64,000 bases of DNA, from assembly GCF_003855395.1 (NCBI RefSeq), contig NZ_CP034015.1:3420001-3484000 (forward strand). The letters run 5' to 3'. The stretch's first letter is position 1. Each line of letters opens with the position of its first letter. Origin of the DNA: Shewanella livingstonensis (GTDB lineage Bacteria; Pseudomonadota; Gammaproteobacteria; Enterobacterales; Shewanellaceae). The notes under the pieces were generated by a model, which saw only the letters and a program-made list of their open reading frames with translations, had not been told where the DNA came from and ran no database searches. The position numbers and the translations under genes are program-made. Positions 1 through 64,000 of the stretch are shown piece after piece.

Positions 1-957
1 GGTGATTATGACTACTTACTACCAAGCTTCAACTTCAATATTGAAGTAGTAGAAGATGTGATGCTTCGTGCTGCATATAGTGAGACCATTGGTCGTCCTA
101 GCTACACAGACATTCAAGGTGGTACGGTATTGGCTACACTTGCGAACCGTACTAACGGTGGTGGATCAGCGGGTAACCCGACATTATTGCCATTAGAATC
201 TGAAAATATCGACTTCTCGGCAGAGTGGTATTATGCGCCATCAAGCTACGTGTCTGTGGGTTATTTCCGCAAAGACACCAATAACTTTATTAGTGTTGAT
301 CCGGTTAAAACCACTAACGGCATATACAACCCAGCATCAGGTGATTTATATAAAGCTGCAGTAGCAGCAACCGGTACAACAGAAGCAGGCGCTGTTCGTG
401 ATTATATTTTCGCAAACTATGCTGATAATGCTGCTGTAGATGTTGCTAATCAAACCATCAGTGGTAGTGCTGCTAACAATGATGAGTTGTTAAACTTTAA
501 TATCAACACACCATTAAACAGCTCAGATAACTCAGTAATTGATGGCTGGGAATTTGCTGCACAACACTTCTTTGGAGAAAGTGGTGTGGGTGTAATTGCT
601 AACTACACTCTAGTTAACAGTGACTTAGCCCTAGTCGGCATCAGTGATACCGCAAACGCTGTGTTAGTGTACGAAAACTACGGCTTCCAAGCACGTGTAG
701 CATACAACTGGCGTGATGAGTTTTTAAGCGCCACGAGTCAAGGTACGGGATTATTTCCACAGTACACTGAAGCCTACTCGCAAATTGACTTGTCTGTTAG
801 TTATGATATTGAGTCAGTTGAAGGCTTAACCGTGTTTTTCGAAGGACTTAACATTACCGAAGAGTACACCCGTGTTCACGGTCTTGCTAACGAGCAAGTG
901 TTAAACCTAACCGAAACCGGCGCACGATATAGCCTAGGTGCTCGATACACCTTCTAA
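1..957 (+). CDS. TonB-dependent receptor, C-terminal part (5' end outside window)
   Basis: The reading frame is open from base 1, so only the last ~318 residues of a larger receptor are present. The fragment has the alternating polar/aromatic strands of an outer-membrane beta-barrel and ends in LGARYTF, the terminal-Phe signature recognised by the Bam machinery. The pattern near the start (LRAAYSETIGRPSY) is typical of the large proteobacterial TonB receptors used for oligosaccharides and siderophores. A hairpin terminator follows. The adjacent halogenase-like/SapC/GH3 operon suggests a glycan substrate; this is inferred from context because the plug domain is not in the window. The internal ATG at 58 is not the gene start. 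Confidence 0.9.
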   Translation, partial: GDYDYLLPSFNFNIEVVEDVMLRAAYSETIGRPSYTDIQGGTVLATLANRTNGGGSAGNPTLLPLESENIDFSAEWYYAPSSYVSVGYFRKDTNNFISVDPVKTTNGIYNPASGDLYKAAVAATGTTEAGAVRDYIFANYADNAAVDVANQTISGSAANNDELLNFNINTPLNSSDNSVIDGWEFAAQHFFGESGVGVIANYTLVNSDLALVGISDTANAVLVYENYGFQARVAYNWRDEFLSATSQGTGLFPQYTEAYSQIDLSVSYDIESVEGLTVFFEGLNITEEYTRVHGLANEQVLNLTETGARYSLGARYTF

Positions 958-973
958 GCACATAACGTTATAC

Positions 974-1002
974 AGGATTGAGCTAAGTGACACTTGGCTC
1001 AA
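974..1002 (+). other. Hairpin just downstream of the TonB receptor
   Basis: An 8-bp arm GATTGAGC pairs with GCTCAATC, and the inner AAGT/ACTT also pairs, so nearly the whole stretch folds. No T-run follows, so it is not a canonical terminator; it may protect the 3' end or slow RNA polymerase. The rest of the 958-1335 gap holds the terminator at 1106-1136 and an A+T-rich stretch that probably contains the promoter of the next operon. I could not pick a convincing -35/-10 pair there. Confidence 0.4.
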
Positions 1003-1105
1003 TCGCATTTAACCGATGTTGTGCAACTTCTGACATTTAACTTAACAGCAAGCGCCTACTATCCAGGTGTTAGGCATCACTATTAAGTCTCCCTTATAGG
1101 TCGTT

Positions 1106-1136
1106 GAGGTACACATACTTTGTGGCCTCTTTTTTA
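1106..1136 (+). terminator. Rho-independent terminator after the TonB receptor
   Basis: The stem GAGG..CACA / TGTG..CCTC has a short loop and a small internal bulge, and is followed directly by six T residues. It lies 150 bp past the receptor stop and separates the receptor from the halogenase-like operon. Confidence 0.65.
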
Positions 1137-1335
1137 TAGCAACATATTGAGTAACAAGGATGTTACTATTTTTATTTCAGCCTAAGTGCGACACAAGCGT
1201 TAAAGCAAGTAGTGACAATAAATAGGTGAAAGTGGTTACATTTTGCTGAATTCTACTTATGATGGACTTGAACAATATAAAACCTGCATTACAAACACAA
1301 AAATAACAATAACGCCAAAGGCGTAGGTAGACATT

Positions 1336-2949
1336 ATGCAAAAACCAATCACCCAAATAGTCATTGTTGGTGGCGGTACCGCCGGTTGGATAACTGCTGG
1401 GTTACTGGCGGCTGAACATAATGTCGACAAAGGCGTGCTTGCTCATGCTCCTAAGCTCAATATTACCTTAATTGAATCACCAGACGTTGCTACTATCGGT
1501 GTAGGTGAAGGTACCTGGCCTTCAATGCGTTCCACTTTAAGCAAAATCGGTATTGATGAAAACGAGTTTATTCGTCGTTGTGATGCCAGCTTTAAGCAAG
1601 GTTCTCGATTTATTCATTGGCGCAATGACCCAGCAAAGGGTAATCAAGCAGATACTATTGCTCAATCAGATACTATTGCTCAATCAAACCGTTATTTACA
1701 CCCTTTTAGCTTACCCCACGGTCATCAAGAGCTCGATTTATGTCCGTTTTGGTTACCCCATGCAGACCAGGTGAGCTTTGCCGAAGCGGTCAGTAGCCAA
1801 GAAATATTGTCACAGCTAGGACTCGCTCCAAAAAGCATTTCATCAGCGCAATATCATTTTCAAAACAACTATGGTTATCACCTAGATGCCGGAAAGTTCA
1901 GTCAACTGTTAAGCGAACACTGCACCCAAAAGCTGGGGGTAACCCATATTCGCGATCATGTCTGCCAGATTATTAATAATGATCAAGGTGATATCGATAA
2001 ACTGATCACCACAGAGCACGGCGAGATTAGCGGCCAACTCTTTATAGACTGTACAGGCACTAAATCACTTTTATTAGGTGAGCATTTACAAGTGCCGTTT
2101 CTATGCCAAAAATCAGTATTATTTAATGACAGCGCCCTTGCAGTGCAAGTACCTTATTCCAATGAAAATAGCCCTATAGCCTCTTGCACCCACTCAACTG
2201 CACAGCAAAATGGCTGGATTTGGGACATAGGGCTGCCAACACGTAAAGGCGTGGGATATGTGTATTCATCAAGCCACACCAACGACATAGACGCCGAGCA
2301 AATACTGATTAACTATTTGGGGGTTGATGCCGCCAGCGCCGATAAACTTCAGCCGCGTAAATTGTCGTTTAATCCCGGCTATCGCGCTAAATGTTGGCAA
2401 AATAATTGTATCGCCATAGGCATGGCTGCGGGATTTATTGAACCATTAGAAGCCTCAGCATTAGCGCTAATAGAATGGACAGCATCCACTATAGCGCAGC
2501 AGTTACCCCCTAATCGTCAAACAATGGACACAATAGCAGCTAGGGTTAACCAGCGCTATCAATGGCACTGGCAACAAATTATCGACTTTTTAAAGCTGCA
2601 TTATGTGATAAGCCAGCGTGAAGTGGATAGCTATTGGCGCGACCATCGTGAGTCAAACTCAATACCCGATAGCTTACAAGCCATGCTCGAATTATGGCGT
2701 TATCAAGTACCAAGCCAATTTGATATTAGTTATAAAGAAGCCTTATTTCCGGCGGCCAGTTTCCAATATGTGCTTTACGGCATGGGCTTTAACACCCAAT
2801 TACCCACACATGTGAAACCGTCGATGCAACAGGCGGCACAGCGACTGTTTAATGACAATCAACAGCGCACCCAAGCACTGAGTAAAAGCCTGCCGAGTAA
2901 TCGCGCATTACTCGATAAAGTCGCGCAATATGGTTTCCCTAAGCTTTAA
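1336..2949 (+). CDS. Flavin-dependent tryptophan halogenase-like protein (first copy)
   Basis: Predicted FADH2-dependent halogenase-fold protein of 537 aa. The N-terminal dinucleotide motif GGGTAGW (residues 12-18) binds FAD. The halogenase-type lysine that would carry the haloamine/HOX intermediate is K87, in the context ASFKQGSRF. The family's W-x-W-x-I-P signature appears in altered form as WIWDIGLP, so it is intact in spacing but degenerate. A C-terminal SAGFIEPLEAS-like segment (AAGFIEPLEAS) matches the family. An exact 18-bp tandem duplication (1651-1686) adds the repeat DTIAQS-DTIAQS. It opens an operon with SapC, a cupin-like protein and a second halogenase-like gene; such clusters accompany TonB receptors in Alteromonadales. 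The natural substrate is unknown, and the enzyme may not halogenate tryptophan at all. Confidence 0.85.
   Translation: MQKPITQIVIVGGGTAGWITAGLLAAEHNVDKGVLAHAPKLNITLIESPDVATIGVGEGTWPSMRSTLSKIGIDENEFIRRCDASFKQGSRFIHWRNDPAKGNQADTIAQSDTIAQSNRYLHPFSLPHGHQELDLCPFWLPHADQVSFAEAVSSQEILSQLGLAPKSISSAQYHFQNNYGYHLDAGKFSQLLSEHCTQKLGVTHIRDHVCQIINNDQGDIDKLITTEHGEISGQLFIDCTGTKSLLLGEHLQVPFLCQKSVLFNDSALAVQVPYSNENSPIASCTHSTAQQNGWIWDIGLPTRKGVGYVYSSSHTNDIDAEQILINYLGVDAASADKLQPRKLSFNPGYRAKCWQNNCIAIGMAAGFIEPLEASALALIEWTASTIAQQLPPNRQTMDTIAARVNQRYQWHWQQIIDFLKLHYVISQREVDSYWRDHRESNSIPDSLQAMLELWRYQVPSQFDISYKEALFPAASFQYVLYGMGFNTQLPTHVKPSMQQAAQRLFNDNQQRTQALSKSLPSNRALLDKVAQYGFPKL
1651..1686 (+). repeat. 18-bp perfect tandem duplication inside the halogenase-like gene
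   Basis: The unit gatactattgctcaatca occurs twice in direct succession and is in frame (six codons), so it only inserts a second DTIAQS. It lies in a surface-like, weakly conserved region of the protein. Confidence 0.95.
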
Positions 2950-3060
2950 GACATGACATAAATAATCACGCAAACAACGCAAACAAGATTACATGCAAGA
3001 TTCACGTACAGTAATCATAAAAAATATGACGTATTTGAACGAACAAGATAGGACATCAAA

Positions 3061-3783
3061 ATGAGCCAACATGTATTACTAAACAGCATTGAACATAAAG
3101 ACGTAAAAGTGATCACTCATCGCTCTGCAGCACTTGGCGATAACCTTTGGTACAGCGTGACATTTCCGCAAGAGTTTCGCAGTGTACAAGCCCATTATCC
3201 GATTTTTTTTCATAAAGATACTGCCACAGGTCAGTTTTACGCGGTGGCACTTTTTGGTTTTCAGCAAAATGACAACGTGTTTTTAAGCGATCAAGGTTGG
3301 AGCGCATCATACGTACCGCTTACAGTGCGTCGCCAACCTTTTTTAATTGGCCAACAAACCGTACTTGAAGATGGTGTTGAACGTCAGCAACGCGTTATTC
3401 ATATGGACTTAGACCACCCGAGAGTCAACGAAACCGAAGGTGAAGCCTTGTTTTTACCTTACGGTGGTAACACGCCATTACTCGATGAAGTGGGCGAAAT
3501 TCTCGAGGTCATCCACCATGGTTTACAAGACGGTCAACGCTTTGTCGATGCCTTGATTGAACATCAATTGCTGGAGTCATTCACCTTAGATATTGAGTTA
3601 GACAACGGCCAAAAGAATCAGATGATCGGTTTCTATACTATTAATGAAGAAACCTTAGCGGGTTTGTCTACTGACGCATTAGCAAAGCTGCACCAGCAAG
3701 GTTACTTGCAAGCCATATACATGACATTAGCCTCGCAAAGCAATGTACGAGACTTACTTAACCTCAAGAATGCTCAAGGTTAA
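3061..3783 (+). CDS. SapC-family protein
   Basis: A 240-aa protein resembling the SapC family (named after an S-layer-associated Campylobacter protein): an N-terminal region starting at ~residue 20 with RSAALGDNLWYSVTFPQEF, a conserved hydrophobic HYPIFF segment, and a stretch around SDQGWSASYVPLTVRRQPF. No signal peptide or membrane helix is visible, so it appears cytoplasmic. A good Shine-Dalgarno (ataggacatcaaaATG) supports the start. It lies between the first halogenase-like gene and the cupin-like gene, 4 bp from the latter, in one operon. The biochemical role of SapC proteins is not established. Their recurrent linkage to halogenase-like genes and TonB receptors suggests a shared pathway. 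Confidence 0.8.
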   Translation: MSQHVLLNSIEHKDVKVITHRSAALGDNLWYSVTFPQEFRSVQAHYPIFFHKDTATGQFYAVALFGFQQNDNVFLSDQGWSASYVPLTVRRQPFLIGQQTVLEDGVERQQRVIHMDLDHPRVNETEGEALFLPYGGNTPLLDEVGEILEVIHHGLQDGQRFVDALIEHQLLESFTLDIELDNGQKNQMIGFYTINEETLAGLSTDALAKLHQQGYLQAIYMTLASQSNVRDLLNLKNAQG

Positions 3784-3787
3784 CATA

Positions 3788-4807
3788 ATGACAACCGCCA
3801 AGACTCAGCACGTCGAACACATTAATGAATGTACATTAGAGAGCGTTATAGACTTAATCCGTGATGCCGACAAACCAATGGTGTTTAAGGGGCTGTGTCG
3901 CCATTGGCCGTTAGTCCAGGCAGGATTAGAGTCGGCACAAAGTGCAATGACTTACCTGCGTCAGTTTTATCAAGGCATGCAGGTTACCGCGTATTATGTC
4001 CCGCCAGAGCAACAAGGTAGAGTGTTTTACAATGAACAACTTGATGGTTTTAACTATCAAGCGGGTCGATTGGACTTTAATCAACTGCTTGACCGATTAA
4101 GCCAAGAAATGATTAAAGACACGCCTGCCGGAATGTACATGGGCTCGACCGACATTCACCAATGTTTACCCGGTTTAGGTGCAGAAAATAGTTTAGATTT
4201 AGCGCCTATGCAACCGTTAACCAGCATTTGGTTGGGCAATCAAACCAAGGTGGCGGCTCATTATGACTTTCCGCTAAACCTAGCGTGTAACGTCGTCGGC
4301 AAACGTACCTTTACCCTATTCCCACCCGAACAAATTAGTAACTTGTATGTTGGCCCAATGGAACTGGCACCCGGAGGCCAAGACATCAGTCTGGTTGACA
4401 TGGCCAATCCCGACTTTGAACGTTTTCCGCGTTTTCAACAGGCATTAGATGCCAGCCTAACCGCAGAACTAAGCCCTGGTGATGTGTTATTTATTCCTAG
4501 CATGTGGTGGCACCATGTTCGCGGCGTTGATGACTTTAATGTACTCATTACCCATTGGTGGCGCGATACTCCAGGCTATTTAGGCCGACCGAATAATGCC
4601 TTATTGCACAGCATGCTCAGTTTACGATCATTACCTAAAGCACAGCGCCAGGCGTGGAAATCGATATTCGAGCACTATATTTTCGATCATGATGACGTCG
4701 ATGACCGTCATATTCCAGACAATGTGAAAGGCATGCAAACTAAACCATTAGACGAATTAACGGCCCGAAAAATACGTGCAGATTTAATCAATAAATTAAA
4801 ACGATAA
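3788..4807 (+). CDS. Cupin-like / JmjC-type Fe(II) oxygenase family protein
   Basis: 339 aa from the ATG at 3788, which directly follows the SapC stop; an upstream in-frame start at 3743 would overlap SapC by 41 bp and is less likely. The C-terminal half has a cupin_8/JmjC fold signature: a metal-ligand pair in AAHYDFPLN (H-x-D), a KRTFTLFPPEQ strand, then the distal histidine in PGDVLFIPSMWWHHV. This is the H-D-H set used to hold Fe(II) by 2-oxoglutarate-dependent hydroxylases such as FIH-type enzymes. Its place between two halogenase-like genes suggests it acts on the same unknown substrate or on a partner protein. Hydroxylation is inferred from family membership; the substrate is unknown. 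Confidence 0.75.
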   Translation: MTTAKTQHVEHINECTLESVIDLIRDADKPMVFKGLCRHWPLVQAGLESAQSAMTYLRQFYQGMQVTAYYVPPEQQGRVFYNEQLDGFNYQAGRLDFNQLLDRLSQEMIKDTPAGMYMGSTDIHQCLPGLGAENSLDLAPMQPLTSIWLGNQTKVAAHYDFPLNLACNVVGKRTFTLFPPEQISNLYVGPMELAPGGQDISLVDMANPDFERFPRFQQALDASLTAELSPGDVLFIPSMWWHHVRGVDDFNVLITHWWRDTPGYLGRPNNALLHSMLSLRSLPKAQRQAWKSIFEHYIFDHDDVDDRHIPDNVKGMQTKPLDELTARKIRADLINKLKR

Positions 4808-4849
4808 TGCTGAGCACAGCAAGATATCAAGCCAAATAGGATGCCCAAG

Positions 4850-6343
4850 ATGAATAAATCAGTTAAAAAAGTAGTGATTGCCGGTGGTGGTACCGCGGGT
4901 TGGATGGCCGCTGCCGCCTTTAGCAAACTATTGGGCAAAAACCTTGATATTGTGTTAGTAGAATCGGACGAAATTGGCACCGTCGGCGTAGGTGAAGCCA
5001 CCATCCCTACCCTGCATATATTTCATCGTTTGTTGGGGTTAAAAGAGCAAGATGTCATGGCCGCCACTAACGCCACCTTTAAGCTTGGGATCCAATTTGA
5101 AAACTGGCAGGACGTTAATAAAGACTATTTACATTCTTTTGGTTTTTTAGGCAAAGACTGCTGGGCCTGCGGTTTTCAGCACTTTTGGCTTAAAGGCCAA
5201 CAACAAAATATGGTTAGTGAGATTGGTGACTATTGCACCGAACATTTAGCCGCCCGCGAGGGCCGATTTGCGGTGCTGCCAAATCAAGATTACAACCACG
5301 CCTATCATATGGATGCCAGCCTTTACGCTAAGTTTCTGCGTAAATTTGCTGAGCAACACGGTATAACTCGTATTGAAGGCAAAATTGCTGATGTGTTACA
5401 ACATGAAGACACCGGTAATATTAAGGCATTACAACTTGAAAATGGCGAGCTCATTGAAGGTGATTTTTTTCTCGACTGCACCGGCTTTAAAGCCTTATTA
5501 ATTGAGCAAACCTTAAATACTGGCTTTGAAGACTGGAGTCATTGGTTACCGTGCGACAGCGCTATTGCAGTGCAAACTGAAGCGGTACAGAAACCCATTC
5601 CTTACACGCGCTCAATTGCACATCCGTCTGGCTGGCAGTGGCGTATTCCATTGCAAACCCGTACGGGTAATGGCCTGGTATTTTGCAGTAAATACTTATC
5701 TGATGCCGATGCGACCGAGTTGTTATTAAACAATATTGAAGGCCAACCTATCAATCAACCGCGGGTAATCAAGTTTAAAACCGGCACTCGTCGTCTACAC
5801 TGGAACAAAAACTGTGTTGCTGTTGGGTTATCTGCAGGGTTTTTAGAACCATTGGAATCCACCAGCATTCATATGATCCAACGCAGTATTGTGCGCTTAT
5901 TACAGCTATTCCCATCACATGGGGTTATTCAAGCTGACGTAGATGAATTTAACCAACAAACCAAAATTGAAATGGACAACATTCGCGACTTTATTATTTT
6001 GCATTACAAAGTCACTGACCGCGAAGACAGTCGCTTTTGGCGTTATTGTAAAAATATGCCGATCCCAGCGTCATTACAACATCGTATCGAGATGTTTAGT
6101 CAATCAGGCAAGGTCTACAAATACGGTAACGAACTGTTTGGTGAAAGTTCGTGGATCCAAGTGATGATGGGCCAAGGCCTGCTGCCTAAAGAGTACCACC
6201 CAATTGTCGACATGATGGAAGAAGCCGAGTTACAAAGCTTTTTAAACAGCATTAAAGCCACTGTAAAACGCAAAGTCGACACCTTGCCTGCTCACCATGA
6301 TTTTGTGCAACATTATTGTCAATCAACGGCGATGCAAGGCTAA
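4850..6343 (+). CDS. Flavin-dependent tryptophan halogenase-like protein (second copy)
   Basis: 497 aa from the ATG at 4850. An ATG at 4841 is in frame but sits directly on the AGG, whereas AGG is 9 bases before 4850, so the second start is preferred. Motifs: GGGTAGW for FAD near the N-terminus, the catalytic-type lysine in ATFKLGIQF, a well-preserved W-x-W-x-I-P (WQWRIPLQ), and AGFLEPLESTSIHM. It is closer to canonical halogenases than the first copy (1336-2949), and clearly diverged from it. The two may form a substrate-divided or heteromeric pair. It overlaps no neighbour; the DUF6445-type gene starts 6 bp after its stop. Confidence 0.87.
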   Translation: MNKSVKKVVIAGGGTAGWMAAAAFSKLLGKNLDIVLVESDEIGTVGVGEATIPTLHIFHRLLGLKEQDVMAATNATFKLGIQFENWQDVNKDYLHSFGFLGKDCWACGFQHFWLKGQQQNMVSEIGDYCTEHLAAREGRFAVLPNQDYNHAYHMDASLYAKFLRKFAEQHGITRIEGKIADVLQHEDTGNIKALQLENGELIEGDFFLDCTGFKALLIEQTLNTGFEDWSHWLPCDSAIAVQTEAVQKPIPYTRSIAHPSGWQWRIPLQTRTGNGLVFCSKYLSDADATELLLNNIEGQPINQPRVIKFKTGTRRLHWNKNCVAVGLSAGFLEPLESTSIHMIQRSIVRLLQLFPSHGVIQADVDEFNQQTKIEMDNIRDFIILHYKVTDREDSRFWRYCKNMPIPASLQHRIEMFSQSGKVYKYGNELFGESSWIQVMMGQGLLPKEYHPIVDMMEEAELQSFLNSIKATVKRKVDTLPAHHDFVQHYCQSTAMQG

Positions 6344-6348
6344 AGCGG

Positions 6349-7074
6349 ATGTCAGTGCCAGAAACCGCAAAGCCTATTATTGAGGTCAATAACATTGCTC
6401 CGCAAGTGCAGTATATTGGCCAACAACACACCCCGATTATCATTATTGATAACTTTGCTGGTGATATCAGCGAGCTAATTGATATCGCCGTCAACGGCAG
6501 TCAATTCAGCCAAGACCCCGGTTCATATTACCCGGGGCAACGTACTGCGTTACCAAGGCAATATATTATCGAGGTTATTAATGCGGTGTTTCAGCTGATT
6601 TATGATGTTTATCGCATTCCAACTCAGTTACGTTTAAAGCCGCAACAGTGTGTTTATTCGTTAATCGACAAACAGCCACAGACGTTATCGCCGCTGCAAT
6701 GCTTGCCACATTTTGACACCCCAAGCCCGAATTACTTTGCCATTTTGCATTATCTTAATGATGGTCCACATGGCGATACCGGCTTTTTTAGGCATAATCC
6801 AACCGATTATGAGCGGATAACGGCAGAAAACATCGACGCTTATTTTACTAAAGCACAGCCTTTTCTCGATGCTAAAAAACAAACATCAGCCAGTTACTTT
6901 GTTGCCAGCGATGAGCATTACAGCTTGTATCATCAAATAGAATATCGCCCTAATCGGTTAGTGATTTACCCTGGAAACTTACTTCATTCAACCTTGGTAA
7001 ACCCACAAACCGACATAGATGCCAACCCGACTTCTGGCCGCCTCACCGCCAATATCTTTATCCATTTTCAATAA
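6349..7074 (+). CDS. DUF6445-family, prolyl-hydroxylase-like protein
   Basis: 241 aa from the ATG at 6349; a TTG 33 bases upstream would overlap the halogenase-like gene and is disfavoured. It begins with a strand-rich region (TPIIIIDNF) and contains CLPHFDTPSPNYFAILHYLN, an H-x-D pair as in Fe(II)/2-oxoglutarate oxygenases. A distal H follows in PGNLLHSTL, then an Arg in SGRLTANIFIHF that could bind 2-oxoglutarate. That arrangement resembles P4H-type enzymes. I recognise the family as DUF6445, often next to halogenase-like genes; its activity is not known to me. It is the second probable Fe(II) oxygenase in this operon and immediately precedes the GH3 gene. Confidence 0.7.
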   Translation: MSVPETAKPIIEVNNIAPQVQYIGQQHTPIIIIDNFAGDISELIDIAVNGSQFSQDPGSYYPGQRTALPRQYIIEVINAVFQLIYDVYRIPTQLRLKPQQCVYSLIDKQPQTLSPLQCLPHFDTPSPNYFAILHYLNDGPHGDTGFFRHNPTDYERITAENIDAYFTKAQPFLDAKKQTSASYFVASDEHYSLYHQIEYRPNRLVIYPGNLLHSTLVNPQTDIDANPTSGRLTANIFIHFQ

Positions 7075-7087
7075 CAGGGATCACGTT

Positions 7088-9727
7088 ATGACTCACCCTC
7101 TTTGGGCATTTATGCCTACTCGTTATCAACATAAACTGAATAAAACCCATGCTGCATTGCTTGCGATTGGTTTATTGAGCGTCACTCCGAGCGCATTTGC
7201 GGCGCATCCAGACATTACCCCACAAATGTTACATGCATTACGCACTTTGCCAGACAGTGAAAAGCTGCGTATTGGCGATAGGATCAGTAACGTTGACGAT
7301 GAAATAAACCGTTTATTACCACAGCTCACACTGGCTGAAAAAGTGTCCTTGGTGCACGCTGCGGGTAAGTTTCATATCCCAGCGATTGAGCGCTTAGGCA
7401 TACATGAAATGTGGATGTCTGACGGTCCACACGGGGTTCGTTATGAAATAGAGCGTGACTCTTGGGCACCTGCGGGCTGGACTAACGACTATTCTACCTA
7501 CCTACCACCACTCACGGCTGTTGCGGCAAGTTGGGACCCTAATATGGCGCGCCTACACGGCAATGTATTAGGCGCAGAAGCACGCCATCGTAATAAAGAC
7601 CTTATTCTTGGCCCTGGGGTTAACCTCGCAAGGTTGCCTTTATATGGGCGCAACTTTGAATACATGGGTGAAGATCCATTTTTAGCCGCCCGTTTAGTGG
7701 TGCCAGAAGTAATAGCGATTCAAGCTAATGATGTTGGCGCAACGGTAAAACATTACGCCTTAAACACTCAGGAACTAAATCGTACTGGGGTAAACGCCAA
7801 ACCAGATGAACGCACCTTGCGAGAAGTGTATTTACCTGCCTTTGAGGCTGCGGTAAAACAAGCCAATGTACATGCCATTATGGGCGCATATAACGAGTTT
7901 CGCGGCACCAACGCCAACCAAAGTGCTCATCTCATTAATACAATTTTAAAAGGTGAATGGGGTTATCAAGGCGTGTTATTAACCGACTGGAATGTTGACA
8001 TCAACACCTATGACGCGGCAATGAATGGCCTTGATATTGAAATGGGTACTGATGTCGCTGAGTTTGACGATTACTTTTTAGCTAAACCATTATTGGACAT
8101 GATTAACGCAGGCAAAGTACCAGTCGCGGTTTTAGATGACAAAGTCCGCCGTATTTTACGGGTACAACTCAGTATCGGCATGATGGATAAACAGCGTTTA
8201 TCGGGTCAGCGTAATACTCAAGCACATCGTGATGATGCCAAAACCATTGCCGCTAACGGTATCGTGCTATTAAAGAATGACACTAAAACGCTGCCGCTTA
8301 ATTCTAATAAGCTCAAAAACTTACTGGTATTAGGCCCTAATGCCGATAAGCGTCATGGTTTTGGCGGCGGCTCATCAGAAGTTAAAGCTTTATATGAAAT
8401 TAGCCCGCTTGATGGCTTAAAAGCCAAACTCGGTGACAAGGTCGACATTACCTTTATGCGCCCAGCCAGCAGCGAGTTTATGCCTATTCCTAATGACTAT
8501 CTCACCACACGTCATTGGACCGGCACCCCGTCGTGGCAAATTAACTACTATCGTGATAATGACATGCAACAACTTGCCAGCGAATCATGGATTGCCGATC
8601 CGCAATTTGATGCTAAAGGCCAAAACCAATTTGTTGAAATTAAAGCCAACCTTAAGCCTATCGAAACTGGCAGCCACAGCTTTAACATTAAAGCCGATGG
8701 TAAAGTGGCGTTATACATCAATGACCGACCACTGCTAAACACGACTGCAGCAAACTCAGATAAGGTCATTACCCAGGCCGTTAAGTTAACTGCGGGCGAA
8801 ACCTATGCCATTAGCCTGCGTTATCAAGGCGACAAACAAGCCACATTGGGCTGGGAAACACCCAACAGTTTACACAATAGCGAACAAGAATATTTAGCCG
8901 CGGCCAAAAAAGCTGATGCAGTCATTTACTTTGGCGGTTTAAGCCATGCTGACGATCGTGAATCGATTGACCGTCCCGACATGGTGTTACCCGGCCAGCA
9001 AGATGAAGTCATCGCTAAACTGCTTAACACCAACCCAAACACAGTCGTGTTTATGCTTGGTGGCTCAGCGGTTGAAATGCCGTGGGCTGATAATGCCAAC
9101 ACCATAGCTTGGGGTTGGTATGGCGGTATGGAAGCCGGTAATGCTTATGCCGACATGTTATTTGGCGATACCAATCCAAGCGGTAAAATGCCCATAACCT
9201 TACCGAAAAAACTCACCGACACTGCGCCAATCGCCTTAAATGACTATAACGAAACCGAGTCGTTGTATTCTGAAGGGGTATTTATTGGTTACCGCTGGTT
9301 TGAGCAACAAAAAATTAAGCCTTTGTTTGCCTTTGGCCATGGCTTGTCATACAGCAAATTTAGCTACCATAACATTAAACTTTCAAGTGCGAGTATTGCA
9401 GGCGATGACACCATTACAGTCAAGGTTGATATTACCAACACCAGTAAAGTGGACGGTGCTGAAGTCGCCCAGTTGTATTTACACGACGCTAAAGCCAGCG
9501 TACCGCGCCCTGCTAAAGAGCTAAAAGGTTTTGATAAACTGTGGTTAAAAGCCGGCGAAACCCAAACGGCTAGCTTTACCCTCACTCAACGTGATTTATC
9601 ATTTTGGGATGTTAATACCAATGATTGGCTCGCTGAGTCAGGCGAATTTGAAGTGTTTATAGGCTCATCGGTTGCCGATATTCGTTTACGTAAAACCTTT
9701 GACTACCAACATAAAGCCAAACTGTAG
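7088..9727 (+). CDS. Exported GH3 beta-glucosidase-type glycoside hydrolase with PA14 insert
   Basis: 879 aa from the ATG at 7088 (CAGGGA upstream); an earlier in-frame start would lie inside the previous gene. The signal peptide spans ~residues 22-38 (HAALLAIGLLSVTPSAFA, cleavage before AHP), so the enzyme is periplasmic or outer. The GH3 N-terminal domain has MSDGPHGVR, the KHYALN motif and the nucleophile Asp in LLTDWNVD (about residue 300). The second domain is interrupted by a PA14-like carbohydrate-binding insert, roughly residues 475-600, and the C-terminus is a fibronectin-III-like domain (EVAQLYLHD, PAKELKGF). It would release glucose or similar residues from oligosaccharides imported by the adjacent TonB receptor. 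The substrate cannot be fixed from sequence alone. Confidence 0.9.
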   Translation: MTHPLWAFMPTRYQHKLNKTHAALLAIGLLSVTPSAFAAHPDITPQMLHALRTLPDSEKLRIGDRISNVDDEINRLLPQLTLAEKVSLVHAAGKFHIPAIERLGIHEMWMSDGPHGVRYEIERDSWAPAGWTNDYSTYLPPLTAVAASWDPNMARLHGNVLGAEARHRNKDLILGPGVNLARLPLYGRNFEYMGEDPFLAARLVVPEVIAIQANDVGATVKHYALNTQELNRTGVNAKPDERTLREVYLPAFEAAVKQANVHAIMGAYNEFRGTNANQSAHLINTILKGEWGYQGVLLTDWNVDINTYDAAMNGLDIEMGTDVAEFDDYFLAKPLLDMINAGKVPVAVLDDKVRRILRVQLSIGMMDKQRLSGQRNTQAHRDDAKTIAANGIVLLKNDTKTLPLNSNKLKNLLVLGPNADKRHGFGGGSSEVKALYEISPLDGLKAKLGDKVDITFMRPASSEFMPIPNDYLTTRHWTGTPSWQINYYRDNDMQQLASESWIADPQFDAKGQNQFVEIKANLKPIETGSHSFNIKADGKVALYINDRPLLNTTAANSDKVITQAVKLTAGETYAISLRYQGDKQATLGWETPNSLHNSEQEYLAAAKKADAVIYFGGLSHADDRESIDRPDMVLPGQQDEVIAKLLNTNPNTVVFMLGGSAVEMPWADNANTIAWGWYGGMEAGNAYADMLFGDTNPSGKMPITLPKKLTDTAPIALNDYNETESLYSEGVFIGYRWFEQQKIKPLFAFGHGLSYSKFSYHNIKLSSASIAGDDTITVKVDITNTSKVDGAEVAQLYLHDAKASVPRPAKELKGFDKLWLKAGETQTASFTLTQRDLSFWDVNTNDWLAESGEFEVFIGSSVADIRLRKTFDYQHKAKL

Positions 9728-9751
9728 CGGTTCATTTTAATCTCTTAAAAC

Positions 9752-9788
9752 CAAAAAATGCCTGCGCCACATCATGTTGGCGCAGGCA
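9752..9788 (-). terminator. Terminator for the DTW gene, possibly shared with GH3
   Basis: A perfect 10-bp arm TGCCTGCGCC pairs with GGCGCAGGCA, and the centre ACAT/ATGT also pairs. On the minus strand it is followed by TTTTTT, giving a canonical terminator for the leftward gene. No T-run follows on the plus strand, so it is a weaker stop for the convergent GH3 operon. Confidence 0.8.
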
Positions 9789-9799
9789 GCACTAAAACA

Positions 9800-10270
9800 T
9801 TAACGTTCAATAAATGTCATCAGCTGCTCGGTTAACCTTGTCGATAATGCGCCTTCACCGGCATTATTAAGCAGTAATGCCACACATTCTGCCGTGCATA
9901 AACCGCCTTCAATTTGATTACGCCTAAGTGGGTATATCGACTTAGGTGGATTCATCAAAGACACTTTAGGTAATCCCGTTAGATAAGGGCTCTGATTAAA
10001 CATTTTGCGTGCTTCTTGCCAAGTGGCATCGATAATCACTAAATATTCATGCGGCGCTAATAACAAGCCAGTCTCTTGCGTGGTTTCATCACCTGGAAAC
10101 ACTAAGCCTACTTTACCCGCTTCAATCGCAGTCAATAATTCAGCATCTGGTTGTTTGCGGTGCCACTCAACCACCCGCGCGCTATCACCTAAAACGTGTT
10201 TAACTAATTGGCCAGTATTATTAGCACGATCCATTTCTCGTGAATGCGTTAACAAAATAATTTTCAACAT
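9800..10270 (-). CDS. DTW-domain protein, likely tRNA-uridine aminocarboxypropyltransferase
   Basis: 156 aa from the ATG at 10270; a GTG 15 bases upstream is possible, and neither has an ideal ribosome site. The D-x-T-W family motif is present as DATWQEARKMF, followed by LPKVSL and a conserved Arg-rich LRRNQIEGGLCTAE segment. DTW proteins (E. coli TapT/YfiP type) transfer the 3-amino-3-carboxypropyl group of S-adenosylmethionine to uridine in tRNA (acp3U). This protein is shorter than the ~230-aa E. coli enzyme and lacks the N-terminal Cys-rich zinc segment, so it belongs to the short branch of the family. Function at a specific tRNA position is inferred. Confidence 0.78.
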   Translation of the reverse strand: MLKIILLTHSREMDRANNTGQLVKHVLGDSARVVEWHRKQPDAELLTAIEAGKVGLVFPGDETTQETGLLLAPHEYLVIIDATWQEARKMFNQSPYLTGLPKVSLMNPPKSIYPLRRNQIEGGLCTAECVALLLNNAGEGALSTRLTEQLMTFIER

Positions 10271-10511
10271 ATTTAACAATAACACCTATAAAATAAACCG
10301 CTTAACGCCGTTATGACATATCGAAATATCAGAGTAATAAAAAATCATAACGCCTATAAACGCTATTAAACCTACTGAAACGACTGCTTACGATAGACCG
10401 ATACATTAACAATATGAAAATACGATATACTCTCGAAAAATCAAGTTAGCGTTGCTACCTAATCGATTATTACTACCCTATTCTGCCATAAACCCGAGTT
10501 GAACTGAGTCA

Positions 10512-11126
10512 ATGATACTACAACAAGTTATTGCATTATTTTTCACTATGTTAATTCTGGCGATCCTGCCTGGTCCAGCGGTGTTTGCCGTAGTATCGAG
10601 GTCGTTTTCAAATGGATTTAAAGATGGTGCTTTAATTACCCTTGGTGTGCTAATGGGTGACTTTATTTATATCCTGCTAGCCTTGTTCGGTTTAGCCGCC
10701 ATTGCTAACGCAATGGGGCCAGCGTTCGAGTTAATAAAATACGCCAGTGCACTGTATTTATGCTGGCTTGGCGTCAGTATGTTGCGGGTAACCGCCAAAG
10801 GCGTTCAATTAGCAACCATACCAAAAGCGAGCCAGTTTAAAAATTTAATCACGGGGCTGCTTATTGCCCTTGGCAACCCAAAAGCCTTGATATTTTACGT
10901 CAGTTTTTTTCCTGCATTTGTGCCAATGGCCCATGTAGACCTTACCGATGTGGTGATCATACTCGCCACTGCAACCTTAGCTTTTGGTTCCGTTAATCTC
11001 ACTTATGCTTATTTGGCATCCAGTGCAAAACAGGTATTTACCTCCCCTAAAGCGGCAACGATAATGAATCGAACTGCAGGCAGTATTATGCTCATAGCAG
11101 GCATACTGATTGCCATAAATATATAG
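10512..11126 (+). CDS. LysE-family amino-acid exporter
   Basis: 204 aa with about six hydrophobic segments and the family's first-helix signature LAILPGPAVFAVVSRSF, followed by GFKDGALITLGVLMGD and GNPKALIFYVSFFP. LysE/RhtB proteins export amino acids or derivatives across the inner membrane. It begins a two-gene unit with the flavin oxidoreductase, whose start is 9 bp after this stop. The 240-bp region upstream is divergent with the DTW gene; it includes a TATACT hexamer (10426-10431), but no well-spaced -35 could be assigned. The substrate is unknown. Confidence 0.85.
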   Translation: MILQQVIALFFTMLILAILPGPAVFAVVSRSFSNGFKDGALITLGVLMGDFIYILLALFGLAAIANAMGPAFELIKYASALYLCWLGVSMLRVTAKGVQLATIPKASQFKNLITGLLIALGNPKALIFYVSFFPAFVPMAHVDLTDVVIILATATLAFGSVNLTYAYLASSAKQVFTSPKAATIMNRTAGSIMLIAGILIAINI

Positions 11127-11135
11127 GATGTTGCA

Positions 11136-12140
11136 ATGACCGCGTTACGTTTTACTCCGTTAACCTTAACAAGTGGCCTCACCTTAAAAAACCGTCTTGT
11201 AGTGCCACCAATGGCATCGCAAACCGCAGATAGTGATGGATTAGCAACTGAAAAAACCTTTAGCCATTATCAAAACCTAGCCCAATCTGGTGCTGGCCTG
11301 GTGATGGTAGAGTACAGCCATATCAATCTTGCGGGTCGCAGCGAAACCAATCAACTTGGTGCACATGATGATGCTTGCTTGCCAGGCTTAACTCACATTG
11401 CCAAGCTGTTGCATCAAATGGATGTTAAAACGGGCTTACAGATCACCCATTGTGGCGGTAAAGACAGTGCCGGTATTAGCAGCGATATCATGGGGCCTTC
11501 TGGTATTACGGTACCGGCATACGATCGCGTATTACCGACACCAAGAACCATGACGGTAAATGATATAAACCAATGGCAGCAAGATTTTGTGAGTGCGGCC
11601 ATTCGTGCCGATAAAGCCGGATTTGATTTAGTGGAAATTCACTGTGCCCATGGTTACGGCATTAATCAGTGGTTATCGCCGCTGACCAATCAACGCCAAG
11701 ACCAATACGGCGGCAGTGTTGAAAATCGCGCCAGAATACTGCTGGAGATTATAAGTAAAATAAAGCAAGCCGCGCCAAGATTAACGGTCATGACCCGCAT
11801 TCCCGGTCAAGATGGTTACCCTGGCGGTTTATCTCATGCAGATATGGCGCAAATGAGCCAATGGCTAGTGGATGCTGGCGTTGAAATACTCAATGTGTCT
11901 TCAGGTATTGGCGGCTGGAATCGCCCTAAAGATAAACGCGGCGAAGGCTTTTTAGTGGAAGATGCCGCGCCGTTAACCGGTAAAACTGCGGCTGCAGTGA
12001 TTGGTGTTGGCGGCATTGAAACTATTGATTACATTGAAACCATTTTAGCCACTAAGCAAGTCGATTTAGTGGCAGTTGGCCGAGCCATTTTGGCCGGACC
12101 AAGTGATTTTGCAACCAGAGTGATGGCTCAACCTAAATAA
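11136..12140 (+). CDS. NADH:flavin oxidoreductase, old yellow enzyme family
   Basis: 334 aa with an FMN-binding TIM barrel of the OYE/YqjM type: the N-terminal LKNRLVVPPMA strand, HYQNLAQSGAGLVMVEYSHI, the substrate-contacting ITHCGGKDSAG, then IHCAHGYGINQWLSPLTNQRQDQYGGS and the C-terminal phosphate-binding VGVGGIET..AVGRAIL. Such enzymes reduce alpha,beta-unsaturated carbonyls or related electrophiles using NAD(P)H. The start has AGGATG eight bases upstream. Translational proximity to the LysE-type exporter implies co-expression, perhaps for detoxification, though that is only inferred. A strong terminator follows. Confidence 0.87.
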   Translation: MTALRFTPLTLTSGLTLKNRLVVPPMASQTADSDGLATEKTFSHYQNLAQSGAGLVMVEYSHINLAGRSETNQLGAHDDACLPGLTHIAKLLHQMDVKTGLQITHCGGKDSAGISSDIMGPSGITVPAYDRVLPTPRTMTVNDINQWQQDFVSAAIRADKAGFDLVEIHCAHGYGINQWLSPLTNQRQDQYGGSVENRARILLEIISKIKQAAPRLTVMTRIPGQDGYPGGLSHADMAQMSQWLVDAGVEILNVSSGIGGWNRPKDKRGEGFLVEDAAPLTGKTAAAVIGVGGIETIDYIETILATKQVDLVAVGRAILAGPSDFATRVMAQPK

Positions 12141-12228
12141 TGCTATAACGTCAGCAATAGCTCACGCTAGAAGATGCTCTAGAGCCTGATCTTAAGTGTT
12201 GAATCTTAAGAGTAAAGTGTTAAGTACT

Positions 12229-12271
12229 AAAAAAGCCCCTCAATAACGCGTTGTTGAGGGGGGCTTTTTTT
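12229..12271. terminator. Bidirectional Rho-independent terminator between the flavin oxidoreductase gene and mdoH
   Basis: AAAAAAGCCCCTCAATAACG folds on CGTTGTTGAGGGGGGC followed by TTTTTTT. The A-run on the other arm gives a T-run for the minus strand, so it serves both convergent units. Confidence 0.92.
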
Positions 12272-12300
12272 GTACTGGTTGCAAAGACGAGTGATAGAAA

Positions 12301-14424
12301 TTAATGACCGATTGTTTTCAATTTCTGTAGATAATCTGCATTGCTTAATAATGCTATTACCTCTGCGGGTTCTAACCATGATTCTAATTGCGGTAAGCTT
12401 TCAGCATGGTTTAATTTCCATTCAGCAATAATTCTCGGGGCATAAAACGTCGGTTTTTGCTCACCTAAGTCTGGTAACTGAGCAAGGTGCCATTTAAGTA
12501 ATAAAGGATTATTAACCAGCCGACTGAACGGATGCAAGTGTTGTAGATGGGGCAAATTAGCTAGCTTTGTTTTTAATTCTACCAAAATGTTAACTGGTTT
12601 TTTTTCTTCAGGCGCTCGCAGTAATCCGACTGTTTTAATCCATTTAGTTCGCCGTGCGCCGCCGCTTAACCACGACAAAGGGATCGATAGCATCAACCCT
12701 ATCGTAATCGGTAATAACCAGTAAAACAGCTCTTTACTCAGCAGCAGTGCGATCAATGCAAGCGCAACCCCAAATACGGTATGACCAAGGTGAGCACGCA
12801 TCACTGACATCCAGCTTAATGCACCATCGTCTCGAGATTGCGGCATCCAGCCACTGTCTTTGCCTCGAAATATAGACAACACCACGCCAAACTGCGACAC
12901 CATCAGAATGGGTGCATACAGAGCAGACATGATCATTTCCAACAAGGTACTCAGAGTTAACAGTATTGGCCCGCCAAATCGTAAACACCGCGGAATATTA
13001 ATCAAGGCAGCAAACCAGCCAAATGCTTTCGGTGCCAGCACAATGGCCATTGACACCACAAACAGACTTAACGCGCGTTCAGAATCAAACACTGGCCAGG
13101 TTGGAAACAGCGATGGATTAGCAAAATACTCCGGACGTATAAATGCAGCTTGAACCGCAATAGCAAGCCCGACCATAATCAGGGCTAACCAAAAAATGGC
13201 GCTCAGGTAAGACATTACCCCAGACAAAAGATGCAACCGCGTCGGCAATGAAAAACCGCGAGCAAACATAAATGCTGAATGCTGTAAATTACCCTGACAC
13301 CAGCGTCGGTCACGGATCATCACATCAATTAACGATGGTGGAGCTTCTTCAAATGAAGCCTCAATATCGGTATCAAAACGCACTCCCCAACCTGCACGAC
13401 GCAGTAACGCAGCTTCAATAAAGTCATGACTTAATACATGGCCGCCAAAAGGGGCTTTACCGGACAGAATAGGCAGATGACATGACTCAGCAAATGCTCT
13501 GGTTCGAATAATGGCATTGTGGCCCCAAAAGTTTGATGACAAACCATGCCAAGCCGACAAACCCTCCGCATAAATAGGACCAAAGCATTGATTGGCAAAC
13601 TGTTGCAAACGGCTGTAAAGCGTATTGGCAAACACCAATGTCGGTAAGGTTTGAATAAGACCGACGCCAGGTGCGCCAGCTAAACGACGTGATAATGTCA
13701 CCATCGACTTTGCACTCATGATGCTGTCCGCATCAAGTACTATCATTGCCTCATAATCACCGCCCCAACGCTGAACCCAGTCGCCGATATTACCGGCTTT
13801 TCGTTCACTATTTTGATGACGACGACGGTAATAAACCGGACACTGTGGTTGGCTGTTGTTGATAAGATCCACAAAAGTCTGTTCCTCAGCAATCCATGCA
13901 TCAGCTCGATTAGTGTCACTGAGAATAAAGAAAGCATATTTACCCGCTGCGGTAGCGATTAAATCTGCACTCATCGCCTCTATTGTGGCCCGAATTCGCA
14001 GTGGATCTTCATTGTAAATCGGTAGCAATACCGCCGTTTTGAAATCGGGTTCTGTCTCATTCTCTTTAATTAAACGCGGCTTTAGATGCAACAGAAAACC
14101 CAATAGTGCCTGTGAAAAAGCAAAAGTAACCCACAGAAAGTTAACGCTAAACAACACCAAAAAAACCATTTGCAAACTGGTAATAGCATTGGTGTTAAGC
14201 ACCAAATACATTTCTCTTATGCCATAAGTTGATAAGCCTGCTGTAACCATAAATACAAATAACTGTGCAACAAATGTGCGCAGCGTAAACCACACAGTTT
14301 GTTGATTCGGAGTTAATCTATGACCCGGTTCAGAAACCTCATGGCGATGCATTAACAGTGGCGATTCGTCAGGCAATGCACGTTCACCATAGTCAGTATC
14401 GGGAGGATTATCATTTGCTATCAT
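12301..14424 (-). CDS. mdoH: Glucans biosynthesis glucosyltransferase H
   Basis: Inner-membrane GT2-family glucosyltransferase that builds the beta-1,2-linked backbone of osmoregulated periplasmic glucans from UDP-glucose and passes it across the membrane. 707 aa from the ATG at 14424, which overlaps the mdoG stop as ATGA, indicating translational coupling. Visible motifs: the nucleotide-sugar site VLLPIYNEDP, the D-x-D in VLDADSIMS, the catalytic acid region SHDFIEAALLRRAGWG, and R-D-R-R-W-C-Q-G-N standing for QxxRW. Several transmembrane helices flank the catalytic loop. It is shorter than the 847-aa E. coli OpgH, mainly in the N-terminal cytoplasmic part. Usual synonym opgH. Confidence 0.94.
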   Translation of the reverse strand: MIANDNPPDTDYGERALPDESPLLMHRHEVSEPGHRLTPNQQTVWFTLRTFVAQLFVFMVTAGLSTYGIREMYLVLNTNAITSLQMVFLVLFSVNFLWVTFAFSQALLGFLLHLKPRLIKENETEPDFKTAVLLPIYNEDPLRIRATIEAMSADLIATAAGKYAFFILSDTNRADAWIAEEQTFVDLINNSQPQCPVYYRRRHQNSERKAGNIGDWVQRWGGDYEAMIVLDADSIMSAKSMVTLSRRLAGAPGVGLIQTLPTLVFANTLYSRLQQFANQCFGPIYAEGLSAWHGLSSNFWGHNAIIRTRAFAESCHLPILSGKAPFGGHVLSHDFIEAALLRRAGWGVRFDTDIEASFEEAPPSLIDVMIRDRRWCQGNLQHSAFMFARGFSLPTRLHLLSGVMSYLSAIFWLALIMVGLAIAVQAAFIRPEYFANPSLFPTWPVFDSERALSLFVVSMAIVLAPKAFGWFAALINIPRCLRFGGPILLTLSTLLEMIMSALYAPILMVSQFGVVLSIFRGKDSGWMPQSRDDGALSWMSVMRAHLGHTVFGVALALIALLLSKELFYWLLPITIGLMLSIPLSWLSGGARRTKWIKTVGLLRAPEEKKPVNILVELKTKLANLPHLQHLHPFSRLVNNPLLLKWHLAQLPDLGEQKPTFYAPRIIAEWKLNHAESLPQLESWLEPAEVIALLSNADYLQKLKTIGH

Positions 14425-16013
14425 AAAGGCCAGTCCTCTGCAGTAAAGCGATACAGCCATGTCATACCAAGCGGTTTATCTTTGTTACTTAGCTGTACAC
14501 GTAATTCAGCAACCTCTGCATCTTGCGGATCAAACGTGATAAAAACTCTGGCACCATCAACACTGGGATTAGACTCAATACGTGATTCTAAAATAGCGCC
14601 ACTGCTGATACTGGCATCGACACGAATATGACTGACATCGTGGGCATTAATGTGACTGTAATCGATAACGATCTCATTTTTATCTGTCGATAATTTACGA
14701 CCACCAGCAGTTCGAACCACTTTTACTTTGCCTTCGGTTTTAGGGATCTGGTCCACCCAGGTCAATTGGTATGAGTAAGTGAATAGCTGACCTTTTTTCA
14801 AGCCTTGGTCAGGCTTCCAATAGGCAACAATATTGTCATTGGCTTCAGAATCTGATGGGATCTCAACCAGCTCGACTCTACCTTTACCCCAATCACCTGT
14901 TGGTTCAACCCAAGCCGATGGACGAAGATGATAATTGGCTTCAAGATCTTGATAGTAATCTAATTTCCGATGAGGTTGCATCAAACCAAACCCTTTAGGA
15001 TTCTCATCCATAAAAGAACTCACCTGTAATCCACGAGGATTATTCAGTGGCCGCCAAATTTTTTCACCATTGCCTTTTTCCATTAGCAGGCCTTCAGAGT
15101 CATGCACCGCAGGACGGTAATCGGCAGTATCAGCGCGATCTATGCCACCATGCATAAACATTGATGTTAACGGTGCAAGACCCACATTCTTAACATCCTG
15201 CCTTGGAAAAAGCTTAACATCGACGCCCATTCGGGTCGGATCGCCAGGATAAATAGCAAAACGATAGGCTCCCGTTACACTCACACTGTCAAGCAGCGCA
15301 TGAACCACAATCGCCTTTTGATGGCTGGATGGACGTTCAATCCAAAACTTTTTAAACAGCGGATATTCTTCGCCTTTAGGATCGGCAACATTGATGGCAA
15401 GTCCACGAGTAGATAAACCATACGCTTGCCCTTTAGATACCCCGCGAAAATAACTGGCTCCCTGAAACACGAGGAACTCATCTTTATAGTCATCGCGATT
15501 AATTGGATAATGCAGACGAAAGCCAGCATATTTACCGACTTGTTCTAATATTTTGCCAATGGATTCATTTGGCACTTTAAATGATGATTCAGAGACGTTA
15601 ACCGGAAATGATTTACCATTCTCGACCACATCAATATCAACTAACTGTTTGTAGATATACCCAGGTGCAAATAGTTGTATAGAAAAGGGCGTAGGTGCAT
15701 TACCCCAAATAGCGGCATCTTGTTGGAAATTAATTTGGCGATAGGTTGAATAGTCTATTTTAGTCAGTGCTTCGGGCGCTTGTTTGGGTTCAACAAAAGG
15801 CTTAAGGGACAGTTTTCGAGCAACCTCTACTACTGTGTCGTTGGAGAACGCCTTAACATCAGTATGGGGTGCGGTTGTTTGCGCATAAAGAACATTGGTC
15901 CATGAGACTAATAGCAACGAGACCATAAGGTTGAGCAAACCTTTGACGGAGAGTCGAGCATCAAGCTTTTGTTTAACGGGGGAATAGCACAGCATAGTAA
16001 AAGTCCTTAGCAT
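14421..16013 (-). CDS. mdoG: Periplasmic glucans biosynthesis protein G
   Basis: 530 aa from the ATG at 16013, chosen because AAGGAG lies seven bases upstream; the in-frame start at 16052 has no such site. A signal peptide spans about residues 22-45 (GLLNLMVSLLLVSWTNVLYAQ). The mature protein is the two-domain beta-sandwich MdoG/MdoD type (E. coli MdoG 511 aa), with conserved blocks FWIERPSSHQKAIVVHALLD, MFMHGGIDRADTADYRPAVHDSEGL and PRGLQVSSF. It is required for periplasmic glucan branching and backbone release. It is first in a two-gene operon with mdoH. Regulation by osmolarity is expected for the family but no specific site was recognised. Confidence 0.94.
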   Translation of the reverse strand: MLRTFTMLCYSPVKQKLDARLSVKGLLNLMVSLLLVSWTNVLYAQTTAPHTDVKAFSNDTVVEVARKLSLKPFVEPKQAPEALTKIDYSTYRQINFQQDAAIWGNAPTPFSIQLFAPGYIYKQLVDIDVVENGKSFPVNVSESSFKVPNESIGKILEQVGKYAGFRLHYPINRDDYKDEFLVFQGASYFRGVSKGQAYGLSTRGLAINVADPKGEEYPLFKKFWIERPSSHQKAIVVHALLDSVSVTGAYRFAIYPGDPTRMGVDVKLFPRQDVKNVGLAPLTSMFMHGGIDRADTADYRPAVHDSEGLLMEKGNGEKIWRPLNNPRGLQVSSFMDENPKGFGLMQPHRKLDYYQDLEANYHLRPSAWVEPTGDWGKGRVELVEIPSDSEANDNIVAYWKPDQGLKKGQLFTYSYQLTWVDQIPKTEGKVKVVRTAGGRKLSTDKNEIVIDYSHINAHDVSHIRVDASISSGAILESRIESNPSVDGARVFITFDPQDAEVAELRVQLSNKDKPLGMTWLYRFTAEDWPL

Positions 16014-16633
16014 ATTAAAACTCCTTATTAAAAATTCGCAAAATAGCTCCACAACATCGTATCAATAACGGTTCTGAATGACTGAGGTTAATCAAAGATA
16101 ATGTTAATCTAATATCATCAAAATAGACTTAGTTTACACAGTACTTATTACTATAATCCTAACGTCTGTTTTTTTAGAAATAAATTACAAGTAGCTTGAA
16201 TACAACGGGTTTACTTAGTTTTACCAGAAAAACATAACCGTTGTGAGTAATTTGCCTAAAACATGAATCATCTTTAATACTCAACCGGCATTGGGTTGAA
16301 AAACGCCGCCAATATATCAGCCTATTATGGCTATTATTTTAAGCTTGTTGCTCGGCACATAAACTCAACGATGATTAATGTGTCCTAGGTAAGTGAGCTG
16401 AAGTAACAATATTGGTAGGCTAAGAGTAAAAGATTTTAAATGGCAACATTGGCAGTGAGTAGCTTGACTCGCCGATGGCTAAATCATTGGCAAGGTGAAT
16501 GGCAAAATAAGTCATCATTAAGTGAAGCTGGGTTATTTAGCTATTTGTATAGCGAGTTTTGAATCTTAGTTAACGCCATATTTGTTTCAACTAGACTTAC
16601 CGTTGATAACGGCACCAGCAAAATAGCTTATTT
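16014..16633. other. 620-bp intergenic region upstream of mdoG
   Basis: A+T-rich region between the mdoG start and the end of the small gene at 16634. It must hold the leftward mdoGH promoter, but I cannot choose one hexamer pair with confidence. It also holds a small inverted repeat (TCAACC/GGTTGA, 16281-16299) and a 40-codon plus-strand ORF described separately. Nothing else convincing is seen. Confidence 0.5.
16440..16562 (+). CDS. Possible small ORF, 40 aa
   Basis: ATG at 16440 to TGA at 16562 encodes a 40-residue peptide beginning MATLAVSSLTRRWLNHW and ending GLFSYLYSEF. The composition (Trp-rich, balanced charge) looks more protein-like than a random frame. There is only a weak purine stretch before the ATG and no homologue is known to me. 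It could be a genuine small gene, the remnant of a larger decayed one, or chance. It lies alone in the mdoG upstream region. Confidence 0.25.
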   Translation: MATLAVSSLTRRWLNHWQGEWQNKSSLSEAGLFSYLYSEF

Positions 16634-16969
16634 TTAAAGATTTGAGATAATACCTTTAGAAATAAGCGGATAACGTCTTACCCGCTGACCAATATCATCA
16701 CTCATGACTTGGCGATATAACAGTTCGATGTCATCGTCATCTTCAAACACCAATAATAATCTGTCGATTGCCGTATGCAGACCCTGCTTCAAATATGGCT
16801 GCGATTGAAATTCAGCAATATTGCGTCTCACAATAGCTATTTTTTCAGGGTGTAAGCGCAGCTCGGCAAACACTTGCTCAAAATACACCATGTGCTGAGC
16901 AGGTGTAGCACGATTTGAACGTCGCTGTCTTAGCAGCGACGAACCTCGTTTAAAATATACCGGCGGCAA
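16634..16969 (-). CDS. Small hypothetical protein coupled to the SNF2 gene (TTG start)
   Basis: 111 aa. The frame is closed just upstream (ATG TGA), so the start must be the TTG at 16969 or a later codon. GGAG lies nine bases before the TTG, which supports it. The sequence is basic at the N-terminus (KRGSSLLRQRRSNR), then predicted helical with an acidic cluster VFEDDDDIE near residue 78. I do not recognise a family. It begins 18 bases after the SNF2-family stop, so it is very probably co-translated with that ATPase and may be an accessory subunit. No signal peptide or membrane segment is seen. Confidence 0.6.
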   Translation of the reverse strand: MPPVYFKRGSSLLRQRRSNRATPAQHMVYFEQVFAELRLHPEKIAIVRRNIAEFQSQPYLKQGLHTAIDRLLLVFEDDDDIELLYRQVMSDDIGQRVRRYPLISKGIISNL

Positions 16970-16987
16970 TAATCACATCTCCAAAAA

Positions 16988-19900
16988 CTAGCTGAGCAAA
17001 GCCAATAAATCGTTAGCACTGCCCTGCCATGGCCCTTGAGTACCATCGGATAAAATACTGTCAGCCAAACCTTGTTTATGCTGCTGCATTTCTTGAATCT
17101 TCTCTTCAACAGTACCTTGGGCAATTAATTTATAAACAAACACCGGATTTAACTGACCAATACGATGGGCACGATCGGTTGCTTGCCTTTCTGCGGCTGG
17201 GTTCCACCAAGGATCAAAGTGAATAACAGTATCTGCGGTAGTTAAATTAAGCCCAGTACCACCGGCTTTTAGACTGATCAAAAATACCGAATTGCCGCCC
17301 TCTTGAAACGCATCTATCTGGGTTTGGCGGTCACGTGTTTGGCCAGTCAACTTACTGTAACTTATCGCCAAGCGCTTTAGTTCATCTTCAATCAACGCTA
17401 ACATGCCGGTAAATTGGCTGAAGATAAGAATTTTACGCCCATCTTCAATCATGTCAGGCAAATTTTGGATTAACCAGGTCATCTTAGCGTTGTCTTTGAC
17501 TTGCTGGGCTTGCTCAAGCTTCACTAAACGAGGGTCGCAACAAGCCTGGCGTAACTTTAACAATGCATCTAAAAACTCTATATGACTGCTCGACACCCCT
17601 TTTTTGGCAAACAACTCACGCAGTTTTTTCTCCATCACTAAGCGAATCGATTCATACAAATTACGCTGATCTTTTTCAAGTTCTAAGGTTTGAATAATGA
17701 CCGTTTTTTCTGGTAATTCTGACACCACTTCTTTTTTAGTGCGGCGCAACATAAAGGGCGCAATACGTTGGCTTAATAACTGCGATTTTTCTACGTCGGC
17801 CTGCTTTTCAATCGGACCACGGAACTGTTTATTAAAGTAGGTATGCTGACCTAATAAACCAGGTAGGCAAAAATCCATCAATGATTTTAATTCGCCTAAA
17901 TGATTTTCAAGCGGCGTACCTGATAAACATAAACGGAATCGACCTTTAAGGGTTTTAATCACTTGGGTTACTTTTGCTTGAGCATTTTTAATTTGTTGTG
18001 CTTCATCCAAAATAATATGTTCAAACACATATTCACAATAAATGGCTTCATCGCGCAACATTAATGGATAAGTGGTCACCACCACATCAAAATCGTTAAT
18101 TTGCTCTAATAATGGCTGGCGTTTGTTACCGTGTATCACCACTACATTCAGTGATGGAGCAAACTTATTGGCTTCTTTTAACCAATTGCCGACCAAACTA
18201 GTAGGACAAACAATTAAACTGGTGCGACGCTCGGTAGCGTCTTGCTTGGCTTTGAGTAAAAATGCCAACGCCTGAACCGTTTTACCCAGGCCCATATCGT
18301 CAGCTAAAATACCCCCTAGCTGATATTCTTTCAGAAAACACAACCAGTCAAAACCCTGCTTTTGATAATCTCGTAAGGTTGCATTTAAGCCATTGGGCAA
18401 ATCAACTGGAACAACCCCTTTAAACTCGGCCAATTTAGTGGCTAAATTGCGCACTCGCTCACCATTAAGTAAACGCACATCACTGGCAGATAAATCATTT
18501 AAAATATGCGCACGGTTGCGAGGTATTGAAATAACATCGCCAGAATGACGATTAAATAATTCTTGGATAATACTGATCAGCGGCTTAATGGTTTTGGCTT
18601 TGATTTTAATAAAGCCACCATTAGGGCCAGGTAATAGCAGTTCATCATCATCTGCTGGTTCACCATTTTGCTGCAACCAACGGGCAACTAAGGCTAATAA
18701 CGGTACACTTTGGCCATCGATGTCGGCACTGAGCGATAATGAAAACCACCCTGACTCATCATCGTCTACTAAATCGACATCTAACTGTGCATCGGTAATT
18801 TGTAAGTCGAAGTCATCATCAAAATGAACCTCCATACCCAGTGTATTTAATGCATCAAGGCCATCACAGGTCAATTCAGACCATTCAAAAATAGACTCAG
18901 GTAATAAACCGACACTGACATAATACGGTTTTTGTGAACTGGCCAATACGGCATCGGGCTCAAGGGTAATCAAGCCTATATCGGTTAATGATTGTAACGC
19001 GGCTAATTCTTGCTCTACTTGGCGATGAACTTGATATTGCACCTGATTCTTTTTAACTAAACTAATACGTTCAGGCTTAGTTGAGGCATTAAAGGTAATT
19101 TCACCGTATTGATGATCGACCCGAATAACCGGTTGCATAATTTGGCTACTGCTAAAAAACTCGCGGGTGAAGGTTAACCGCGTAATGAGTTGATCGGTTA
19201 TCTCACAAAAATCAATTTCGCTCGGAACGGGAACGGTTTTAGGCGAGAAGTGTTGCAACATTTTATGGCTAATAACATCCACTTGAGCCAGAGGAACCGG
19301 CGGCATATGCTGCAATAAACTTAACTTTTTAACCGGTAAATCGGTGTCGATTCTGCCTAAATGTAAATAGTCTAATTCCACATACAAAGGCGGCTCGGTA
19401 GCAATAAACTCCCAATTTTCTAGCCCAGGCATGCGCATTTGCATTTGGGTGTGTTTTTTATCAATCTCACACCAAATAAATTCGGGAGTAATGGCTTTAG
19501 CCCATGTCAGTGGGGTGCGATTTTCTTCCCAAAAACACACTTCGGCAGCTAACATTTTGGTGATGGCTAAAAATGAAATTTCACCGTCAATATAAATTTT
19601 AGAACCTTGGTTATTAGACGATAATAACAAGCTAATAATTTGTTTGTCTTCAGGATCTATCCACCACGGCATGCTATAACGAATGTCGGCTAATGCTAGT
19701 TTGCTGCCTTTATTGTATTGGGCTTTTTTATTTAATTTACTGCGCTTGAATTCGACAAAAATACCGTGAGGGTCATTGGATAATACATAAATAATCCGGT
19801 CTTTCTCTTCCTCATCATCTTCAAATTCTGCAACGGTTTTTTGCTCGTCAAGCTGGCGTAACCATTGGTGAATACGCTGTTCTTCAACGGGCTTTTTATC

Positions 19901-20200
19901 AATCAGTGCCAGCATAGCTGCTGCAACGTGCTTACAATTGGTTCTGACCGGGCAAGTACAATGTGAACGCATCACAATTTTGTGATTAACGTTAACCAGA
20001 GTGATTTCTTGACGATAGGGCTCAGCAGCGGATCCTTCAACATAGGCTTCAATATCATGATTGTTACTACTAGCAGTAACTTCGAGTACCCGGCCTTGGA
20101 TCAAATAGTTTTGCGCTTTTTGAATTTGCGTGGCCGAAAACAGTTTCGCGATCATCTCTAATGAAAGCTTAATGGGGAGATTAAACAGTTTCGCCGACAT
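16988..20200 (-). CDS. SNF2-family ATPase with SWIM zinc finger
   Basis: 1070 aa from the ATG at 20200 (TTAGG seven bases upstream); the preceding TTG is ignored. The N-terminal SWIM zinc finger is visible as C-T-C-P-(x)n-C-K-H around residues 80-95 (SHCTCPVRTNCKHVAAAML). The C-terminal half carries the SNF2 helicase-like motor: DDMGLGKTVQALAFLL (Walker A), LDEAQQIKN (DEAQ-type Walker B), LSGTPLENHLGEL (motif III), and motifs V/VI in SLKAGGTGLNLTTADTVIHFDPWWNPAAERQ..DRAHRIGQ. Such bacterial proteins translocate on double-stranded DNA or remodel nucleoprotein and transcription complexes (compare RapA). The exact role is unknown. A small gene follows in the same operon. Confidence 0.9.
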   Translation of the reverse strand: MSAKLFNLPIKLSLEMIAKLFSATQIQKAQNYLIQGRVLEVTASSNNHDIEAYVEGSAAEPYRQEITLVNVNHKIVMRSHCTCPVRTNCKHVAAAMLALIDKKPVEEQRIHQWLRQLDEQKTVAEFEDDEEEKDRIIYVLSNDPHGIFVEFKRSKLNKKAQYNKGSKLALADIRYSMPWWIDPEDKQIISLLLSSNNQGSKIYIDGEISFLAITKMLAAEVCFWEENRTPLTWAKAITPEFIWCEIDKKHTQMQMRMPGLENWEFIATEPPLYVELDYLHLGRIDTDLPVKKLSLLQHMPPVPLAQVDVISHKMLQHFSPKTVPVPSEIDFCEITDQLITRLTFTREFFSSSQIMQPVIRVDHQYGEITFNASTKPERISLVKKNQVQYQVHRQVEQELAALQSLTDIGLITLEPDAVLASSQKPYYVSVGLLPESIFEWSELTCDGLDALNTLGMEVHFDDDFDLQITDAQLDVDLVDDDESGWFSLSLSADIDGQSVPLLALVARWLQQNGEPADDDELLLPGPNGGFIKIKAKTIKPLISIIQELFNRHSGDVISIPRNRAHILNDLSASDVRLLNGERVRNLATKLAEFKGVVPVDLPNGLNATLRDYQKQGFDWLCFLKEYQLGGILADDMGLGKTVQALAFLLKAKQDATERRTSLIVCPTSLVGNWLKEANKFAPSLNVVVIHGNKRQPLLEQINDFDVVVTTYPLMLRDEAIYCEYVFEHIILDEAQQIKNAQAKVTQVIKTLKGRFRLCLSGTPLENHLGELKSLMDFCLPGLLGQHTYFNKQFRGPIEKQADVEKSQLLSQRIAPFMLRRTKKEVVSELPEKTVIIQTLELEKDQRNLYESIRLVMEKKLRELFAKKGVSSSHIEFLDALLKLRQACCDPRLVKLEQAQQVKDNAKMTWLIQNLPDMIEDGRKILIFSQFTGMLALIEDELKRLAISYSKLTGQTRDRQTQIDAFQEGGNSVFLISLKAGGTGLNLTTADTVIHFDPWWNPAAERQATDRAHRIGQLNPVFVYKLIAQGTVEEKIQEMQQHKQGLADSILSDGTQGPWQGSANDLLALLS

Positions 20201-20623
20201 CAATATACCTAATAAAACCGCAGCAAAATAAACAATGGCTGCTGATAAAAAAGTTAACTTGCCATTCTATGGAAGAAAGCGGGCAATATCTAGGGTTTGC
20301 TGATCTTTCGAACAAAAAACTCGTTCAAACACGCTATATGGTTGCGATTACGCACTCAGCGTTGTCACTAAAACACGATCCAGCAGCAAATCGTACCATC
20401 ATACGAATTAACCTGAAAAAAAGTTTTATTTACATTTAAGACAAATTCACCTAAACCAGCCATGAACAAATTGGATCAACACGCAGTGATGAAGTGGATG
20501 AGTAAAGGTGACAATAAATCGATAAAATAACACCTAAAATGTTAACTAAGAAAAGTCGTTGGCGATGAAAACTTGGCTTTTAGGGCATGATGTTCAAAAC
20601 TAAATGATAAGGACTTTATTGCG

Positions 20624-20680
20624 GAAGTGTTTTATTGCGAGAGTGTTTTATTACGAGAGTGTTTTATTACGAGAGTAATG
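20624..20680 (+). repeat. 16-bp tandem repeat, about 3.4 copies
   Basis: The unit gagtgttttattacga occurs exactly twice (20641-20656 and 20657-20672), preceded by a near copy with one extra base (20624-20640) and followed by a partial unit. A short slippage-type array in non-coding DNA. Confidence 0.9.
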
Positions 20681-20783
20681 TGACTCAATGGACGCTCAAT
20701 TGAAAGTATTTCATCTCGGCTAATATGGTTGATACTTAAATTTACACAATAAGCCAATTCGAGATGGCAGCATTTTAATACCC

Positions 20784-20810
20784 AGTCGCCACCAGCATAT
20801 GGTGACGACT
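20784..20810 (-). terminator. Hairpin after the HupE-like gene, probable weak terminator
   Basis: AGTCGtCACCA pairs with TGGTGgCGACT (10 of 11 positions) around the loop tatgc, 19 bases past the leftward gene's stop. The following minus-strand sequence (gggtatt) lacks a T-run, so termination may be weak or depend on Rho. Confidence 0.45.
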
Positions 20811-20828
20811 AATTTATTGGAGCCAATA

Positions 20829-21953
20829 TTAGAAGCGCTCTACCGACCACTGAATCGCCATTAAGCCAATAGCAATCGATCCAAGCTGCATACCCCAGTT
20901 TCGATACCAGTTTGTGTGACGTAAAAAGATCAACAATGGCAGTACCACGGCTAAAATCGCCAGCTGGCCAATTTCAACGCCAACATTGAACGCTAAAATA
21001 GCTAATAGTTTTTGATTCTCCGGCAGTCCAAGCTCGCCTAATACACCAGCAAATCCCATGCCGTGCAGTAAACCAAACGCGAAGGTAATCCACCCCAAAC
21101 GCAATACAATCGGCCAAACATTGTTTAACGCGGCAAACAATACTGATAATGCGATACCCAGCTCAACCCAATGGCTACTAAAATTAAGCCACCCTAATGC
21201 CGTAGCGGTTAATGTCACTGAATGCGCTAAGGTAAAGGCGGTAATAATCCACGCTGTATCTTTCAATATTTGCTTTGGCTTATCTATCGCCTGCCACTGA
21301 TGTTTTTCACGAACCAATACACAGGTTAACAATAGCGCGAGTAAGAATAAGATATGATCTGTACCCTTCCAAATATGAATAATCCCTTGATAGACATATT
21401 CAGTAAATGTATCGCTAATCTGACTTTCTGCTAAGTTAATCAATATTATCGGATTATCGTTACTGATCACTCGAGCGTATTGATGATCGGGCGAGCTAAT
21501 GGTGGTAATCACTTTATGGTCGGTATCAATATCAAAAAAGGCTTTATAATTAATATTTAACACCCCCTGACTATCGCACTCTGCTTGAAATGAAGTGACC
21601 AGATAACCTTCGCTAAAATGTTGATCAACTTGCTGAGTGGGATTAAAGCTCAGTGGACAATCTTGTTGTCTACTGAGCAGTAAAGACGATCGTAAGTAAT
21701 CAATTATTGCCACCTGATGAGCTTGTAACTCCCCCCAGGTAAGCTGGCCATCTTGATTGTCATCAATAGCAACAACTTGGTTAATATCAAAAAAACGTAC
21801 TTGCCAAGCGCCCTCAATTTGCCCTTGCTTATCCAAGTCGATAGACAAATAACCGGTGCTCATTTGATGAGCGAAACTGACATGACTAAATAGTAATGCG
21901 AGCAGCAATACACCGCTTTTAATCACCGAAAAAAATCTTGTAAATGCCTTCAC
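20829..21953 (-). CDS. HupE/UreJ-type membrane protein with N-terminal EF-hand-bearing domain
   Basis: 374 aa from a GTG with AAGGA seven bases upstream. A signal peptide (residues ~11-28, ending VSFA) is followed by a periplasmic domain of ~160 residues, then six or more hydrophobic helices starting at GIIHIWKGTDHILFLLALLL, characteristic of the longer HupE/UreJ_2 family. The periplasmic domain has a textbook EF-hand loop at residues 64-75 (D-D-N-Q-D-G-Q-L-T-W-G-E). HupE/UreJ relatives are implicated in metal (nickel) uptake; for this subgroup the substrate is unknown. It is the last gene of the DUF4331 operon, 10 bp after the TPR gene. Confidence 0.75.
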   Translation of the reverse strand: MKAFTRFFSVIKSGVLLLALLFSHVSFAHQMSTGYLSIDLDKQGQIEGAWQVRFFDINQVVAIDDNQDGQLTWGELQAHQVAIIDYLRSSLLLSRQQDCPLSFNPTQQVDQHFSEGYLVTSFQAECDSQGVLNINYKAFFDIDTDHKVITTISSPDHQYARVISNDNPIILINLAESQISDTFTEYVYQGIIHIWKGTDHILFLLALLLTCVLVREKHQWQAIDKPKQILKDTAWIITAFTLAHSVTLTATALGWLNFSSHWVELGIALSVLFAALNNVWPIVLRLGWITFAFGLLHGMGFAGVLGELGLPENQKLLAILAFNVGVEIGQLAILAVVLPLLIFLRHTNWYRNWGMQLGSIAIGLMAIQWSVERF

Positions 21954-21963
21954 TGCTTTATCC

Positions 21964-23112
21964 TTAACTTGCTACATTGTCCAAAGAGAGATTACGGCTA
22001 ACCTGTACTGATTTTTTATCATTTTCAGTTTTTTTAAACAATTCTTTAGCCTGCTCTAACAATATTCTGTCGTTGGCTTGACGCGCTACCTGCCAGTTTA
22101 TTTTGGCCCAGTAAAGTGCTTTTTTCGGCTGTATATCAACTTTTAAATAATAATTGGCGAGATCTGATGCATGCAAACTGTCTTGTCTTTGTTCACGTAG
22201 TTTCACTCGTTGGGCAAACGCCCATTGCCATTTTACGGTATTACCAAGCTGTTTTTCTGCTATCGCTAGGCGCAATAACAACGCGTCGTCCTGAATTGCG
22301 TTTTGGCTCACCACTTTAGACAGTTTATCGTACACCTGTTGGTGCTGATTTAATGACAATTGAACATCAGACCATAAAGCTAATAAACTGACTGGCGCAT
22401 TACCCATGCCGGCCTGATTTAAATAGTCCAATGCTTGTTCAGCTAACCCTTGCTTTAATGCCATATCAGCAAGAATTTGCACTATCCAACTTTTTTCTGG
22501 TTCGTCACTGGGTTGGTACAATTCATACAATCGAGCTAGCTCTTTATAGCTTTCAACTAGCTTGCCATTTTGACTGGTCACTTCCAAAGCACAGGTAGAA
22601 ATCAATAAAATATCGGCTTTACCCATTAAGGTTAAACACGCTTGCCTTGCGCCAACAATATCACCCTGCACTAGATGAATATTGGCTTTTAATAACCAAC
22701 TGTTAATTGCTGTTGGCTTTAATTCAATTGAGCGCTCTAACGCTTTTATTGCCCGATCAAATTGATGTTGATGTTGTAATACTCGAGCATATAAATAATA
22801 GGTCTGCGCATTAGGGCTAGTATTGGCCATTTTGGCTTGTAACCAAGCTTTTGCACGGCCGTAACGGTAATCAGCTTCGCCAGGATATTGACCTTGTTCA
22901 ATAAAATCACTGATGTCGTCTAAACTCATTTGCTGGTCAGTAGCATTAAAGACCTTCCAGGTTGCAACAACTTCACTGGTCTCTTTAGGTGTATAGGGCG
23001 CCGCAACGCTATTACCCATAAACCATAAGCATGCACTGACAACCATTCCCATATTGAAGCAAAATCGCGGGTACTTTATCATTTGCATTAACCGCCCTGT
23101 GGTCACTTGCAT
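21964..23112 (-). CDS. Exported TPR-repeat protein
   Basis: 382 aa; GGAGG lies four to five bases before the ATG at 23112. The N-terminal hydrophobic stretch (FNMGMVVSACLWFMGNSVAA) is a probable signal peptide. The body is a run of helix-turn-helix repeats with TPR spacing, clearest at TYYLYARVLQHQHQFDRAIKALERSIELKPTAINSWLLKA (two units), continuing to ~residue 330. TPR proteins scaffold protein complexes; a periplasmic one beside a HupE-like protein and an Ig-like lipoprotein suggests assembly of an envelope complex. It lies in the operon after the lipoprotein gene, with a 144-bp gap containing an inverted repeat. Confidence 0.75.
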   Translation of the reverse strand: MQVTTGRLMQMIKYPRFCFNMGMVVSACLWFMGNSVAAPYTPKETSEVVATWKVFNATDQQMSLDDISDFIEQGQYPGEADYRYGRAKAWLQAKMANTSPNAQTYYLYARVLQHQHQFDRAIKALERSIELKPTAINSWLLKANIHLVQGDIVGARQACLTLMGKADILLISTCALEVTSQNGKLVESYKELARLYELYQPSDEPEKSWIVQILADMALKQGLAEQALDYLNQAGMGNAPVSLLALWSDVQLSLNQHQQVYDKLSKVVSQNAIQDDALLLRLAIAEKQLGNTVKWQWAFAQRVKLREQRQDSLHASDLANYYLKVDIQPKKALYWAKINWQVARQANDRILLEQAKELFKKTENDKKSVQVSRNLSLDNVAS

Positions 23113-23155
23113 AACGCCTCCATAATGCCATCCCTGGCCATTTATTGCTGTCTAA

Positions 23156-23189
23156 TTAACCACTAGCGCTCGGTTGAAATAGTGGTTAA
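23156..23189. repeat. Perfect 10-bp inverted repeat between lipoprotein and TPR genes
   Basis: TTAACCACTA and TAGTGGTTAA flank a 14-base spacer. No T-run follows on the minus strand, so it is more likely an mRNA stem that sets relative expression within the operon, or an operator, than a full terminator. Confidence 0.6.
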
Positions 23190-23256
23190 GCGGGTGAATA
23201 AGATAGCTATATTGTCCTGTTTTATAAACTTAACTGAACGAATAGAACACGCACTA

Positions 23257-23799
23257 TTAGTCGAGTAATAAGTCATCGTAAAAATCAGCCGTTGATACAT
23301 CGTTCTCAACCACACGGCCATTAACACGTAACGGTGCTGCTTGGCTTGGTTGTGAAAATGCCTGACGACTTAAACTTGAAAACATCACTTGCTCAGCATC
23401 AATGGTAATGTTCACCATCGCAGTAACAGGATCGTTCACACCATCGGTCACTGCTACGGTAAAACTGTCCGTACCAGTAACTTCATTAGCTGGAGTATAC
23501 GTAAACTCACCATTTGGCATTAAGCTCACCATACCCAGCGTAGGTTCGCTCATCACTGTAAATGTCAGTGTATCGCCATCTTTATCAGTGGCTGTCACTC
23601 TATCGCTTACTGGTGTTTCGGTCACCGTGTCGAGCATCACACCACTCACCATTGGCGCACTGTTTTTAACCATGGTCATAGTGTCATTATCTGAATTACA
23701 ACCCGCTAATAAGCCTGCACTGATCAAACTGATTAATACCACTGGCTTAGTCACATTATGAACAAGCTGGCGCGTCGTATATCGTATAGAAGTATTCAT
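23257..23799 (-). CDS. Lipoprotein with one cadherin/Ig-like repeat
   Basis: 180 aa; AAGGA lies seven bases before the ATG. The N-terminus carries a long basic region, a hydrophobic segment and the lipobox LLAGC (Cys ~34), so it should be lipidated. A single Ig-like repeat of the VCBS/cadherin-like type follows: VTATDKDGDTLTFTV, then MPNGEFTYTPANEVTGTDSFTVAVTDG, with a D-x-D-x-D calcium-type loop (DKDGD). A low-complexity C-terminal tail ends in DFYDDLLLD. Its start is 10 bp after the DUF4331 stop, so the two are co-translated. It probably lies at the cell surface or periplasm; the partner is unknown. Confidence 0.72.
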   Translation of the reverse strand: MNTSIRYTTRQLVHNVTKPVVLISLISAGLLAGCNSDNDTMTMVKNSAPMVSGVMLDTVTETPVSDRVTATDKDGDTLTFTVMSEPTLGMVSLMPNGEFTYTPANEVTGTDSFTVAVTDGVNDPVTAMVNITIDAEQVMFSSLSRQAFSQPSQAAPLRVNGRVVENDVSTADFYDDLLLD

Positions 23800-23809
23800 C
23801 TTAAGTTCC

Positions 23810-25396
23810 TTATTTTGAGCCAGAAAGTGGCGTCGCTAAGTAAGGGAAGTGATCCATCATCATGGTCGCATCAACCGGTGCACCATCTGTAAATGGCACG
23901 TTACCAACGCTGGCATCATCACTTGTACACAAACCTAAATCAGTATCAGTACCGTTAACAGGAATTGGGTAACATAAACGTCCCATTACCACGCGCAGTG
24001 CAATATCAACTACATCATCACCAGGGCGACGACCATTTGGGAAACCGGCTAAATCATCGCCTGCAACACCAAAAGCTGACTGCATATCACGAGATTTTGC
24101 AGGAATACCGGTATTAAGACGTAACATTTCTGAAGGCGTCACCGTTTCAAGTTGGTTAACACCGGCAAAACCCGTTAGAAATGCCGTAACAAGATCGGTA
24201 CGAGGGAAGTTAGTTGGCGCTAACGTTTCAATGTTTGTTCCTAGCGTTTGGTTAACCGCGTCTTTAAACAGAATGTTCAGCAACTCTGGTAAGCTCGGGT
24301 GCGTCACATAGTCAGCAAACTGAGTGTCATCTTTAGGATGTGAAGTCGAAAAAGTATCTTTATCTTTTAAGCCAATCACTAACTCATTCACTAGCGGGTT
24401 ACCCAGACGAGAAACCTGAGTTAATGCGCCGCCGTTGACTTCTGTTTTACCTACTTTAGCATTGGGATTTAAAATACGCGCTTGCGGTAAACTCGCTGTA
24501 GTCCATGCACCAATGGTGCCGTTGCCTTGAGTGGTTAAGCAAGACTTTGGTATTTCAATTGAAATGGCAGTGACATTTTTATCCATCAAGTCATCATTGT
24601 CAGCCGACTGAGTGATACCACCAGGGAAACCACCTTGATCGCCAGCGCCAGGAGCGCTATCACCTTCTACTGGTACATAGTTAACCAAATCAAACGTTTT
24701 GCCTAAGTTAACCACGAAAGGGTCTTTACGTTGGCCAACAAACACTTTACCAGGACTTGCACAACCATCGAGGTTGAATTCGTAGATAAATTGACCAGCA
24801 TAGCTTGCATACGCGCTGCTATCACCGAAACTCTTATTACCAATGTAATCCAGTGGCTTATAGAACATCGCCCCTGAAGTATTGGTTAACGCAGTTGCAC
24901 TACCACTATTTTGTGGTCCTTTAACAAGTGTTAACTCATACGACTCGCTAAAGTTTGCCGCACTTTGATCCGCAGCAGTAATGCCACCTATATTTTTAAG
25001 CGGTACTGACACACTGCGTTGATTATCAGCAGGGCCAACGGTCAACGCAATACCTTGATTATTATTGGCAAGCTCATTGGTAAAGTTAAATTGGAAGGTT
25101 AAATCTTCTACTGCATCACCGTCATTATCGATATGAATGCTGTATACCGCAGCAGGATCCATCGCGTAATAGTTAGGTCCGCCGTAGGCATCTTGCAGTG
25201 GGATATAGTTCGCGATAAGGGTGACGTAATCTTCACGCCCTGCTTCATAACTGTTAAAGGCATAGAAGTCGGTAGAGTCTAATGTCGGAAAGCGGGTAAT
25301 ATTTGGAGCTTCTCGGTGACTTGACGCAAAGGCATTAGCGCCTAACAAAGTGCTGCATACGATACTGGCGATTAGGGATATTTTTAGTACTTTCAT
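23810..25396 (-). CDS. DUF4331-family exported protein
   Basis: 528 aa from the ATG at 25396, chosen because AAGGA is seven bases upstream; the longer frame from 25450 has no such site. A signal peptide (residues ~1-24, ending GANAFA) precedes the family N-terminus SSHREAPNITRFPTLDSTDFYAFNSY. The DUF4331 core follows: YYAMDPAAVYSIHIDNDGD (another calcium-type D-x-D-x-D loop), FVGQRKDPFVVNLG, and a C-terminal FAGVNQL..MLRLNTGIP..GFPNGRRPGDDVVDIALRV block. DUF4331 proteins are secreted and of unknown function. It is the first gene of a four-gene operon whose upstream region carries the motif shared with the ECF sigma gene. Confidence 0.85.
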   Translation of the reverse strand: MKVLKISLIASIVCSTLLGANAFASSHREAPNITRFPTLDSTDFYAFNSYEAGREDYVTLIANYIPLQDAYGGPNYYAMDPAAVYSIHIDNDGDAVEDLTFQFNFTNELANNNQGIALTVGPADNQRSVSVPLKNIGGITAADQSAANFSESYELTLVKGPQNSGSATALTNTSGAMFYKPLDYIGNKSFGDSSAYASYAGQFIYEFNLDGCASPGKVFVGQRKDPFVVNLGKTFDLVNYVPVEGDSAPGAGDQGGFPGGITQSADNDDLMDKNVTAISIEIPKSCLTTQGNGTIGAWTTASLPQARILNPNAKVGKTEVNGGALTQVSRLGNPLVNELVIGLKDKDTFSTSHPKDDTQFADYVTHPSLPELLNILFKDAVNQTLGTNIETLAPTNFPRTDLVTAFLTGFAGVNQLETVTPSEMLRLNTGIPAKSRDMQSAFGVAGDDLAGFPNGRRPGDDVVDIALRVVMGRLCYPIPVNGTDTDLGLCTSDDASVGNVPFTDGAPVDATMMMDHFPYLATPLSGSK

Positions 25397-25434
25397 GACC
25401 ATTTCCTTATTGTGTAGTAGAGTCATGTAAGTAA

Positions 25435-25461
25435 ACGGCTCAGGTTCCATTTTGGATGCAA
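25435..25461 (-). promoter_or_regulatory. Putative ECF-sigma promoter of the DUF4331 operon
   Basis: On the minus strand the sequence reads TTGCATCCAA, 14 bases, CGT, ending 38 bases before the DUF4331 start codon. The same ten-base box with the same 14-base spacer and CGT lies in front of the ECF sigma gene at 27193-27219. That double match is the reason for calling it a promoter. GCATCC-like -35 boxes are also described for the SigK/RskA class of sigma factors. Confidence 0.65.
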
Positions 25462-25703
25462 GATTTAACTATTATTATTAATTTAATTTTAAAAAAACAA
25501 AAAAATAAATTAAAACACTGAATATAAACACTGAATATAAACACTATTTTATTTTAATTATTTTTAACCTGTATCGATAATAATCTGCTATTTTTATCTA
25601 TTCAGTCTCAACATTGCACCTTGTTACTGATTCAAGACTAGATAATTAGACCATTAACAGCCGAACACTACTCGCCATAATCAACGCTTGCTAGAGCGAT
25701 AAT

Positions 25704-25730
25704 ATGGGGATAATAAATGATTATCCCCAT
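25704..25730. repeat. Perfect 11-bp inverted repeat next to a terminator
   Basis: ATGGGGATAAT and ATTATCCCCAT around AAATG, directly abutting the terminator at 25731-25764. It may be a second stem strengthening termination of the sigma/anti-sigma transcript, or an operator for the DUF4331 operon. The surrounding gap (25397-25862) otherwise holds an A-rich tract at 25480-25560 and the promoter motif at 25435-25461. Confidence 0.6.
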
Positions 25731-25764
25731 AAAAAAGCGGCCAAGGAACTTTCCATTGGCCGCT
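25731..25764 (-). terminator. Rho-independent terminator of the sigma/anti-sigma operon
   Basis: On the minus strand, AGCGGCCAA pairs with TTGGCCGCT and is followed by TTTTTT. It lies ~100 bp past the anti-sigma stop. Confidence 0.9.
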
Positions 25765-25862
25765 TTTACTTTTACTTTTGAACTAACTCAGTTTGAGCTG
25801 CAGTTACAGGATAAGGCATGAACACGTCAATGCAATGACGTGTTCTCAACCTTATAAATCCA

Positions 25863-26570
25863 TTATAAAATGGCCAGCTCTGCGGTATATAACACCTCAG
25901 TCGGTATGCCATTAGGTGAACCGTTTAAAGGCTCTAAACTAACGGCTAAGGCGATAATATCGACATCATCAAACTGACTGTTCTTCACCAAACTGAGCTT
26001 ACCCGATTTAGGTAATAAGCCTAATGAGATTGGATTCTCGACACCTTTGGCTACCATCCATAACTCATAATCTTTATTCTCAAGTGGCTTTAGGTTACTG
26101 GTAGAGCGCACTTCAATCGTATTGGCAGTCACTTCAATCAACCATAATGCTTTAGCTTGGGCACTTTGCACTACCGCGACTTGTTGTGGCGCCGCCACTG
26201 GTACTGGCTGATTACTCACCACCATTACCGCCATGACAATGGCCGCAGCGGTAGCCATTGAAGCCAAACCTTTCCATGCACGATTACGTGTTGCCATTGG
26301 CACCACATTAGATGTCTCTGGAGTTTGGGTTATATTGTCAACAAAACCTAGCGTCAGACTAATATTTTTCCACACACGATCGTCTGGCTTTATTGGTGTT
26401 AACAGCTGGTTCATGCCATGTAAATGTTGCTCCCATAACCAGGTGCTTTCACGGAGGCTAGGAATTTGCATCATTAATTTTTGAAAGCGGCGTCTGGCTT
26501 GGCCACGTAATGTACCCAGTACATATTCTGCTGCCAATGCGTCTTTTAATTGAGGATCATGATAATTCAT
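25863..26570 (-). CDS. RskA-like anti-sigma factor
   Basis: 235 aa from the ATG at 26570, which overlaps the sigma factor stop as ATGA, the usual arrangement for a co-translated anti-sigma. The cytoplasmic N-terminal domain (HDPQLKDALAAEYVLGTLRGQARRRFQKLM) is the sigma-binding module of the RskA/anti-sigma-K class. One membrane helix follows at ~residues 107-126 (GLASMATAAAIVMAVMVVS), then a periplasmic RskA domain with ALWLIEV..YELWMV and the typical tail SLEPLNGSPNGIPTEVLYT. It should hold the ECF sigma factor at the membrane until a signal, possibly regulated proteolysis, releases it. Confidence 0.88.
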   Translation of the reverse strand: MNYHDPQLKDALAAEYVLGTLRGQARRRFQKLMMQIPSLRESTWLWEQHLHGMNQLLTPIKPDDRVWKNISLTLGFVDNITQTPETSNVVPMATRNRAWKGLASMATAAAIVMAVMVVSNQPVPVAAPQQVAVVQSAQAKALWLIEVTANTIEVRSTSNLKPLENKDYELWMVAKGVENPISLGLLPKSGKLSLVKNSQFDDVDIIALAVSLEPLNGSPNGIPTEVLYTAELAIL

Positions 26571-27103
26571 AACGATAAACACCTCTGTAATTGCTGCAAA
26601 CCACGGCGGATCCAGCTCTTAATTGTGCCTAAGGGTAAATCTAAATGCCCAACAACTTCATGATGCGATAAACCATTATAATAGGCTAAATGAATCGCTT
26701 GTTTTTGTTGCGGCTCGAGTTCGCCCATGCATTGATCGAGTTTATTTTTATGCACTTGAGGGCCGTCATCATTGTTGGGCTCTTCAAAAATAGCTTCTTG
26801 ACCCTCTTCAAGCGGATCCTCTTTTCTAACTTTTTGATAACGCAACATGTCTAATGCTCGATAACGCACAATGCTGATCATCCAGGTAAGTACAGAACCC
26901 TTACCGTGTTGATACTCAGTCGCGTTATGCCAAATTTTTACGTAGGCTTCTTGTAGCACCTCTTCAGCCAGCTCACGGCGACCGAGCATTTTCAAACTAA
27001 CCGCAAATAATTGGCTGCTAGTCGACTGATACAAATCAGCAAATGCTTGTTTATCTCCGTCGGCACTGGCACTCAGTAAGTTTAGTAATGTGTCTTGATC
27101 CAT
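26567..27103 (-). CDS. ECF-type RNA polymerase sigma factor (SigK-like)
   Basis: 178 aa with both ECF domains. Region 2 spans ~residues 20-90 (LYQSTSSQLFAVSLKMLGRRELAEEVLQEAYVKIW and WMISIVRYRALDMLR); region 4 spans ~residues 120-175 (LEPQQKQAIHLAYYNGLSHHEVVGHLDLPLGTIKSWIRRGLQQL), with the helix-turn-helix reading LPLGTIKSWIRRG. It pairs with the overlapping RskA-like gene, so it belongs to the SigK/RskA class. A bipartite motif 90 bp upstream matches one before the DUF4331 operon, which implies autoregulation and a small envelope-stress regulon. Confidence 0.9.
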   Translation of the reverse strand: MDQDTLLNLLSASADGDKQAFADLYQSTSSQLFAVSLKMLGRRELAEEVLQEAYVKIWHNATEYQHGKGSVLTWMISIVRYRALDMLRYQKVRKEDPLEEGQEAIFEEPNNDDGPQVHKNKLDQCMGELEPQQKQAIHLAYYNGLSHHEVVGHLDLPLGTIKSWIRRGLQQLQRCLSL

Positions 27104-27192
27104 AATATGTCACGCTTCCTCATGATGGTTCGAGATTACTGATACGGGCTTATTACCGCATATATAAATAAAAAAAGCCTTTCAGAGTTTAT

Positions 27193-27219
27193 ACGTTACA
27201 CCCAAGACATTGGATGCAA
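27193..27219 (-). promoter_or_regulatory. Putative autoregulatory promoter of the ECF sigma operon
   Basis: Minus strand TTGCATCCAA-N14-CGT, followed by ATAAA. The match to the motif at 25435-25461 is exact over 13 defined positions and in spacing, and both lie upstream of start codons on the same strand. Confidence 0.65.
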
Positions 27220-27227
27220 CAAGGTAG

Positions 27228-27261
27228 ATAAAAAGAAAAATCAGCGTACTTTAGTACGCTG
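27228..27261 (-). terminator. Terminator of the antiporter gene
   Basis: CAGCGTACT/AGTACGCTG is a perfect palindromic stem; on the minus strand it runs into TTTTTCTTTTT. It ends the KefB-like transcript just before the sigma promoter. Confidence 0.85.
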
Positions 27262-27331
27262 CTTTATGCTAAATAATGATGTGATACGCAGAGGATTTGT
27301 GGCGCAATAGACTTGTACAAAAAGCGATTAA

Positions 27332-29284
27332 TTACCCCTGCAGCAGATACTCTTCGGCTTTTTCAATACTGCGCGGTTTACCCACCAGCATTAAAATATC
27401 ATTACGCCTTAACACCCACTCTGGTGGTGGAGGATCGACCTCCTCCCCTTTACGACGTACTGCACGAAGTTCAACATCTAAAGCTTGCCATGGAATGTCT
27501 GCAACGGTTTTCCCCACAGCACTAGCACCTGAAGCAAGCGACACCGCATGGAGTAAATCTAAGGTGAAATCGGTTTCTGTGCCGGAAAAAAAGCCATGTA
27601 AATATTGGTAATGGTTGCGGCGCTCTGATTCTAAACGCTTAATGATACGGGCTAATGGGACACCGCATTTAAACAACACTTGCGACACCAACATTAAGCT
27701 GCCCTCAAGTGACTCAGGAATAACTTGGGTTGCCCCTGCTTCTTTAAGCTCATGTAAATTGGCATCGTCGCGAGTGCGCACCAATATTTTAACATCGGGA
27801 GCCAATTTACGCGCCACAGCTAAACACTCTTCAGATTGCCTTGGTTCGCAAAATGTCACCACCACTAAGCTCGCTTGGCGAATGCCCATCTTCTTCAATA
27901 GCGCCATTCTGCAAGCATCACCAAAATGAATATTTTCGCCTGCCGCTCTGGCTTCTGTGACTCGGGTAGGGTCTAAATCAAGCACCATATAGGGTACGGC
28001 TTCGGTTTTTAAAAAGCGTGCAATCGTTTGCCCCACGCGGCCATAACCTAAAATAAGTACCACATCACTTTCATCAGAATGAGGCAATACAATCTCAATC
28101 GGCTCTTGTTGAGATGCCAGCTTATTGCCGCTGACCTTTTTGGCAATATCAACACTGTGACGGATAAGCCAAGGCGCTATCGACATCGATATTACCGCCA
28201 CCGCAACTAACACCGTACTCACTTCAGTATCAAGCAATTGGTAATTTACCGCCAATGCCAATAACACAAAACTAAACTCTCCAACTTGGCCTAAACTGAT
28301 TGCCGTACTGAGTGATACCTTAGTATTTTCGCCCACAAGCTTGAGTAAACCATGTACGATTAATATTTTGCTCAACAGCACGCCAGCTAAAATTAACAAC
28401 ACTTGCCACCAATATTGCATCACCAGATTGAAATCCAGCAGCATGCCAATCGAGATAAAAAACAAGCCCATTAATAAATCACGAAATGGCCTAATATCGG
28501 CTTCTAGCTGACGTCGATACTGGCTCTCGCCCAGTAACATCCCGGCAATAAACGCCCCTAATGCCATCGATAATCCAAGCCATTGAGTAAAGGCGCCTGT
28601 AACTAAAGCGACAACTAGGGTAGATAATACAAATAGTTCATTTGAACGTGAGCGGGCTACTTCGTCAAAAATACGTGGCAATATCCATTTACCAAATGAC
28701 ATTAATCCTAAAAAAGCCAAAATACCGGTGAGCAATCCCCACGCGATACTGTTAAAGCTCATTTCAGCACCGCCTTTGGCTAATAACGGCATTAAAATCA
28801 ATAACGGCACTACTGCCAAGTCTTGAAATAACAACACACTAACTGACAATTCGCCGTGCCTGCGCCTTAACCAGTTTTGTTCATTAAGCAGCTTCAATAC
28901 AATGGCGGTAGACGATAACGCAATGGCAGAACCAATGACCACTGCAGCGACTAAATCTTGGCCTACTAACATGGCTACACCACCAGCAAAAAAAGCGGTG
29001 ACTAGCATTTGGGCGCTACCTAAGCCAAACACTGTACGGCGCATGGCCCACAACCTCGGGACTGAAAACTCAAGTCCGAGCGTGAACATCAACAGCACGA
29101 CACCCAACTCAGCCACAGATTGCATTTGTAGCTGAGTAAACCAATGAAAACCACTGGGACCACTCACTACGCCAGTGAGCAAATAAGCTAAAATAGCGGG
29201 CAAGCCGAGTCGGCGTAACAATGCAATCGCCACAATCGCAATCACTAGCATCGACAAAATATGAATAAAAATGCTGTGTTCCAT
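27332..29284 (-). CDS. CPA2-family cation:proton antiporter (KefB/YbaL type)
   Basis: 650 aa from the ATG at 29284 (GAGGAG upstream); the 7-codon extension would need a TTG. The N-terminal ~390 residues form a Na+/H+-exchanger membrane domain of about twelve helices (LRRLGLPAILAYLLTGVVSGP, MFTLGLEFS, ALSSTAIVLKLL, FIAGMLLGESQYRRQLEADIRPFRDLLMGLFFISIGM). A TrkA-N/RCK nucleotide-binding domain follows (VLILGYGRVGQTIARFL, ending near VIPESLEGSLML), and a TrkA-C domain ends the protein (VELRAVRRKGEEV..ILMLVG). It should couple K+ efflux to proton entry and respond to NAD(H) or thiol adducts. Exact ion specificity is not shown. Confidence 0.88.
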   Translation of the reverse strand: MEHSIFIHILSMLVIAIVAIALLRRLGLPAILAYLLTGVVSGPSGFHWFTQLQMQSVAELGVVLLMFTLGLEFSVPRLWAMRRTVFGLGSAQMLVTAFFAGGVAMLVGQDLVAAVVIGSAIALSSTAIVLKLLNEQNWLRRRHGELSVSVLLFQDLAVVPLLILMPLLAKGGAEMSFNSIAWGLLTGILAFLGLMSFGKWILPRIFDEVARSRSNELFVLSTLVVALVTGAFTQWLGLSMALGAFIAGMLLGESQYRRQLEADIRPFRDLLMGLFFISIGMLLDFNLVMQYWWQVLLILAGVLLSKILIVHGLLKLVGENTKVSLSTAISLGQVGEFSFVLLALAVNYQLLDTEVSTVLVAVAVISMSIAPWLIRHSVDIAKKVSGNKLASQQEPIEIVLPHSDESDVVLILGYGRVGQTIARFLKTEAVPYMVLDLDPTRVTEARAAGENIHFGDACRMALLKKMGIRQASLVVVTFCEPRQSEECLAVARKLAPDVKILVRTRDDANLHELKEAGATQVIPESLEGSLMLVSQVLFKCGVPLARIIKRLESERRNHYQYLHGFFSGTETDFTLDLLHAVSLASGASAVGKTVADIPWQALDVELRAVRRKGEEVDPPPPEWVLRRNDILMLVGKPRSIEKAEEYLLQG

Positions 29285-29443
29285 TATGGCTTGGCTCCTC
29301 GTCAAAAAACTGTCGAAAGGGAAGATACGTTTTGTTAGTCCTACAGTAAAACAACAACCAACTAATAACTATAGAAAAATTTAAATAGGCACGGTTTTTG
29401 CTAATAATACGGTAATTAGTTGTAACGTACTGGAGTAAATACA

Positions 29444-30334
29444 ATGGATTTCGCCTTAGCTACAGAGTTGTATCCTGAAGATTACTGGTATCGTTCAGAC
29501 GCTTACTTGAATATGGAGTCTGATCTAGACCTAGTTCAAGTGATTCAACAACTACATGGAAGTTTAGATCCTCGGACAGTTTTTGCCTGTTTTGGTAAAG
29601 TCCTAGGACAACATTTGCCGGTTAAAGGATTACAGTTGACCCTAGACAAACAAAAATTTGTTTGGGGACGTCATTATGGTATTGAATTAATACATACCAT
29701 TAACGATAACAATGACACTTTTACCATAACATATCAGTTGTCTGTGCCGCTGAGTTCGACACAAAAGAAAGTTTTGCAACAACTTGAAAGCATGTTAATT
29801 CAACCGTTGAATAATGCTTTAAAGTATCAAAACATGTCTACTCAAGCCATGTTTGATGCCTTAACCGGATTAGGCAATCGCTATTATTATCGTCAAGCTA
29901 TTAGCACTGCGCTAGCTCGAGCTAATCGACAGCAGGGACAAGTGTCTTTAGTGGTACTGGATTTAGATAAGTTTAAACAATTAAACGACATTCATGGCCA
30001 CAAGGCCGGCGATTATGTTTTGGTTGGATTTGCAGAGCTAATTAATGAAGCTATCCGTAACACGGATCAAGCATTTAGAATTGGTGGTGACGAGTTTGTG
30101 ATTATCACTCAAGGTGATATCAAAGCAGCAGAAGTGGTATGTCAACGGATTATCGACATGATGCCTAAACATTCTGAGCTCACCGAATATGATATTAAAT
30201 GCAGCTTAGGTATTGCAGAATCGCTACCTCAGCAGCAAGCTGACAACTTATACGAACGCGCCGATAAAGCCATGTATGCTGCAAAAGCGGCCGGACGTAA
30301 TTGTTATCGAATATGTAGCACCCAAACAATATAA
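29444..30334 (+). CDS. Diguanylate cyclase (GGDEF domain)
   Basis: 296 aa. The N-terminal ~130 residues form an uncharacterised sensory region without membrane helices, so the protein is cytoplasmic. The GGDEF domain begins at ~residue 136 (DALTGLGNRYYY), with the metal-binding LDLDKFKQLND and the intact active site G-G-D-E-F at residues 214-218. The product-inhibition I-site R-N-T-D (205-208) has the standard five-residue spacing. It should make cyclic di-GMP from two GTP. No receiver or PAS domain is obvious. It is divergent from the antiporter gene, with 159 bp between them. Confidence 0.92.
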   Translation: MDFALATELYPEDYWYRSDAYLNMESDLDLVQVIQQLHGSLDPRTVFACFGKVLGQHLPVKGLQLTLDKQKFVWGRHYGIELIHTINDNNDTFTITYQLSVPLSSTQKKVLQQLESMLIQPLNNALKYQNMSTQAMFDALTGLGNRYYYRQAISTALARANRQQGQVSLVVLDLDKFKQLNDIHGHKAGDYVLVGFAELINEAIRNTDQAFRIGGDEFVIITQGDIKAAEVVCQRIIDMMPKHSELTEYDIKCSLGIAESLPQQQADNLYERADKAMYAAKAAGRNCYRICSTQTI

Positions 30335-30377
30335 CCGTGCACCATAAGTAGTAATGAACACAACTAACTAATTGATA

Positions 30378-30420
30378 AAAAGACCTGACTCCGATTAAGG
30401 AATCTGGTCTTTATTATTTT
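30378..30420 (+). terminator. Probable terminator after the diguanylate cyclase gene
   Basis: AAAAGACC pairs with GGTCTTT; the inner bases GATT/AATC can also pair; a T-rich tail (ttattatttt) follows. Confidence 0.6.
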
Positions 30421-30521
30421 ACGCTTTAGCTCTACATTGATTGAGCCAACTTTGATTAACTCATCGAAGCTAAAAGAGAGCAAAAATAGCGTTAATCGCA
30501 ATCGTTAATCGCTTAAAGTCA

Positions 30522-31973
30522 TTACATTCCGCGAAGCTGAATACGCCTTAAAAATTCGGTCATCACCCTATCGTAAACCAAATCACCTAAAAACAAATCC
30601 TCTACTCCATGATCAATACTCGGATTGTCATTCACTTCAATCACATAAGCTTTACCATCAATTTCTTTTAAATCGACGCCATACAAGCCGGCACCAATTA
30701 AATTAGATGCTTTAACCGCGGCATCGACAATATTTTGCGGCACCATTTTTAAATCGATACAATCAAAATCACCACTGCTAACACGGCCACTTTGGTGATG
30801 TTGATAAATCTGCCAATGACCGCGACTCATAAAGTACCGGCAAGCATAAATTGGCTGACGATTTAGCACCCCAATGCGCCAATCATAATCAGTCGGCATA
30901 AATGCTTGCGCTAAAATTAACGCACTGTGCTTAAAGATAATGGCAGCTTGTTCAAGTAAGGTGTCACGGTCGTTAACTTTAACAACCCCGAGTGAAAAAG
31001 CACCGTCGGGCACTTTCAGTACTATCGGTAATCCTATGGTATTAATCACATTGTCGGCCCAGTTTTTATCTGAAGCTTTAAAGATTAAACTTTTAGGTAC
31101 CGGTACTTTATGCCTGTTTAATAACTCAGTTAAAAACACCTTGTTAGTACACTTCATAATGGATTCGGGATCATCCATTACCACGAGCCCAAGTTGCTCA
31201 GCCGCTTTAGCAAACCGATAGGTAAAGTTACTGATATTAGTGGTTGAGCGAATAAACAAACCATCAAACTCACTTAACCGCGCGAGATCATGAGAACCAA
31301 TTTGCACTAAGTCCATACCAATACGATTAGCCGACTTCGTAAATAATTTCAGCGCAGCTTTATCTGATGGCGGCATTTTCTCATGTTCGTCCACCAGCAT
31401 GGCTATTTCATAACGATAGCGTTTTGACGGTTTAGGTAAACGCCACACTTTTTGCGAAAACACCTCAAGATACTTGGCAAATAAATCTTGTTGTGGTTCG
31501 GTTAAGTCTTGAAACGCGGCAGGCTCAATAGTATCAACTTGCCACTTACCCGCCATTTTGAGTAAATTCACTTGCAACACAGGTACGGTAAAACGTTCAA
31601 ATATTTTGCGAGCCAGCTTGTCGAGTACCGGATTATCGCAATAACCAAAATACAGCTTCATAGATATTTCGTTCACCGTATCAGGCAGTTTATCTAAGCC
31701 CGCTTGCGGTAAACTAAAAAAACGGTCCTGGGATAAATCGTTAATAGTCATAACCCGCGGGATCACTCGGTGACCGCGAGCTTCAGCCATTAACGAACAA
31801 TAATAACCTGTGCTTAAATAGTCATAACTACGGCACAGGTTAATCACTTGCATGGCGCTTTGATCTGAAAATGCCCCCATGTCTAAGTAATCATCAACAG
31901 TAACCATATTGTCACTGGGTAAATAGGGACGCCAATCATTAACATCGTCGGTGACAATTAAAAAATGAGCCAT
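30522..31973 (-). CDS. RimK-like ATP-grasp ligase with N-terminal RimK-associated domain
   Basis: 483 aa. Residues ~1-190 form the RimK-like ATP-grasp N-terminal domain (starting FLIVTDDVNDWRPYLPSDN). From ~200 on lies the ATP-grasp fold: the preATP region EIAMLVDEHEKMPPSD, FIRSTTNISNFTYRFAKAAEQLG, SIMKCTNKVFLTELLNRHKVPVPKSL, the ATP-binding LPIVLKVPDGAFSLGVVKV, and the metal site YVIEVNDNPSIDHGVED. RimK relatives join amino acids or peptides by acyl-phosphate chemistry; the native substrate of this subgroup is unknown. It is divergently transcribed from a GNAT-C39 fusion with only 50 bp between, which suggests shared control and a joint role in making or trimming a peptide product. Confidence 0.87.
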   Translation of the reverse strand: MAHFLIVTDDVNDWRPYLPSDNMVTVDDYLDMGAFSDQSAMQVINLCRSYDYLSTGYYCSLMAEARGHRVIPRVMTINDLSQDRFFSLPQAGLDKLPDTVNEISMKLYFGYCDNPVLDKLARKIFERFTVPVLQVNLLKMAGKWQVDTIEPAAFQDLTEPQQDLFAKYLEVFSQKVWRLPKPSKRYRYEIAMLVDEHEKMPPSDKAALKLFTKSANRIGMDLVQIGSHDLARLSEFDGLFIRSTTNISNFTYRFAKAAEQLGLVVMDDPESIMKCTNKVFLTELLNRHKVPVPKSLIFKASDKNWADNVINTIGLPIVLKVPDGAFSLGVVKVNDRDTLLEQAAIIFKHSALILAQAFMPTDYDWRIGVLNRQPIYACRYFMSRGHWQIYQHHQSGRVSSGDFDCIDLKMVPQNIVDAAVKASNLIGAGLYGVDLKEIDGKAYVIEVNDNPSIDHGVEDLFLGDLVYDRVMTEFLRRIQLRGM

Positions 31974-32023
31974 AAATATCTATTGCCTCTTATGCGGTTT
32001 AGCGCGAAAATTAAGCCACTATC

Positions 32024-33139
32024 ATGTTTGCCAACTCGAGCCGACTCATGCTGCTTCGTCAAGCTACCCTAAGCGATTTATCTCAACTTAACCACATCGA
32101 AACCAATGCATTTAGCGGCGATAAAATCAGTTCTCGGCAGATGAAACGCTTTATCAACTCACCACTGGACAGCTTGCTAGTGGCTGAGATAGACAACACC
32201 CTTGCAGGTTATGCTTTGGTGTTGTTCCATCGTGGCACTCGGCTAGCCAGGCTATATTCTATTGCCGTTGCAAGCGAATTTAGAGGTCGCAATATTGCCT
32301 TTGAACTAGTCACACAATGCGAGCACACCGTGGTCGAGCGTGGTTTCATTACATTACGCCTAGAAGTGCGAAACGACAATATCGCCGCCAAAAATCTTTA
32401 TGTAAAAATGGGTTATAAAGTCCTAAAGACCTTAGTGCATTATTATGATGACTTAGCCGATGGTGTGCGCATGCACAAACGCCTAGACCCGCCAGGCCCA
32501 AGCAAAGTCATCAAGATGCCTTTATATGTACAAACCACCCCATTTACTTGTGGCGCGGCCTGCTTAATGATGGCGATGACAGCGGTGAAACCGCACTATC
32601 ACCCTAGTCGAGTGGATGAGCTGAGTATTTGGCGTGAAGCCACCACCATATTTATGACCAGCGGCCATGGCGGTTGCAGTGTTCATGGTTTGGCGTTGGC
32701 AGCAATTAAGCGTGGCTTACACATTGAGATGTACAGCCAATCAACCTCGGTGCCGTTTATTGATAGCGTGCGTGACAGTAATAAAAAAGCCGTTATCACC
32801 ATTGTGCATGACGATTTTTGCCAACAGTTAACGGCTCAAGGTGTTGAGATATACAATACTGCACCTACACTAATTCAAATTAAACATTGGATTGACAGCG
32901 GTTATGCGGTGTTGTTGATGATCAGTACTTATCGCTTTAATGGCGAGAAGGGCCCACATTGGGTGATATTAAGCGGTTATAACGAGCAGTTTATGTTTAT
33001 CCACGACCCATTTGTTGAGGCTCAAAAGGATGCGATTAACGCGGCGTATGTACCCATTAGTCAGTCAGAGCTGGCGCAGGTGATGCAGTATGGAAAGCAA
33101 AAACAGGTTTCTTGTTTAGTGGTTAAGTCATTATCATAA
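32024..33139 (+). CDS. GNAT acetyltransferase fused to C39-type cysteine peptidase
   Basis: 371 aa. Residues ~8-150 are a GNAT fold with the acetyl-CoA loop in VASEFRGRNIAFELV (86-92) and RLEVRNDNIAAKNLYVKMGYK. From ~165 a papain-like C39 peptidase follows: catalytic Cys176 in PFTCGAACLMM, His in GPHWVILSGY and Asp in FIHDPF, so the triad is intact. No transporter domain or signal peptide is present, unlike bacteriocin-export C39 proteins. The start at 32024 has a weak ribosome site; the ATG at 32048 is an alternative. Paired with the divergent RimK-like ligase, it could acetylate and cleave a small peptide. The substrate is unknown and no precursor gene was found nearby. Confidence 0.87.
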   Translation: MFANSSRLMLLRQATLSDLSQLNHIETNAFSGDKISSRQMKRFINSPLDSLLVAEIDNTLAGYALVLFHRGTRLARLYSIAVASEFRGRNIAFELVTQCEHTVVERGFITLRLEVRNDNIAAKNLYVKMGYKVLKTLVHYYDDLADGVRMHKRLDPPGPSKVIKMPLYVQTTPFTCGAACLMMAMTAVKPHYHPSRVDELSIWREATTIFMTSGHGGCSVHGLALAAIKRGLHIEMYSQSTSVPFIDSVRDSNKKAVITIVHDDFCQQLTAQGVEIYNTAPTLIQIKHWIDSGYAVLLMISTYRFNGEKGPHWVILSGYNEQFMFIHDPFVEAQKDAINAAYVPISQSELAQVMQYGKQKQVSCLVVKSLS

Positions 33140-33150
33140 CGATGATTTTT

Positions 33151-33524
33151 TATGGCCTGCGGCCACAATTAGCTTTTCAAACTTCGTTTGAATTGAGATC
33201 GCAAGGTTTCACCTTGATCAGGTCAAATTTACCATCGTCTCTCGATGGTAGTGTAGAGCTGAGATCCAGCTCTATTTCACGTCATTCTGGTAATGCTGTT
33301 GAACCGGAATCCAGCTGCTTCTTTTGTTGTTTGTGCTTATGGCCTGCGGCCACTAACGTCGTGGCGCTTCGCCCACACCAGATTAACATCGCAAGGTTCC
33401 ACCCTGCACGGACCAAATTTACTGTCGTTCCGGTAGTGTTGTTGAACTGGGATCCAGCTTTATTTCACGTCATTCCGGTAATGCTGTTGAGCCGGAATCC
33501 AGCTGTTTTTTTGTTGTTTGTGCT
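33151..33524. repeat. Two tandem 187-bp repeat units (outer part of left composite repeat)
   Basis: The segment tatggcctgcggccac recurs at 33151, 33338 and 33525, exactly 187 bp apart each time. Within each unit the same order appears: the tggcc-tgc-ggcca hairpin, atcgcaaggtt-accttg/ccctg, caaattta, and the long-stem hairpin attccgg...ccggaat followed by ccagctg. The copies have diverged by scattered substitutions. Frames across them are not conserved (187 is not a multiple of three), so this is non-coding repeat DNA. Confidence 0.9.
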
Positions 33525-33821
33525 TATGGCCTGCGGCCACTAACGTCGTGGCGCTTCGCCCACACCAGACCAAGAGGAAACCAACGGCTGTTCCCTCTTG
33601 GAACTCCCAGCCGCCCCGCAACATTTTCGCTATTTACAAAACAACAGCTGCGAAAAGGTCGCCATGGGGATTGATTTAACTTTGACCTGCATTCGGAATC
33701 TGCTTCGGCCTTACTCGAAAATGCTAACGCTTCCGATGGTACATCCTGTACCGCGAAAGCTAAGCTCACATCCATGTGAGCTTCACGCTATTTTCTTCAA
33801 CGGCCTCAAGTTCAGAGTTGA
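33525..33821 (-). repeat. Left arm of the long inverted repeat flanking the GIY-YIG island
   Basis: Reverse-complementary to 36736-37031. The outer 151 bases (33525-33675 against 36881-37031) match with two differences and no gaps. The inner ~145 bases match with a divergent patch and one swapped hairpin. It contains hairpins at 33738-33752 (GGTAC/GTACC stem) and 33762-33783 (AAGCTCACA/TGTGAGCTT stem), both with GGA in the loop on the minus strand. It lies in the 3' flank of the island genes. Together with the tandem units this accounts for most of the 790-bp gap 33140-33928. Confidence 0.92.
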
Positions 33822-33928
33822 ATCTATGCATTTTCATAAAAAACTAACTCGTTTATGGAAAAAATCTAACTGACTGTTTATGACTCTGACATTTAGGTTT
33901 AGAGTAATACGACTACATCATAACCAGT

Positions 33929-35176
33929 CTATTTATTTAAATTAACGTCAAAGTAATTGATATTAATTGATTTATCATACCGTTCTAATTTCTCAATCAC
34001 GTCTGCGGGCATCACATAGAAGAATTCTTTACGATTATTAACTAAATTAACTCTTTGTTCTGCAAAGCTATTATGCAAATATTTTTCAAGGGTGGGTGCA
34101 TCTTCGGTAAAAACGAAAGCATGAACATCGAATAACTCAGGTACCGAAGCATCACCAAGCTCTTTTACCCTATCATTAGGATCAGCCCTTCTAGTCATCC
34201 CAATTTTACAGACTCCTTTGCCAAATGACATTTCATTCGATATGACATATACATACCCAGCTCGAGTCAGTTGGGCTAAAGATATAGCTCGTCTTTCTTT
34301 TTCACGAAGAATTTCTAATTCCTGTTGATGCAATTTATATAATGCTTTTTGCTCTTCGGTACTCGACTCTAATTTAGCCAATTCTTCAGCGACTAGCTTT
34401 TCCATTATAATTCGTTCTTTTTCTGCTTTTTCTGCAGCAGCGATTATTCGCCCTTCTTCGCGCTCTGCTTCACGGAGAATTTTGGCCTCTTCACGTTCAA
34501 TGTCTTTAATTTCTAGATTCAATTGATTTAGTTCATAACTTAACCGAAATTCCTCAGTTTTTAACTTTAAGTATTCATTACTCAGATATGTTTTAACTGT
34601 GGTACCAGAAACATTAATCTCATTGAATGTATCTGTAGTACGCTGAATTAAACGATTTATGTTATTCCATGCTACCAGCGCTGATGCTGCCTTAAATTCA
34701 TTGTCTAAACAACGAAGTCGTAGCTTAACTTCTCTATTAAACAATTTAGTGGCTTCTGATTTCTTACCGTTAACTCTAACATCTGAACCTATGCTACAAA
34801 TACAAGCAGTCTTTTTACCTACCATCTCTTTTAGTCTAGCTTTGGACTGGTGTAATTTACTTTCTATATCTTTCAGTTCCCTACTATTAACCAATTTTGA
34901 ATATACCGTAGAGTCTGATGTACCAATACTTATATGGTACTTAGAAAACAATTCTTCACGTTTACGGAGAAGTGTTAAATTATCTTGATAACTTGATTGA
35001 AGAGAACTGTACTTATTGTTCAAATCATTTAATTTTTGTTCTTCAATCGTCACTGGTTGATACATTATTTGAATCTGAGCAGATTTTTCTTTTAGCGCCA
35101 GAAACTTAGATCGAGATGACAAAAGTAAATAAATTGAATAAGATAATAAACATGCTAATAACATAATTATGTACAT
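33929..35176 (-). CDS. Membrane-anchored DUF4041 coiled-coil protein with T5orf172/GIY-YIG nuclease domain (copy A)
   Basis: 415 aa; GGGGAG lies about eight bases before the ATG. Residues 1-21 (MYIIMLLACLLSYSIYLLL) form a membrane anchor. Residues ~25-300 are long charged helices including a DUF4041 core (LRCLDNEFKAASALVAWNN, YLKLKTEEFRLSYELNQ) and a Glu/Arg-rich coiled coil (EREEAKILREAEREEGRI). The C-terminal ~110 residues are a T5orf172/MUG113 domain of the GIY-YIG superfamily: AGYVYVISN, KIGMTRRADPNDRVKELGDASVP, then EKYLHNSFAEQRV and NRKEFFYV. The residues typical of the nuclease core are present. It follows copy B by 13 bp. Function is unknown; DUF4041/T5orf172 proteins occur in phages and accessory regions. 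Confidence 0.82.
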   Translation of the reverse strand: MYIIMLLACLLSYSIYLLLSSRSKFLALKEKSAQIQIMYQPVTIEEQKLNDLNNKYSSLQSSYQDNLTLLRKREELFSKYHISIGTSDSTVYSKLVNSRELKDIESKLHQSKARLKEMVGKKTACICSIGSDVRVNGKKSEATKLFNREVKLRLRCLDNEFKAASALVAWNNINRLIQRTTDTFNEINVSGTTVKTYLSNEYLKLKTEEFRLSYELNQLNLEIKDIEREEAKILREAEREEGRIIAAAEKAEKERIIMEKLVAEELAKLESSTEEQKALYKLHQQELEILREKERRAISLAQLTRAGYVYVISNEMSFGKGVCKIGMTRRADPNDRVKELGDASVPELFDVHAFVFTEDAPTLEKYLHNSFAEQRVNLVNNRKEFFYVMPADVIEKLERYDKSININYFDVNLNK

Positions 35177-35189
35177 ATGCTATTCTCCC

Positions 35190-36539
35190 CTATATGGAAG
35201 CTGGTAACTGATATGATGAAGTCTGAGCTTGTGAGGCATCATGTTTAAGAGCTTTTCGCATGAGTAAGCTTTCTCGATATTCTTTTGCTTCTGCATCAAA
35301 ATACCAATCACATTCAATACCTAATTCTTCCATGGCTTCCGTAACTTGTTGTAACGATACTCTGAAGAACTCTTTACGATAATTGTCGGCATTCACACGT
35401 CTATCATTAAACTTTTGATGCAACTTCCTTTCAATCTCAGGAGCATCACCAACAAATGTGAGTGTATGAACATCAAATTTAAAGGGAACACTTGCATCAC
35501 CCAACTCATTAACTCTATCCATAGGTTCTAAGCGCCTTGTCATGCCTATCTTCACAACTCCTTCACCAAAGCTACCAATATTAGAAATGACATAGATGTA
35601 ACCAACTCTTGTTAACTGAGCTTGTGATGTTGCTCTTTCAAACTTACGCTCTAACTGATTAATTTCACTCTTAATATGGAAAATTTTTAATTCTATTTCT
35701 GCGGCATTAGCACCGTGTAATTGACTGGCAAGCTTCTGAGCTTTTATCAAATCAGATTTACGATAATAAAGTTCATCCCCTATTTCCTCTGCTTGATCAC
35801 CTGATTGATTACCTTGCGCTCTAATTAAAGCCTGTTGCTCTTTCTTTTGCTGTTTAAGATTTTCTTTGTGTTGGAGCTCACGATGCCAAACTGAAAGCTC
35901 ATTTACTTTAAGCTTTAAATAATCACTTGAAATAGCCACTCTTGCTGTTTCACCAAGTTTTGATAATTGCTCTTCAAGCTTATATAGTTTTTTCAGTGCT
36001 ATATCATAACTTGAATAACGCATTTGCTTTCGAATGAAATCAAACTCAGCATTAAATGCTTTTAACAAAAGGTTTCGATAAGAACTAACCATCTTAGCAC
36101 CTTCACTTTTACTGCCAAACCACTCCCAGTTAGAATATGCAGTTGTTGCTGTACTATTCTTGATTGATTCGAATTGTACTTCTAAACAATCTTCAATATG
36201 CTTTTTCAGTGATTCACTATCATCAAAATTGAATGTAGGAGGAAACAATCCAACATCGATAAATTTTAATTGTCCATTAATATGAGCTAGTTTTTTATTT
36301 AACTCATTATATACAGGCATCCCTGTAGATAGCTTATGTTCGATGTTTTGATATGATTTCTGTAAATCAAGTATAAGTTGATCAATCGGTTTACTTTTCA
36401 GCGCTTTTTCTTTACGTTCAATTTCAATAGTTAATTCTTTACGTTTACGTGATGTTGAGTAAACCATAAAAAATGTCACACACGATAGAACAGCTAAAAC
36501 TAATAAAGTAATTTGATCGATTTCGACATCCTTGAACAT
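35190..36539 (-). CDS. Membrane-anchored DUF4041 coiled-coil protein with T5orf172/GIY-YIG nuclease domain (copy B)
   Basis: 449 aa from the ATG at 36539, preferred because GGAG is six bases upstream; the in-frame ATG at 36551 has no ribosome site. A membrane helix lies at ~residues 7-25 (ITLLVLAVLSCVTFFMVYS). Then come DUF4041-type helices (ECLEVQFESIKNSTAT-like region, LLKAFNAEFDFIRKQMR, DYLKLKVNELSVWHRELQ) and a coiled coil up to ~residue 305. The GIY-YIG/T5orf172 domain (VGYIYVISN, KIGMTRRLEPMDRVNELGDASVP, IERKLHQKFNDRRVN, YRKEFFRV) is followed by a ~45-residue tail absent from copy A. The two copies share architecture but little N-terminal identity, so the duplication is old or they arrived as a pair. 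Confidence 0.82.
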   Translation of the reverse strand: MFKDVEIDQITLLVLAVLSCVTFFMVYSTSRKRKELTIEIERKEKALKSKPIDQLILDLQKSYQNIEHKLSTGMPVYNELNKKLAHINGQLKFIDVGLFPPTFNFDDSESLKKHIEDCLEVQFESIKNSTATTAYSNWEWFGSKSEGAKMVSSYRNLLLKAFNAEFDFIRKQMRYSSYDIALKKLYKLEEQLSKLGETARVAISSDYLKLKVNELSVWHRELQHKENLKQQKKEQQALIRAQGNQSGDQAEEIGDELYYRKSDLIKAQKLASQLHGANAAEIELKIFHIKSEINQLERKFERATSQAQLTRVGYIYVISNIGSFGEGVVKIGMTRRLEPMDRVNELGDASVPFKFDVHTLTFVGDAPEIERKLHQKFNDRRVNADNYRKEFFRVSLQQVTEAMEELGIECDWYFDAEAKEYRESLLMRKALKHDASQAQTSSYQLPASI

Positions 36540-36735
36540 AAGCTTCTCCATTTTATTTTGTTACACGAAGATACTTCATATATTTATGTAACGCATTCTA
36601 ATATTTAAAAATTAAGTCATATTGCAAAGAAATAGTGTTAACCACTATATTTCATTAAACAAAACTTGCTCTATATTTTTGTATCATTGGCAATACTCTT
36701 CAAAAACGAGTTATATGCCTTGCTTGTAATGGGTC

Positions 36736-37031
36736 TCAACTCTGAACTTGAGGACGTTGAAGAAAATAGCGTGAGCCTGACAGGACGTCAGGCTAGCTTT
36801 CGCGGTACAGGATGTACCATCGGAAGCGTTAGCATTTTCGAGTAAGTCCGAGGACGATTCCAAATAAAGCCCAAAGCTGGATCAATCCCCATGGCGACCT
36901 TTTCGCAGCTGTTGTTTTGTAAATAGCGAAAATGTTGCGGGGCGGCTGGGAGTTCCAAGAGGGAACAGCCGTTGGTTTCCTCTTGGTCTGGTGTGGGTGA
37001 AGCGCCACGACGTTAGTGGCCGTAGGCCATA
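36736..37031 (+). repeat. Right arm of the long inverted repeat flanking the GIY-YIG island
   Basis: Inverted copy of 33525-33821. The conserved flanks enclose a hairpin with a different stem (AGCCTGAC-aggac-GTCAGGCT, 36774-36794); next to it is the shared GGTAC-aggat-GTACC stem (36804-36818). Upstream, 36540-36735 is the A+T-rich promoter region of the copy B gene, with nothing else identified. Confidence 0.92.
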
Positions 37032-37111
37032 TCCATCAGCCCATGCAGGGTGGAACCTTGCGATCTTAATTCAAACGAAGTTTGAAAATACCATAGTGGC
37101 CGCAGGCCATA
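37032..37111 (+). repeat. Shortened outer unit of the right composite repeat
   Basis: 80 bp equivalent to a 187-bp left-side unit with its middle (the attccgg hairpin part) missing. It keeps ggtggaaccttgcgatct-, attcaaacgaagtttgaaaa- and gtggccgcaggccata in the inverted order of 33151-33205. Confidence 0.8.
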
Positions 37112-37122
37112 TGTAATAAAAA

Positions 37123-38162
37123 GGCTATGTTCCATAATACTGTTGTCTACCGTAAGCGGACAACAGTATTTGCCGTTTATTTAGCTTTGCGCTGCTTTCC
37201 TTAAACCAAGCGAGATAATTCGATAAATATTTTGTAGCTACTCCCTTCATACTTCCGTTTACCCAGGCTTTAAAATTCGCTATTGCACCATTGACAGTCT
37301 GAATGTGATAAATATTATCCATCACTCTGATTTTCCCATTTATCAATCGCTTATGGTCACAGTGCTTTAGTTTGGCTATCTTCACATATGCCCATGCACC
37401 ATCGCTGCAAAGCACTGAATTTTCTTCAATGTTTTCAGTAAGATTAATGGATATTTCTGAAGACGTATCAGCAGATAAAATTGGCGCTATCATGTGTTTA
37501 CTGCGGTCAATGGAAAGAAGCACCGCAACTTGGCCTTCTTTAGTACGTTTATCAATATCACCACCGCGCTTTCTGGCTTTTTGACCTGAACCGAGTGTTT
37601 TATTACCTTTTTCAGAATAGGCAAGAAAGAATTCATCAACCTCGATAATGCCCGATAGTTTGTCATCATTTTTCCCTGCCTGAGCCTGAAGAAATCGATG
37701 TCGCCATAAAAAGGCTGTTTTAAGATTAATACCACAGACTCTAGCCGCCTGCCTCAGCGTTAACCGCAACGCCATACAGTGGGCATACTCGACCCAAATG
37801 CAGCTCTTATGCAGCCTAGCTAGCGGGGTATTAGTCTTGTTGTTAAACGTTTTACTGCAGCTATTGCAGCGATATCGTTGTACTCCACCTGCTTTCCCCC
37901 ACTTTTTGAACTGGCTTGAATCGCAGTGTGGACACTGCGATTTTGAATCAAAAAGTGGTTGGAACAGCTCATCTATAGGGATTTCGGTATCTAATGCTTG
38001 AATTGACTGGTGAACTACCTCTCTCTGAGCTGGAGTCATAGAGATAAGTGCTTTTGTTATCTGGTTAAGTTTACTCACAAATAATTTTGCTTTCATTTCC
38101 TTTACCCTCAATCAGTTAGCTTCACTCATTAAGTATAGACAACATTTACCTACAACAGCGCC
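37123..38162 (-). mobile_element. IS1595-family insertion sequence with 8-bp target duplication
   Basis: 1040 bp. Imperfect 27-bp terminal inverted repeats (37123-37149 and 38136-38162) match at 18 positions, including the inner TGTTGTCTA and outer GGC. Immediately outside, AATAAAAA is present on both sides (37115-37122 and 38163-38170); an 8-bp target duplication is typical of IS1595-type elements. The single gene inside is the transposase. The element landed in the U-tract of the terminator behind the M28 peptidase gene, abutting the right composite repeat. Confidence 0.93.
37125..38096 (-). CDS. IS1595-family transposase
   Basis: 323 aa from the ATG at 38096 (GAGG about nine bases upstream); a TTG 15 bases earlier is less likely. 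An N-terminal zinc ribbon (CPHC..YRCNSC, ~residues 55-80) is followed by a helix-turn-helix-like segment (LTLRQAARVCGINLKTAFLWRHRFL). The catalytic core of the ISXO2/IS1595 type has the first Asp in IIEVDEFFLAY, the second in VLCSDGAWAY, and the C-terminal NGAIANFKAWVNGSMKGVATKYLSNYLAWF region. No frameshift or stop interrupts it, so it may be active. The stop codon lies inside the terminal inverted repeat. Confidence 0.93.
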   Translation of the reverse strand: MKAKLFVSKLNQITKALISMTPAQREVVHQSIQALDTEIPIDELFQPLFDSKSQCPHCDSSQFKKWGKAGGVQRYRCNSCSKTFNNKTNTPLARLHKSCIWVEYAHCMALRLTLRQAARVCGINLKTAFLWRHRFLQAQAGKNDDKLSGIIEVDEFFLAYSEKGNKTLGSGQKARKRGGDIDKRTKEGQVAVLLSIDRSKHMIAPILSADTSSEISINLTENIEENSVLCSDGAWAYVKIAKLKHCDHKRLINGKIRVMDNIYHIQTVNGAIANFKAWVNGSMKGVATKYLSNYLAWFKESSAKLNKRQILLSAYGRQQYYGT

Positions 38163-38186
38163 AATAAAAAGGAGGCTTTCGCCTCC
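38163..38186 (-). terminator. Terminator of the M28 peptidase gene, split from its upstream context by the IS
   Basis: On the minus strand GGAGGC-GAAA-GCCTCC is followed by TTTTTATT. The last eight bases are exactly the IS target duplication, so the insertion preserved the U-tract on this side. Confidence 0.85.
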
Positions 38187-38208
38187 TCTCTTTATCAACT
38201 AGCTAACA

Positions 38209-39798
38209 CTACTTTCCGTCTTCTGCTCGACGCTTTTTAAAGTCTGATTCTTCAAGCCACTTTGGCCAGTCGTTATTGTTGGCTAGCTTATCAATGATGT
38301 CGCTAATTAAGGCTAAGTCTTGCTCTACCCCGCCTAAATTCCAACTGGCATCGTAGTCGTCGGCAGCTTGATGATATTTATGGGCAATATAGCCTGGGTC
38401 GGTATCGCCTAGGCTCATGAACATTAACCCGGGTACGCCTTGTTGGGCTAAAGCAAAATGGTCTGAACGGAACATTAAGCCATTTTGTGGACGAGGATCA
38501 GCCTTTACAGTGCGGCCTTGTGCTTTGGCGGCATCATCTAAATAGGTTTCAAGTTCTGACACTCCTTGGCCATAACGCAATATATAATCCACGCCTTTAC
38601 CCACGTTCATGCCGTCTATGTTTAAGAATGACACCAGTTGTTTAGTCGGTACCGGAGGATTGGCAGCAAAGTATTGGGCACCAATGAGGCCGGTTTCTTC
38701 TGCGGTAAATGCAGTGAACAGAATAGAGCGTTTAGGGGCTTTGTTTTGCGCTTTAAAGTGACGAGCTAACTGTAATACACCTGCAACGCCAGAGGCATTA
38801 TCAACTGCACCGTTATAAATACGCGTCTTGCCATCTTGTACCGTTTTACCCAAGTGATCCCAATGGGCATGCATTACCAACCATTCATCGGCTTGAGTCG
38901 TGCCAGGTAATAGCCCTGCTACGTTATACGATGTAGCGAGTTCGATAGTATTTTTTAGCGCTAAATTCGCATTAAGCTTTAATGGAATAGACTTAAATCC
39001 CGCTTTAGCCGCTGTGAGTTTCAATGTGTCAAAGTCGAGCCCCGCAGCCTTAAATATTTTTTGCGCTGCTTGATGTTGAACCCAACCCATTACGCCTATA
39101 TGTGATTTATTTTGCGCTTTATCGACTAAGGTAAACTTGGTATTGGTATTGCTGTTTTCAACCACATTCCAGCCGTAGGCTGCGGGTGCGGTTTCGTGCA
39201 CAATAAATACCGCTTTGGCGCCCTGCCTTGCTGCTTCTTCATATTTGTAAGTCCAACGACCGTAATAGGTCATGGCATTACCTTTAAAGATCGCAGGATC
39301 TTGTGTCGCAAAACCTGGGTCATTAACTAATATGATTACGGTTTTGCCTTTTACATCGACATTAGCATAATCATTCCACTGATATTCGGGCGCATTAATG
39401 CCGTAACCCACAAACACCACTTCACTTTTATCTAATGCAACTAAAGGCAAAACTTGCTCGGTTCGTGCGGTGAAATCAGTGCCATTTTTAAACACTAAAT
39501 CACCTATTTTAAGCTGCATTGTTTGCTCGGCAGTGATTTTTGCCATCGGCACCGCTTGGCGATAACTGTCACCAAAACCTGGCTTGAGCCCCATCGTTTT
39601 ATAGGCTTGCTCTATATATTCAACCGTCAGCTTTTCGCCATGGGACAAAGGACCACGACCTTCAAATTCGTCACTGGCTAGGGTTTGTACATCTTGGCGA
39701 TAGGTTTTTTGATCAAATTGAAATGGCGCAGCATTTACGCTTGGCAGTAAAAACACTCCAAACACAGCTAATAAACGAAAGGTATTCACAGACAACAT
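38209..39798 (-). CDS. Exported M28-family metallopeptidase with PA domain
   Basis: 529 aa from the ATG at 39798. Starts at 39834 (ATG) or 39789 (GTG, best spaced from AAAGG) are possible. A signal peptide (RLLAVFGVFLLPSVNA) is followed by a PA domain (~residues 120-260; VVFVGYGINAPEYQWNDYANVDVKGKTVIILV). The M28 core has all expected zinc ligands: HAHWDHLG, GAVDNASG, FTAEETGLIG, LNIDGMN and AHKYHQAADDY. It probably removes N-terminal residues from peptides in the periplasm or medium. The gene is alone, with its own terminator. Confidence 0.9.
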   Translation of the reverse strand: MLSVNTFRLLAVFGVFLLPSVNAAPFQFDQKTYRQDVQTLASDEFEGRGPLSHGEKLTVEYIEQAYKTMGLKPGFGDSYRQAVPMAKITAEQTMQLKIGDLVFKNGTDFTARTEQVLPLVALDKSEVVFVGYGINAPEYQWNDYANVDVKGKTVIILVNDPGFATQDPAIFKGNAMTYYGRWTYKYEEAARQGAKAVFIVHETAPAAYGWNVVENSNTNTKFTLVDKAQNKSHIGVMGWVQHQAAQKIFKAAGLDFDTLKLTAAKAGFKSIPLKLNANLALKNTIELATSYNVAGLLPGTTQADEWLVMHAHWDHLGKTVQDGKTRIYNGAVDNASGVAGVLQLARHFKAQNKAPKRSILFTAFTAEETGLIGAQYFAANPPVPTKQLVSFLNIDGMNVGKGVDYILRYGQGVSELETYLDDAAKAQGRTVKADPRPQNGLMFRSDHFALAQQGVPGLMFMSLGDTDPGYIAHKYHQAADDYDASWNLGGVEQDLALISDIIDKLANNNDWPKWLEESDFKKRRAEDGK

Positions 39799-39985
39799 CC
39801 TTTGTTGAGTATTAATAAAATTTATTGTAATCATTGCTAGGGTCTAGAGCGGACGTCGTCCTGCTAGAACGCTTCGCGGCTATAAAGGCTAGGCTCACCA
39901 ATATAGTCTGAAGCCATCAGCAGTACTAGCGCTTTTATCGTCTCAAGTATCGAATCAACCCGGCACTTAGCGCTTTAGCCGTTGT

Positions 39986-40051
39986 TATCGCTTGTTATCA
40001 TCTTAACCGACAGTTACCGTTTTGCCTGTTTCTATCGCTTGTTATCATCTT
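39986..40051. repeat. Imperfect 47-bp tandem repeat between tilS and the M28 peptidase gene
   Basis: tatcgcttgttatcatctt occurs at 39986 and 40033 (47 bp apart), each followed by a related cgac-a/g-gttaccg stretch. A third degenerate copy (cgcttgttgccgtctt) follows at 40065-40080. The 300-bp gap shows no gene. Confidence 0.8.
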
Positions 40052-40099
40052 GAGCGACGGTTACCGCTTGTTGCCGTCTTGACCTGCAGTAATCATTCT

Positions 40100-41536
40100 T
40101 CATTGGGTGTTCAAAAGCGGTATACAAATCCCTTGCTCACCCGTTTGAGCAAGATAGCGTTTGTCGATCCATAATCCGATGGCTGCTACCAATACGTCAT
40201 TATAAAAAATCAATGGAATTTGCTGGCGACGCCACGGTGGAATATTGCACTCTTGCCACAGTTTTTTTAACTCACGCGGTTTGGGCCGTTGTGACGTGGC
40301 AAATTGTGGCTGGCATTTAATCGACCCTGCCGCGCCAAAACTAATAGTGACTTTGTTGTTAGCTGATGGTAATGCTAATAAAGGCTGATCAACAGATTTT
40401 TGTTGACTTAAAAGACATTGATACTGGCCGGTATTCATCAGCAACTCAGTTTCATTGCCATTTAGTAGCCGAATGAAATCAGCGCTTGATAGGGTTGATT
40501 CTGGCGTTTCAAGCTCGCTGTTACTCAGTACGTAAGCTATGCCTGCAAAACGTTTTACCTGATAGCCGCCCCATTGGATCGACATATTTGCATCATCTTT
40601 TGCGGCTAGCAGTTGTAACAATATCTGCTGTAATTGCGCTTGCGAAGGTAAACTCACACCACAATGAATTAAATATCCGCGAAACAGTAATGCCTGCCAG
40701 GCGGCTGTTAATTGGCTAAAACCGTTTAGCTTAAAGCCGCTTGATTCGGTTATCAAAGCATTTGTATCACTGGGTAACAAAAGCCATTGAGGTAAGCGAT
40801 GGCTGATCTCGTCATCAAGCACATCTTGTTGCTCTGCGCACAATGCTGCACTTCTGGCTGCTGTTGCGGCAATACTGGGCCAGCGTTGTTTTAAGCGGGG
40901 AATAATATCTAAACGCAGGAAGTTACGATCATAGCTGTCGTCTTGATTACTTTCATCTTCAATATGGATTACCTGCTGTTGCAGTGCAAATTGCTCAATT
41001 TGATCACGGCTTATGTCTAATAATGGTCTAACCAACCAAGCTTGTTTATAAGCTTGTATGGCGCCCATAGCACCAAGACCTTTGGGGCCTTGGCCCCGCT
41101 TTAATGCCAGCAACAGGGTTTCAAGTTGGTCATCTTGATGATGGGCGGTGAGTAAAATATCACCGGGATTAAGATAACGATCAAACGCTTGATAACGGGC
41201 GTCACGGGCTTGTGCTTCTAAACTTTGCCTAGGGCCTTTATCAACGTTAACCCGCTTAATTTGCAACGGTAATTGGTAATGCCCAGCTCGAGTAATACAG
41301 TGTTGCACCCAAGTATCGGCATTGGCGCTGAGCCCATGATGGACATGAATAAGCAAACAGGCAATGTGCGGCTGTTTTTGTGCAAACGCACTCAGTCCAT
41401 ACGCTAAGACTTCAGAGTCAACCCCGCCACTGTAAGCTAATACGACCTTAGGTGAACGGTCATGTTGCGATACCGTAACATGGTAAAGTGGCAATACTGC
41501 TTGCTCAAGTATAGTTAATAGCTGTGCAGGGGTCAT
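40100..41536 (-). CDS. tilS: tRNA(Ile)-lysidine synthase
   Basis: 478 aa. The N-terminal PP-loop ATPase has SGGVDSEVLAY at ~residues 35-45 for ATP adenylation of C34 in tRNA-Ile(CAU), then HVHHGLSANAD and AHHQDDQLETLLLALKRG. The middle and C-terminal TilS-specific domains follow (SQRPKPRELKKLWQECNIPPWRRQQIPLI near the end). It replaces cytidine-34 with lysidine so the tRNA reads AUA. The start lies 14 bp after the dnaE stop, with AGGTG upstream, so the two are probably co-transcribed. In E. coli and Vibrio accA usually lies between dnaE and tilS; it is not here. Confidence 0.95.
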   Translation of the reverse strand: MTPAQLLTILEQAVLPLYHVTVSQHDRSPKVVLAYSGGVDSEVLAYGLSAFAQKQPHIACLLIHVHHGLSANADTWVQHCITRAGHYQLPLQIKRVNVDKGPRQSLEAQARDARYQAFDRYLNPGDILLTAHHQDDQLETLLLALKRGQGPKGLGAMGAIQAYKQAWLVRPLLDISRDQIEQFALQQQVIHIEDESNQDDSYDRNFLRLDIIPRLKQRWPSIAATAARSAALCAEQQDVLDDEISHRLPQWLLLPSDTNALITESSGFKLNGFSQLTAAWQALLFRGYLIHCGVSLPSQAQLQQILLQLLAAKDDANMSIQWGGYQVKRFAGIAYVLSNSELETPESTLSSADFIRLLNGNETELLMNTGQYQCLLSQQKSVDQPLLALPSANNKVTISFGAAGSIKCQPQFATSQRPKPRELKKLWQECNIPPWRRQQIPLIFYNDVLVAAIGLWIDKRYLAQTGEQGICIPLLNTQ

Positions 41537-41550
41537 CAGAGCACCTAGTA

Positions 41551-44500
41551 TTAGTTAAATGCAATTTTTACATTCGTTGAGCCAAGCATACTTTCAAGCG
41601 CTAGCATCAGCTCATCACTGGGATTTACTCGCCAGGTATCGCCTAAAGTAATTTTGCCGCTGGCATGGGTTTGAGCATAATGAATAGTTACAGGCACCAC
41701 GCCGTTACGCCAAGGGGTTAAGGTTTGCTCAAAGGTTTCCAGCCACTCGGGTGTGACTTGCGATGCATCGACCTTGATTTCAATCGCCCGAGCAAAATGA
41801 CTGCGAGCTTCACCTATTTCGATAATGTTGCGCGCGTTCATCCGGTTACCACCAGAGAAATCATCGAAACTGACATCACCCTCACAGATTAAAATGCGAT
41901 CTTTTTCAAGCATGTGACCAAACTTTTCAAACGGTTCGGTAAATAGCATGACTTCTAAACGGGCACTTTTATCATCTAAAGTCACTAGGCCCATTTTAGA
42001 CCCCCGCTTGGTGATCATCACTCGTGTAGCAACCACTAGGCCTGCCACTTTAACCGTTTTGCCACGCTCGGTTGGATGAATATCTTTTAAGCGGCCGCTA
42101 GTATATTGCTTGAGCTCTTTTAAATACTGGTTAATCGGGTGACCCGTTAAGTATAAACCTAGGGTTTCACGCTCACCTTCCAACCAAATTTTGTCTGGCC
42201 AAGGCGTACAATGGACAAAGTTTTGCTTACTGTCTTCAGGCTCACTATTAAGTAAACCGAACATATCGTGCTGGCCAATAGATTCTGCTTTTGCATGTTG
42301 CGCGGCTGCGCTAATGGCTTGGGGTAAAGTCGCCATCATTGAAGCACGATGCGGGCCGAGAGTATCTAATGCCCCAGCTAAAATAAGTTTTTCAATCACT
42401 CTTTTATTGAGTTTTTTCAAATCAATTCGAGCACAAAAATCGAAAAGATCACTGAACGGTCCGTTTTTACGAGCTTCTAAAATAGAATCAACGGGACCTT
42501 CACCGACACCTTTAATCGCGCCAATACCGTAAACGATATTCAGGTCATCATCGACAGTAAATTTAAACTGACCTTTATTCACATCGGGCGGAATTAATGG
42601 TAATCCCATACGCTCACATTCATCGACCAAGGTGACAATTTTATCAGTATTGTCCATGTCGGCAGACATTACCGCCGCCATAAACTGCGATGGAAAATGA
42701 GTTTTTAACCATAGCGTTTGATACGATACCAGTGCATAAGCGGCTGAATGCGATTTGTTAAAACCGTAACCGGCGAACTTTTCCACCAAGTCGAAGATCT
42801 TCATCGACAAGTCGCCATCAATACCGTTATTAATGGCGCCTTCTTTAAACGTGCCACGTTGCTTGGCCATTTCTTCAGGCTTTTTCTTACCCATTGCACG
42901 ACGGAGCATATCTGCGCCGCCAAGGGTATAACCCGACAATACCTGAGCAATTTGCATTACCTGCTCTTGGTACAAAATAATGCCATAAGTGGGTGATAAC
43001 AGCTCTCTTAACGACTCATGCTGATATTCTGCATCTGGGTAAGACACTTCTTCACGCCCATGCTTACGTTCAATAAAGTTATCTACCATGCCAGACTGAA
43101 GTGGCCCTGGACGGAACAATGCCACCAATGCAATCATATCTTCGAAACAATCAGGTTTTAGACGTTTAATTAAGTCTTTCATGCCGCGAGATTCCAGCTG
43201 GAATACGGCAGTAGTCTCGTAACGCTGTAACAGTCTAAAACAGGCCGGATCAGCAAGCGGAATAGCTTCAATACGTACGGGGTCTTTCCCCTCTTTAACT
43301 AGGCGCGGATTAATCATCTGCAATGCCCAATCAATAATGGTCAAGGTACGTAAACCCAAGAAATCGAACTTAACTAGGCCGGCCGTTTCTACGTCATTTT
43401 TATCAAACTGGGTTACTGGGTTTAAGCCTTCTGCATCACAATATAACGGAGCAAAATCAGTAATACGCGTCGGCGCAATAACTACACCACCGGCATGCTT
43501 ACCCGCGTTACGAGTCACCCCTTCTAAACGGCGACACATATCGATAAGCTCTTTTACATCTTCATCACCGGCATACGCTTCTGGCAACGCAGGCTCAACC
43601 TCAAAGGCTTTAGCGAGTGTCATCCCAGGTTCAGCGGGGATTAATTTGGTAAGACGTTCAACAAAACCGTATGGATGACCGAGCACACGGCCCACATCGC
43701 GAACAACCGCTTTAGCCGCCATGGTACCAAAGGTAATAATTTGCGATACGGCTTCGCGCCCATAAAGTTCAGCAACATGGTCGATCACTTCGTCACGACG
43801 ATCCATACAAAAGTCGACGTCGAAATCGGGCATTGAAACACGTTCAGGGTTTAAGAAACGCTCGAACAGTAAGTCGTACTCGAGTGGATCTAAGTCGGTG
43901 ATTTTCAGTGCATAAGCCACTAATGAACCAGCACCAGAGCCTCGACCAGGGCCAACCGGAATATCGTTGTCTTTGCCCCATTGAATAAACTCCATCACGA
44001 TAAGGAAGTAACCAGGGAAACCCATTTGGTTAATCACTTTTAGCTCAATCTCGAGACGCTCGTCGTATTCGCCACGTTTTTCGAGGCGAACTTGTGGATC
44101 TGGAAATAAAAACTCGAGACGTTGCTCTAGTCCTTTGTGTGACACATTAACCAAAAAATCTTCGATGGATAAGTCACCCGTGGGGAAATTAGGCAGAAAG
44201 ATTTCGTTTAATCGAATGGTGACATTACAGCGTTTGGCTATTTCAACGCTATTGTTAATGGCCGACGGAATATCGGCGAACAACGCGACCATTTCATCTT
44301 CGGTGCGCAGGTATTGTTGATCGCTATAGGTTTTGGGACGGCGTGGATCGACTAAGGTAAAACCATCATGAATTGCCACACGAATTTCATGAGCTTCAAA
44401 ATCGTCTTGCTTTAAAAATACCACTTGGTTAGTGGCAACAACTGGCAAGCCTTTTGCCGACGCTAATTCAACTGCCATGTGCAAATAGCGTTCTTCATCT

Positions 44501-45027
44501 GCACGGCCGGTGCGGATAAGCTCTATATAATAACGGTCTGTAAAATGTTGCTGATAAAATGCAATTAATGACTCTACTTGGTTTTGATTGCCTTTTAATA
44601 ACGCTTTACCCACATCGCCATCTCTGGCGCCAGAGATAATAATTAAGCCTGTGTTAAATTTAATCAGCCAATCTTGGTCAATCACGACTCGGTTATGAAC
44701 ATGACCGCGAAGATAAGCCTCACTGATCAGTTGAGTCAGATTTTGGTAACCTTCATTGTTCATCGCAATAATGGTTAAAGCGCAAAATTCTTTTTCAAAA
44801 CCTGGAGTTTGCACCCAAAAATCGGCACCCACAATGGGTTTAATACCCGCACTATTACACGCACCATAAAATTTTACCAAACCACAAAAATTGTTTTGAT
44901 CAGTTAATGCTATTGCTGCCATGCCCTGATTTTCAGCCGCTGCAATAATTGGTTTAACTTTAGCAACGCCATCTGACATTGAATAATCACTGTGGACGCG
45001 CAAATGAACAAAACGAGGATCGGACAT
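41551..45027 (-). CDS. dnaE: DNA polymerase III alpha subunit
   Basis: 1158 aa, close to the 1160 of E. coli. The PHP domain starts at the N-terminus ([15 protein letters not shown]). The palm carries the catalytic aspartates in MPDFDVDF near residues 400-405, preceded by [16 protein letters not shown]. Fingers and helix-hairpin-helix regions follow ([18 protein letters not shown]), then an OB-fold region ([28 protein letters not shown]) and a tau-binding C-terminus. It synthesises the chromosome as part of the replicative holoenzyme. It is downstream of rnhB, with 135 bp between. Confidence 0.97.
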
Positions 45028-45162
45028 AGATTATTTTTTCTTCGAAAAAGATGAATGAAACAACACGAAAATGCGGGATTTAGACTAGCAATTTTAAGCG
45101 ACTTTATCCACGATTAAGACGCTTAATATTGGTATATTACAATGTATTCTTACCACGTATTC

Positions 45163-45801
45163 TTACAACGTATTGTGCAGTAAAATACGCTCAGCAACAG
45201 GCTTAAAACTTTTACGATGTTCAGCTAATACGCCATGCAAGGCTAATGCTTCAAAGTGTGCTTTAGTTGGGTAACCTTTGTGCTTAGCAAAGCCATACTG
45301 TGGATATTGGCGATCTAATATTTCCATCTCTGCGTCACGCGTCACTTTGGCAATAATGGATGCTGCACTAATAGCGGCGACTAAACCATCACCTTTGATG
45401 ATTGCATGACTGGCAATACCAAAATCTGGCACCCGATTACCATCAACCAGTACTCGCTCAGGCAATATAGACAAGCCCGCTACAGCACGCTGCATGGCCA
45501 GCATAGTGGCATGCAAAATATTTAGCTCGTCTATTTCAGTAGGACTTGCACGACCTACACTGACACTTAATGCATTATCCATAATCTGTTGATATAAAGC
45601 ATTACGACGCTTCTCGCTGAGTTTTTTAGAATCATTAAGACCAACAATCGGTTTACTTGGGTCTAAGATCACTGCGGCGGTAACAACATCGCCAACCAAT
45701 GGGCCCCGCCCTACTTCGTCAACACCAGCAACCATCCCTTGGGAAATGATGGCTACTTGTTCAGGGGTAATATTTTTTATCACTACCGGTAATGTCGACA
45801 T
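45163..45801 (-). CDS. rnhB: Ribonuclease HII
   Basis: 212 aa. The metal-binding motif [14 protein letters not shown] near the N-terminus holds the first D-E pair. [20 protein letters not shown] (third Asp), [21 protein letters not shown] and the [17 protein letters not shown] block complete the family. It cleaves RNA from RNA/DNA hybrids and single ribonucleotides in DNA. It starts 20 bp after lpxB in the conserved lpx-rnhB-dnaE order. Confidence 0.96.
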
Positions 45802-45821
45802 ATTAACTTATCCTAGTCAGC

Positions 45822-46970
45822 TTACTGAGTTTGTAATAATGCCACTACGGCATCGGCAGCTCGTTCACTGGCATTACACTTAAGTAATTGATGTAATTCT
45901 TCAAAACGGGCATTAAGCGGTGCAAAGTCTTGATTGAGTTGCTTAATCACTGCATCTGCAATTAACTGCGGCTGGCAATTAGCTTGCATCAATTCTGGCA
46001 CTATGGTTTCGTTGGCTAATAGATTAGGCAATGAATAATTTTTGATTTTCATCATGCGAATAGCAATTGCATAGGTAATAGGGCTAACACGGTAAGACAC
46101 GACCATAGGCCGCTTTACCAACATGGCCTCTAAAGTCGCGGTGCCAGAAGCCAATAAAATACAATCTGCAGCTGCCATCACCTCACGAGATTGACCTTCA
46201 ATAATGGTGACATCTAAATTAGGAGCAAACTGTTCTAGTGCAGTAATAAACTGTTGCCGACGAGCATCATTAACCACTGGTGTGACAAATTTGATATCTG
46301 GATAAGCTTGTTTAACTAACTGAGCCGCTTTTATAAACGGTTCAGCTAACTGTTTTAGCTCTCCGCCTCTGGAACCAGGCAGTACTGCCAAGTATTCTGC
46401 ATCAGGCTCTAATCCTAATAACTGCCGCGCGGCTAGCTTGTCACTGTGCATCGGAATATCGTCAGCAAGTGTATGGCCAACAAAAGTACAAGGTACATCA
46501 TGTTTATCGTAAAAGGCTTTCTCAAATGGCAATAAAGACAACACCATATGAGTAGCTTTGGCAATTTTGAATATCCGTTTTGGACGCCAAGCCCACACTG
46601 ACGGACTGACATAATGGACCGTTTTAATCCCTTTGGCTTTTAATTTAAGCTCTACACCTATATTAAAATCAGGCGCATCAATACCAATAAAACAGTCTGG
46701 CGTTAATTCGACAATTTGTTTCACTAGACTTGAACGAATATGCAGCAGTCGCGGTAAATGAGACAACACTTCGACTAACCCCATGATCGACAGCTCTTCC
46801 ATTGGGAATAAACTCTCAAACCCAAGGGCTTGCATACGCGGACCACCAATGCCGATAAAGCGCGCATCAGGATAACGTTTTTTGAGTGAATTAACTAAAC
46901 CGGCACCTAAAATATCGCCGGAAATTTCTCCGGCGACAATGGCAAATACTTTTGAAGAAGAGTTGGTCAT
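45822..46970 (-). CDS. lpxB: Lipid-A-disaccharide synthase
   Basis: 382 aa, the same length as E. coli LpxB. GT19-type glycosyltransferase: [14 protein letters not shown] at the N-terminus, [42 protein letters not shown] and [12 protein letters not shown]. It joins UDP-2,3-diacylglucosamine to lipid X to give the lipid A disaccharide, at the cytoplasmic face of the inner membrane. It is 9 bp downstream of lpxA, in the lpxD-fabZ-lpxA-lpxB operon. Confidence 0.97.
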
Positions 46971-46979
46971 CGTTTCCGT

Positions 46980-47750
46980 CTATCGAATAATGCCACGAGC
47001 AGAGTGATTTACAAAATCCACGAACGCTTTTACATTTGCGTCATTTTTAGCAGACTCGGCCAATTCAACGTTTGCTTCTTCAATGGTTAAGCTCTTACGA
47101 AACACCGCTTTATACGCATTAAAGATGGCTCGTTGATTTTCTTTGGTAAAACCACGGCGTTTTAGGCCTTCTAAATTTAATCCACGTGGTACAGCAGGAG
47201 AGCCTGCGGCCATCACAAATGGAGGTACGTCTTGCAAAATAAGTGACGCTCCGGCAGTAAAGGCATGTGCGCCAATGTGCACAAACTGATGTACGCCTGT
47301 CATACCGCCCAAAATAACCCAATCGCCTACATGTACATGGCCCGCAATTGAAGCGTTATTAGCCATAATAACGTTATTACCGACTAAACAGTCATGGGCA
47401 ATATGAACATAGGCCATAAATAGACAATCAGAACCTATGCGAGTTTCACCCTTGTCTTGAGTGGTTCCACGATGAATGGTGACCGACTCACGAATAATAT
47501 TATTGTCGCCAATAATTAACCGAGTTTGTTCGCCGGCGTACTTTTTGTCTTGACACTCTTCGCCAACCGAAGAGAATTGAAAAATACGGTTGCCTTTACC
47601 GATAACGGTTGGACCTTTAACCACAACATGAGAGCTTATCCATGTGTCGTCGCCAATTTCAACATTTTCGCCAATATAGCTCCAAGGGCCAATAGTGACA
47701 TTTTTACCAATTTTGGCAGTGGGATGAACAAACGCTAATTTATCTATCAC
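46980..47750 (-). CDS. lpxA: UDP-N-acetylglucosamine O-acyltransferase
   Basis: 256 aa starting with a GTG that overlaps the fabZ stop (GTGA), so it is coupled to fabZ. It is a left-handed beta-helix of hexapeptide repeats ([29 protein letters not shown]) with the catalytic His in [14 protein letters not shown] and the acyl-ruler region [13 protein letters not shown]. It adds a 3-hydroxyacyl chain from ACP to UDP-GlcNAc, the first step of lipid A synthesis. Confidence 0.97.
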
Positions 47751-48208
47751 TTATTAATCTCTCTACGTGCGCACATGATTTCCGCTGAACAAACCAGTTC
47801 ACCATCAACCAAAGCTTCCCCAATAAACACACCAATACCACGACGCTCTTTAATCATTTTAACGTGAAAATGTATTTGATCGCCTGGCTCAACTACGCGT
47901 CTAAAACGCGCTTTATCAATACCGGCAAAATAATACAATACGTCTGGAGACGGTTCAGAACTCATGGTTTTAAAAGCAAGTAAACCCGTTGCCTGTGCCA
48001 TGGCTTCTAAAATTAAGACACCTGGCATAACGGGTTGTATAGGGAAATGTCCCTGAAAAAATGGCTCATTGATCGTGACATTTTTAATCGCATGTAATTG
48101 CTCACCTACGGTAAAGTCCAATACACGATCGATCAACAAAAATGGATATCTATGAGGTAGATATTTGAGGATCTCTTTAATATCCATGGTGTTTAATTGG
48201 TTTGACAC
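47747..48208 (-). CDS. fabZ: 3-hydroxyacyl-ACP dehydratase
   Basis: 153 aa from a GTG at 48208. AAGGA is seven bases upstream, and the resulting N-terminus ([13 protein letters not shown]) matches the family; the longer frame from 48295 would run into lpxD. The hot-dog fold motif [12 protein letters not shown] is followed by the catalytic His in [21 protein letters not shown], which includes the Glu of the active site. It dehydrates 3-hydroxyacyl-ACPs for fatty-acid elongation and balances flux against lpxA, to which it is coupled. Confidence 0.96.
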
Positions 48209-48239
48209 ACTACATTCCTTTAATAAGGCAGAATTACAA

Positions 48240-49265
48240 TTATTCTGTGCCCTTAGCACTTTTTTCGAGGATTTTAACTCGACTAAATAATTCATCTAAT
48301 TGACGGAAACGCACAGTGTTTCGACGCCAAAGTTTGTTTTCCATTGCAATCGTAGCCGATGAATACACACCTTTGTCACGGATCACACTTGTCACATTAG
48401 TACCACCAGAAACATGCACACCGTCAGCAATACTGAGATGTCCAGCAATAGCACTACCGCCACCAATAATGCAGTACTTACCTATGGTAGAACTACCAGC
48501 AATAATAGAACCACCAGCAATTGCGGTGTGTTGTCCAATTACCACATTATGAGCAATTTGAATTTGGTTGTCGATAATCACACCATCGTGTATCTCGGTA
48601 TGCGATAACGCGCCACGGTCAATGGTAGTACATGCGCCAATTTCAACATGATTGCCAATCCGCACACCACCCGTTTGAGGGATTTTAATCCAATTGCCGC
48701 GTTCATTGGCATAACCAAAACCATCCGAACCAATAACAGATCCTGAATGAACGATGCAATGATGACCGATATGGACATTATGATAAATGCTAACATTCGC
48801 CCAAAGGCGTGTGTCGGAACCAATAATACTGCTTTCACCAACCACACAACCGGGACCAATCTGAACATTTTCACCTAAAATAACATTAGCACCAATCACT
48901 GCATTTGCCCCAATAGCCACACCGTCACCAATAATGGCTGAGTTGTCTATTTGAGCTGAGGGATGGATACCAAGAGTTTCTTTAGGCGTAGTATCAAGCA
49001 ATTGTGCCACACGAGCAAACCCGACATAAGGGTCGCTCACAATAAGGGCATTACCATGATAACTGTTTGCTTCTTTTTCGCTAAGCAACACCGCGCTAGC
49101 TTGAGTTGCCTCAAGCTGAGCGCGGTACTTACTATTGGCTAAAAAAGAGAGTTGGCCTTGGATTGCATTTTCAAGTGTGGCGACACTGGTAATTTCCAAT
49201 GTCTCGTCACCTTTGACCATTGCTCCCAATAATTGGCTAAGCTCTTTTAAAGTCACTTTTTGCAT
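48240..49265 (-). CDS. lpxD: UDP-3-O-(3-hydroxymyristoyl)glucosamine N-acyltransferase
   Basis: 341 aa. The N-terminal uridine-binding domain (~residues 1-100) is followed by hexapeptide repeats ([20 protein letters not shown] through [18 protein letters not shown]). The catalytic His lies in [12 protein letters not shown]. It N-acylates the third intermediate of lipid A synthesis. It lies 5 bp downstream of skp and 31 bp upstream of fabZ. Confidence 0.97.
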
Positions 49266-49270
49266 ACTTA

Positions 49271-49777
49271 TTATTTGCCTTTGCTTAAGGCTTCTACCAC
49301 TTTGCTGCTGATGTCAGCTTCTGGCTTAACAAAAATAACTGCGCCACGTTGTAGAACCATGTCGTATTTTTCTTTACCAGCAATGGTATTAATCGCTTTT
49401 TGAACTTGAACTAATAGCTTGTTTTGCTCTTCACCTTGACGACGACGCATGTCTTCATCTAGTGCTTTGCCTTTCAACTGGAATTCAGATTTTAGTGATT
49501 CCATTTTGCGTACTAATTCAGTCTTTTGTGTGTCGCTCATTAAGGCGCCGTCACGTTGCTGCTTTTCAACCAAAGAACGCATTTCTTCTTGCATTTTTTG
49601 GACTTCAGCAACACGATCACCAAACTCAGCTTTTAATGATTTAGAAATTTGTTCGCGCTGCGGCAACTGCTCGAACACTTCCCCCATATCAACCACGGCA
49701 AGCTTTTCCGCTTGAGCTAGCATAGGGGTAGCAAACAATGCCAATGTAATTAATGCGCGATTTACCATCTTTTTCAA
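49271..49777 (-). CDS. skp: Periplasmic chaperone Skp
   Basis: 168 aa from a TTG. AAGGAG six bases upstream fits it, while the ATG nine bases on is too far. A signal peptide (NRALITLALFATPMLAQA) precedes the mature N-terminus EKLAVVDMGEVFEQLPQRE. Long charged helices (AEVQKMQEEMRSLVEKQ, LVRKMESLKSEFQLKG) form the tentacles of the trimeric jellyfish. It holds unfolded outer-membrane proteins for BamA, which is encoded just upstream. Usual synonym ompH. Confidence 0.95.
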   Translation of the reverse strand: MKKMVNRALITLALFATPMLAQAEKLAVVDMGEVFEQLPQREQISKSLKAEFGDRVAEVQKMQEEMRSLVEKQQRDGALMSDTQKTELVRKMESLKSEFQLKGKALDEDMRRRQGEEQNKLLVQVQKAINTIAGKEKYDMVLQRGAVIFVKPEADISSKVVEALSKGK

Positions 49778-49833
49778 AGTAGACTCCTTGTAAAACTTGT
49801 TGTTATCAGCAAAACCTGCCGAGTGTATTTGTT

Positions 49834-52323
49834 TTAGAACGTTTTGCCAATATTGAACGAGAAAATCTCTGTCTCGTCATCTTCATATTCTTTCAGCGGC
49901 CAAGCTAAACTAAACACCATAGGACCCATAGGCGATAACCACTGTACGCTCATACCCCATGAGGCTCGTAAGCGTGCTGGATCGCTATAGTCTTCTAGCT
50001 TAGAAAACTGATCCGCTGGTAGATATCGGTAAGATTCATAATCAAACTCGGTATCCCATACGTTACCTGCATCTACGAAGAAACTAGTACGTACTGAGTT
50101 AGTGTAAGCCTCATCAAGAAATGGCGTCGGAACGATCATTTCAAAACTTGCTGTCGCAATGGCATTACCACCAATTGAGCGACCTTGGCTAACCTGGATC
50201 TGAGTAGGATCACCAGGAGAAGCGATACTACAACCATCGCCCGACACATCAGGTGAACATTGGTCACTACCACGGTATGCATAGAACGAACGTGGACCTA
50301 CTGAGTTAGACTTAAAGCCACGTAACGAGCTACTCCCACCTGAGTAATAGTTTTCCCAAAACGGTAAGATTTGATCGTTATCTTTAAATTGACCATAACC
50401 GTTTGAGTAACCTAAACGTGCACGAGCCAATAATACAAACCCATGCTGAGGTGTCAGCGGGAAGTAGAAGTTGGTATCGAAATCCGTTTTAAAGTACTGT
50501 AAATCAGAACCTGGCACGGTCATTTTACCGCTTAAACGTTGCGACGAACCATCTGTCGGGAACGTACCACGGTTAAGTGTGCTGCGGTACCAACCAGCAT
50601 TCAATTCAAAGTTATCAAAACTTAAATCTGAGTTAGGATCATCCGTTTCACGATACACATTATAGAAACGCAAGGCTTGTTCATAAGCAGAGATTTCTGA
50701 AATGGTATTATGACGATAACCAATACCACCATTTAAACGGTTGTATTCGTTGATCGGGAATCCTGAGTTTAATGCAACACCATAAGATTGATTCTTATAG
50801 CGCTCAAGGTTAGCCTCGTTAGCATCAAACTCGTTCCAGTACACACTGCCGCCTAAGCTAACAGCATCTTTGGTAAAGTAAGGATCGGTGAAAGATAAGT
50901 TAGCACTGCGCGAGTATTTATTAGTGTTAATACTAATACCTGCTTGGTTACCTGTACCAAGGAAGTTATTTTGCTCAACGCCAAACTGCAAACTCACGCC
51001 AGACTCAGTACCGTAACCCACACCGGCGTTAAACGAACCTGATGGCTGCTCTTTTACCGTAACGGCCACATCAACTAAATCGTCGCTGCCCGGAACTTGG
51101 ATAGTTTCAGCATCTACAGTTTCAAAGTAACCTAAACGGTTAAGACGTAATTTAGACTGCTCAATCTGGGCAGAGTTTAACCACGCGCCTTCCATTTGAC
51201 GAAGCTCACGACGCATAACTTCATCTTTAGTTACCGTGTTACCGGTGAAGTTAATTGAGCGAACATAAACACGCTTACCAGGCTTGATATTGATGTTAAG
51301 CACCACTTCTTTGGCGTCATCATCAATTTCAGGATAAGTTTTTACTTCTGGATAAGCGTAACCAAAGCGACCAAGGTATTTACTGTACATTTCTTCGGTG
51401 AATGTAACATCAGCACCGTTGTACATGTTGCCTGCTTTAATTGGCAAAATAGATTTCATTAACGCTTCGCGACCCATAAGGTCACCAATTAAGTTAACTT
51501 CTTTTACTTTGTACTTTTCGCCTTCGTCCACATTGATGGTGATGTACAAACCTTTACGGTCTGGTGTCATCGCCACTTGCGTTGAGGTTACGTTAAAACG
51601 AATATAACCTTGGTTATGGTAATAGGTTTTGATGGTTTCTAAGTCAGCTTGTAGCTTTTGCTTTTGGTAACGACGCTCACCAAACAAATCCCACCATGCC
51701 ACATAATCTTTTAGCTCAAGCATACTGATGAGCTCAGAATCTGAGAACACAGTATTGCCTACCACGTTGATTTGACGGATTTCAGCCGCTAAACCTTCGG
51801 TAAACTTAAACTTAAGCTCTACACGGTTACGAGGTAAGTTGATAATTTGCGCTTCAACTTTGGCGCCGTATTTACCCACACCGTAATAGAAATCTTGCAG
51901 GCCTTTTTCAATGCCAGACAACATAGTTCTATCAAGTGATTCGCCGGTTTTAACACCAGAACCGTCAAGACTTTCTTGTAACTGTTCGTCTTTAATATCT
52001 TTATTACCGTCAAATGAGATAATACTGATAGTTGGACGTTCTTTAACCGTTACATAGAGTATACCGTCTTCATGACTGACACTGATGTTTTCAAAATTGG
52101 TTGAGCCGTATAAGCTCTTAATCGCTTGCTGTAATTTAATTTCATCTACCGTGTCACCTACTCTCACAGGTAAACTCAATAGTGCTGCACCGAGAGCAAC
52201 TCGTTGCAAACCTTCTACTTGGATGTCGGTCACTTCAAAAGGTTGGAAAGACTCTGCCCAACCATTCCCTGAAAAAGACGCGCCGACGAATAACATCGAG
52301 GCAAAAATTTTATTAAATCTCAT
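49834..52323 (-). CDS. bamA: Outer-membrane protein assembly factor BamA
   Basis: 829 aa (E. coli 810). A signal peptide ends at GNGWAE. Five POTRA domains span ~residues 24-425 (EVTDIQVEGLQRVALGAAL, ISIISFDGNKDIKDEQLQESL, RQINVVGNTVFSDSELISML, KVKEVNLIGDLMGREALM, VRSINFTGNTVTKDEVMRREL). The C-terminal 16-strand barrel has GGSSSLRGFKSNSVGPRSF (the RGF motif of loop 6) and the terminal Phe in FSFNIGKTF. It inserts beta-barrel proteins, including the TonB receptor at the window's left end. Confidence 0.97.
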   Translation of the reverse strand: MRFNKIFASMLFVGASFSGNGWAESFQPFEVTDIQVEGLQRVALGAALLSLPVRVGDTVDEIKLQQAIKSLYGSTNFENISVSHEDGILYVTVKERPTISIISFDGNKDIKDEQLQESLDGSGVKTGESLDRTMLSGIEKGLQDFYYGVGKYGAKVEAQIINLPRNRVELKFKFTEGLAAEIRQINVVGNTVFSDSELISMLELKDYVAWWDLFGERRYQKQKLQADLETIKTYYHNQGYIRFNVTSTQVAMTPDRKGLYITINVDEGEKYKVKEVNLIGDLMGREALMKSILPIKAGNMYNGADVTFTEEMYSKYLGRFGYAYPEVKTYPEIDDDAKEVVLNINIKPGKRVYVRSINFTGNTVTKDEVMRRELRQMEGAWLNSAQIEQSKLRLNRLGYFETVDAETIQVPGSDDLVDVAVTVKEQPSGSFNAGVGYGTESGVSLQFGVEQNNFLGTGNQAGISINTNKYSRSANLSFTDPYFTKDAVSLGGSVYWNEFDANEANLERYKNQSYGVALNSGFPINEYNRLNGGIGYRHNTISEISAYEQALRFYNVYRETDDPNSDLSFDNFELNAGWYRSTLNRGTFPTDGSSQRLSGKMTVPGSDLQYFKTDFDTNFYFPLTPQHGFVLLARARLGYSNGYGQFKDNDQILPFWENYYSGGSSSLRGFKSNSVGPRSFYAYRGSDQCSPDVSGDGCSIASPGDPTQIQVSQGRSIGGNAIATASFEMIVPTPFLDEAYTNSVRTSFFVDAGNVWDTEFDYESYRYLPADQFSKLEDYSDPARLRASWGMSVQWLSPMGPMVFSLAWPLKEYEDDETEIFSFNIGKTF

Positions 52324-52354
52324 AGAGCACTTCTAATTATTAGTCTGTCCTTGC

Positions 52355-53725
52355 TCAGAGTCGGGCAAAATCGTTGAATAAGGCTACGCCCATCAACATT
52401 AGCAGCAAAGCTGCGCCAAACCTGAAACCTATTTCCTGTACCTTTTCGGGCACAGGCTTACCAGTAATCACTTCTATAAAGTAATACAGCAAGTGTCCAC
52501 CATCGAGCACTGGCAAAGGCATTAAGTTAATAATGCCTAAGTTAACGCTGATGAGCGCGATAAACCCAAGAAAGTACACTAAACCATAACTTGCACTGGC
52601 GCCTGCGCCTTGTGCAATAGAAATAGGACCACTAAGGTTTTTCACCGACACATCGCCGGTAAATAATTTTCCAATCATCTTAAAGCTGACAACTACAAGT
52701 TGTGATGTTTTATCAGCTGCAGCGATAACTGAATCTACTATGCCATACTCAAGCTCAAAGCGCATATTATCAGGCCATTGCGCTTGGGTTGGGCTAATTC
52801 CTACAATCCCGATAGTCTTACCGTCGGGATTTTGTTGTGCTTTTGGCACAACATTAACATTGATAAGTTCACCTTTTCGCATCAATGCCATATTAATATT
52901 TTTATTCGCTGAGCTTTGTACCACATCAACAAACGCTTTCCAATCGCTGTATTGCGTACCATTAATATTGACCAGTTTATCGCCAACAATAATACCTGCT
53001 TGTTCTGCGGCACTGTCTTTACTCACTGCGGCTATAGTGGGGTCGATCCCTGGACGAAAAATGCCTAAACCTAACGAGGTAATAGGCGACTCTTTTTCTG
53101 GATCGAATGCCCATTCACGCGTATCGAGTTTAACCGTTCGGTTCGGCATATCCATACCCGACAATGTAGCAAGAGGCGCTAAGGTTAATTCAATACTTTC
53201 ATCGCCAATATGGCCGACTAAGGCTAAATTAACCTCTTCCCAGGTGCGTACTTTTTGCCCTGAAACCGCCAAAATCTGTTGCGGTTCAACCAACTGAATA
53301 ACGCTGGCAGGACTATCTAATTTGGTGCTATCAATAACCGGCTTAATCGACGGAGTACCTATAAGGTACATGACATATAACGCTGCAAAAGCAAAAATAA
53401 AGTTAGCAATAGGGCCCGCTGACACAATCGCAATGCGTTGCCATACTGTTTTACGGTTAAATGCTTGGTCGACTAACTCTACTGGCACTTCTTCAACACG
53501 CTCATCGAGCATTTTGACATAGCCACCCAGTGGGATCATTGCCACCACATATTCAGTGCCGTCTTTACCTATTTTACGCCAAATCGCTTTGCCAAAACCT
53601 ATAGAGAAACGCTCTACTTTAACACCACAGCGACGTGCGACCCAAAAGTGGCCATATTCGTGAGCCGTAATCAAAATACCTAATGCGACGATAAAAGAAC
53701 CTAGGCTCCAAAAAAAATCTATCAT
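52355..53725 (-). CDS. rseP: Site-2 intramembrane metalloprotease RseP
   Basis: 456 aa (E. coli 450). The zinc motif H-E-x-x-H is in ILITAHEYGHFWVARR near residue 20, and the second site in INLMPLPVLDGGHLLYY. Two PDZ domains lie between (~residues 115-310; VIQLVEPQQILAVSGQKVRTWEEV and AAEQAGIIVGDKLVNINGTQYSDW). It completes release of sigma-E by cutting RseA, and clears signal peptides. It may also act on other anti-sigma factors, including an RskA-like one such as that at 25863, though this is only a possibility. Confidence 0.97.
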   Translation of the reverse strand: MIDFFWSLGSFIVALGILITAHEYGHFWVARRCGVKVERFSIGFGKAIWRKIGKDGTEYVVAMIPLGGYVKMLDERVEEVPVELVDQAFNRKTVWQRIAIVSAGPIANFIFAFAALYVMYLIGTPSIKPVIDSTKLDSPASVIQLVEPQQILAVSGQKVRTWEEVNLALVGHIGDESIELTLAPLATLSGMDMPNRTVKLDTREWAFDPEKESPITSLGLGIFRPGIDPTIAAVSKDSAAEQAGIIVGDKLVNINGTQYSDWKAFVDVVQSSANKNINMALMRKGELINVNVVPKAQQNPDGKTIGIVGISPTQAQWPDNMRFELEYGIVDSVIAAADKTSQLVVVSFKMIGKLFTGDVSVKNLSGPISIAQGAGASASYGLVYFLGFIALISVNLGIINLMPLPVLDGGHLLYYFIEVITGKPVPEKVQEIGFRFGAALLLMLMGVALFNDFARL

Positions 53726-53737
53726 TATGTCCCTGAA

Positions 53738-54934
53738 TTAATTAAGTGCGTTAATAACGGACTCTGCCGTTGCACGAGCTTGCTTATCAAGCTGTAATAT
53801 ATCTTCGATACTGTCTAAACGGGTTTGTTGCACCGAGTCTAAACAGCGATAATTAATATCAGCAATATCGGTAAAACGAATGTGACCTTTTAAAAAAGCA
53901 TCAACGGCAACTTCATTAGCAGCATTTAATACTGTAGTGGCTTCTTGCCCTTGTTCACACGCTTGCATTGCTAGGCGTAAACAGGGAAAGCGGCTGAAGT
54001 CAGGTTCACAAAAGCTTAATTGTCCGACTTTGAAAAAGTCCAAAGGTTCAACACCAGCCTCAATTCTTTGCGGATAGCTCATACAATGAGCAATTGGAGT
54101 GCGCATATCGGGATTACCCATCTGCGCAATAACAGAGCCATCTCGATATTGCACCATAGAATGAATTAAGCTTTGAGGGTGGATAATCACTTTGAGCTGT
54201 TCAGCCTGAGTGTTAAACAACCAGCGTGCTTCGATAAACTCTAAGCCTTTATTCATCATAGTGGCTGAGTCGACAGAGATTTTAGGCCCCATCGACCAGT
54301 TAGGATGATTACATGCCTGAGTAGGCGTCATCGCACTTAACGTGGTTAAATCGGTGCTAAGAAATGGACCGCCAGAACCGGTTAACAAAATATGAGAAAT
54401 ACCCGATGCGGCTAAATCGCAATAACCTAATTGGGCTTGTACCGTAGTGGGTAAGCATTGGAAAATCGCATTGTGTTCGCTGTCAACAGGTAACACTGTC
54501 GCACCCGATGCTTTTGCCGTGCGCATAAATAACTCACCCGACATCACCAACGCTTCTTTGTTGGCAAGCAACACCCGTTTACCGGCTTTAACAGCATCAA
54601 ATGTGGGTACTAAACCTGCCGCGCCGACAATAGCCGCCATCACAGTATCGGTTCGACTATCAGTAACTAACGCCTTTAGCGCTTCAGTCCCAGTGGTGAC
54701 TTGTGTAATACAGTTACGAGGTAATAGCGATTTGAGCTCCATGGCGGCGCTCTCATCGACCATATGAGCATAATCAGGTTGATGGGTGATACACAACGCC
54801 AGCATTTTATTCACGCTGGCATTAGCCACTAATCCATAGACATGAAAGTCGGTAGGATTATTTACCATTACACTTAACGTGCTTGCACCTATTGAGCCTG
54901 TCGCCCCTAAAATCACCATGTTTTGCATTGGCAT
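53738..54934 (-). CDS. dxr: 1-deoxy-D-xylulose 5-phosphate reductoisomerase
   Basis: 398 aa, equal to E. coli Dxr, from an ATG that overlaps the cdsA stop (TGATG). A further ATG six bases downstream, and an upstream GTG, are alternatives. The NADPH site [13 protein letters not shown] is near the start. The catalytic [14 protein letters not shown] and the phosphate/metal region [35 protein letters not shown] are intact. It performs the committed step of the MEP isoprenoid pathway, which supplies UppS downstream in metabolism and next door in the genome. Confidence 0.97.
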
Positions 54935-55791
54935 CACATCCACATCGCGATGTAGATAAAGGTAAACACAGGTAGTGCAGCCGTTAAGCTGTCAATACGA
55001 TCTAAAATACCGCCATGGCCAGGTAAAATGGTGCCAGAATCTTTAATGTTAGCAGCACGTTTGAACATACTTTCAGACAAGTCACCAAAAGCAGACGCTA
55101 GAGCGGTAACTAAAGTGACCACAATGAGTAAACCTAACTCTTGCTCTGGAGCAACATACATAATACCGGCCACCACGACCATAGTCGTCACCAAGCCACC
55201 CGCTAGACCTTCAAGGGTTTTAGCTGGGCTAACACTCGGCATTAATTTACGCTTACCTAACTTACGGCCAGCGAAATAGGCTCCGGTATCGGCAGCCCAA
55301 ACCACTAACATGACGATAAAGACTAATGCACCGCCATAATATGGATGAACGTTGCTACTTAACGACTTAAGCGCAATCAAAGAAGCGAAACACGGAATAA
55401 GCGTTAACTGGCCAAACATAGATTTCAGCATTGGGCTGTCTTTCCATATTTTGGCACTCTTAGGAAAACTAAATACCAATACGCTGCTGACTATCCACCA
55501 AAAAACACCAATGGTAATAATGGCTAAGTACATTGGGTGTAATTGGCCTTTGAACCACAATACATCCGTAGGTACCGCTAAATTAAGCGCTATCAGTAAA
55601 AGAGCCAATGTCGCAGTAAAAGACCACTGCGTAACGTTACAGCTTGGGTCAATAAAACTGCCCCACTCTTTTGCTGCAATTAAAAACACTGGCACTAACA
55701 CCCAAGCAAATAAATTTGCTGGGAGTAAAAAAATTGCCCCGAGTACAATTGGGATTAACCACAATGCTGTTATTATTCGTTGTTTTAGCAA
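54934..55791 (-). CDS. cdsA: Phosphatidate cytidylyltransferase
   Basis: 285 aa from a TTG with GAGGA seven bases upstream. Multi-pass inner-membrane enzyme (about eight helices) with the family signature near the C-terminus: [24 protein letters not shown] (here [19 protein letters not shown]) and [14 protein letters not shown]. It makes CDP-diacylglycerol from CTP and phosphatidate for phospholipid synthesis. It overlaps dxr by one base, and starts 19 bp after uppS. Confidence 0.96.
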
Positions 55792-55810
55792 AAACTAATC
55801 CTCTTAATAT

Positions 55811-56635
55811 TTATATTGCGCGTATCTCTTCAATTTGACTCCCGGTCAAACCAAAACGGCGCTGCCGACTGGCAAAAATGGCAATAGCATCACGAAATGC
55901 TCGCTCATCAAAATCAGGCCATAGGGTGTCAGTAAACACCAACTCGGCATAAGCGGCCTGCCATAAAACAAAATTACTAATGCGGTAGTCACCGCCTGTA
56001 CGGATCATTAAATCAACTTCGCTCTGATTTTGCATGCACAAATGTTCATTTAATGCTTCTTCGGTCATCTGACTGCTGCTGATTTCACCACTTTCAACTT
56101 TTTCGGCTAATTTTTGTGCAGCTTGTAAGATATCCCAACGGCCACCGTAGTTCGCTGCCACATTTAATATCAGCCCAGTATTGTTTGTTGTTTTCTCTTG
56201 GGCTGCAGCAATTTGTTTCTGCAAACGAGTCGAAAATCGACTTGTATCACCAATAATATTGAGCCTAACTTGGTTTTTGTCGAGCAGTTTTAATTCACGA
56301 TGTAACACGGTAAAAAACAGTTCCATCAACAAACTGACTTCTTTATCTGGACGGCGCCAATTTTCGCTAGAAAATGCAAACAAGGTTAATGATTCAATCC
56401 CTAACTGACTTGCTGTACTGACCGCACGACGCACCGCTTTAACACCTGCTTTATGGCCAAAAACCCGCGCTTTACCCTGCAGTTGTGCCCAACGGCCATT
56501 ACCATCCATAATAATCGCAACATGCTTAGGCAGAGATTGTTTTACCACATCAGATAATTGTCCCGGCAACAATTGCGAAGTCATTTGCTCCGAATCGGCT
56601 TTAGGGTCTGATCCAAACTCAACTGTAGATGACAT
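55811..56635 (-). CDS. uppS: Undecaprenyl diphosphate synthase
   Basis: 274 aa. A ~35-residue N-terminal extension precedes the cis-prenyltransferase core: [14 protein letters not shown] (catalytic Asp), [42 protein letters not shown] and [25 protein letters not shown]. It builds the C55 carrier lipid for peptidoglycan and O-antigen. AAGGA lies nine bases before the ATG. A terminator sits between frr and this gene, so it may also have its own promoter. Confidence 0.97.
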
Positions 56636-56651
56636 CTACGACAATCCTTTA

Positions 56652-56689
56652 TAAAAACAAACGCCGTGTAGTATACCCTTACACGGCGT
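56652..56689 (-). terminator. Terminator between frr and uppS
   Basis: ACGCCGTGTA pairs perfectly with TACACGGCGT; on the minus strand TTTGTTTTTAT follows. It probably lets some transcription through to uppS. Confidence 0.85.
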
Positions 56690-56716
56690 GTTAACTCTAG
56701 CGTCTAAATTGACAGA

Positions 56717-57274
56717 TTATACTTCCATCAACTCTTTTTCTTTCACAGCTAGAATCTGATCAATATTTTTAATTGATGAATCAGTGTGCTTTTGCACTTC
56801 ATCTTCGCTACGACGGACATCATCTTCAGTGCAATCTTTGGCTTTTTCAAGCTTCTTTACTTCACTGATAGCATCGCGACGCACGTTACGAATCGCAATA
56901 CGACCGTTTTCAGCTTCGTTACGAACCACTTTGATAAAGTCTTTACGACGTTCTTCAGTTAACGAAGGTAAAGGAATACGCAATGTTGCACCAGCAGACA
57001 TAGGGTTTAAGCCTAGGTCAGAGCTCATAATGGCTTTCTCTACTGCCTGAACAATTGATCGATCAAACACGTTTACCGTTAGGGTACGAGAATCTTCAAC
57101 GCCCACGTTAGCCACTTGATTAAGCGGAGACATAGAACCGTAACAAGATACTTGAATAGAATCTAATAGACTTGGGTGTGCACGACCGGTGCGAACTTTC
57201 GCCATTTGGTTTTTAGTCGCATCTACACATTTACTCATACGCTCTTGCGCATCTAACATAATAGTATCAATCAC
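56717..57274 (-). CDS. frr: Ribosome recycling factor
   Basis: 185 aa, the standard length, from a GTG with AAGGA seven bases upstream. Domain I three-helix bundle: [30 protein letters not shown] at the start, and [31 protein letters not shown] later. Domain II is inserted at ~residues 31-105. It splits post-termination ribosomes with EF-G. Confidence 0.97.
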
Positions 57275-57394
57275 AATAATTTCCTTTTTGTCACAAATTC
57301 ATGTGTGTTTGAGCATTAGCCTAAGAATGACACATGCAATAAAACCGCTCAAACCGTTAAATTATATAATCTAAATATTTTCTGTGTCTGTGAT

Positions 57395-58132
57395 TTAAGC
57401 AGGTTTTTGACCGCTAATAATCGTACCTTCTTTTTCACCCATAATAACGCGGCGAAGTGCACCTGGTTTATTCATATTGAACACCAGAATAGGCATATTA
57501 TGATCACGAGCCATAGTAAATGCAGCAAGATCCATTACTTTTAATTCTGATTCAAGAACTTCAGTAAAACTAAGCGTGTCATATTTAACCGCTTCAGGAT
57601 CTTTCATTGGGTCAGCAGAGTATACACCATCAACTTTAGTGCCTTTTAGTACCACTTCAGCTTCAATCTCAATACCACGAAGACATGCTGCAGAATCAGT
57701 TGTACAAAAAGGATTACCCGTACCCGCAGCAAAAATCACTACTCGGCCAGACTTTAATAAACTAATTGCTTCTGTCCAGGTGTAATCATCACACACACCT
57801 TTAAGCGGGATAGCAGACATAAGACGAGCATTAACATATGCACGATGCAAGGCATCACGCATGGCTAAGCCATTCATTACGGTTGCTAGCATACCCATGT
57901 GATCACCTACCACGCGGTTCATACCAGCTTTTGCTAAGCCTTCACCACGAAACAGATTACCACCACCAATAACCACGCCAACTTGGATACCAAGTTCAAC
58001 AAGCTCTTTCACTTCTTGAGCCATACGATCAAGTACTTTAGGGTCAATGCCGAAGCCTTCTTCACCCATTAATGCTTCACCGCTTAATTTAAGCAGAATG
58101 CGTCTAAACGCTGGTTTTGGATTGGTGCTCAT
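57395..58132 (-). CDS. pyrH: UMP kinase
   Basis: 245 aa from the ATG at 58132 (AGGA eight bases before). Two in-frame ATGs upstream lie in the terminator flank and lack such spacing. Amino-acid-kinase fold: [70 protein letters not shown]. It phosphorylates UMP to UDP, and is activated by GTP and inhibited by UTP in related bacteria. Confidence 0.97.
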
Positions 58133-58151
58133 AATTTTCATCCTGATCATA

Positions 58152-58177
58152 ACAAAACCGCAGCGGTTGCTGCGGTC
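58152..58177 (-). terminator. Terminator after tsf
   Basis: ACCGCAGC-aacc-GCTGCGGT followed by TTTTGTT on the minus strand, just before the pyrH start; probably partial. Confidence 0.8.
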
Positions 58178-58200
58178 TTAGGGTATTTAGATAAAAGCGA

Positions 58201-59052
58201 TTACGCTTTTTTAGTAGCAGCAATCTGTGCAGCTACTTCAGCAGCAAAATCTTCTGCCTTTTTCTCGATACCTTCACCAACTTCTAAACGAACGAAGTTA
58301 GTTACTTTAGCGCCTTTCGATTTCAGAACTTCGCCAACCGTTTTCTTTGGTTCCATGATGAAAGCTTGACCAGTAAGAGAGATCTCACCAGTGAACTTCT
58401 TCATACGGCCAATAACCATCTTCTCAGCGATTTCAGCAGGCTTGCCTTCATTCATCGCGATTTCGATTTGAAGCGCTTGCTCTTTTGCTACAAGTTCAGC
58501 AGGAACATCTTCAGGGTTAACGAAGTCAGGCTTAGAAGCAGCAACATGCATTGCGATATGCTTCAATGTTTCTTCATCAGCTTCACCGGCTACAACAACA
58601 CCAATGCGCTCACCGTGACGGTAAGAAGCTAAGTTTGCACCATCGATATACTCAACGCGACGAACGTTGATGTTTTCACCGATTTTAGTCACTAGCGCAA
58701 CACGCGTTTCTTCAAACTGTGCTTTTAACTCTTCGATGGTCACTTTAGATGCAGCAGCAACGTCTAACACTGAGTTAGCGAATGCTAAGAAGTTTGAATC
58801 TTTAGCAACGAAGTCTGTTTGACAGTTAACTTCTAAAAGCGTAGCGAAACCTTCGCCATTCTTGATTAGAATTGTACCGTCAGCAGCGATGTTACCTGCT
58901 TTTTTAGCAGCTTTCGCAGCGCCACTTTTACGCATGTTATCAATTGCTAGTTCAATGTCACCGTCAGTTTCAGTCAGTGCATTCTTACAATCCATCATGC
59001 CAGCGCCAGTGCGGTCACGAAGTTCTTTAACTTGGGCAGCAGTAATAGCCAT
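58201..59052 (-). CDS. tsf: Elongation factor Ts
   Basis: 283 aa (same size as E. coli). The N-terminal UBA-like domain [25 protein letters not shown] is followed by the nucleotide-exchange motif [12 protein letters not shown] (T-D-F-V at ~residue 80), then the core and coiled-coil. It exchanges GDP for GTP on EF-Tu. It follows rpsB after a gap with an attenuator hairpin. Confidence 0.97.
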
Positions 59053-59085
59053 TGTTAAATCCTCTAATTTAATTCGTCTAATATT

Positions 59086-59117
59086 GGATTTATAAAACAG
59101 GGGCCAATAGGCCCCTG
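59086..59117 (-). terminator. Attenuator/terminator between rpsB and tsf
   Basis: CAGGGGCC-tatt-GGCCCCTG is a perfect 8-bp stem (59098-59117) followed by TTTTATAAAT on the minus strand. An intergenic attenuator in this position is known from E. coli, where it lowers tsf relative to rpsB. Confidence 0.8.
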
Positions 59118-59169
59118 CTCACCAATTATCTTATTGGCAAATAAGGGAGATGCTAAGCATCACGCCTTA

Positions 59170-59898
59170 TTAAACAGCTTCTACGAAACCGTCTTGCTCA
59201 GCTTGAACAGCTAAATCTTGACCACGGCCAGCGTTAGCAGCTGCAGCAACAGAAGAAGTGTACAAACGGATAGCACGCATCGCGTCATCGTTACCAGGAA
59301 CGATGTAGTTAACACCGTCTGGTGCAGAGTTGGTATCAACAACTGCAACAACTGGGATACCTAGGTTGTTAGCTTCTTTAATAGCGATATGCTCATGGTC
59401 AGCACCGATAACGAATAATACGTCAGGTAAACCGCCCATGTTCTTGATTCCGCCTAAAGACTTTTCTAACTTGTCTAATTCGCGTGAACGCATTAACGCT
59501 TCTTTCTTAGTTAACTTGTCGAAAGTACCGTCTACAGCCTGGCTTTCAAGCTCTTTAAGACGCTTGATTGACTGACGAACAGTTTTCCAGTTAGTTAACA
59601 TGCCGCCTAACCAACGATGATCAACATAGTACTGATCACAAGAAAGTGCAGATGCCTTAATAGCTTCGCCAGCAGCGCGCTTAGTACCTACGAATAATAC
59701 TTTACCTTTCTTAGAAGCAATGTTGCTAATGAAAGCTAAAGCTTCGTTGAACATTGGTACTGTGTGCTCAAGGTTGATGATGTGAACACCATTACGAGCA
59801 CCGAAGATGAAAGGCTTCATCTTAGGATTCCAGTAACGAGTTTGGTGACCGAAGTGAACACCAGCTTGTAGCATGTCGCGCATTGAAACAGTAGTCAT
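59170..59898 (-). CDS. rpsB: 30S ribosomal protein S2
   Basis: 242 aa from the ATG at 59898 with AAGG eight bases before; the longer frame to 60033 is leader. Motifs: [78 protein letters not shown] and [32 protein letters not shown]. It opens the rpsB-tsf unit; autoregulation by S2 through the leader is known in enterobacteria and likely here. Confidence 0.97.
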
Positions 59899-60042
59899 TG
59901 TATATACCTTAATGTAAGGGGTTAGACCTCCACGCATCCCATGTTTCGACTTTCTAACTTCCGTTAAGAATGAGAAAGCACCCCGAAAAATGTGTCGATA
60001 CGTGTGTGATTTAGTATTTAAGTTAATTGCCATGTATAATAA
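59899..60042 (-). promoter_or_regulatory. rpsB 5' leader, probable S2-responsive region
   Basis: About 145 bases from the predicted transcription start to the rpsB ATG, not coding and with G-rich blocks (atgggatgcgtggaggtc) that can pair with the downstream ggttagacc/ccctta stretch. In gammaproteobacteria S2 represses its own mRNA through a structured leader. Assignment is by position and known regulation; no structure was computed. The 349-bp divergent gap (59899-60247) also holds the map promoter, which I could not pinpoint. Confidence 0.5.
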
Positions 60043-60049
60043 CCGTCAT

Positions 60050-60078
60050 ATTTTACGATTTGCCGAACATGATGTGAA
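60050..60078 (-). promoter_or_regulatory. Probable sigma-70 promoter of rpsB-tsf
   Basis: Minus strand TTCACA (-35, 60073-60078), 17-base spacer, TAAAAT (-10, 60050-60055); each hexamer has one mismatch to consensus. Confidence 0.6.
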
Positions 60079-60247
60079 TCTGGCTAAAAAAGCATCGATT
60101 GACATTATATTAACTCGAACCGTACAACAACGATCTTACACATAACGGCGCGCTTTATACCATAAACGGCAGCTAAATACAAATTTTTGCCGTAAAATCC
60201 TTGGATAAAACATGCCTATTTTGACCGCCAAAAGATAGAGAGTTTTC

Positions 60248-61045
60248 ATGAGTATTGTGATCAAAGATGCAGACGAAATAGAAAAGATGCGTGCAGCGGG
60301 TAAATTAGCGGCGCAAGTATTAGAAATGATAGCTCCACATGTGAAAGCTGGGGTGACGACAAATGAAATAGATGACATTTGTGCTAAATACACCGAAGAG
60401 CAAGGGGCCATTTCAGCACCACTCAATTATCACGGATTTCCAAAATCTATTTGTACTTCAGTTAACGAAGTTGTATGCCATGGTATCCCTTCAGAATATG
60501 TGTTGAAAGATGGCGATATGATCAACCTTGATATTACTGTCATCAAAGACGGTTATCATGGTGATACCTCAAAAATGTTTCTTATCGGCGAAGTATCAGC
60601 AAAAGATAAACGTTTAAGCCGCATTGCCCAAGAAAGCTTGTACTTAGCCATTAGAAAAGTGCGCCCGGGTTTAAAGCTAGGCGAAATTGGCACCACTATC
60701 GAAAAATTCATCAAGACCAGCAAAACAGGGCTTGATAAGTATTCCATCGTGCAAGATTATTGTGGTCATGGTATTGGTACTGGCTTCCACGAAGAGCCTC
60801 AAGTTGTTCATTATAAAAATAATGATAAAACAGTGCTAAGACCAGGCATGTGCTTTACGATTGAGCCAATGATCAATGCTGGTCGTCATACAACAGTATT
60901 GAATAAAAGTGATAATTGGACCGTCACCACCTCTGATAATAAAAACTCAGCTCAGTGGGAACATACTCTTCTAGTGACCCAAACCGGTGTAGAAGTGTTA
61001 ACTTTACGCGAAGAAGAAGACTTTCCACGTATTATTAACCACTAA
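60248..61045 (+). CDS. map: Type I methionine aminopeptidase
   Basis: 265 aa (E. coli 264). Five metal ligands are in place: D95 and D106 in MINLDITVIKDGYHGDTSK, His in GHGIGTGFHEEPQVVH, Glu in MCFTIEPMI, and Glu in SAQWEHTLLVT. It removes the initiator methionine from nascent proteins. It is divergent from rpsB and 24 bp upstream of glnD. Confidence 0.97.
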   Translation: MSIVIKDADEIEKMRAAGKLAAQVLEMIAPHVKAGVTTNEIDDICAKYTEEQGAISAPLNYHGFPKSICTSVNEVVCHGIPSEYVLKDGDMINLDITVIKDGYHGDTSKMFLIGEVSAKDKRLSRIAQESLYLAIRKVRPGLKLGEIGTTIEKFIKTSKTGLDKYSIVQDYCGHGIGTGFHEEPQVVHYKNNDKTVLRPGMCFTIEPMINAGRHTTVLNKSDNWTVTTSDNKNSAQWEHTLLVTQTGVEVLTLREEEDFPRIINH

Positions 61046-61069
61046 AGACTCTAATTAGTAAGGACATCA

Positions 61070-63643
61070 ATGAATACCGCGCTGGCCGCCAAAAACGCAT
61101 TAATTGACTTAAACCAGCGCTTAGTTGAGCAGTACACTGCAAAACACCCGATTGCTGATATTGTTAAGCACCGTAGTCAATTTGTTGATGCTTTACTAAC
61201 ACAAACTTGGCAAGATTTTGGCTTGAATAATGGCCATCTTGCTCTTGTTGCCGTTGGCGGTTATGGCCGTGGTGAGTTACATCCCTATTCAGACATTGAC
61301 TTACTGTTTTTGGTTGACGATGAAATATTATCGCTAGAGACTGAAACTCAGCTGAGTCAATTTATTACCTACCTTTGGGATACTGGGCTTGAAATAGGCC
61401 ATAGTGTGCGCACCATAGTGCAAACTACTGAGCAAGGTAAAGCAGACATCACCATTGCCACCAATCTGATTGAAGCCAGATTACTCACCGGCAATGAATA
61501 TCTATTTGATGTGTTATATGACGCTATTCGACAACAAGACTTTTGGCCCTCATATGACTTTTATAACGCCAAGAAAGATGAACAAATGGCTCGCCACACT
61601 AGGGCCAGTGCTTTTGATTTAGAACCTAATATAAAAACCTGCCCTGGCGGGTTACGTGATATTCAGACTATAGCATGGGTCGCGATGCGCCACTTTGACG
61701 CCGCCACACTAGAAGAGCTGGTTGAACACGACTTTTTGTCACCAGCAGAATTAGCTGAACTCATTGAATGCCAAAATTTTCTGTGGGAAATTCGTTTTGC
61801 TCTGCACATTACCGCTAACCGCAACGAAAACCGCTTACTATTCGATTTACAACGACAAATTGCCAGTTTATTAGGTTATGAAGACGCGACTCAATTAGCC
61901 GTTGAGCAAATGATGAAACGCTACTATCGTACGGTGCGCCGCGTGATGGAGCTTAATCAAATGTTGCTGCAATTGTTTAAGCGCGCAACCTTAGGCCATA
62001 CTCAAGCACTAGAGATTCAGCCAATTAATGAGGTTTACCAGCGCCGCGGACGTTATATAGAAGTATTAAATGACGATTTGTTTAGCCGTCAAAATGAAGA
62101 GATATTACGTTTATTTTTATTGGTGGCTAAAAACTCTAATATTCAAGAAATCTATGCGCCTACGCTGAGATTATTACGTAATGCTCGCCGAGCACTCACC
62201 TCTCCCTTACAAGAAAACCCCGCGTGCCGAAAAGTGTTTATGGAGATCCTAAAACATCCCCGAGGTATTGCTGCACTTTCATTAATGCATCAACACGGTA
62301 TTTTGTCGTCTTACTTACCCGCATGGCGCAAGATTGAAGGTCAAATGCAGTTTGATTTATTTCATGCCTATACCGTAGATGAGCACACCCACAGATTACT
62401 GCTCAATATTGACCGTTTTTCACAAGCTGAACAGAAAGATGAATTCCCACTGGGCGCCATCTTAATTAATCAATTGCCGAAAAAAGGCTTATTGGTACTC
62501 GGGGCCATTTTTCATGATATCGCCAAAGGCCGTGGCGGCGATCACAGCAAATTAGGTTCAAAAGATGCCATCGATTTCTGTAAATTGCATGGCATGAATG
62601 ACCACGATGGGCGTTTGGTGGCATGGTTAGTTGAAAATCATTTAGTGATGTCGATTACCGCTCAGCGCAGAGATATTTCAGACCCTGAAGTGATTGCACT
62701 GTTTGCTGAAAAAGTACGCGATGCCGCGCACTTAAGTTATTTATATTGCCTCACGGTTGCCGACATTTGCGCCACTAACGAAAAAACGTGGAACAACTGG
62801 AAAGGATCTTTGTTACGCGACTTATATTTTTCAACTCAACGAGTCTTAGCTCGAGGCAAAGAAAAACCTATCGATGTTAAAGCTCGCGTAAAAGAGATCC
62901 AAGCCAAAGCTAAAAAAGAACTCATTCGTCGAGGCCTAAAAGAAAAAGACATGGATGCGCTCTGGTCTCGGTTTAAATCTGAGTATTTTTTACGTCATCA
63001 GCCAACACAAGTCGCTTGGCACGCCGAAGCTATTTTAAAACATCATCGTGATGAACCATTAGTATTAATGTCAAAACATACCACACGTGGTGGTACTGAA
63101 CTGTTTGTTTACAGTAAAGATAAGCCTAAACTTTTTGCCACTGTGATGACTGTCTTAGACAATAAAAACATCAATGTTCATGACGCTAATATCATGACAT
63201 CAAAAGATAATTATGCACTCGACACCTTTGTGATTTTAGAACAAGATGGCGAACCTATTATTCAACTGTCACGCATTCAGAGTATCCGTAAAGCACTTGA
63301 AAAAGCCTTAGCAACTGAAAACCCAAAACTGCCAAAGTTTAGAAAGTTAGCCCGGATCATGAAACCTTTTAATGTTGCAACTCATGTGAGTTTCTTACCC
63401 AGTGCCCGTCATGGTACAAGTATGATGGAGTTAATCACCTTAGATACACCCGGCTTACTCGCCAAAGTCGGTGACACCTTCTATCGTTGCAACGTGACAC
63501 TATTGGCGGCAAAAATCACTACTATCGGTGAGCGTGCAGAAGATTTTTTTATTTTACAAAACCAAAGTGCTACGGCCCTAGATGAGCAACAGCAGCAACA
63601 ATTATCAGATGCGCTAACACTGGCACTAAAATCATCTAACTAA
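61070..63643 (+). CDS. glnD: [Protein-PII] uridylyltransferase / uridylyl-removing enzyme
   Basis: 857 aa. The N-terminal nucleotidyltransferase site [18 protein letters not shown] (G63, G64, D75, D77) is followed by the GlnD-type helical domain with [11 protein letters not shown]. The HD domain has the metal pair H482-D483 in [16 protein letters not shown]. Two C-terminal ACT domains sense glutamine (about 680-750, [19 protein letters not shown]; and about 790-857, [15 protein letters not shown]). It sets nitrogen status by modifying PII. AAGGA lies close before the ATG. Confidence 0.97.
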
Positions 63644-63695
63644 TTTTTTAAACCTTAATTTTACGCTACTAACCATTTAATACCGGGAGAAAACA

Positions 63696-64000
63696 ATGGA
63701 GGCTTTACGCCAACGCATTGAAGCAGCATTTGAAACACGTCAAGAAATCTCACCTTCAAGCGTAGAACCAAGTGTTCGCGCAGATGTTGAAACCGTGATC
63801 AATATGCTCGATAAAGGCCAAGTAAGAGTTGCAGAAAAAATTGCTGGTGAATGGCATGTTCACCAGTGGCTAAAAAAAGCGGTATTACTGTCATTTCGCA
63901 TTTTTGATAATGGCGTAATCGAAGGTGGTGACACTAAGTATTTCGATAAAGTCCCACAAAAATTTGCCGATTATGACGAAGCTCGTTTTAAAGCTGAAGG
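63696..64000 (+). CDS. dapD: Tetrahydrodipicolinate N-succinyltransferase, N-terminal part
   Basis: The frame starts at the ATG at 63696, with GGGAGA about six bases before, and is open to the window's end: 101 codons plus two bases, about a third of the ~275-aa enzyme. The N-terminus [19 protein letters not shown], then [24 protein letters not shown], is typical of DapD, which uses succinyl-CoA in lysine and diaminopimelate synthesis. The catalytic hexapeptide domain lies outside. The glnD-dapD order is conserved in relatives. Confidence 0.95.

Follow-up and report, generated by a model that had tools for sequence, protein, structure and literature searches.

A two-gene SNIPE-like operon as the probable present cargo of an arm-framed exchange site in Shewanella

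The window analysed here is a 64,000-nucleotide stretch of Shewanella livingstonensis DNA (contig NZ_CP034015.1, positions 3,420,001 to 3,484,000). In our main reading, to which we give a probability of about 0.7, a two-gene SNIPE anti-phage operon in this window is the present cargo of an arm-framed exchange site. The evidence is visible in the sequences themselves: a fixed B-A gene order, two separate clades, many copies of the arms, and breakpoints at a short motif in 3 of 12 segments common to different sites.

The island lies between two convergent host genes. To its left is a gene for a GNAT acetyltransferase with a DUF3335/C39-like peptidase (GNAT-C39; 32024..33139, plus strand), recognized with Pfam, whose orthologues mark the site in relatives; to its right is an M28 peptidase gene (38209..39834, minus), a name taken from the preliminary description. 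The left arm (33525..33860, plus) was delimited by inverted-repeat alignment and genome-wide matches. It is preceded by two further, partial copies of that arm's outer repeat in tandem (33150..33524, plus), direct repeats with a period of ~187 bp, and the outer arm end occurs in three copies on this side, at 33150, 33337 and 33524. Repeat alignment placed the right arm at 36736..37031 (minus) as an inverted copy of 33525-33821, and farther out lies an outer right repeat (37046..37111, minus), an inverted copy of 33151-33216 at 88%. The preliminary description had reported inverted arms of ~296 bp with two differences in the outer 151 bp; our alignment of 33525-33821 with 36736-37031 agrees, with 23 differences in 297 columns and 2 within the outer 151. 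An IS1595-family transposase gene (37125..38111, minus) sits beyond the right arm, between it and the M28 gene. The arms enclose two tandem genes on the minus strand that Pfam, PADLOC, alignment and tree place as PD-Lambda-1/SNIPE-like: SNIPE-B, the upstream gene of the pair (35190..36551, 453 aa), and SNIPE-A, the downstream one (33929..35176, 415 aa). SNIPE-B starts at 36551, the previously reported 36539 being a later in-frame ATG.

A search with the left arm (33525-33773) returned 51 matches at E <= 0.001 in the window's own genome, the longest of full length and the shortest of ~31 bp, so the arms are not a product of chance. Many matches stand in convergent pairs enclosing orphan genes, and 11 arm-framed islands were paired in this genome. 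With up to five candidates scored per genome, an arm match, often partial, was found in 108 of 129 Shewanella genomes, and four complete relatives carried 39 to 61 matches each. Ten of the 11 islands in the window's genome lie between convergent genes; among 42 listed islands from seven genomes, with orthologous islands counted repeatedly, 28 lie between convergent, 12 between codirectional and 2 between divergent genes. Rfam gave sub-threshold matches only, among them an end-to-end match of the arm at 33669-33828 (minus) to TwoAYGGAY at 32.7 versus 43 bits. The arms are not private to the SNIPE island; they belong to a genome-wide repeat class that appears to be new.

We found arm sequence beside GNAT-C39 in 11 of 12 close relatives, with differing cargo throughout. 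A right-hand arm match was present in G086, G025 and G131 and as fragments in G110 and G093, and none was seen in G112, G104 and G070; the contigs of G131 and G147 end within the stretch after GNAT-C39, and the stretch read in G148 and G020 stops short of M28. Between GNAT-C39 and TilS, G035 matched neither the arm nor M28. Pfam and PADLOC named some of the cargo at the orthologous site: DMP19 in G086, a KAP NTPase (PDC-S20) in G025, an LA2681-like HEPN protein in G110 and GNAT plus DUF2971 in G093, and that of G148 and G020 comprised, by eye, metal-efflux-like proteins. At 10 of 12 more distant loci (L050-L059) TilS follows GNAT-C39 directly, with neither arms nor island, and within the 4 kb available for the remaining two (L060 and L061) no arm was matched. 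Extending the comparison to orthologous sites of 10 of the 11 islands in the window's genome, we found no common cargo of at least 150 bp in 26 of 28 comparisons; the other two share cargo, which in one is a short repeat present at many loci. As read from these alignments, cargo turns over at arm-framed sites. The earlier suggestion that the genes are carried as a cassette is supported to this extent: close relatives have other cargo in the interval, and 10 of the 12 distant loci have no arms or island there. The clean empty site predicted with it, joining ~33150 to ~38163, was not found among the 12 close relatives, where other cargo was seen instead.

We scanned 20 cargo proteins from islands with Pfam and 10 with PADLOC. 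Pfam names included SieB, AHH nuclease, Sel1, DMP19, KAP, HEPN_LA2681, TIR, GNAT and DUF2971; ten of the 20 proteins had no Pfam match, and one more had sub-threshold matches only. PADLOC named three of its 10 (PDC-M02B, PDC-S20 (KAP) and TIR-TM). Two islands of the window's own genome code for a SieB superinfection-exclusion protein (L023 3917-4438; Pfam 6e-27) and the PADLOC candidate defence protein PDC-M02B (L030 3969-5114; E 3e-233). Two further observations concern single sites: in G104 the site orthologous to the window's has, next to its cargo, a fragment resembling the N-terminus of an integron integrase (L086, reverse complement 2606-2956), and in G148 another site exists as a 264-bp form with a small arm (L118).

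The inner ends of the arms share a quasi-palindromic motif of ~14 bp, a six-base core and another ~14 bp. Its own reverse complement was matched at at least 8 of 14 places in 24 of 67 distinct sites, compared with 5 of 476 control windows. Among 141 inner-end matches, 68 had an exact core, divided equally between TGGACA (34) and TGCCCC (34). Both ends could be classed in 22 of 31 paired islands, and they were unlike in 20 and alike in 2; for a fair coin, at most 2 alike among 22 would have p ~6e-5, a value to be read with the partial non-independence of the islands and with classes set after viewing. The preliminary description had also raised inversion of the whole segment between the arms. 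We found no evidence for this, and the unlike core classes argue against simple inversion at the inner-end motifs. In the window's island, motif comparison places the left inner end at 33842..33877 (plus) with the core TGGAAA, a degenerate form of the TGGACA class; the right one (36681..36716, minus) has the unclassified core TGAAGA, and its flank resembles, by eye, TGCCCC-class arms. Because both cores are degenerate, the island may no longer move by them.

Segments common to different sites offered a view of the breakpoints. The 12 examined comprise 11 pairs, L018/L106 among them, and the L029 group. Three of the 12 break at the inner-end motif. The cargo of L018 recurs with 98% identity at a non-orthologous G025 site, its left break falling at GTTAG beside the core; a ~460-bp cassette of L029, with direct TGCCCC copies as its bounds, recurs with 96-98% identity at one site in G025 and two in G112; the third segment is common to two G112 sites. 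None of the other nine has clear breaks at the motif on both sides; one of these nine is a copy of a group II intron-like element. Such an element of 2.16 kb, by eye a group II intron with an RT-like ORF of 543 aa, lies directly at the inner arm end in L097, L101 and L102 (G025) and L115 (G148); the three G025 copies are 100% identical in the compared stretches, and related copies occur in L110, L139 and L148.

Most likely, island cargo changes through recombination, either site-specific or homologous, at or close to the inner ends of the arms. Ordinary homologous recombination is the strongest of the rival explanations, and we rate it a serious possibility, somewhat short of even odds. Arms and core genes would provide the homology for DNA uptake, and the inner motif would simply be where arm homology ends. 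The arms are long, similar and abundant, the site is kept through exchange, nine of the 12 common segments lack clear breaks at the motif, and recombination between arms or flanks could account for much of the turnover. Against it stand three segments whose breaks fall within the motif or at its edge, including one flanked by direct TGCCCC copies at four sites spread over three genomes, and the unlike end classes at 20 of 22 islands. Site-specific recombination at the motif, and an enzyme for it, would be the alternative.

A second rival, that the islands are integron gene cassettes (CALIN/SALIN) mobilized by a chromosomal integron integrase, seems unlikely to us. The window's own genome does carry an integron integrase gene (1089873-1090805), CALINs and SALINs have been published for Shewanella (PMC9229058, available in part), group II intron-like elements stand at inner arm ends, and a GTTAG-like motif occurs at cargo starts. 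Two common segments (L087/L121 and L085/L121) end at GTTA, as integron cassettes might. However, there is no arm or arm-core match in the 18 kb around the integrase, and cargo occurs in both orientations. The G/TTRRRY crossover is absent from the TGCCCC side, where breakpoints do not fall at G/TT; one boundary on the TGGACA side begins GTTAG. With no arms near the chromosomal integron, integron membership of the islands is disfavoured, though two segments do end at GTTA. A 210-bp element within islands had at first resembled an attC array and proved to be the end of a tyrosine-recombinase element (L168 10331-12607), which also contains a second gene, by eye IS91 transposase-like; the 210-bp element with its attC-like end recurs within islands at L147, L143, L124, L081 and L128. 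Xer/dif half-sites were likewise set aside: the single dif-like match in the window's genome, GCGCACAATGTATATTATGTTAA, differs by eye in its centre and halves from the inner-end consensus.

Turning to the cargo, both proteins matched the PADLOC PD-Lambda-1 profile, SNIPE-A at E 3e-89 (residues 34-403 on profile positions 82-454 of 491) and SNIPE-B at E 5e-113 (43-442 on 80-483 of 491). Against the Pfam cut-off of 27 bits, DUF4041 was barely recognized in A (27.9 bits) and clearly in B (42.9 bits), and T5orf172/MUG113 exceeded the Pfam cut-offs in both. Kyte-Doolittle peaks of 2.25 and 2.32 near the N-termini of A and B, a measure of hydropathy only, suggest membrane helices, and an N-terminal hydrophobic segment was present in all 12 proteins of six A/B pairs. 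In AlphaFold models of A and B (mean pLDDT 80 and 77, pTM 0.44 and 0.50), long helices occupy the N-terminal part, the middle is also helical, and an alpha/beta domain forms the C-terminus. The Pfam domains, the hydrophobic segments and the long predicted helices together bear out the initial account of two tandem DUF4041/GIY-YIG genes. A fold search with the A model found nothing significant (best E 0.48), with the Slx1 GIY-YIG domain at rank 2 (E 0.82) and again at ranks 3 and 5.

PD-Lambda-1 was renamed SNIPE in 2026 and is described as a membrane nuclease that cleaves phage DNA as it is being injected. In the passages available (PMC13190303), SNIPE is anchored in the inner membrane, its DUF4041 promotes DNA binding and probably touches the tape measure protein, and E414A or deletion of DUF4041 abolishes defence. 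A phage-borne PD-lambda-1 protein of 500 aa, XSB42081.1, has E223, N250, W257, I308 and E414 at the positions named there (PMC13190303, in part). E364 of A and E374 of B align with its E414; A is 34% and B 35% identical to it, and A and B are 29% identical to each other. By profile and alignment, A and B are members of the PD-Lambda-1/SNIPE family with the catalytic glutamate conserved in both. The preliminary description had proposed a membrane-tethered nuclease acting on incoming DNA, and family membership together with the SNIPE mechanism, already published (PMC13190303, in part), supports that proposal. An annotated PD-lambda-1 gene lies near annotated Ren, P and O genes in a record of Escherichia phage PhiR26_1 (L285).

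We then asked how widely the pair occurs, the preliminary description having called for a search for it elsewhere. An order-wide search, with at most three candidates scored per genome, matched 50 of 394 genomes (the window's own included), and in 35 the match fell below E 1e-40. Six of these 35 have both genes in tandem at full length, namely the window's genome, G116, G202, G253, G325 and G415; G200, G241 and G438 had two matches each, split or partial. In G241 (L191 6016-9730) a single SNIPE gene is interrupted by two genes, by eye an IS21-like pair. A class-wide search with the A alignment matched 14 of 369 genomes, the window's included. Among 20 loci classed from the order- and class-wide searches, full-length A and B stood together only at the window's own locus; 15 were single (L280 a fragment) and four, of ~215-225 aa, shared the nuclease domain only.

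A scan of 84,980 genomes with the A alignment gave, as its best 80 matches, 79 loci, which were scored against A, B and single profiles; L199, L201 and L214 belong to genomes also in the order-wide search. Eighteen of the 79 were A-type and 61 scored as single, none of the latter with a partner by the profile test. Among these best matches, B lies directly upstream of A on the same strand at all 17 assessable A loci, so the pair does recur; the contig of the eighteenth, L208, starts within A. The B-A gaps run from -4 to 14 nt, with one of -47 by start choice, and because the called start at that locus (L202) overlaps B by 47 nt, the automatic count was 16 rather than 17. The A hosts among the best 80 matches included Marinomonas, Alteromonas, Colwellia, Motilimonas, Shewanella, Vibrio, Pseudoalteromonas, Idiomarina, Aeromonas and an Opitutales MAG. 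In a 62-row tree, A (21 rows) and B (20 rows) each formed one clade with 100/100 support, and the 21 single rows, a chosen subset, fell outside both. A cysteine motif, CxC...RxRC, was present in 18 of 21 A rows, none of 20 B rows and none of 21 single rows. No arm match was found in the stretch examined around each of 17 other pair loci, which indicates that the pair is independent of the arms. In G014 a single SNIPE gene lies near an 87-bp arm fragment, beside a gene that is by eye orthologous to a neighbour of the window genome's island L021, and in G019 a SNIPE gene is near an arm fragment too. The available passages of PMC13190303 contain none on a paired arrangement, and the open-access literature, outside which most subscription papers lie, yielded neither a paired SNIPE nor arm-framed islands. 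Judged from these comparisons, the B-A pair appears to be a fixed two-gene subtype, apparently new, and its linkage suggests that A and B probably act together.

The tandem genes might instead be a duplicated one-gene SNIPE whose copies do not depend on each other, which we consider improbable. A and B have all their domains in common, at 29% identity, and SNIPE has been described as one protein (PMC13190303, in part). Against duplication, A and B form separate, fully supported clades across many families, no A occurs without B in the 17 assessable loci among the best 80 matches, and the order is fixed, with the gaps given above. Weakest of all, a composite transposon moved by the adjacent IS1595 has almost no probability left. 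Its transposase gene does abut the right arm, but from outside the arms, and the right arms of G086 and G025 adjoin the M28 gene with no IS1595 match beside them, which largely refutes IS1595 as the mover. As movers, integron integrase, Xer and IS1595 are each disfavoured.

For a SNIPE operon held in an exchange site, we propose the following mechanism. B and A would each be anchored in the inner membrane by the N-terminal helix, at the site of phage injection their DUF4041 regions would contact the incoming DNA, which their GIY-YIG domains would cut; by analogy with SNIPE, the pair most likely cuts phage DNA at entry. A and B would probably work as a pair, for example as a heteromer or as two subunits that differ in their contacts with phage or host. 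The arm-framed sites, scattered and mostly between convergent genes, would have their cargo exchanged between strains and sites, with breakpoints that would fall, at least partly, in the short motif at the inner arm ends. More tentatively, and we hold this doubtful, Shewanella may possess a cassette system that spans the genome and is distinct from both integrons and transposons, in which ~300-bp arms at the 3' ends of core genes serve as docking sites, accessory genes, some for phage defence, are cut and pasted at the quasi-palindromic site, and the TGGACA/TGCCCC cores give polarity; the window would then hold one cassette with a heteromeric two-component SNIPE. SNIPE as so far described in the passages available is one protein with a variable N-terminus, and a form with two dedicated proteins would reveal ways in which recognition and cutting can be combined or divided. 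For small defence genes in Shewanella, the arm-framed sites could account for one-by-one swapping, and they would be a simple marker for finding more exchangeable genes.

REP/BIME and MITE families are high-copy intergenic palindromic repeats, and the arm repeats resemble them in all three respects; unlike them, the arms are paired in an inverted frame around kilobase cargo. The islands resemble the CALIN/SALIN arrays of Shewanella, which are scattered accessory cassettes with group II introns in some (PMC9229058, in part), but differ in their inverted-frame arm repeats, in TGCCCC-side breaks that are not at G/TT, and in a chromosomal integron with no arms nearby. Acinetobacter dif modules, in the accessible part of PMC6449649, are gene cassettes flanked on either side by short sites of two halves, which fall into two classes set by their central bases. 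The islands likewise have two-half sites flanking cassettes and two centre classes, with unlike ends in 20 of 22; in contrast to the 28-bp dif site, the site here is ~14+6+14 with a TGGACA or TGCCCC core, and there are extra arms of ~300 bp. A and B, finally, have in common with SNIPE (PD-Lambda-1; PMC13190303 and PMC9519451, both in part) an N-terminal hydrophobic helix, DUF4041, a C-terminal GIY-YIG domain and a glutamate aligned with E414. Whereas the SNIPE described there is one gene, the window has two neighbouring genes in the order B-A, each in its own clade, and because they form a recurring two-gene pair rather than the single gene of that description, we place them as a variant of the SNIPE family.
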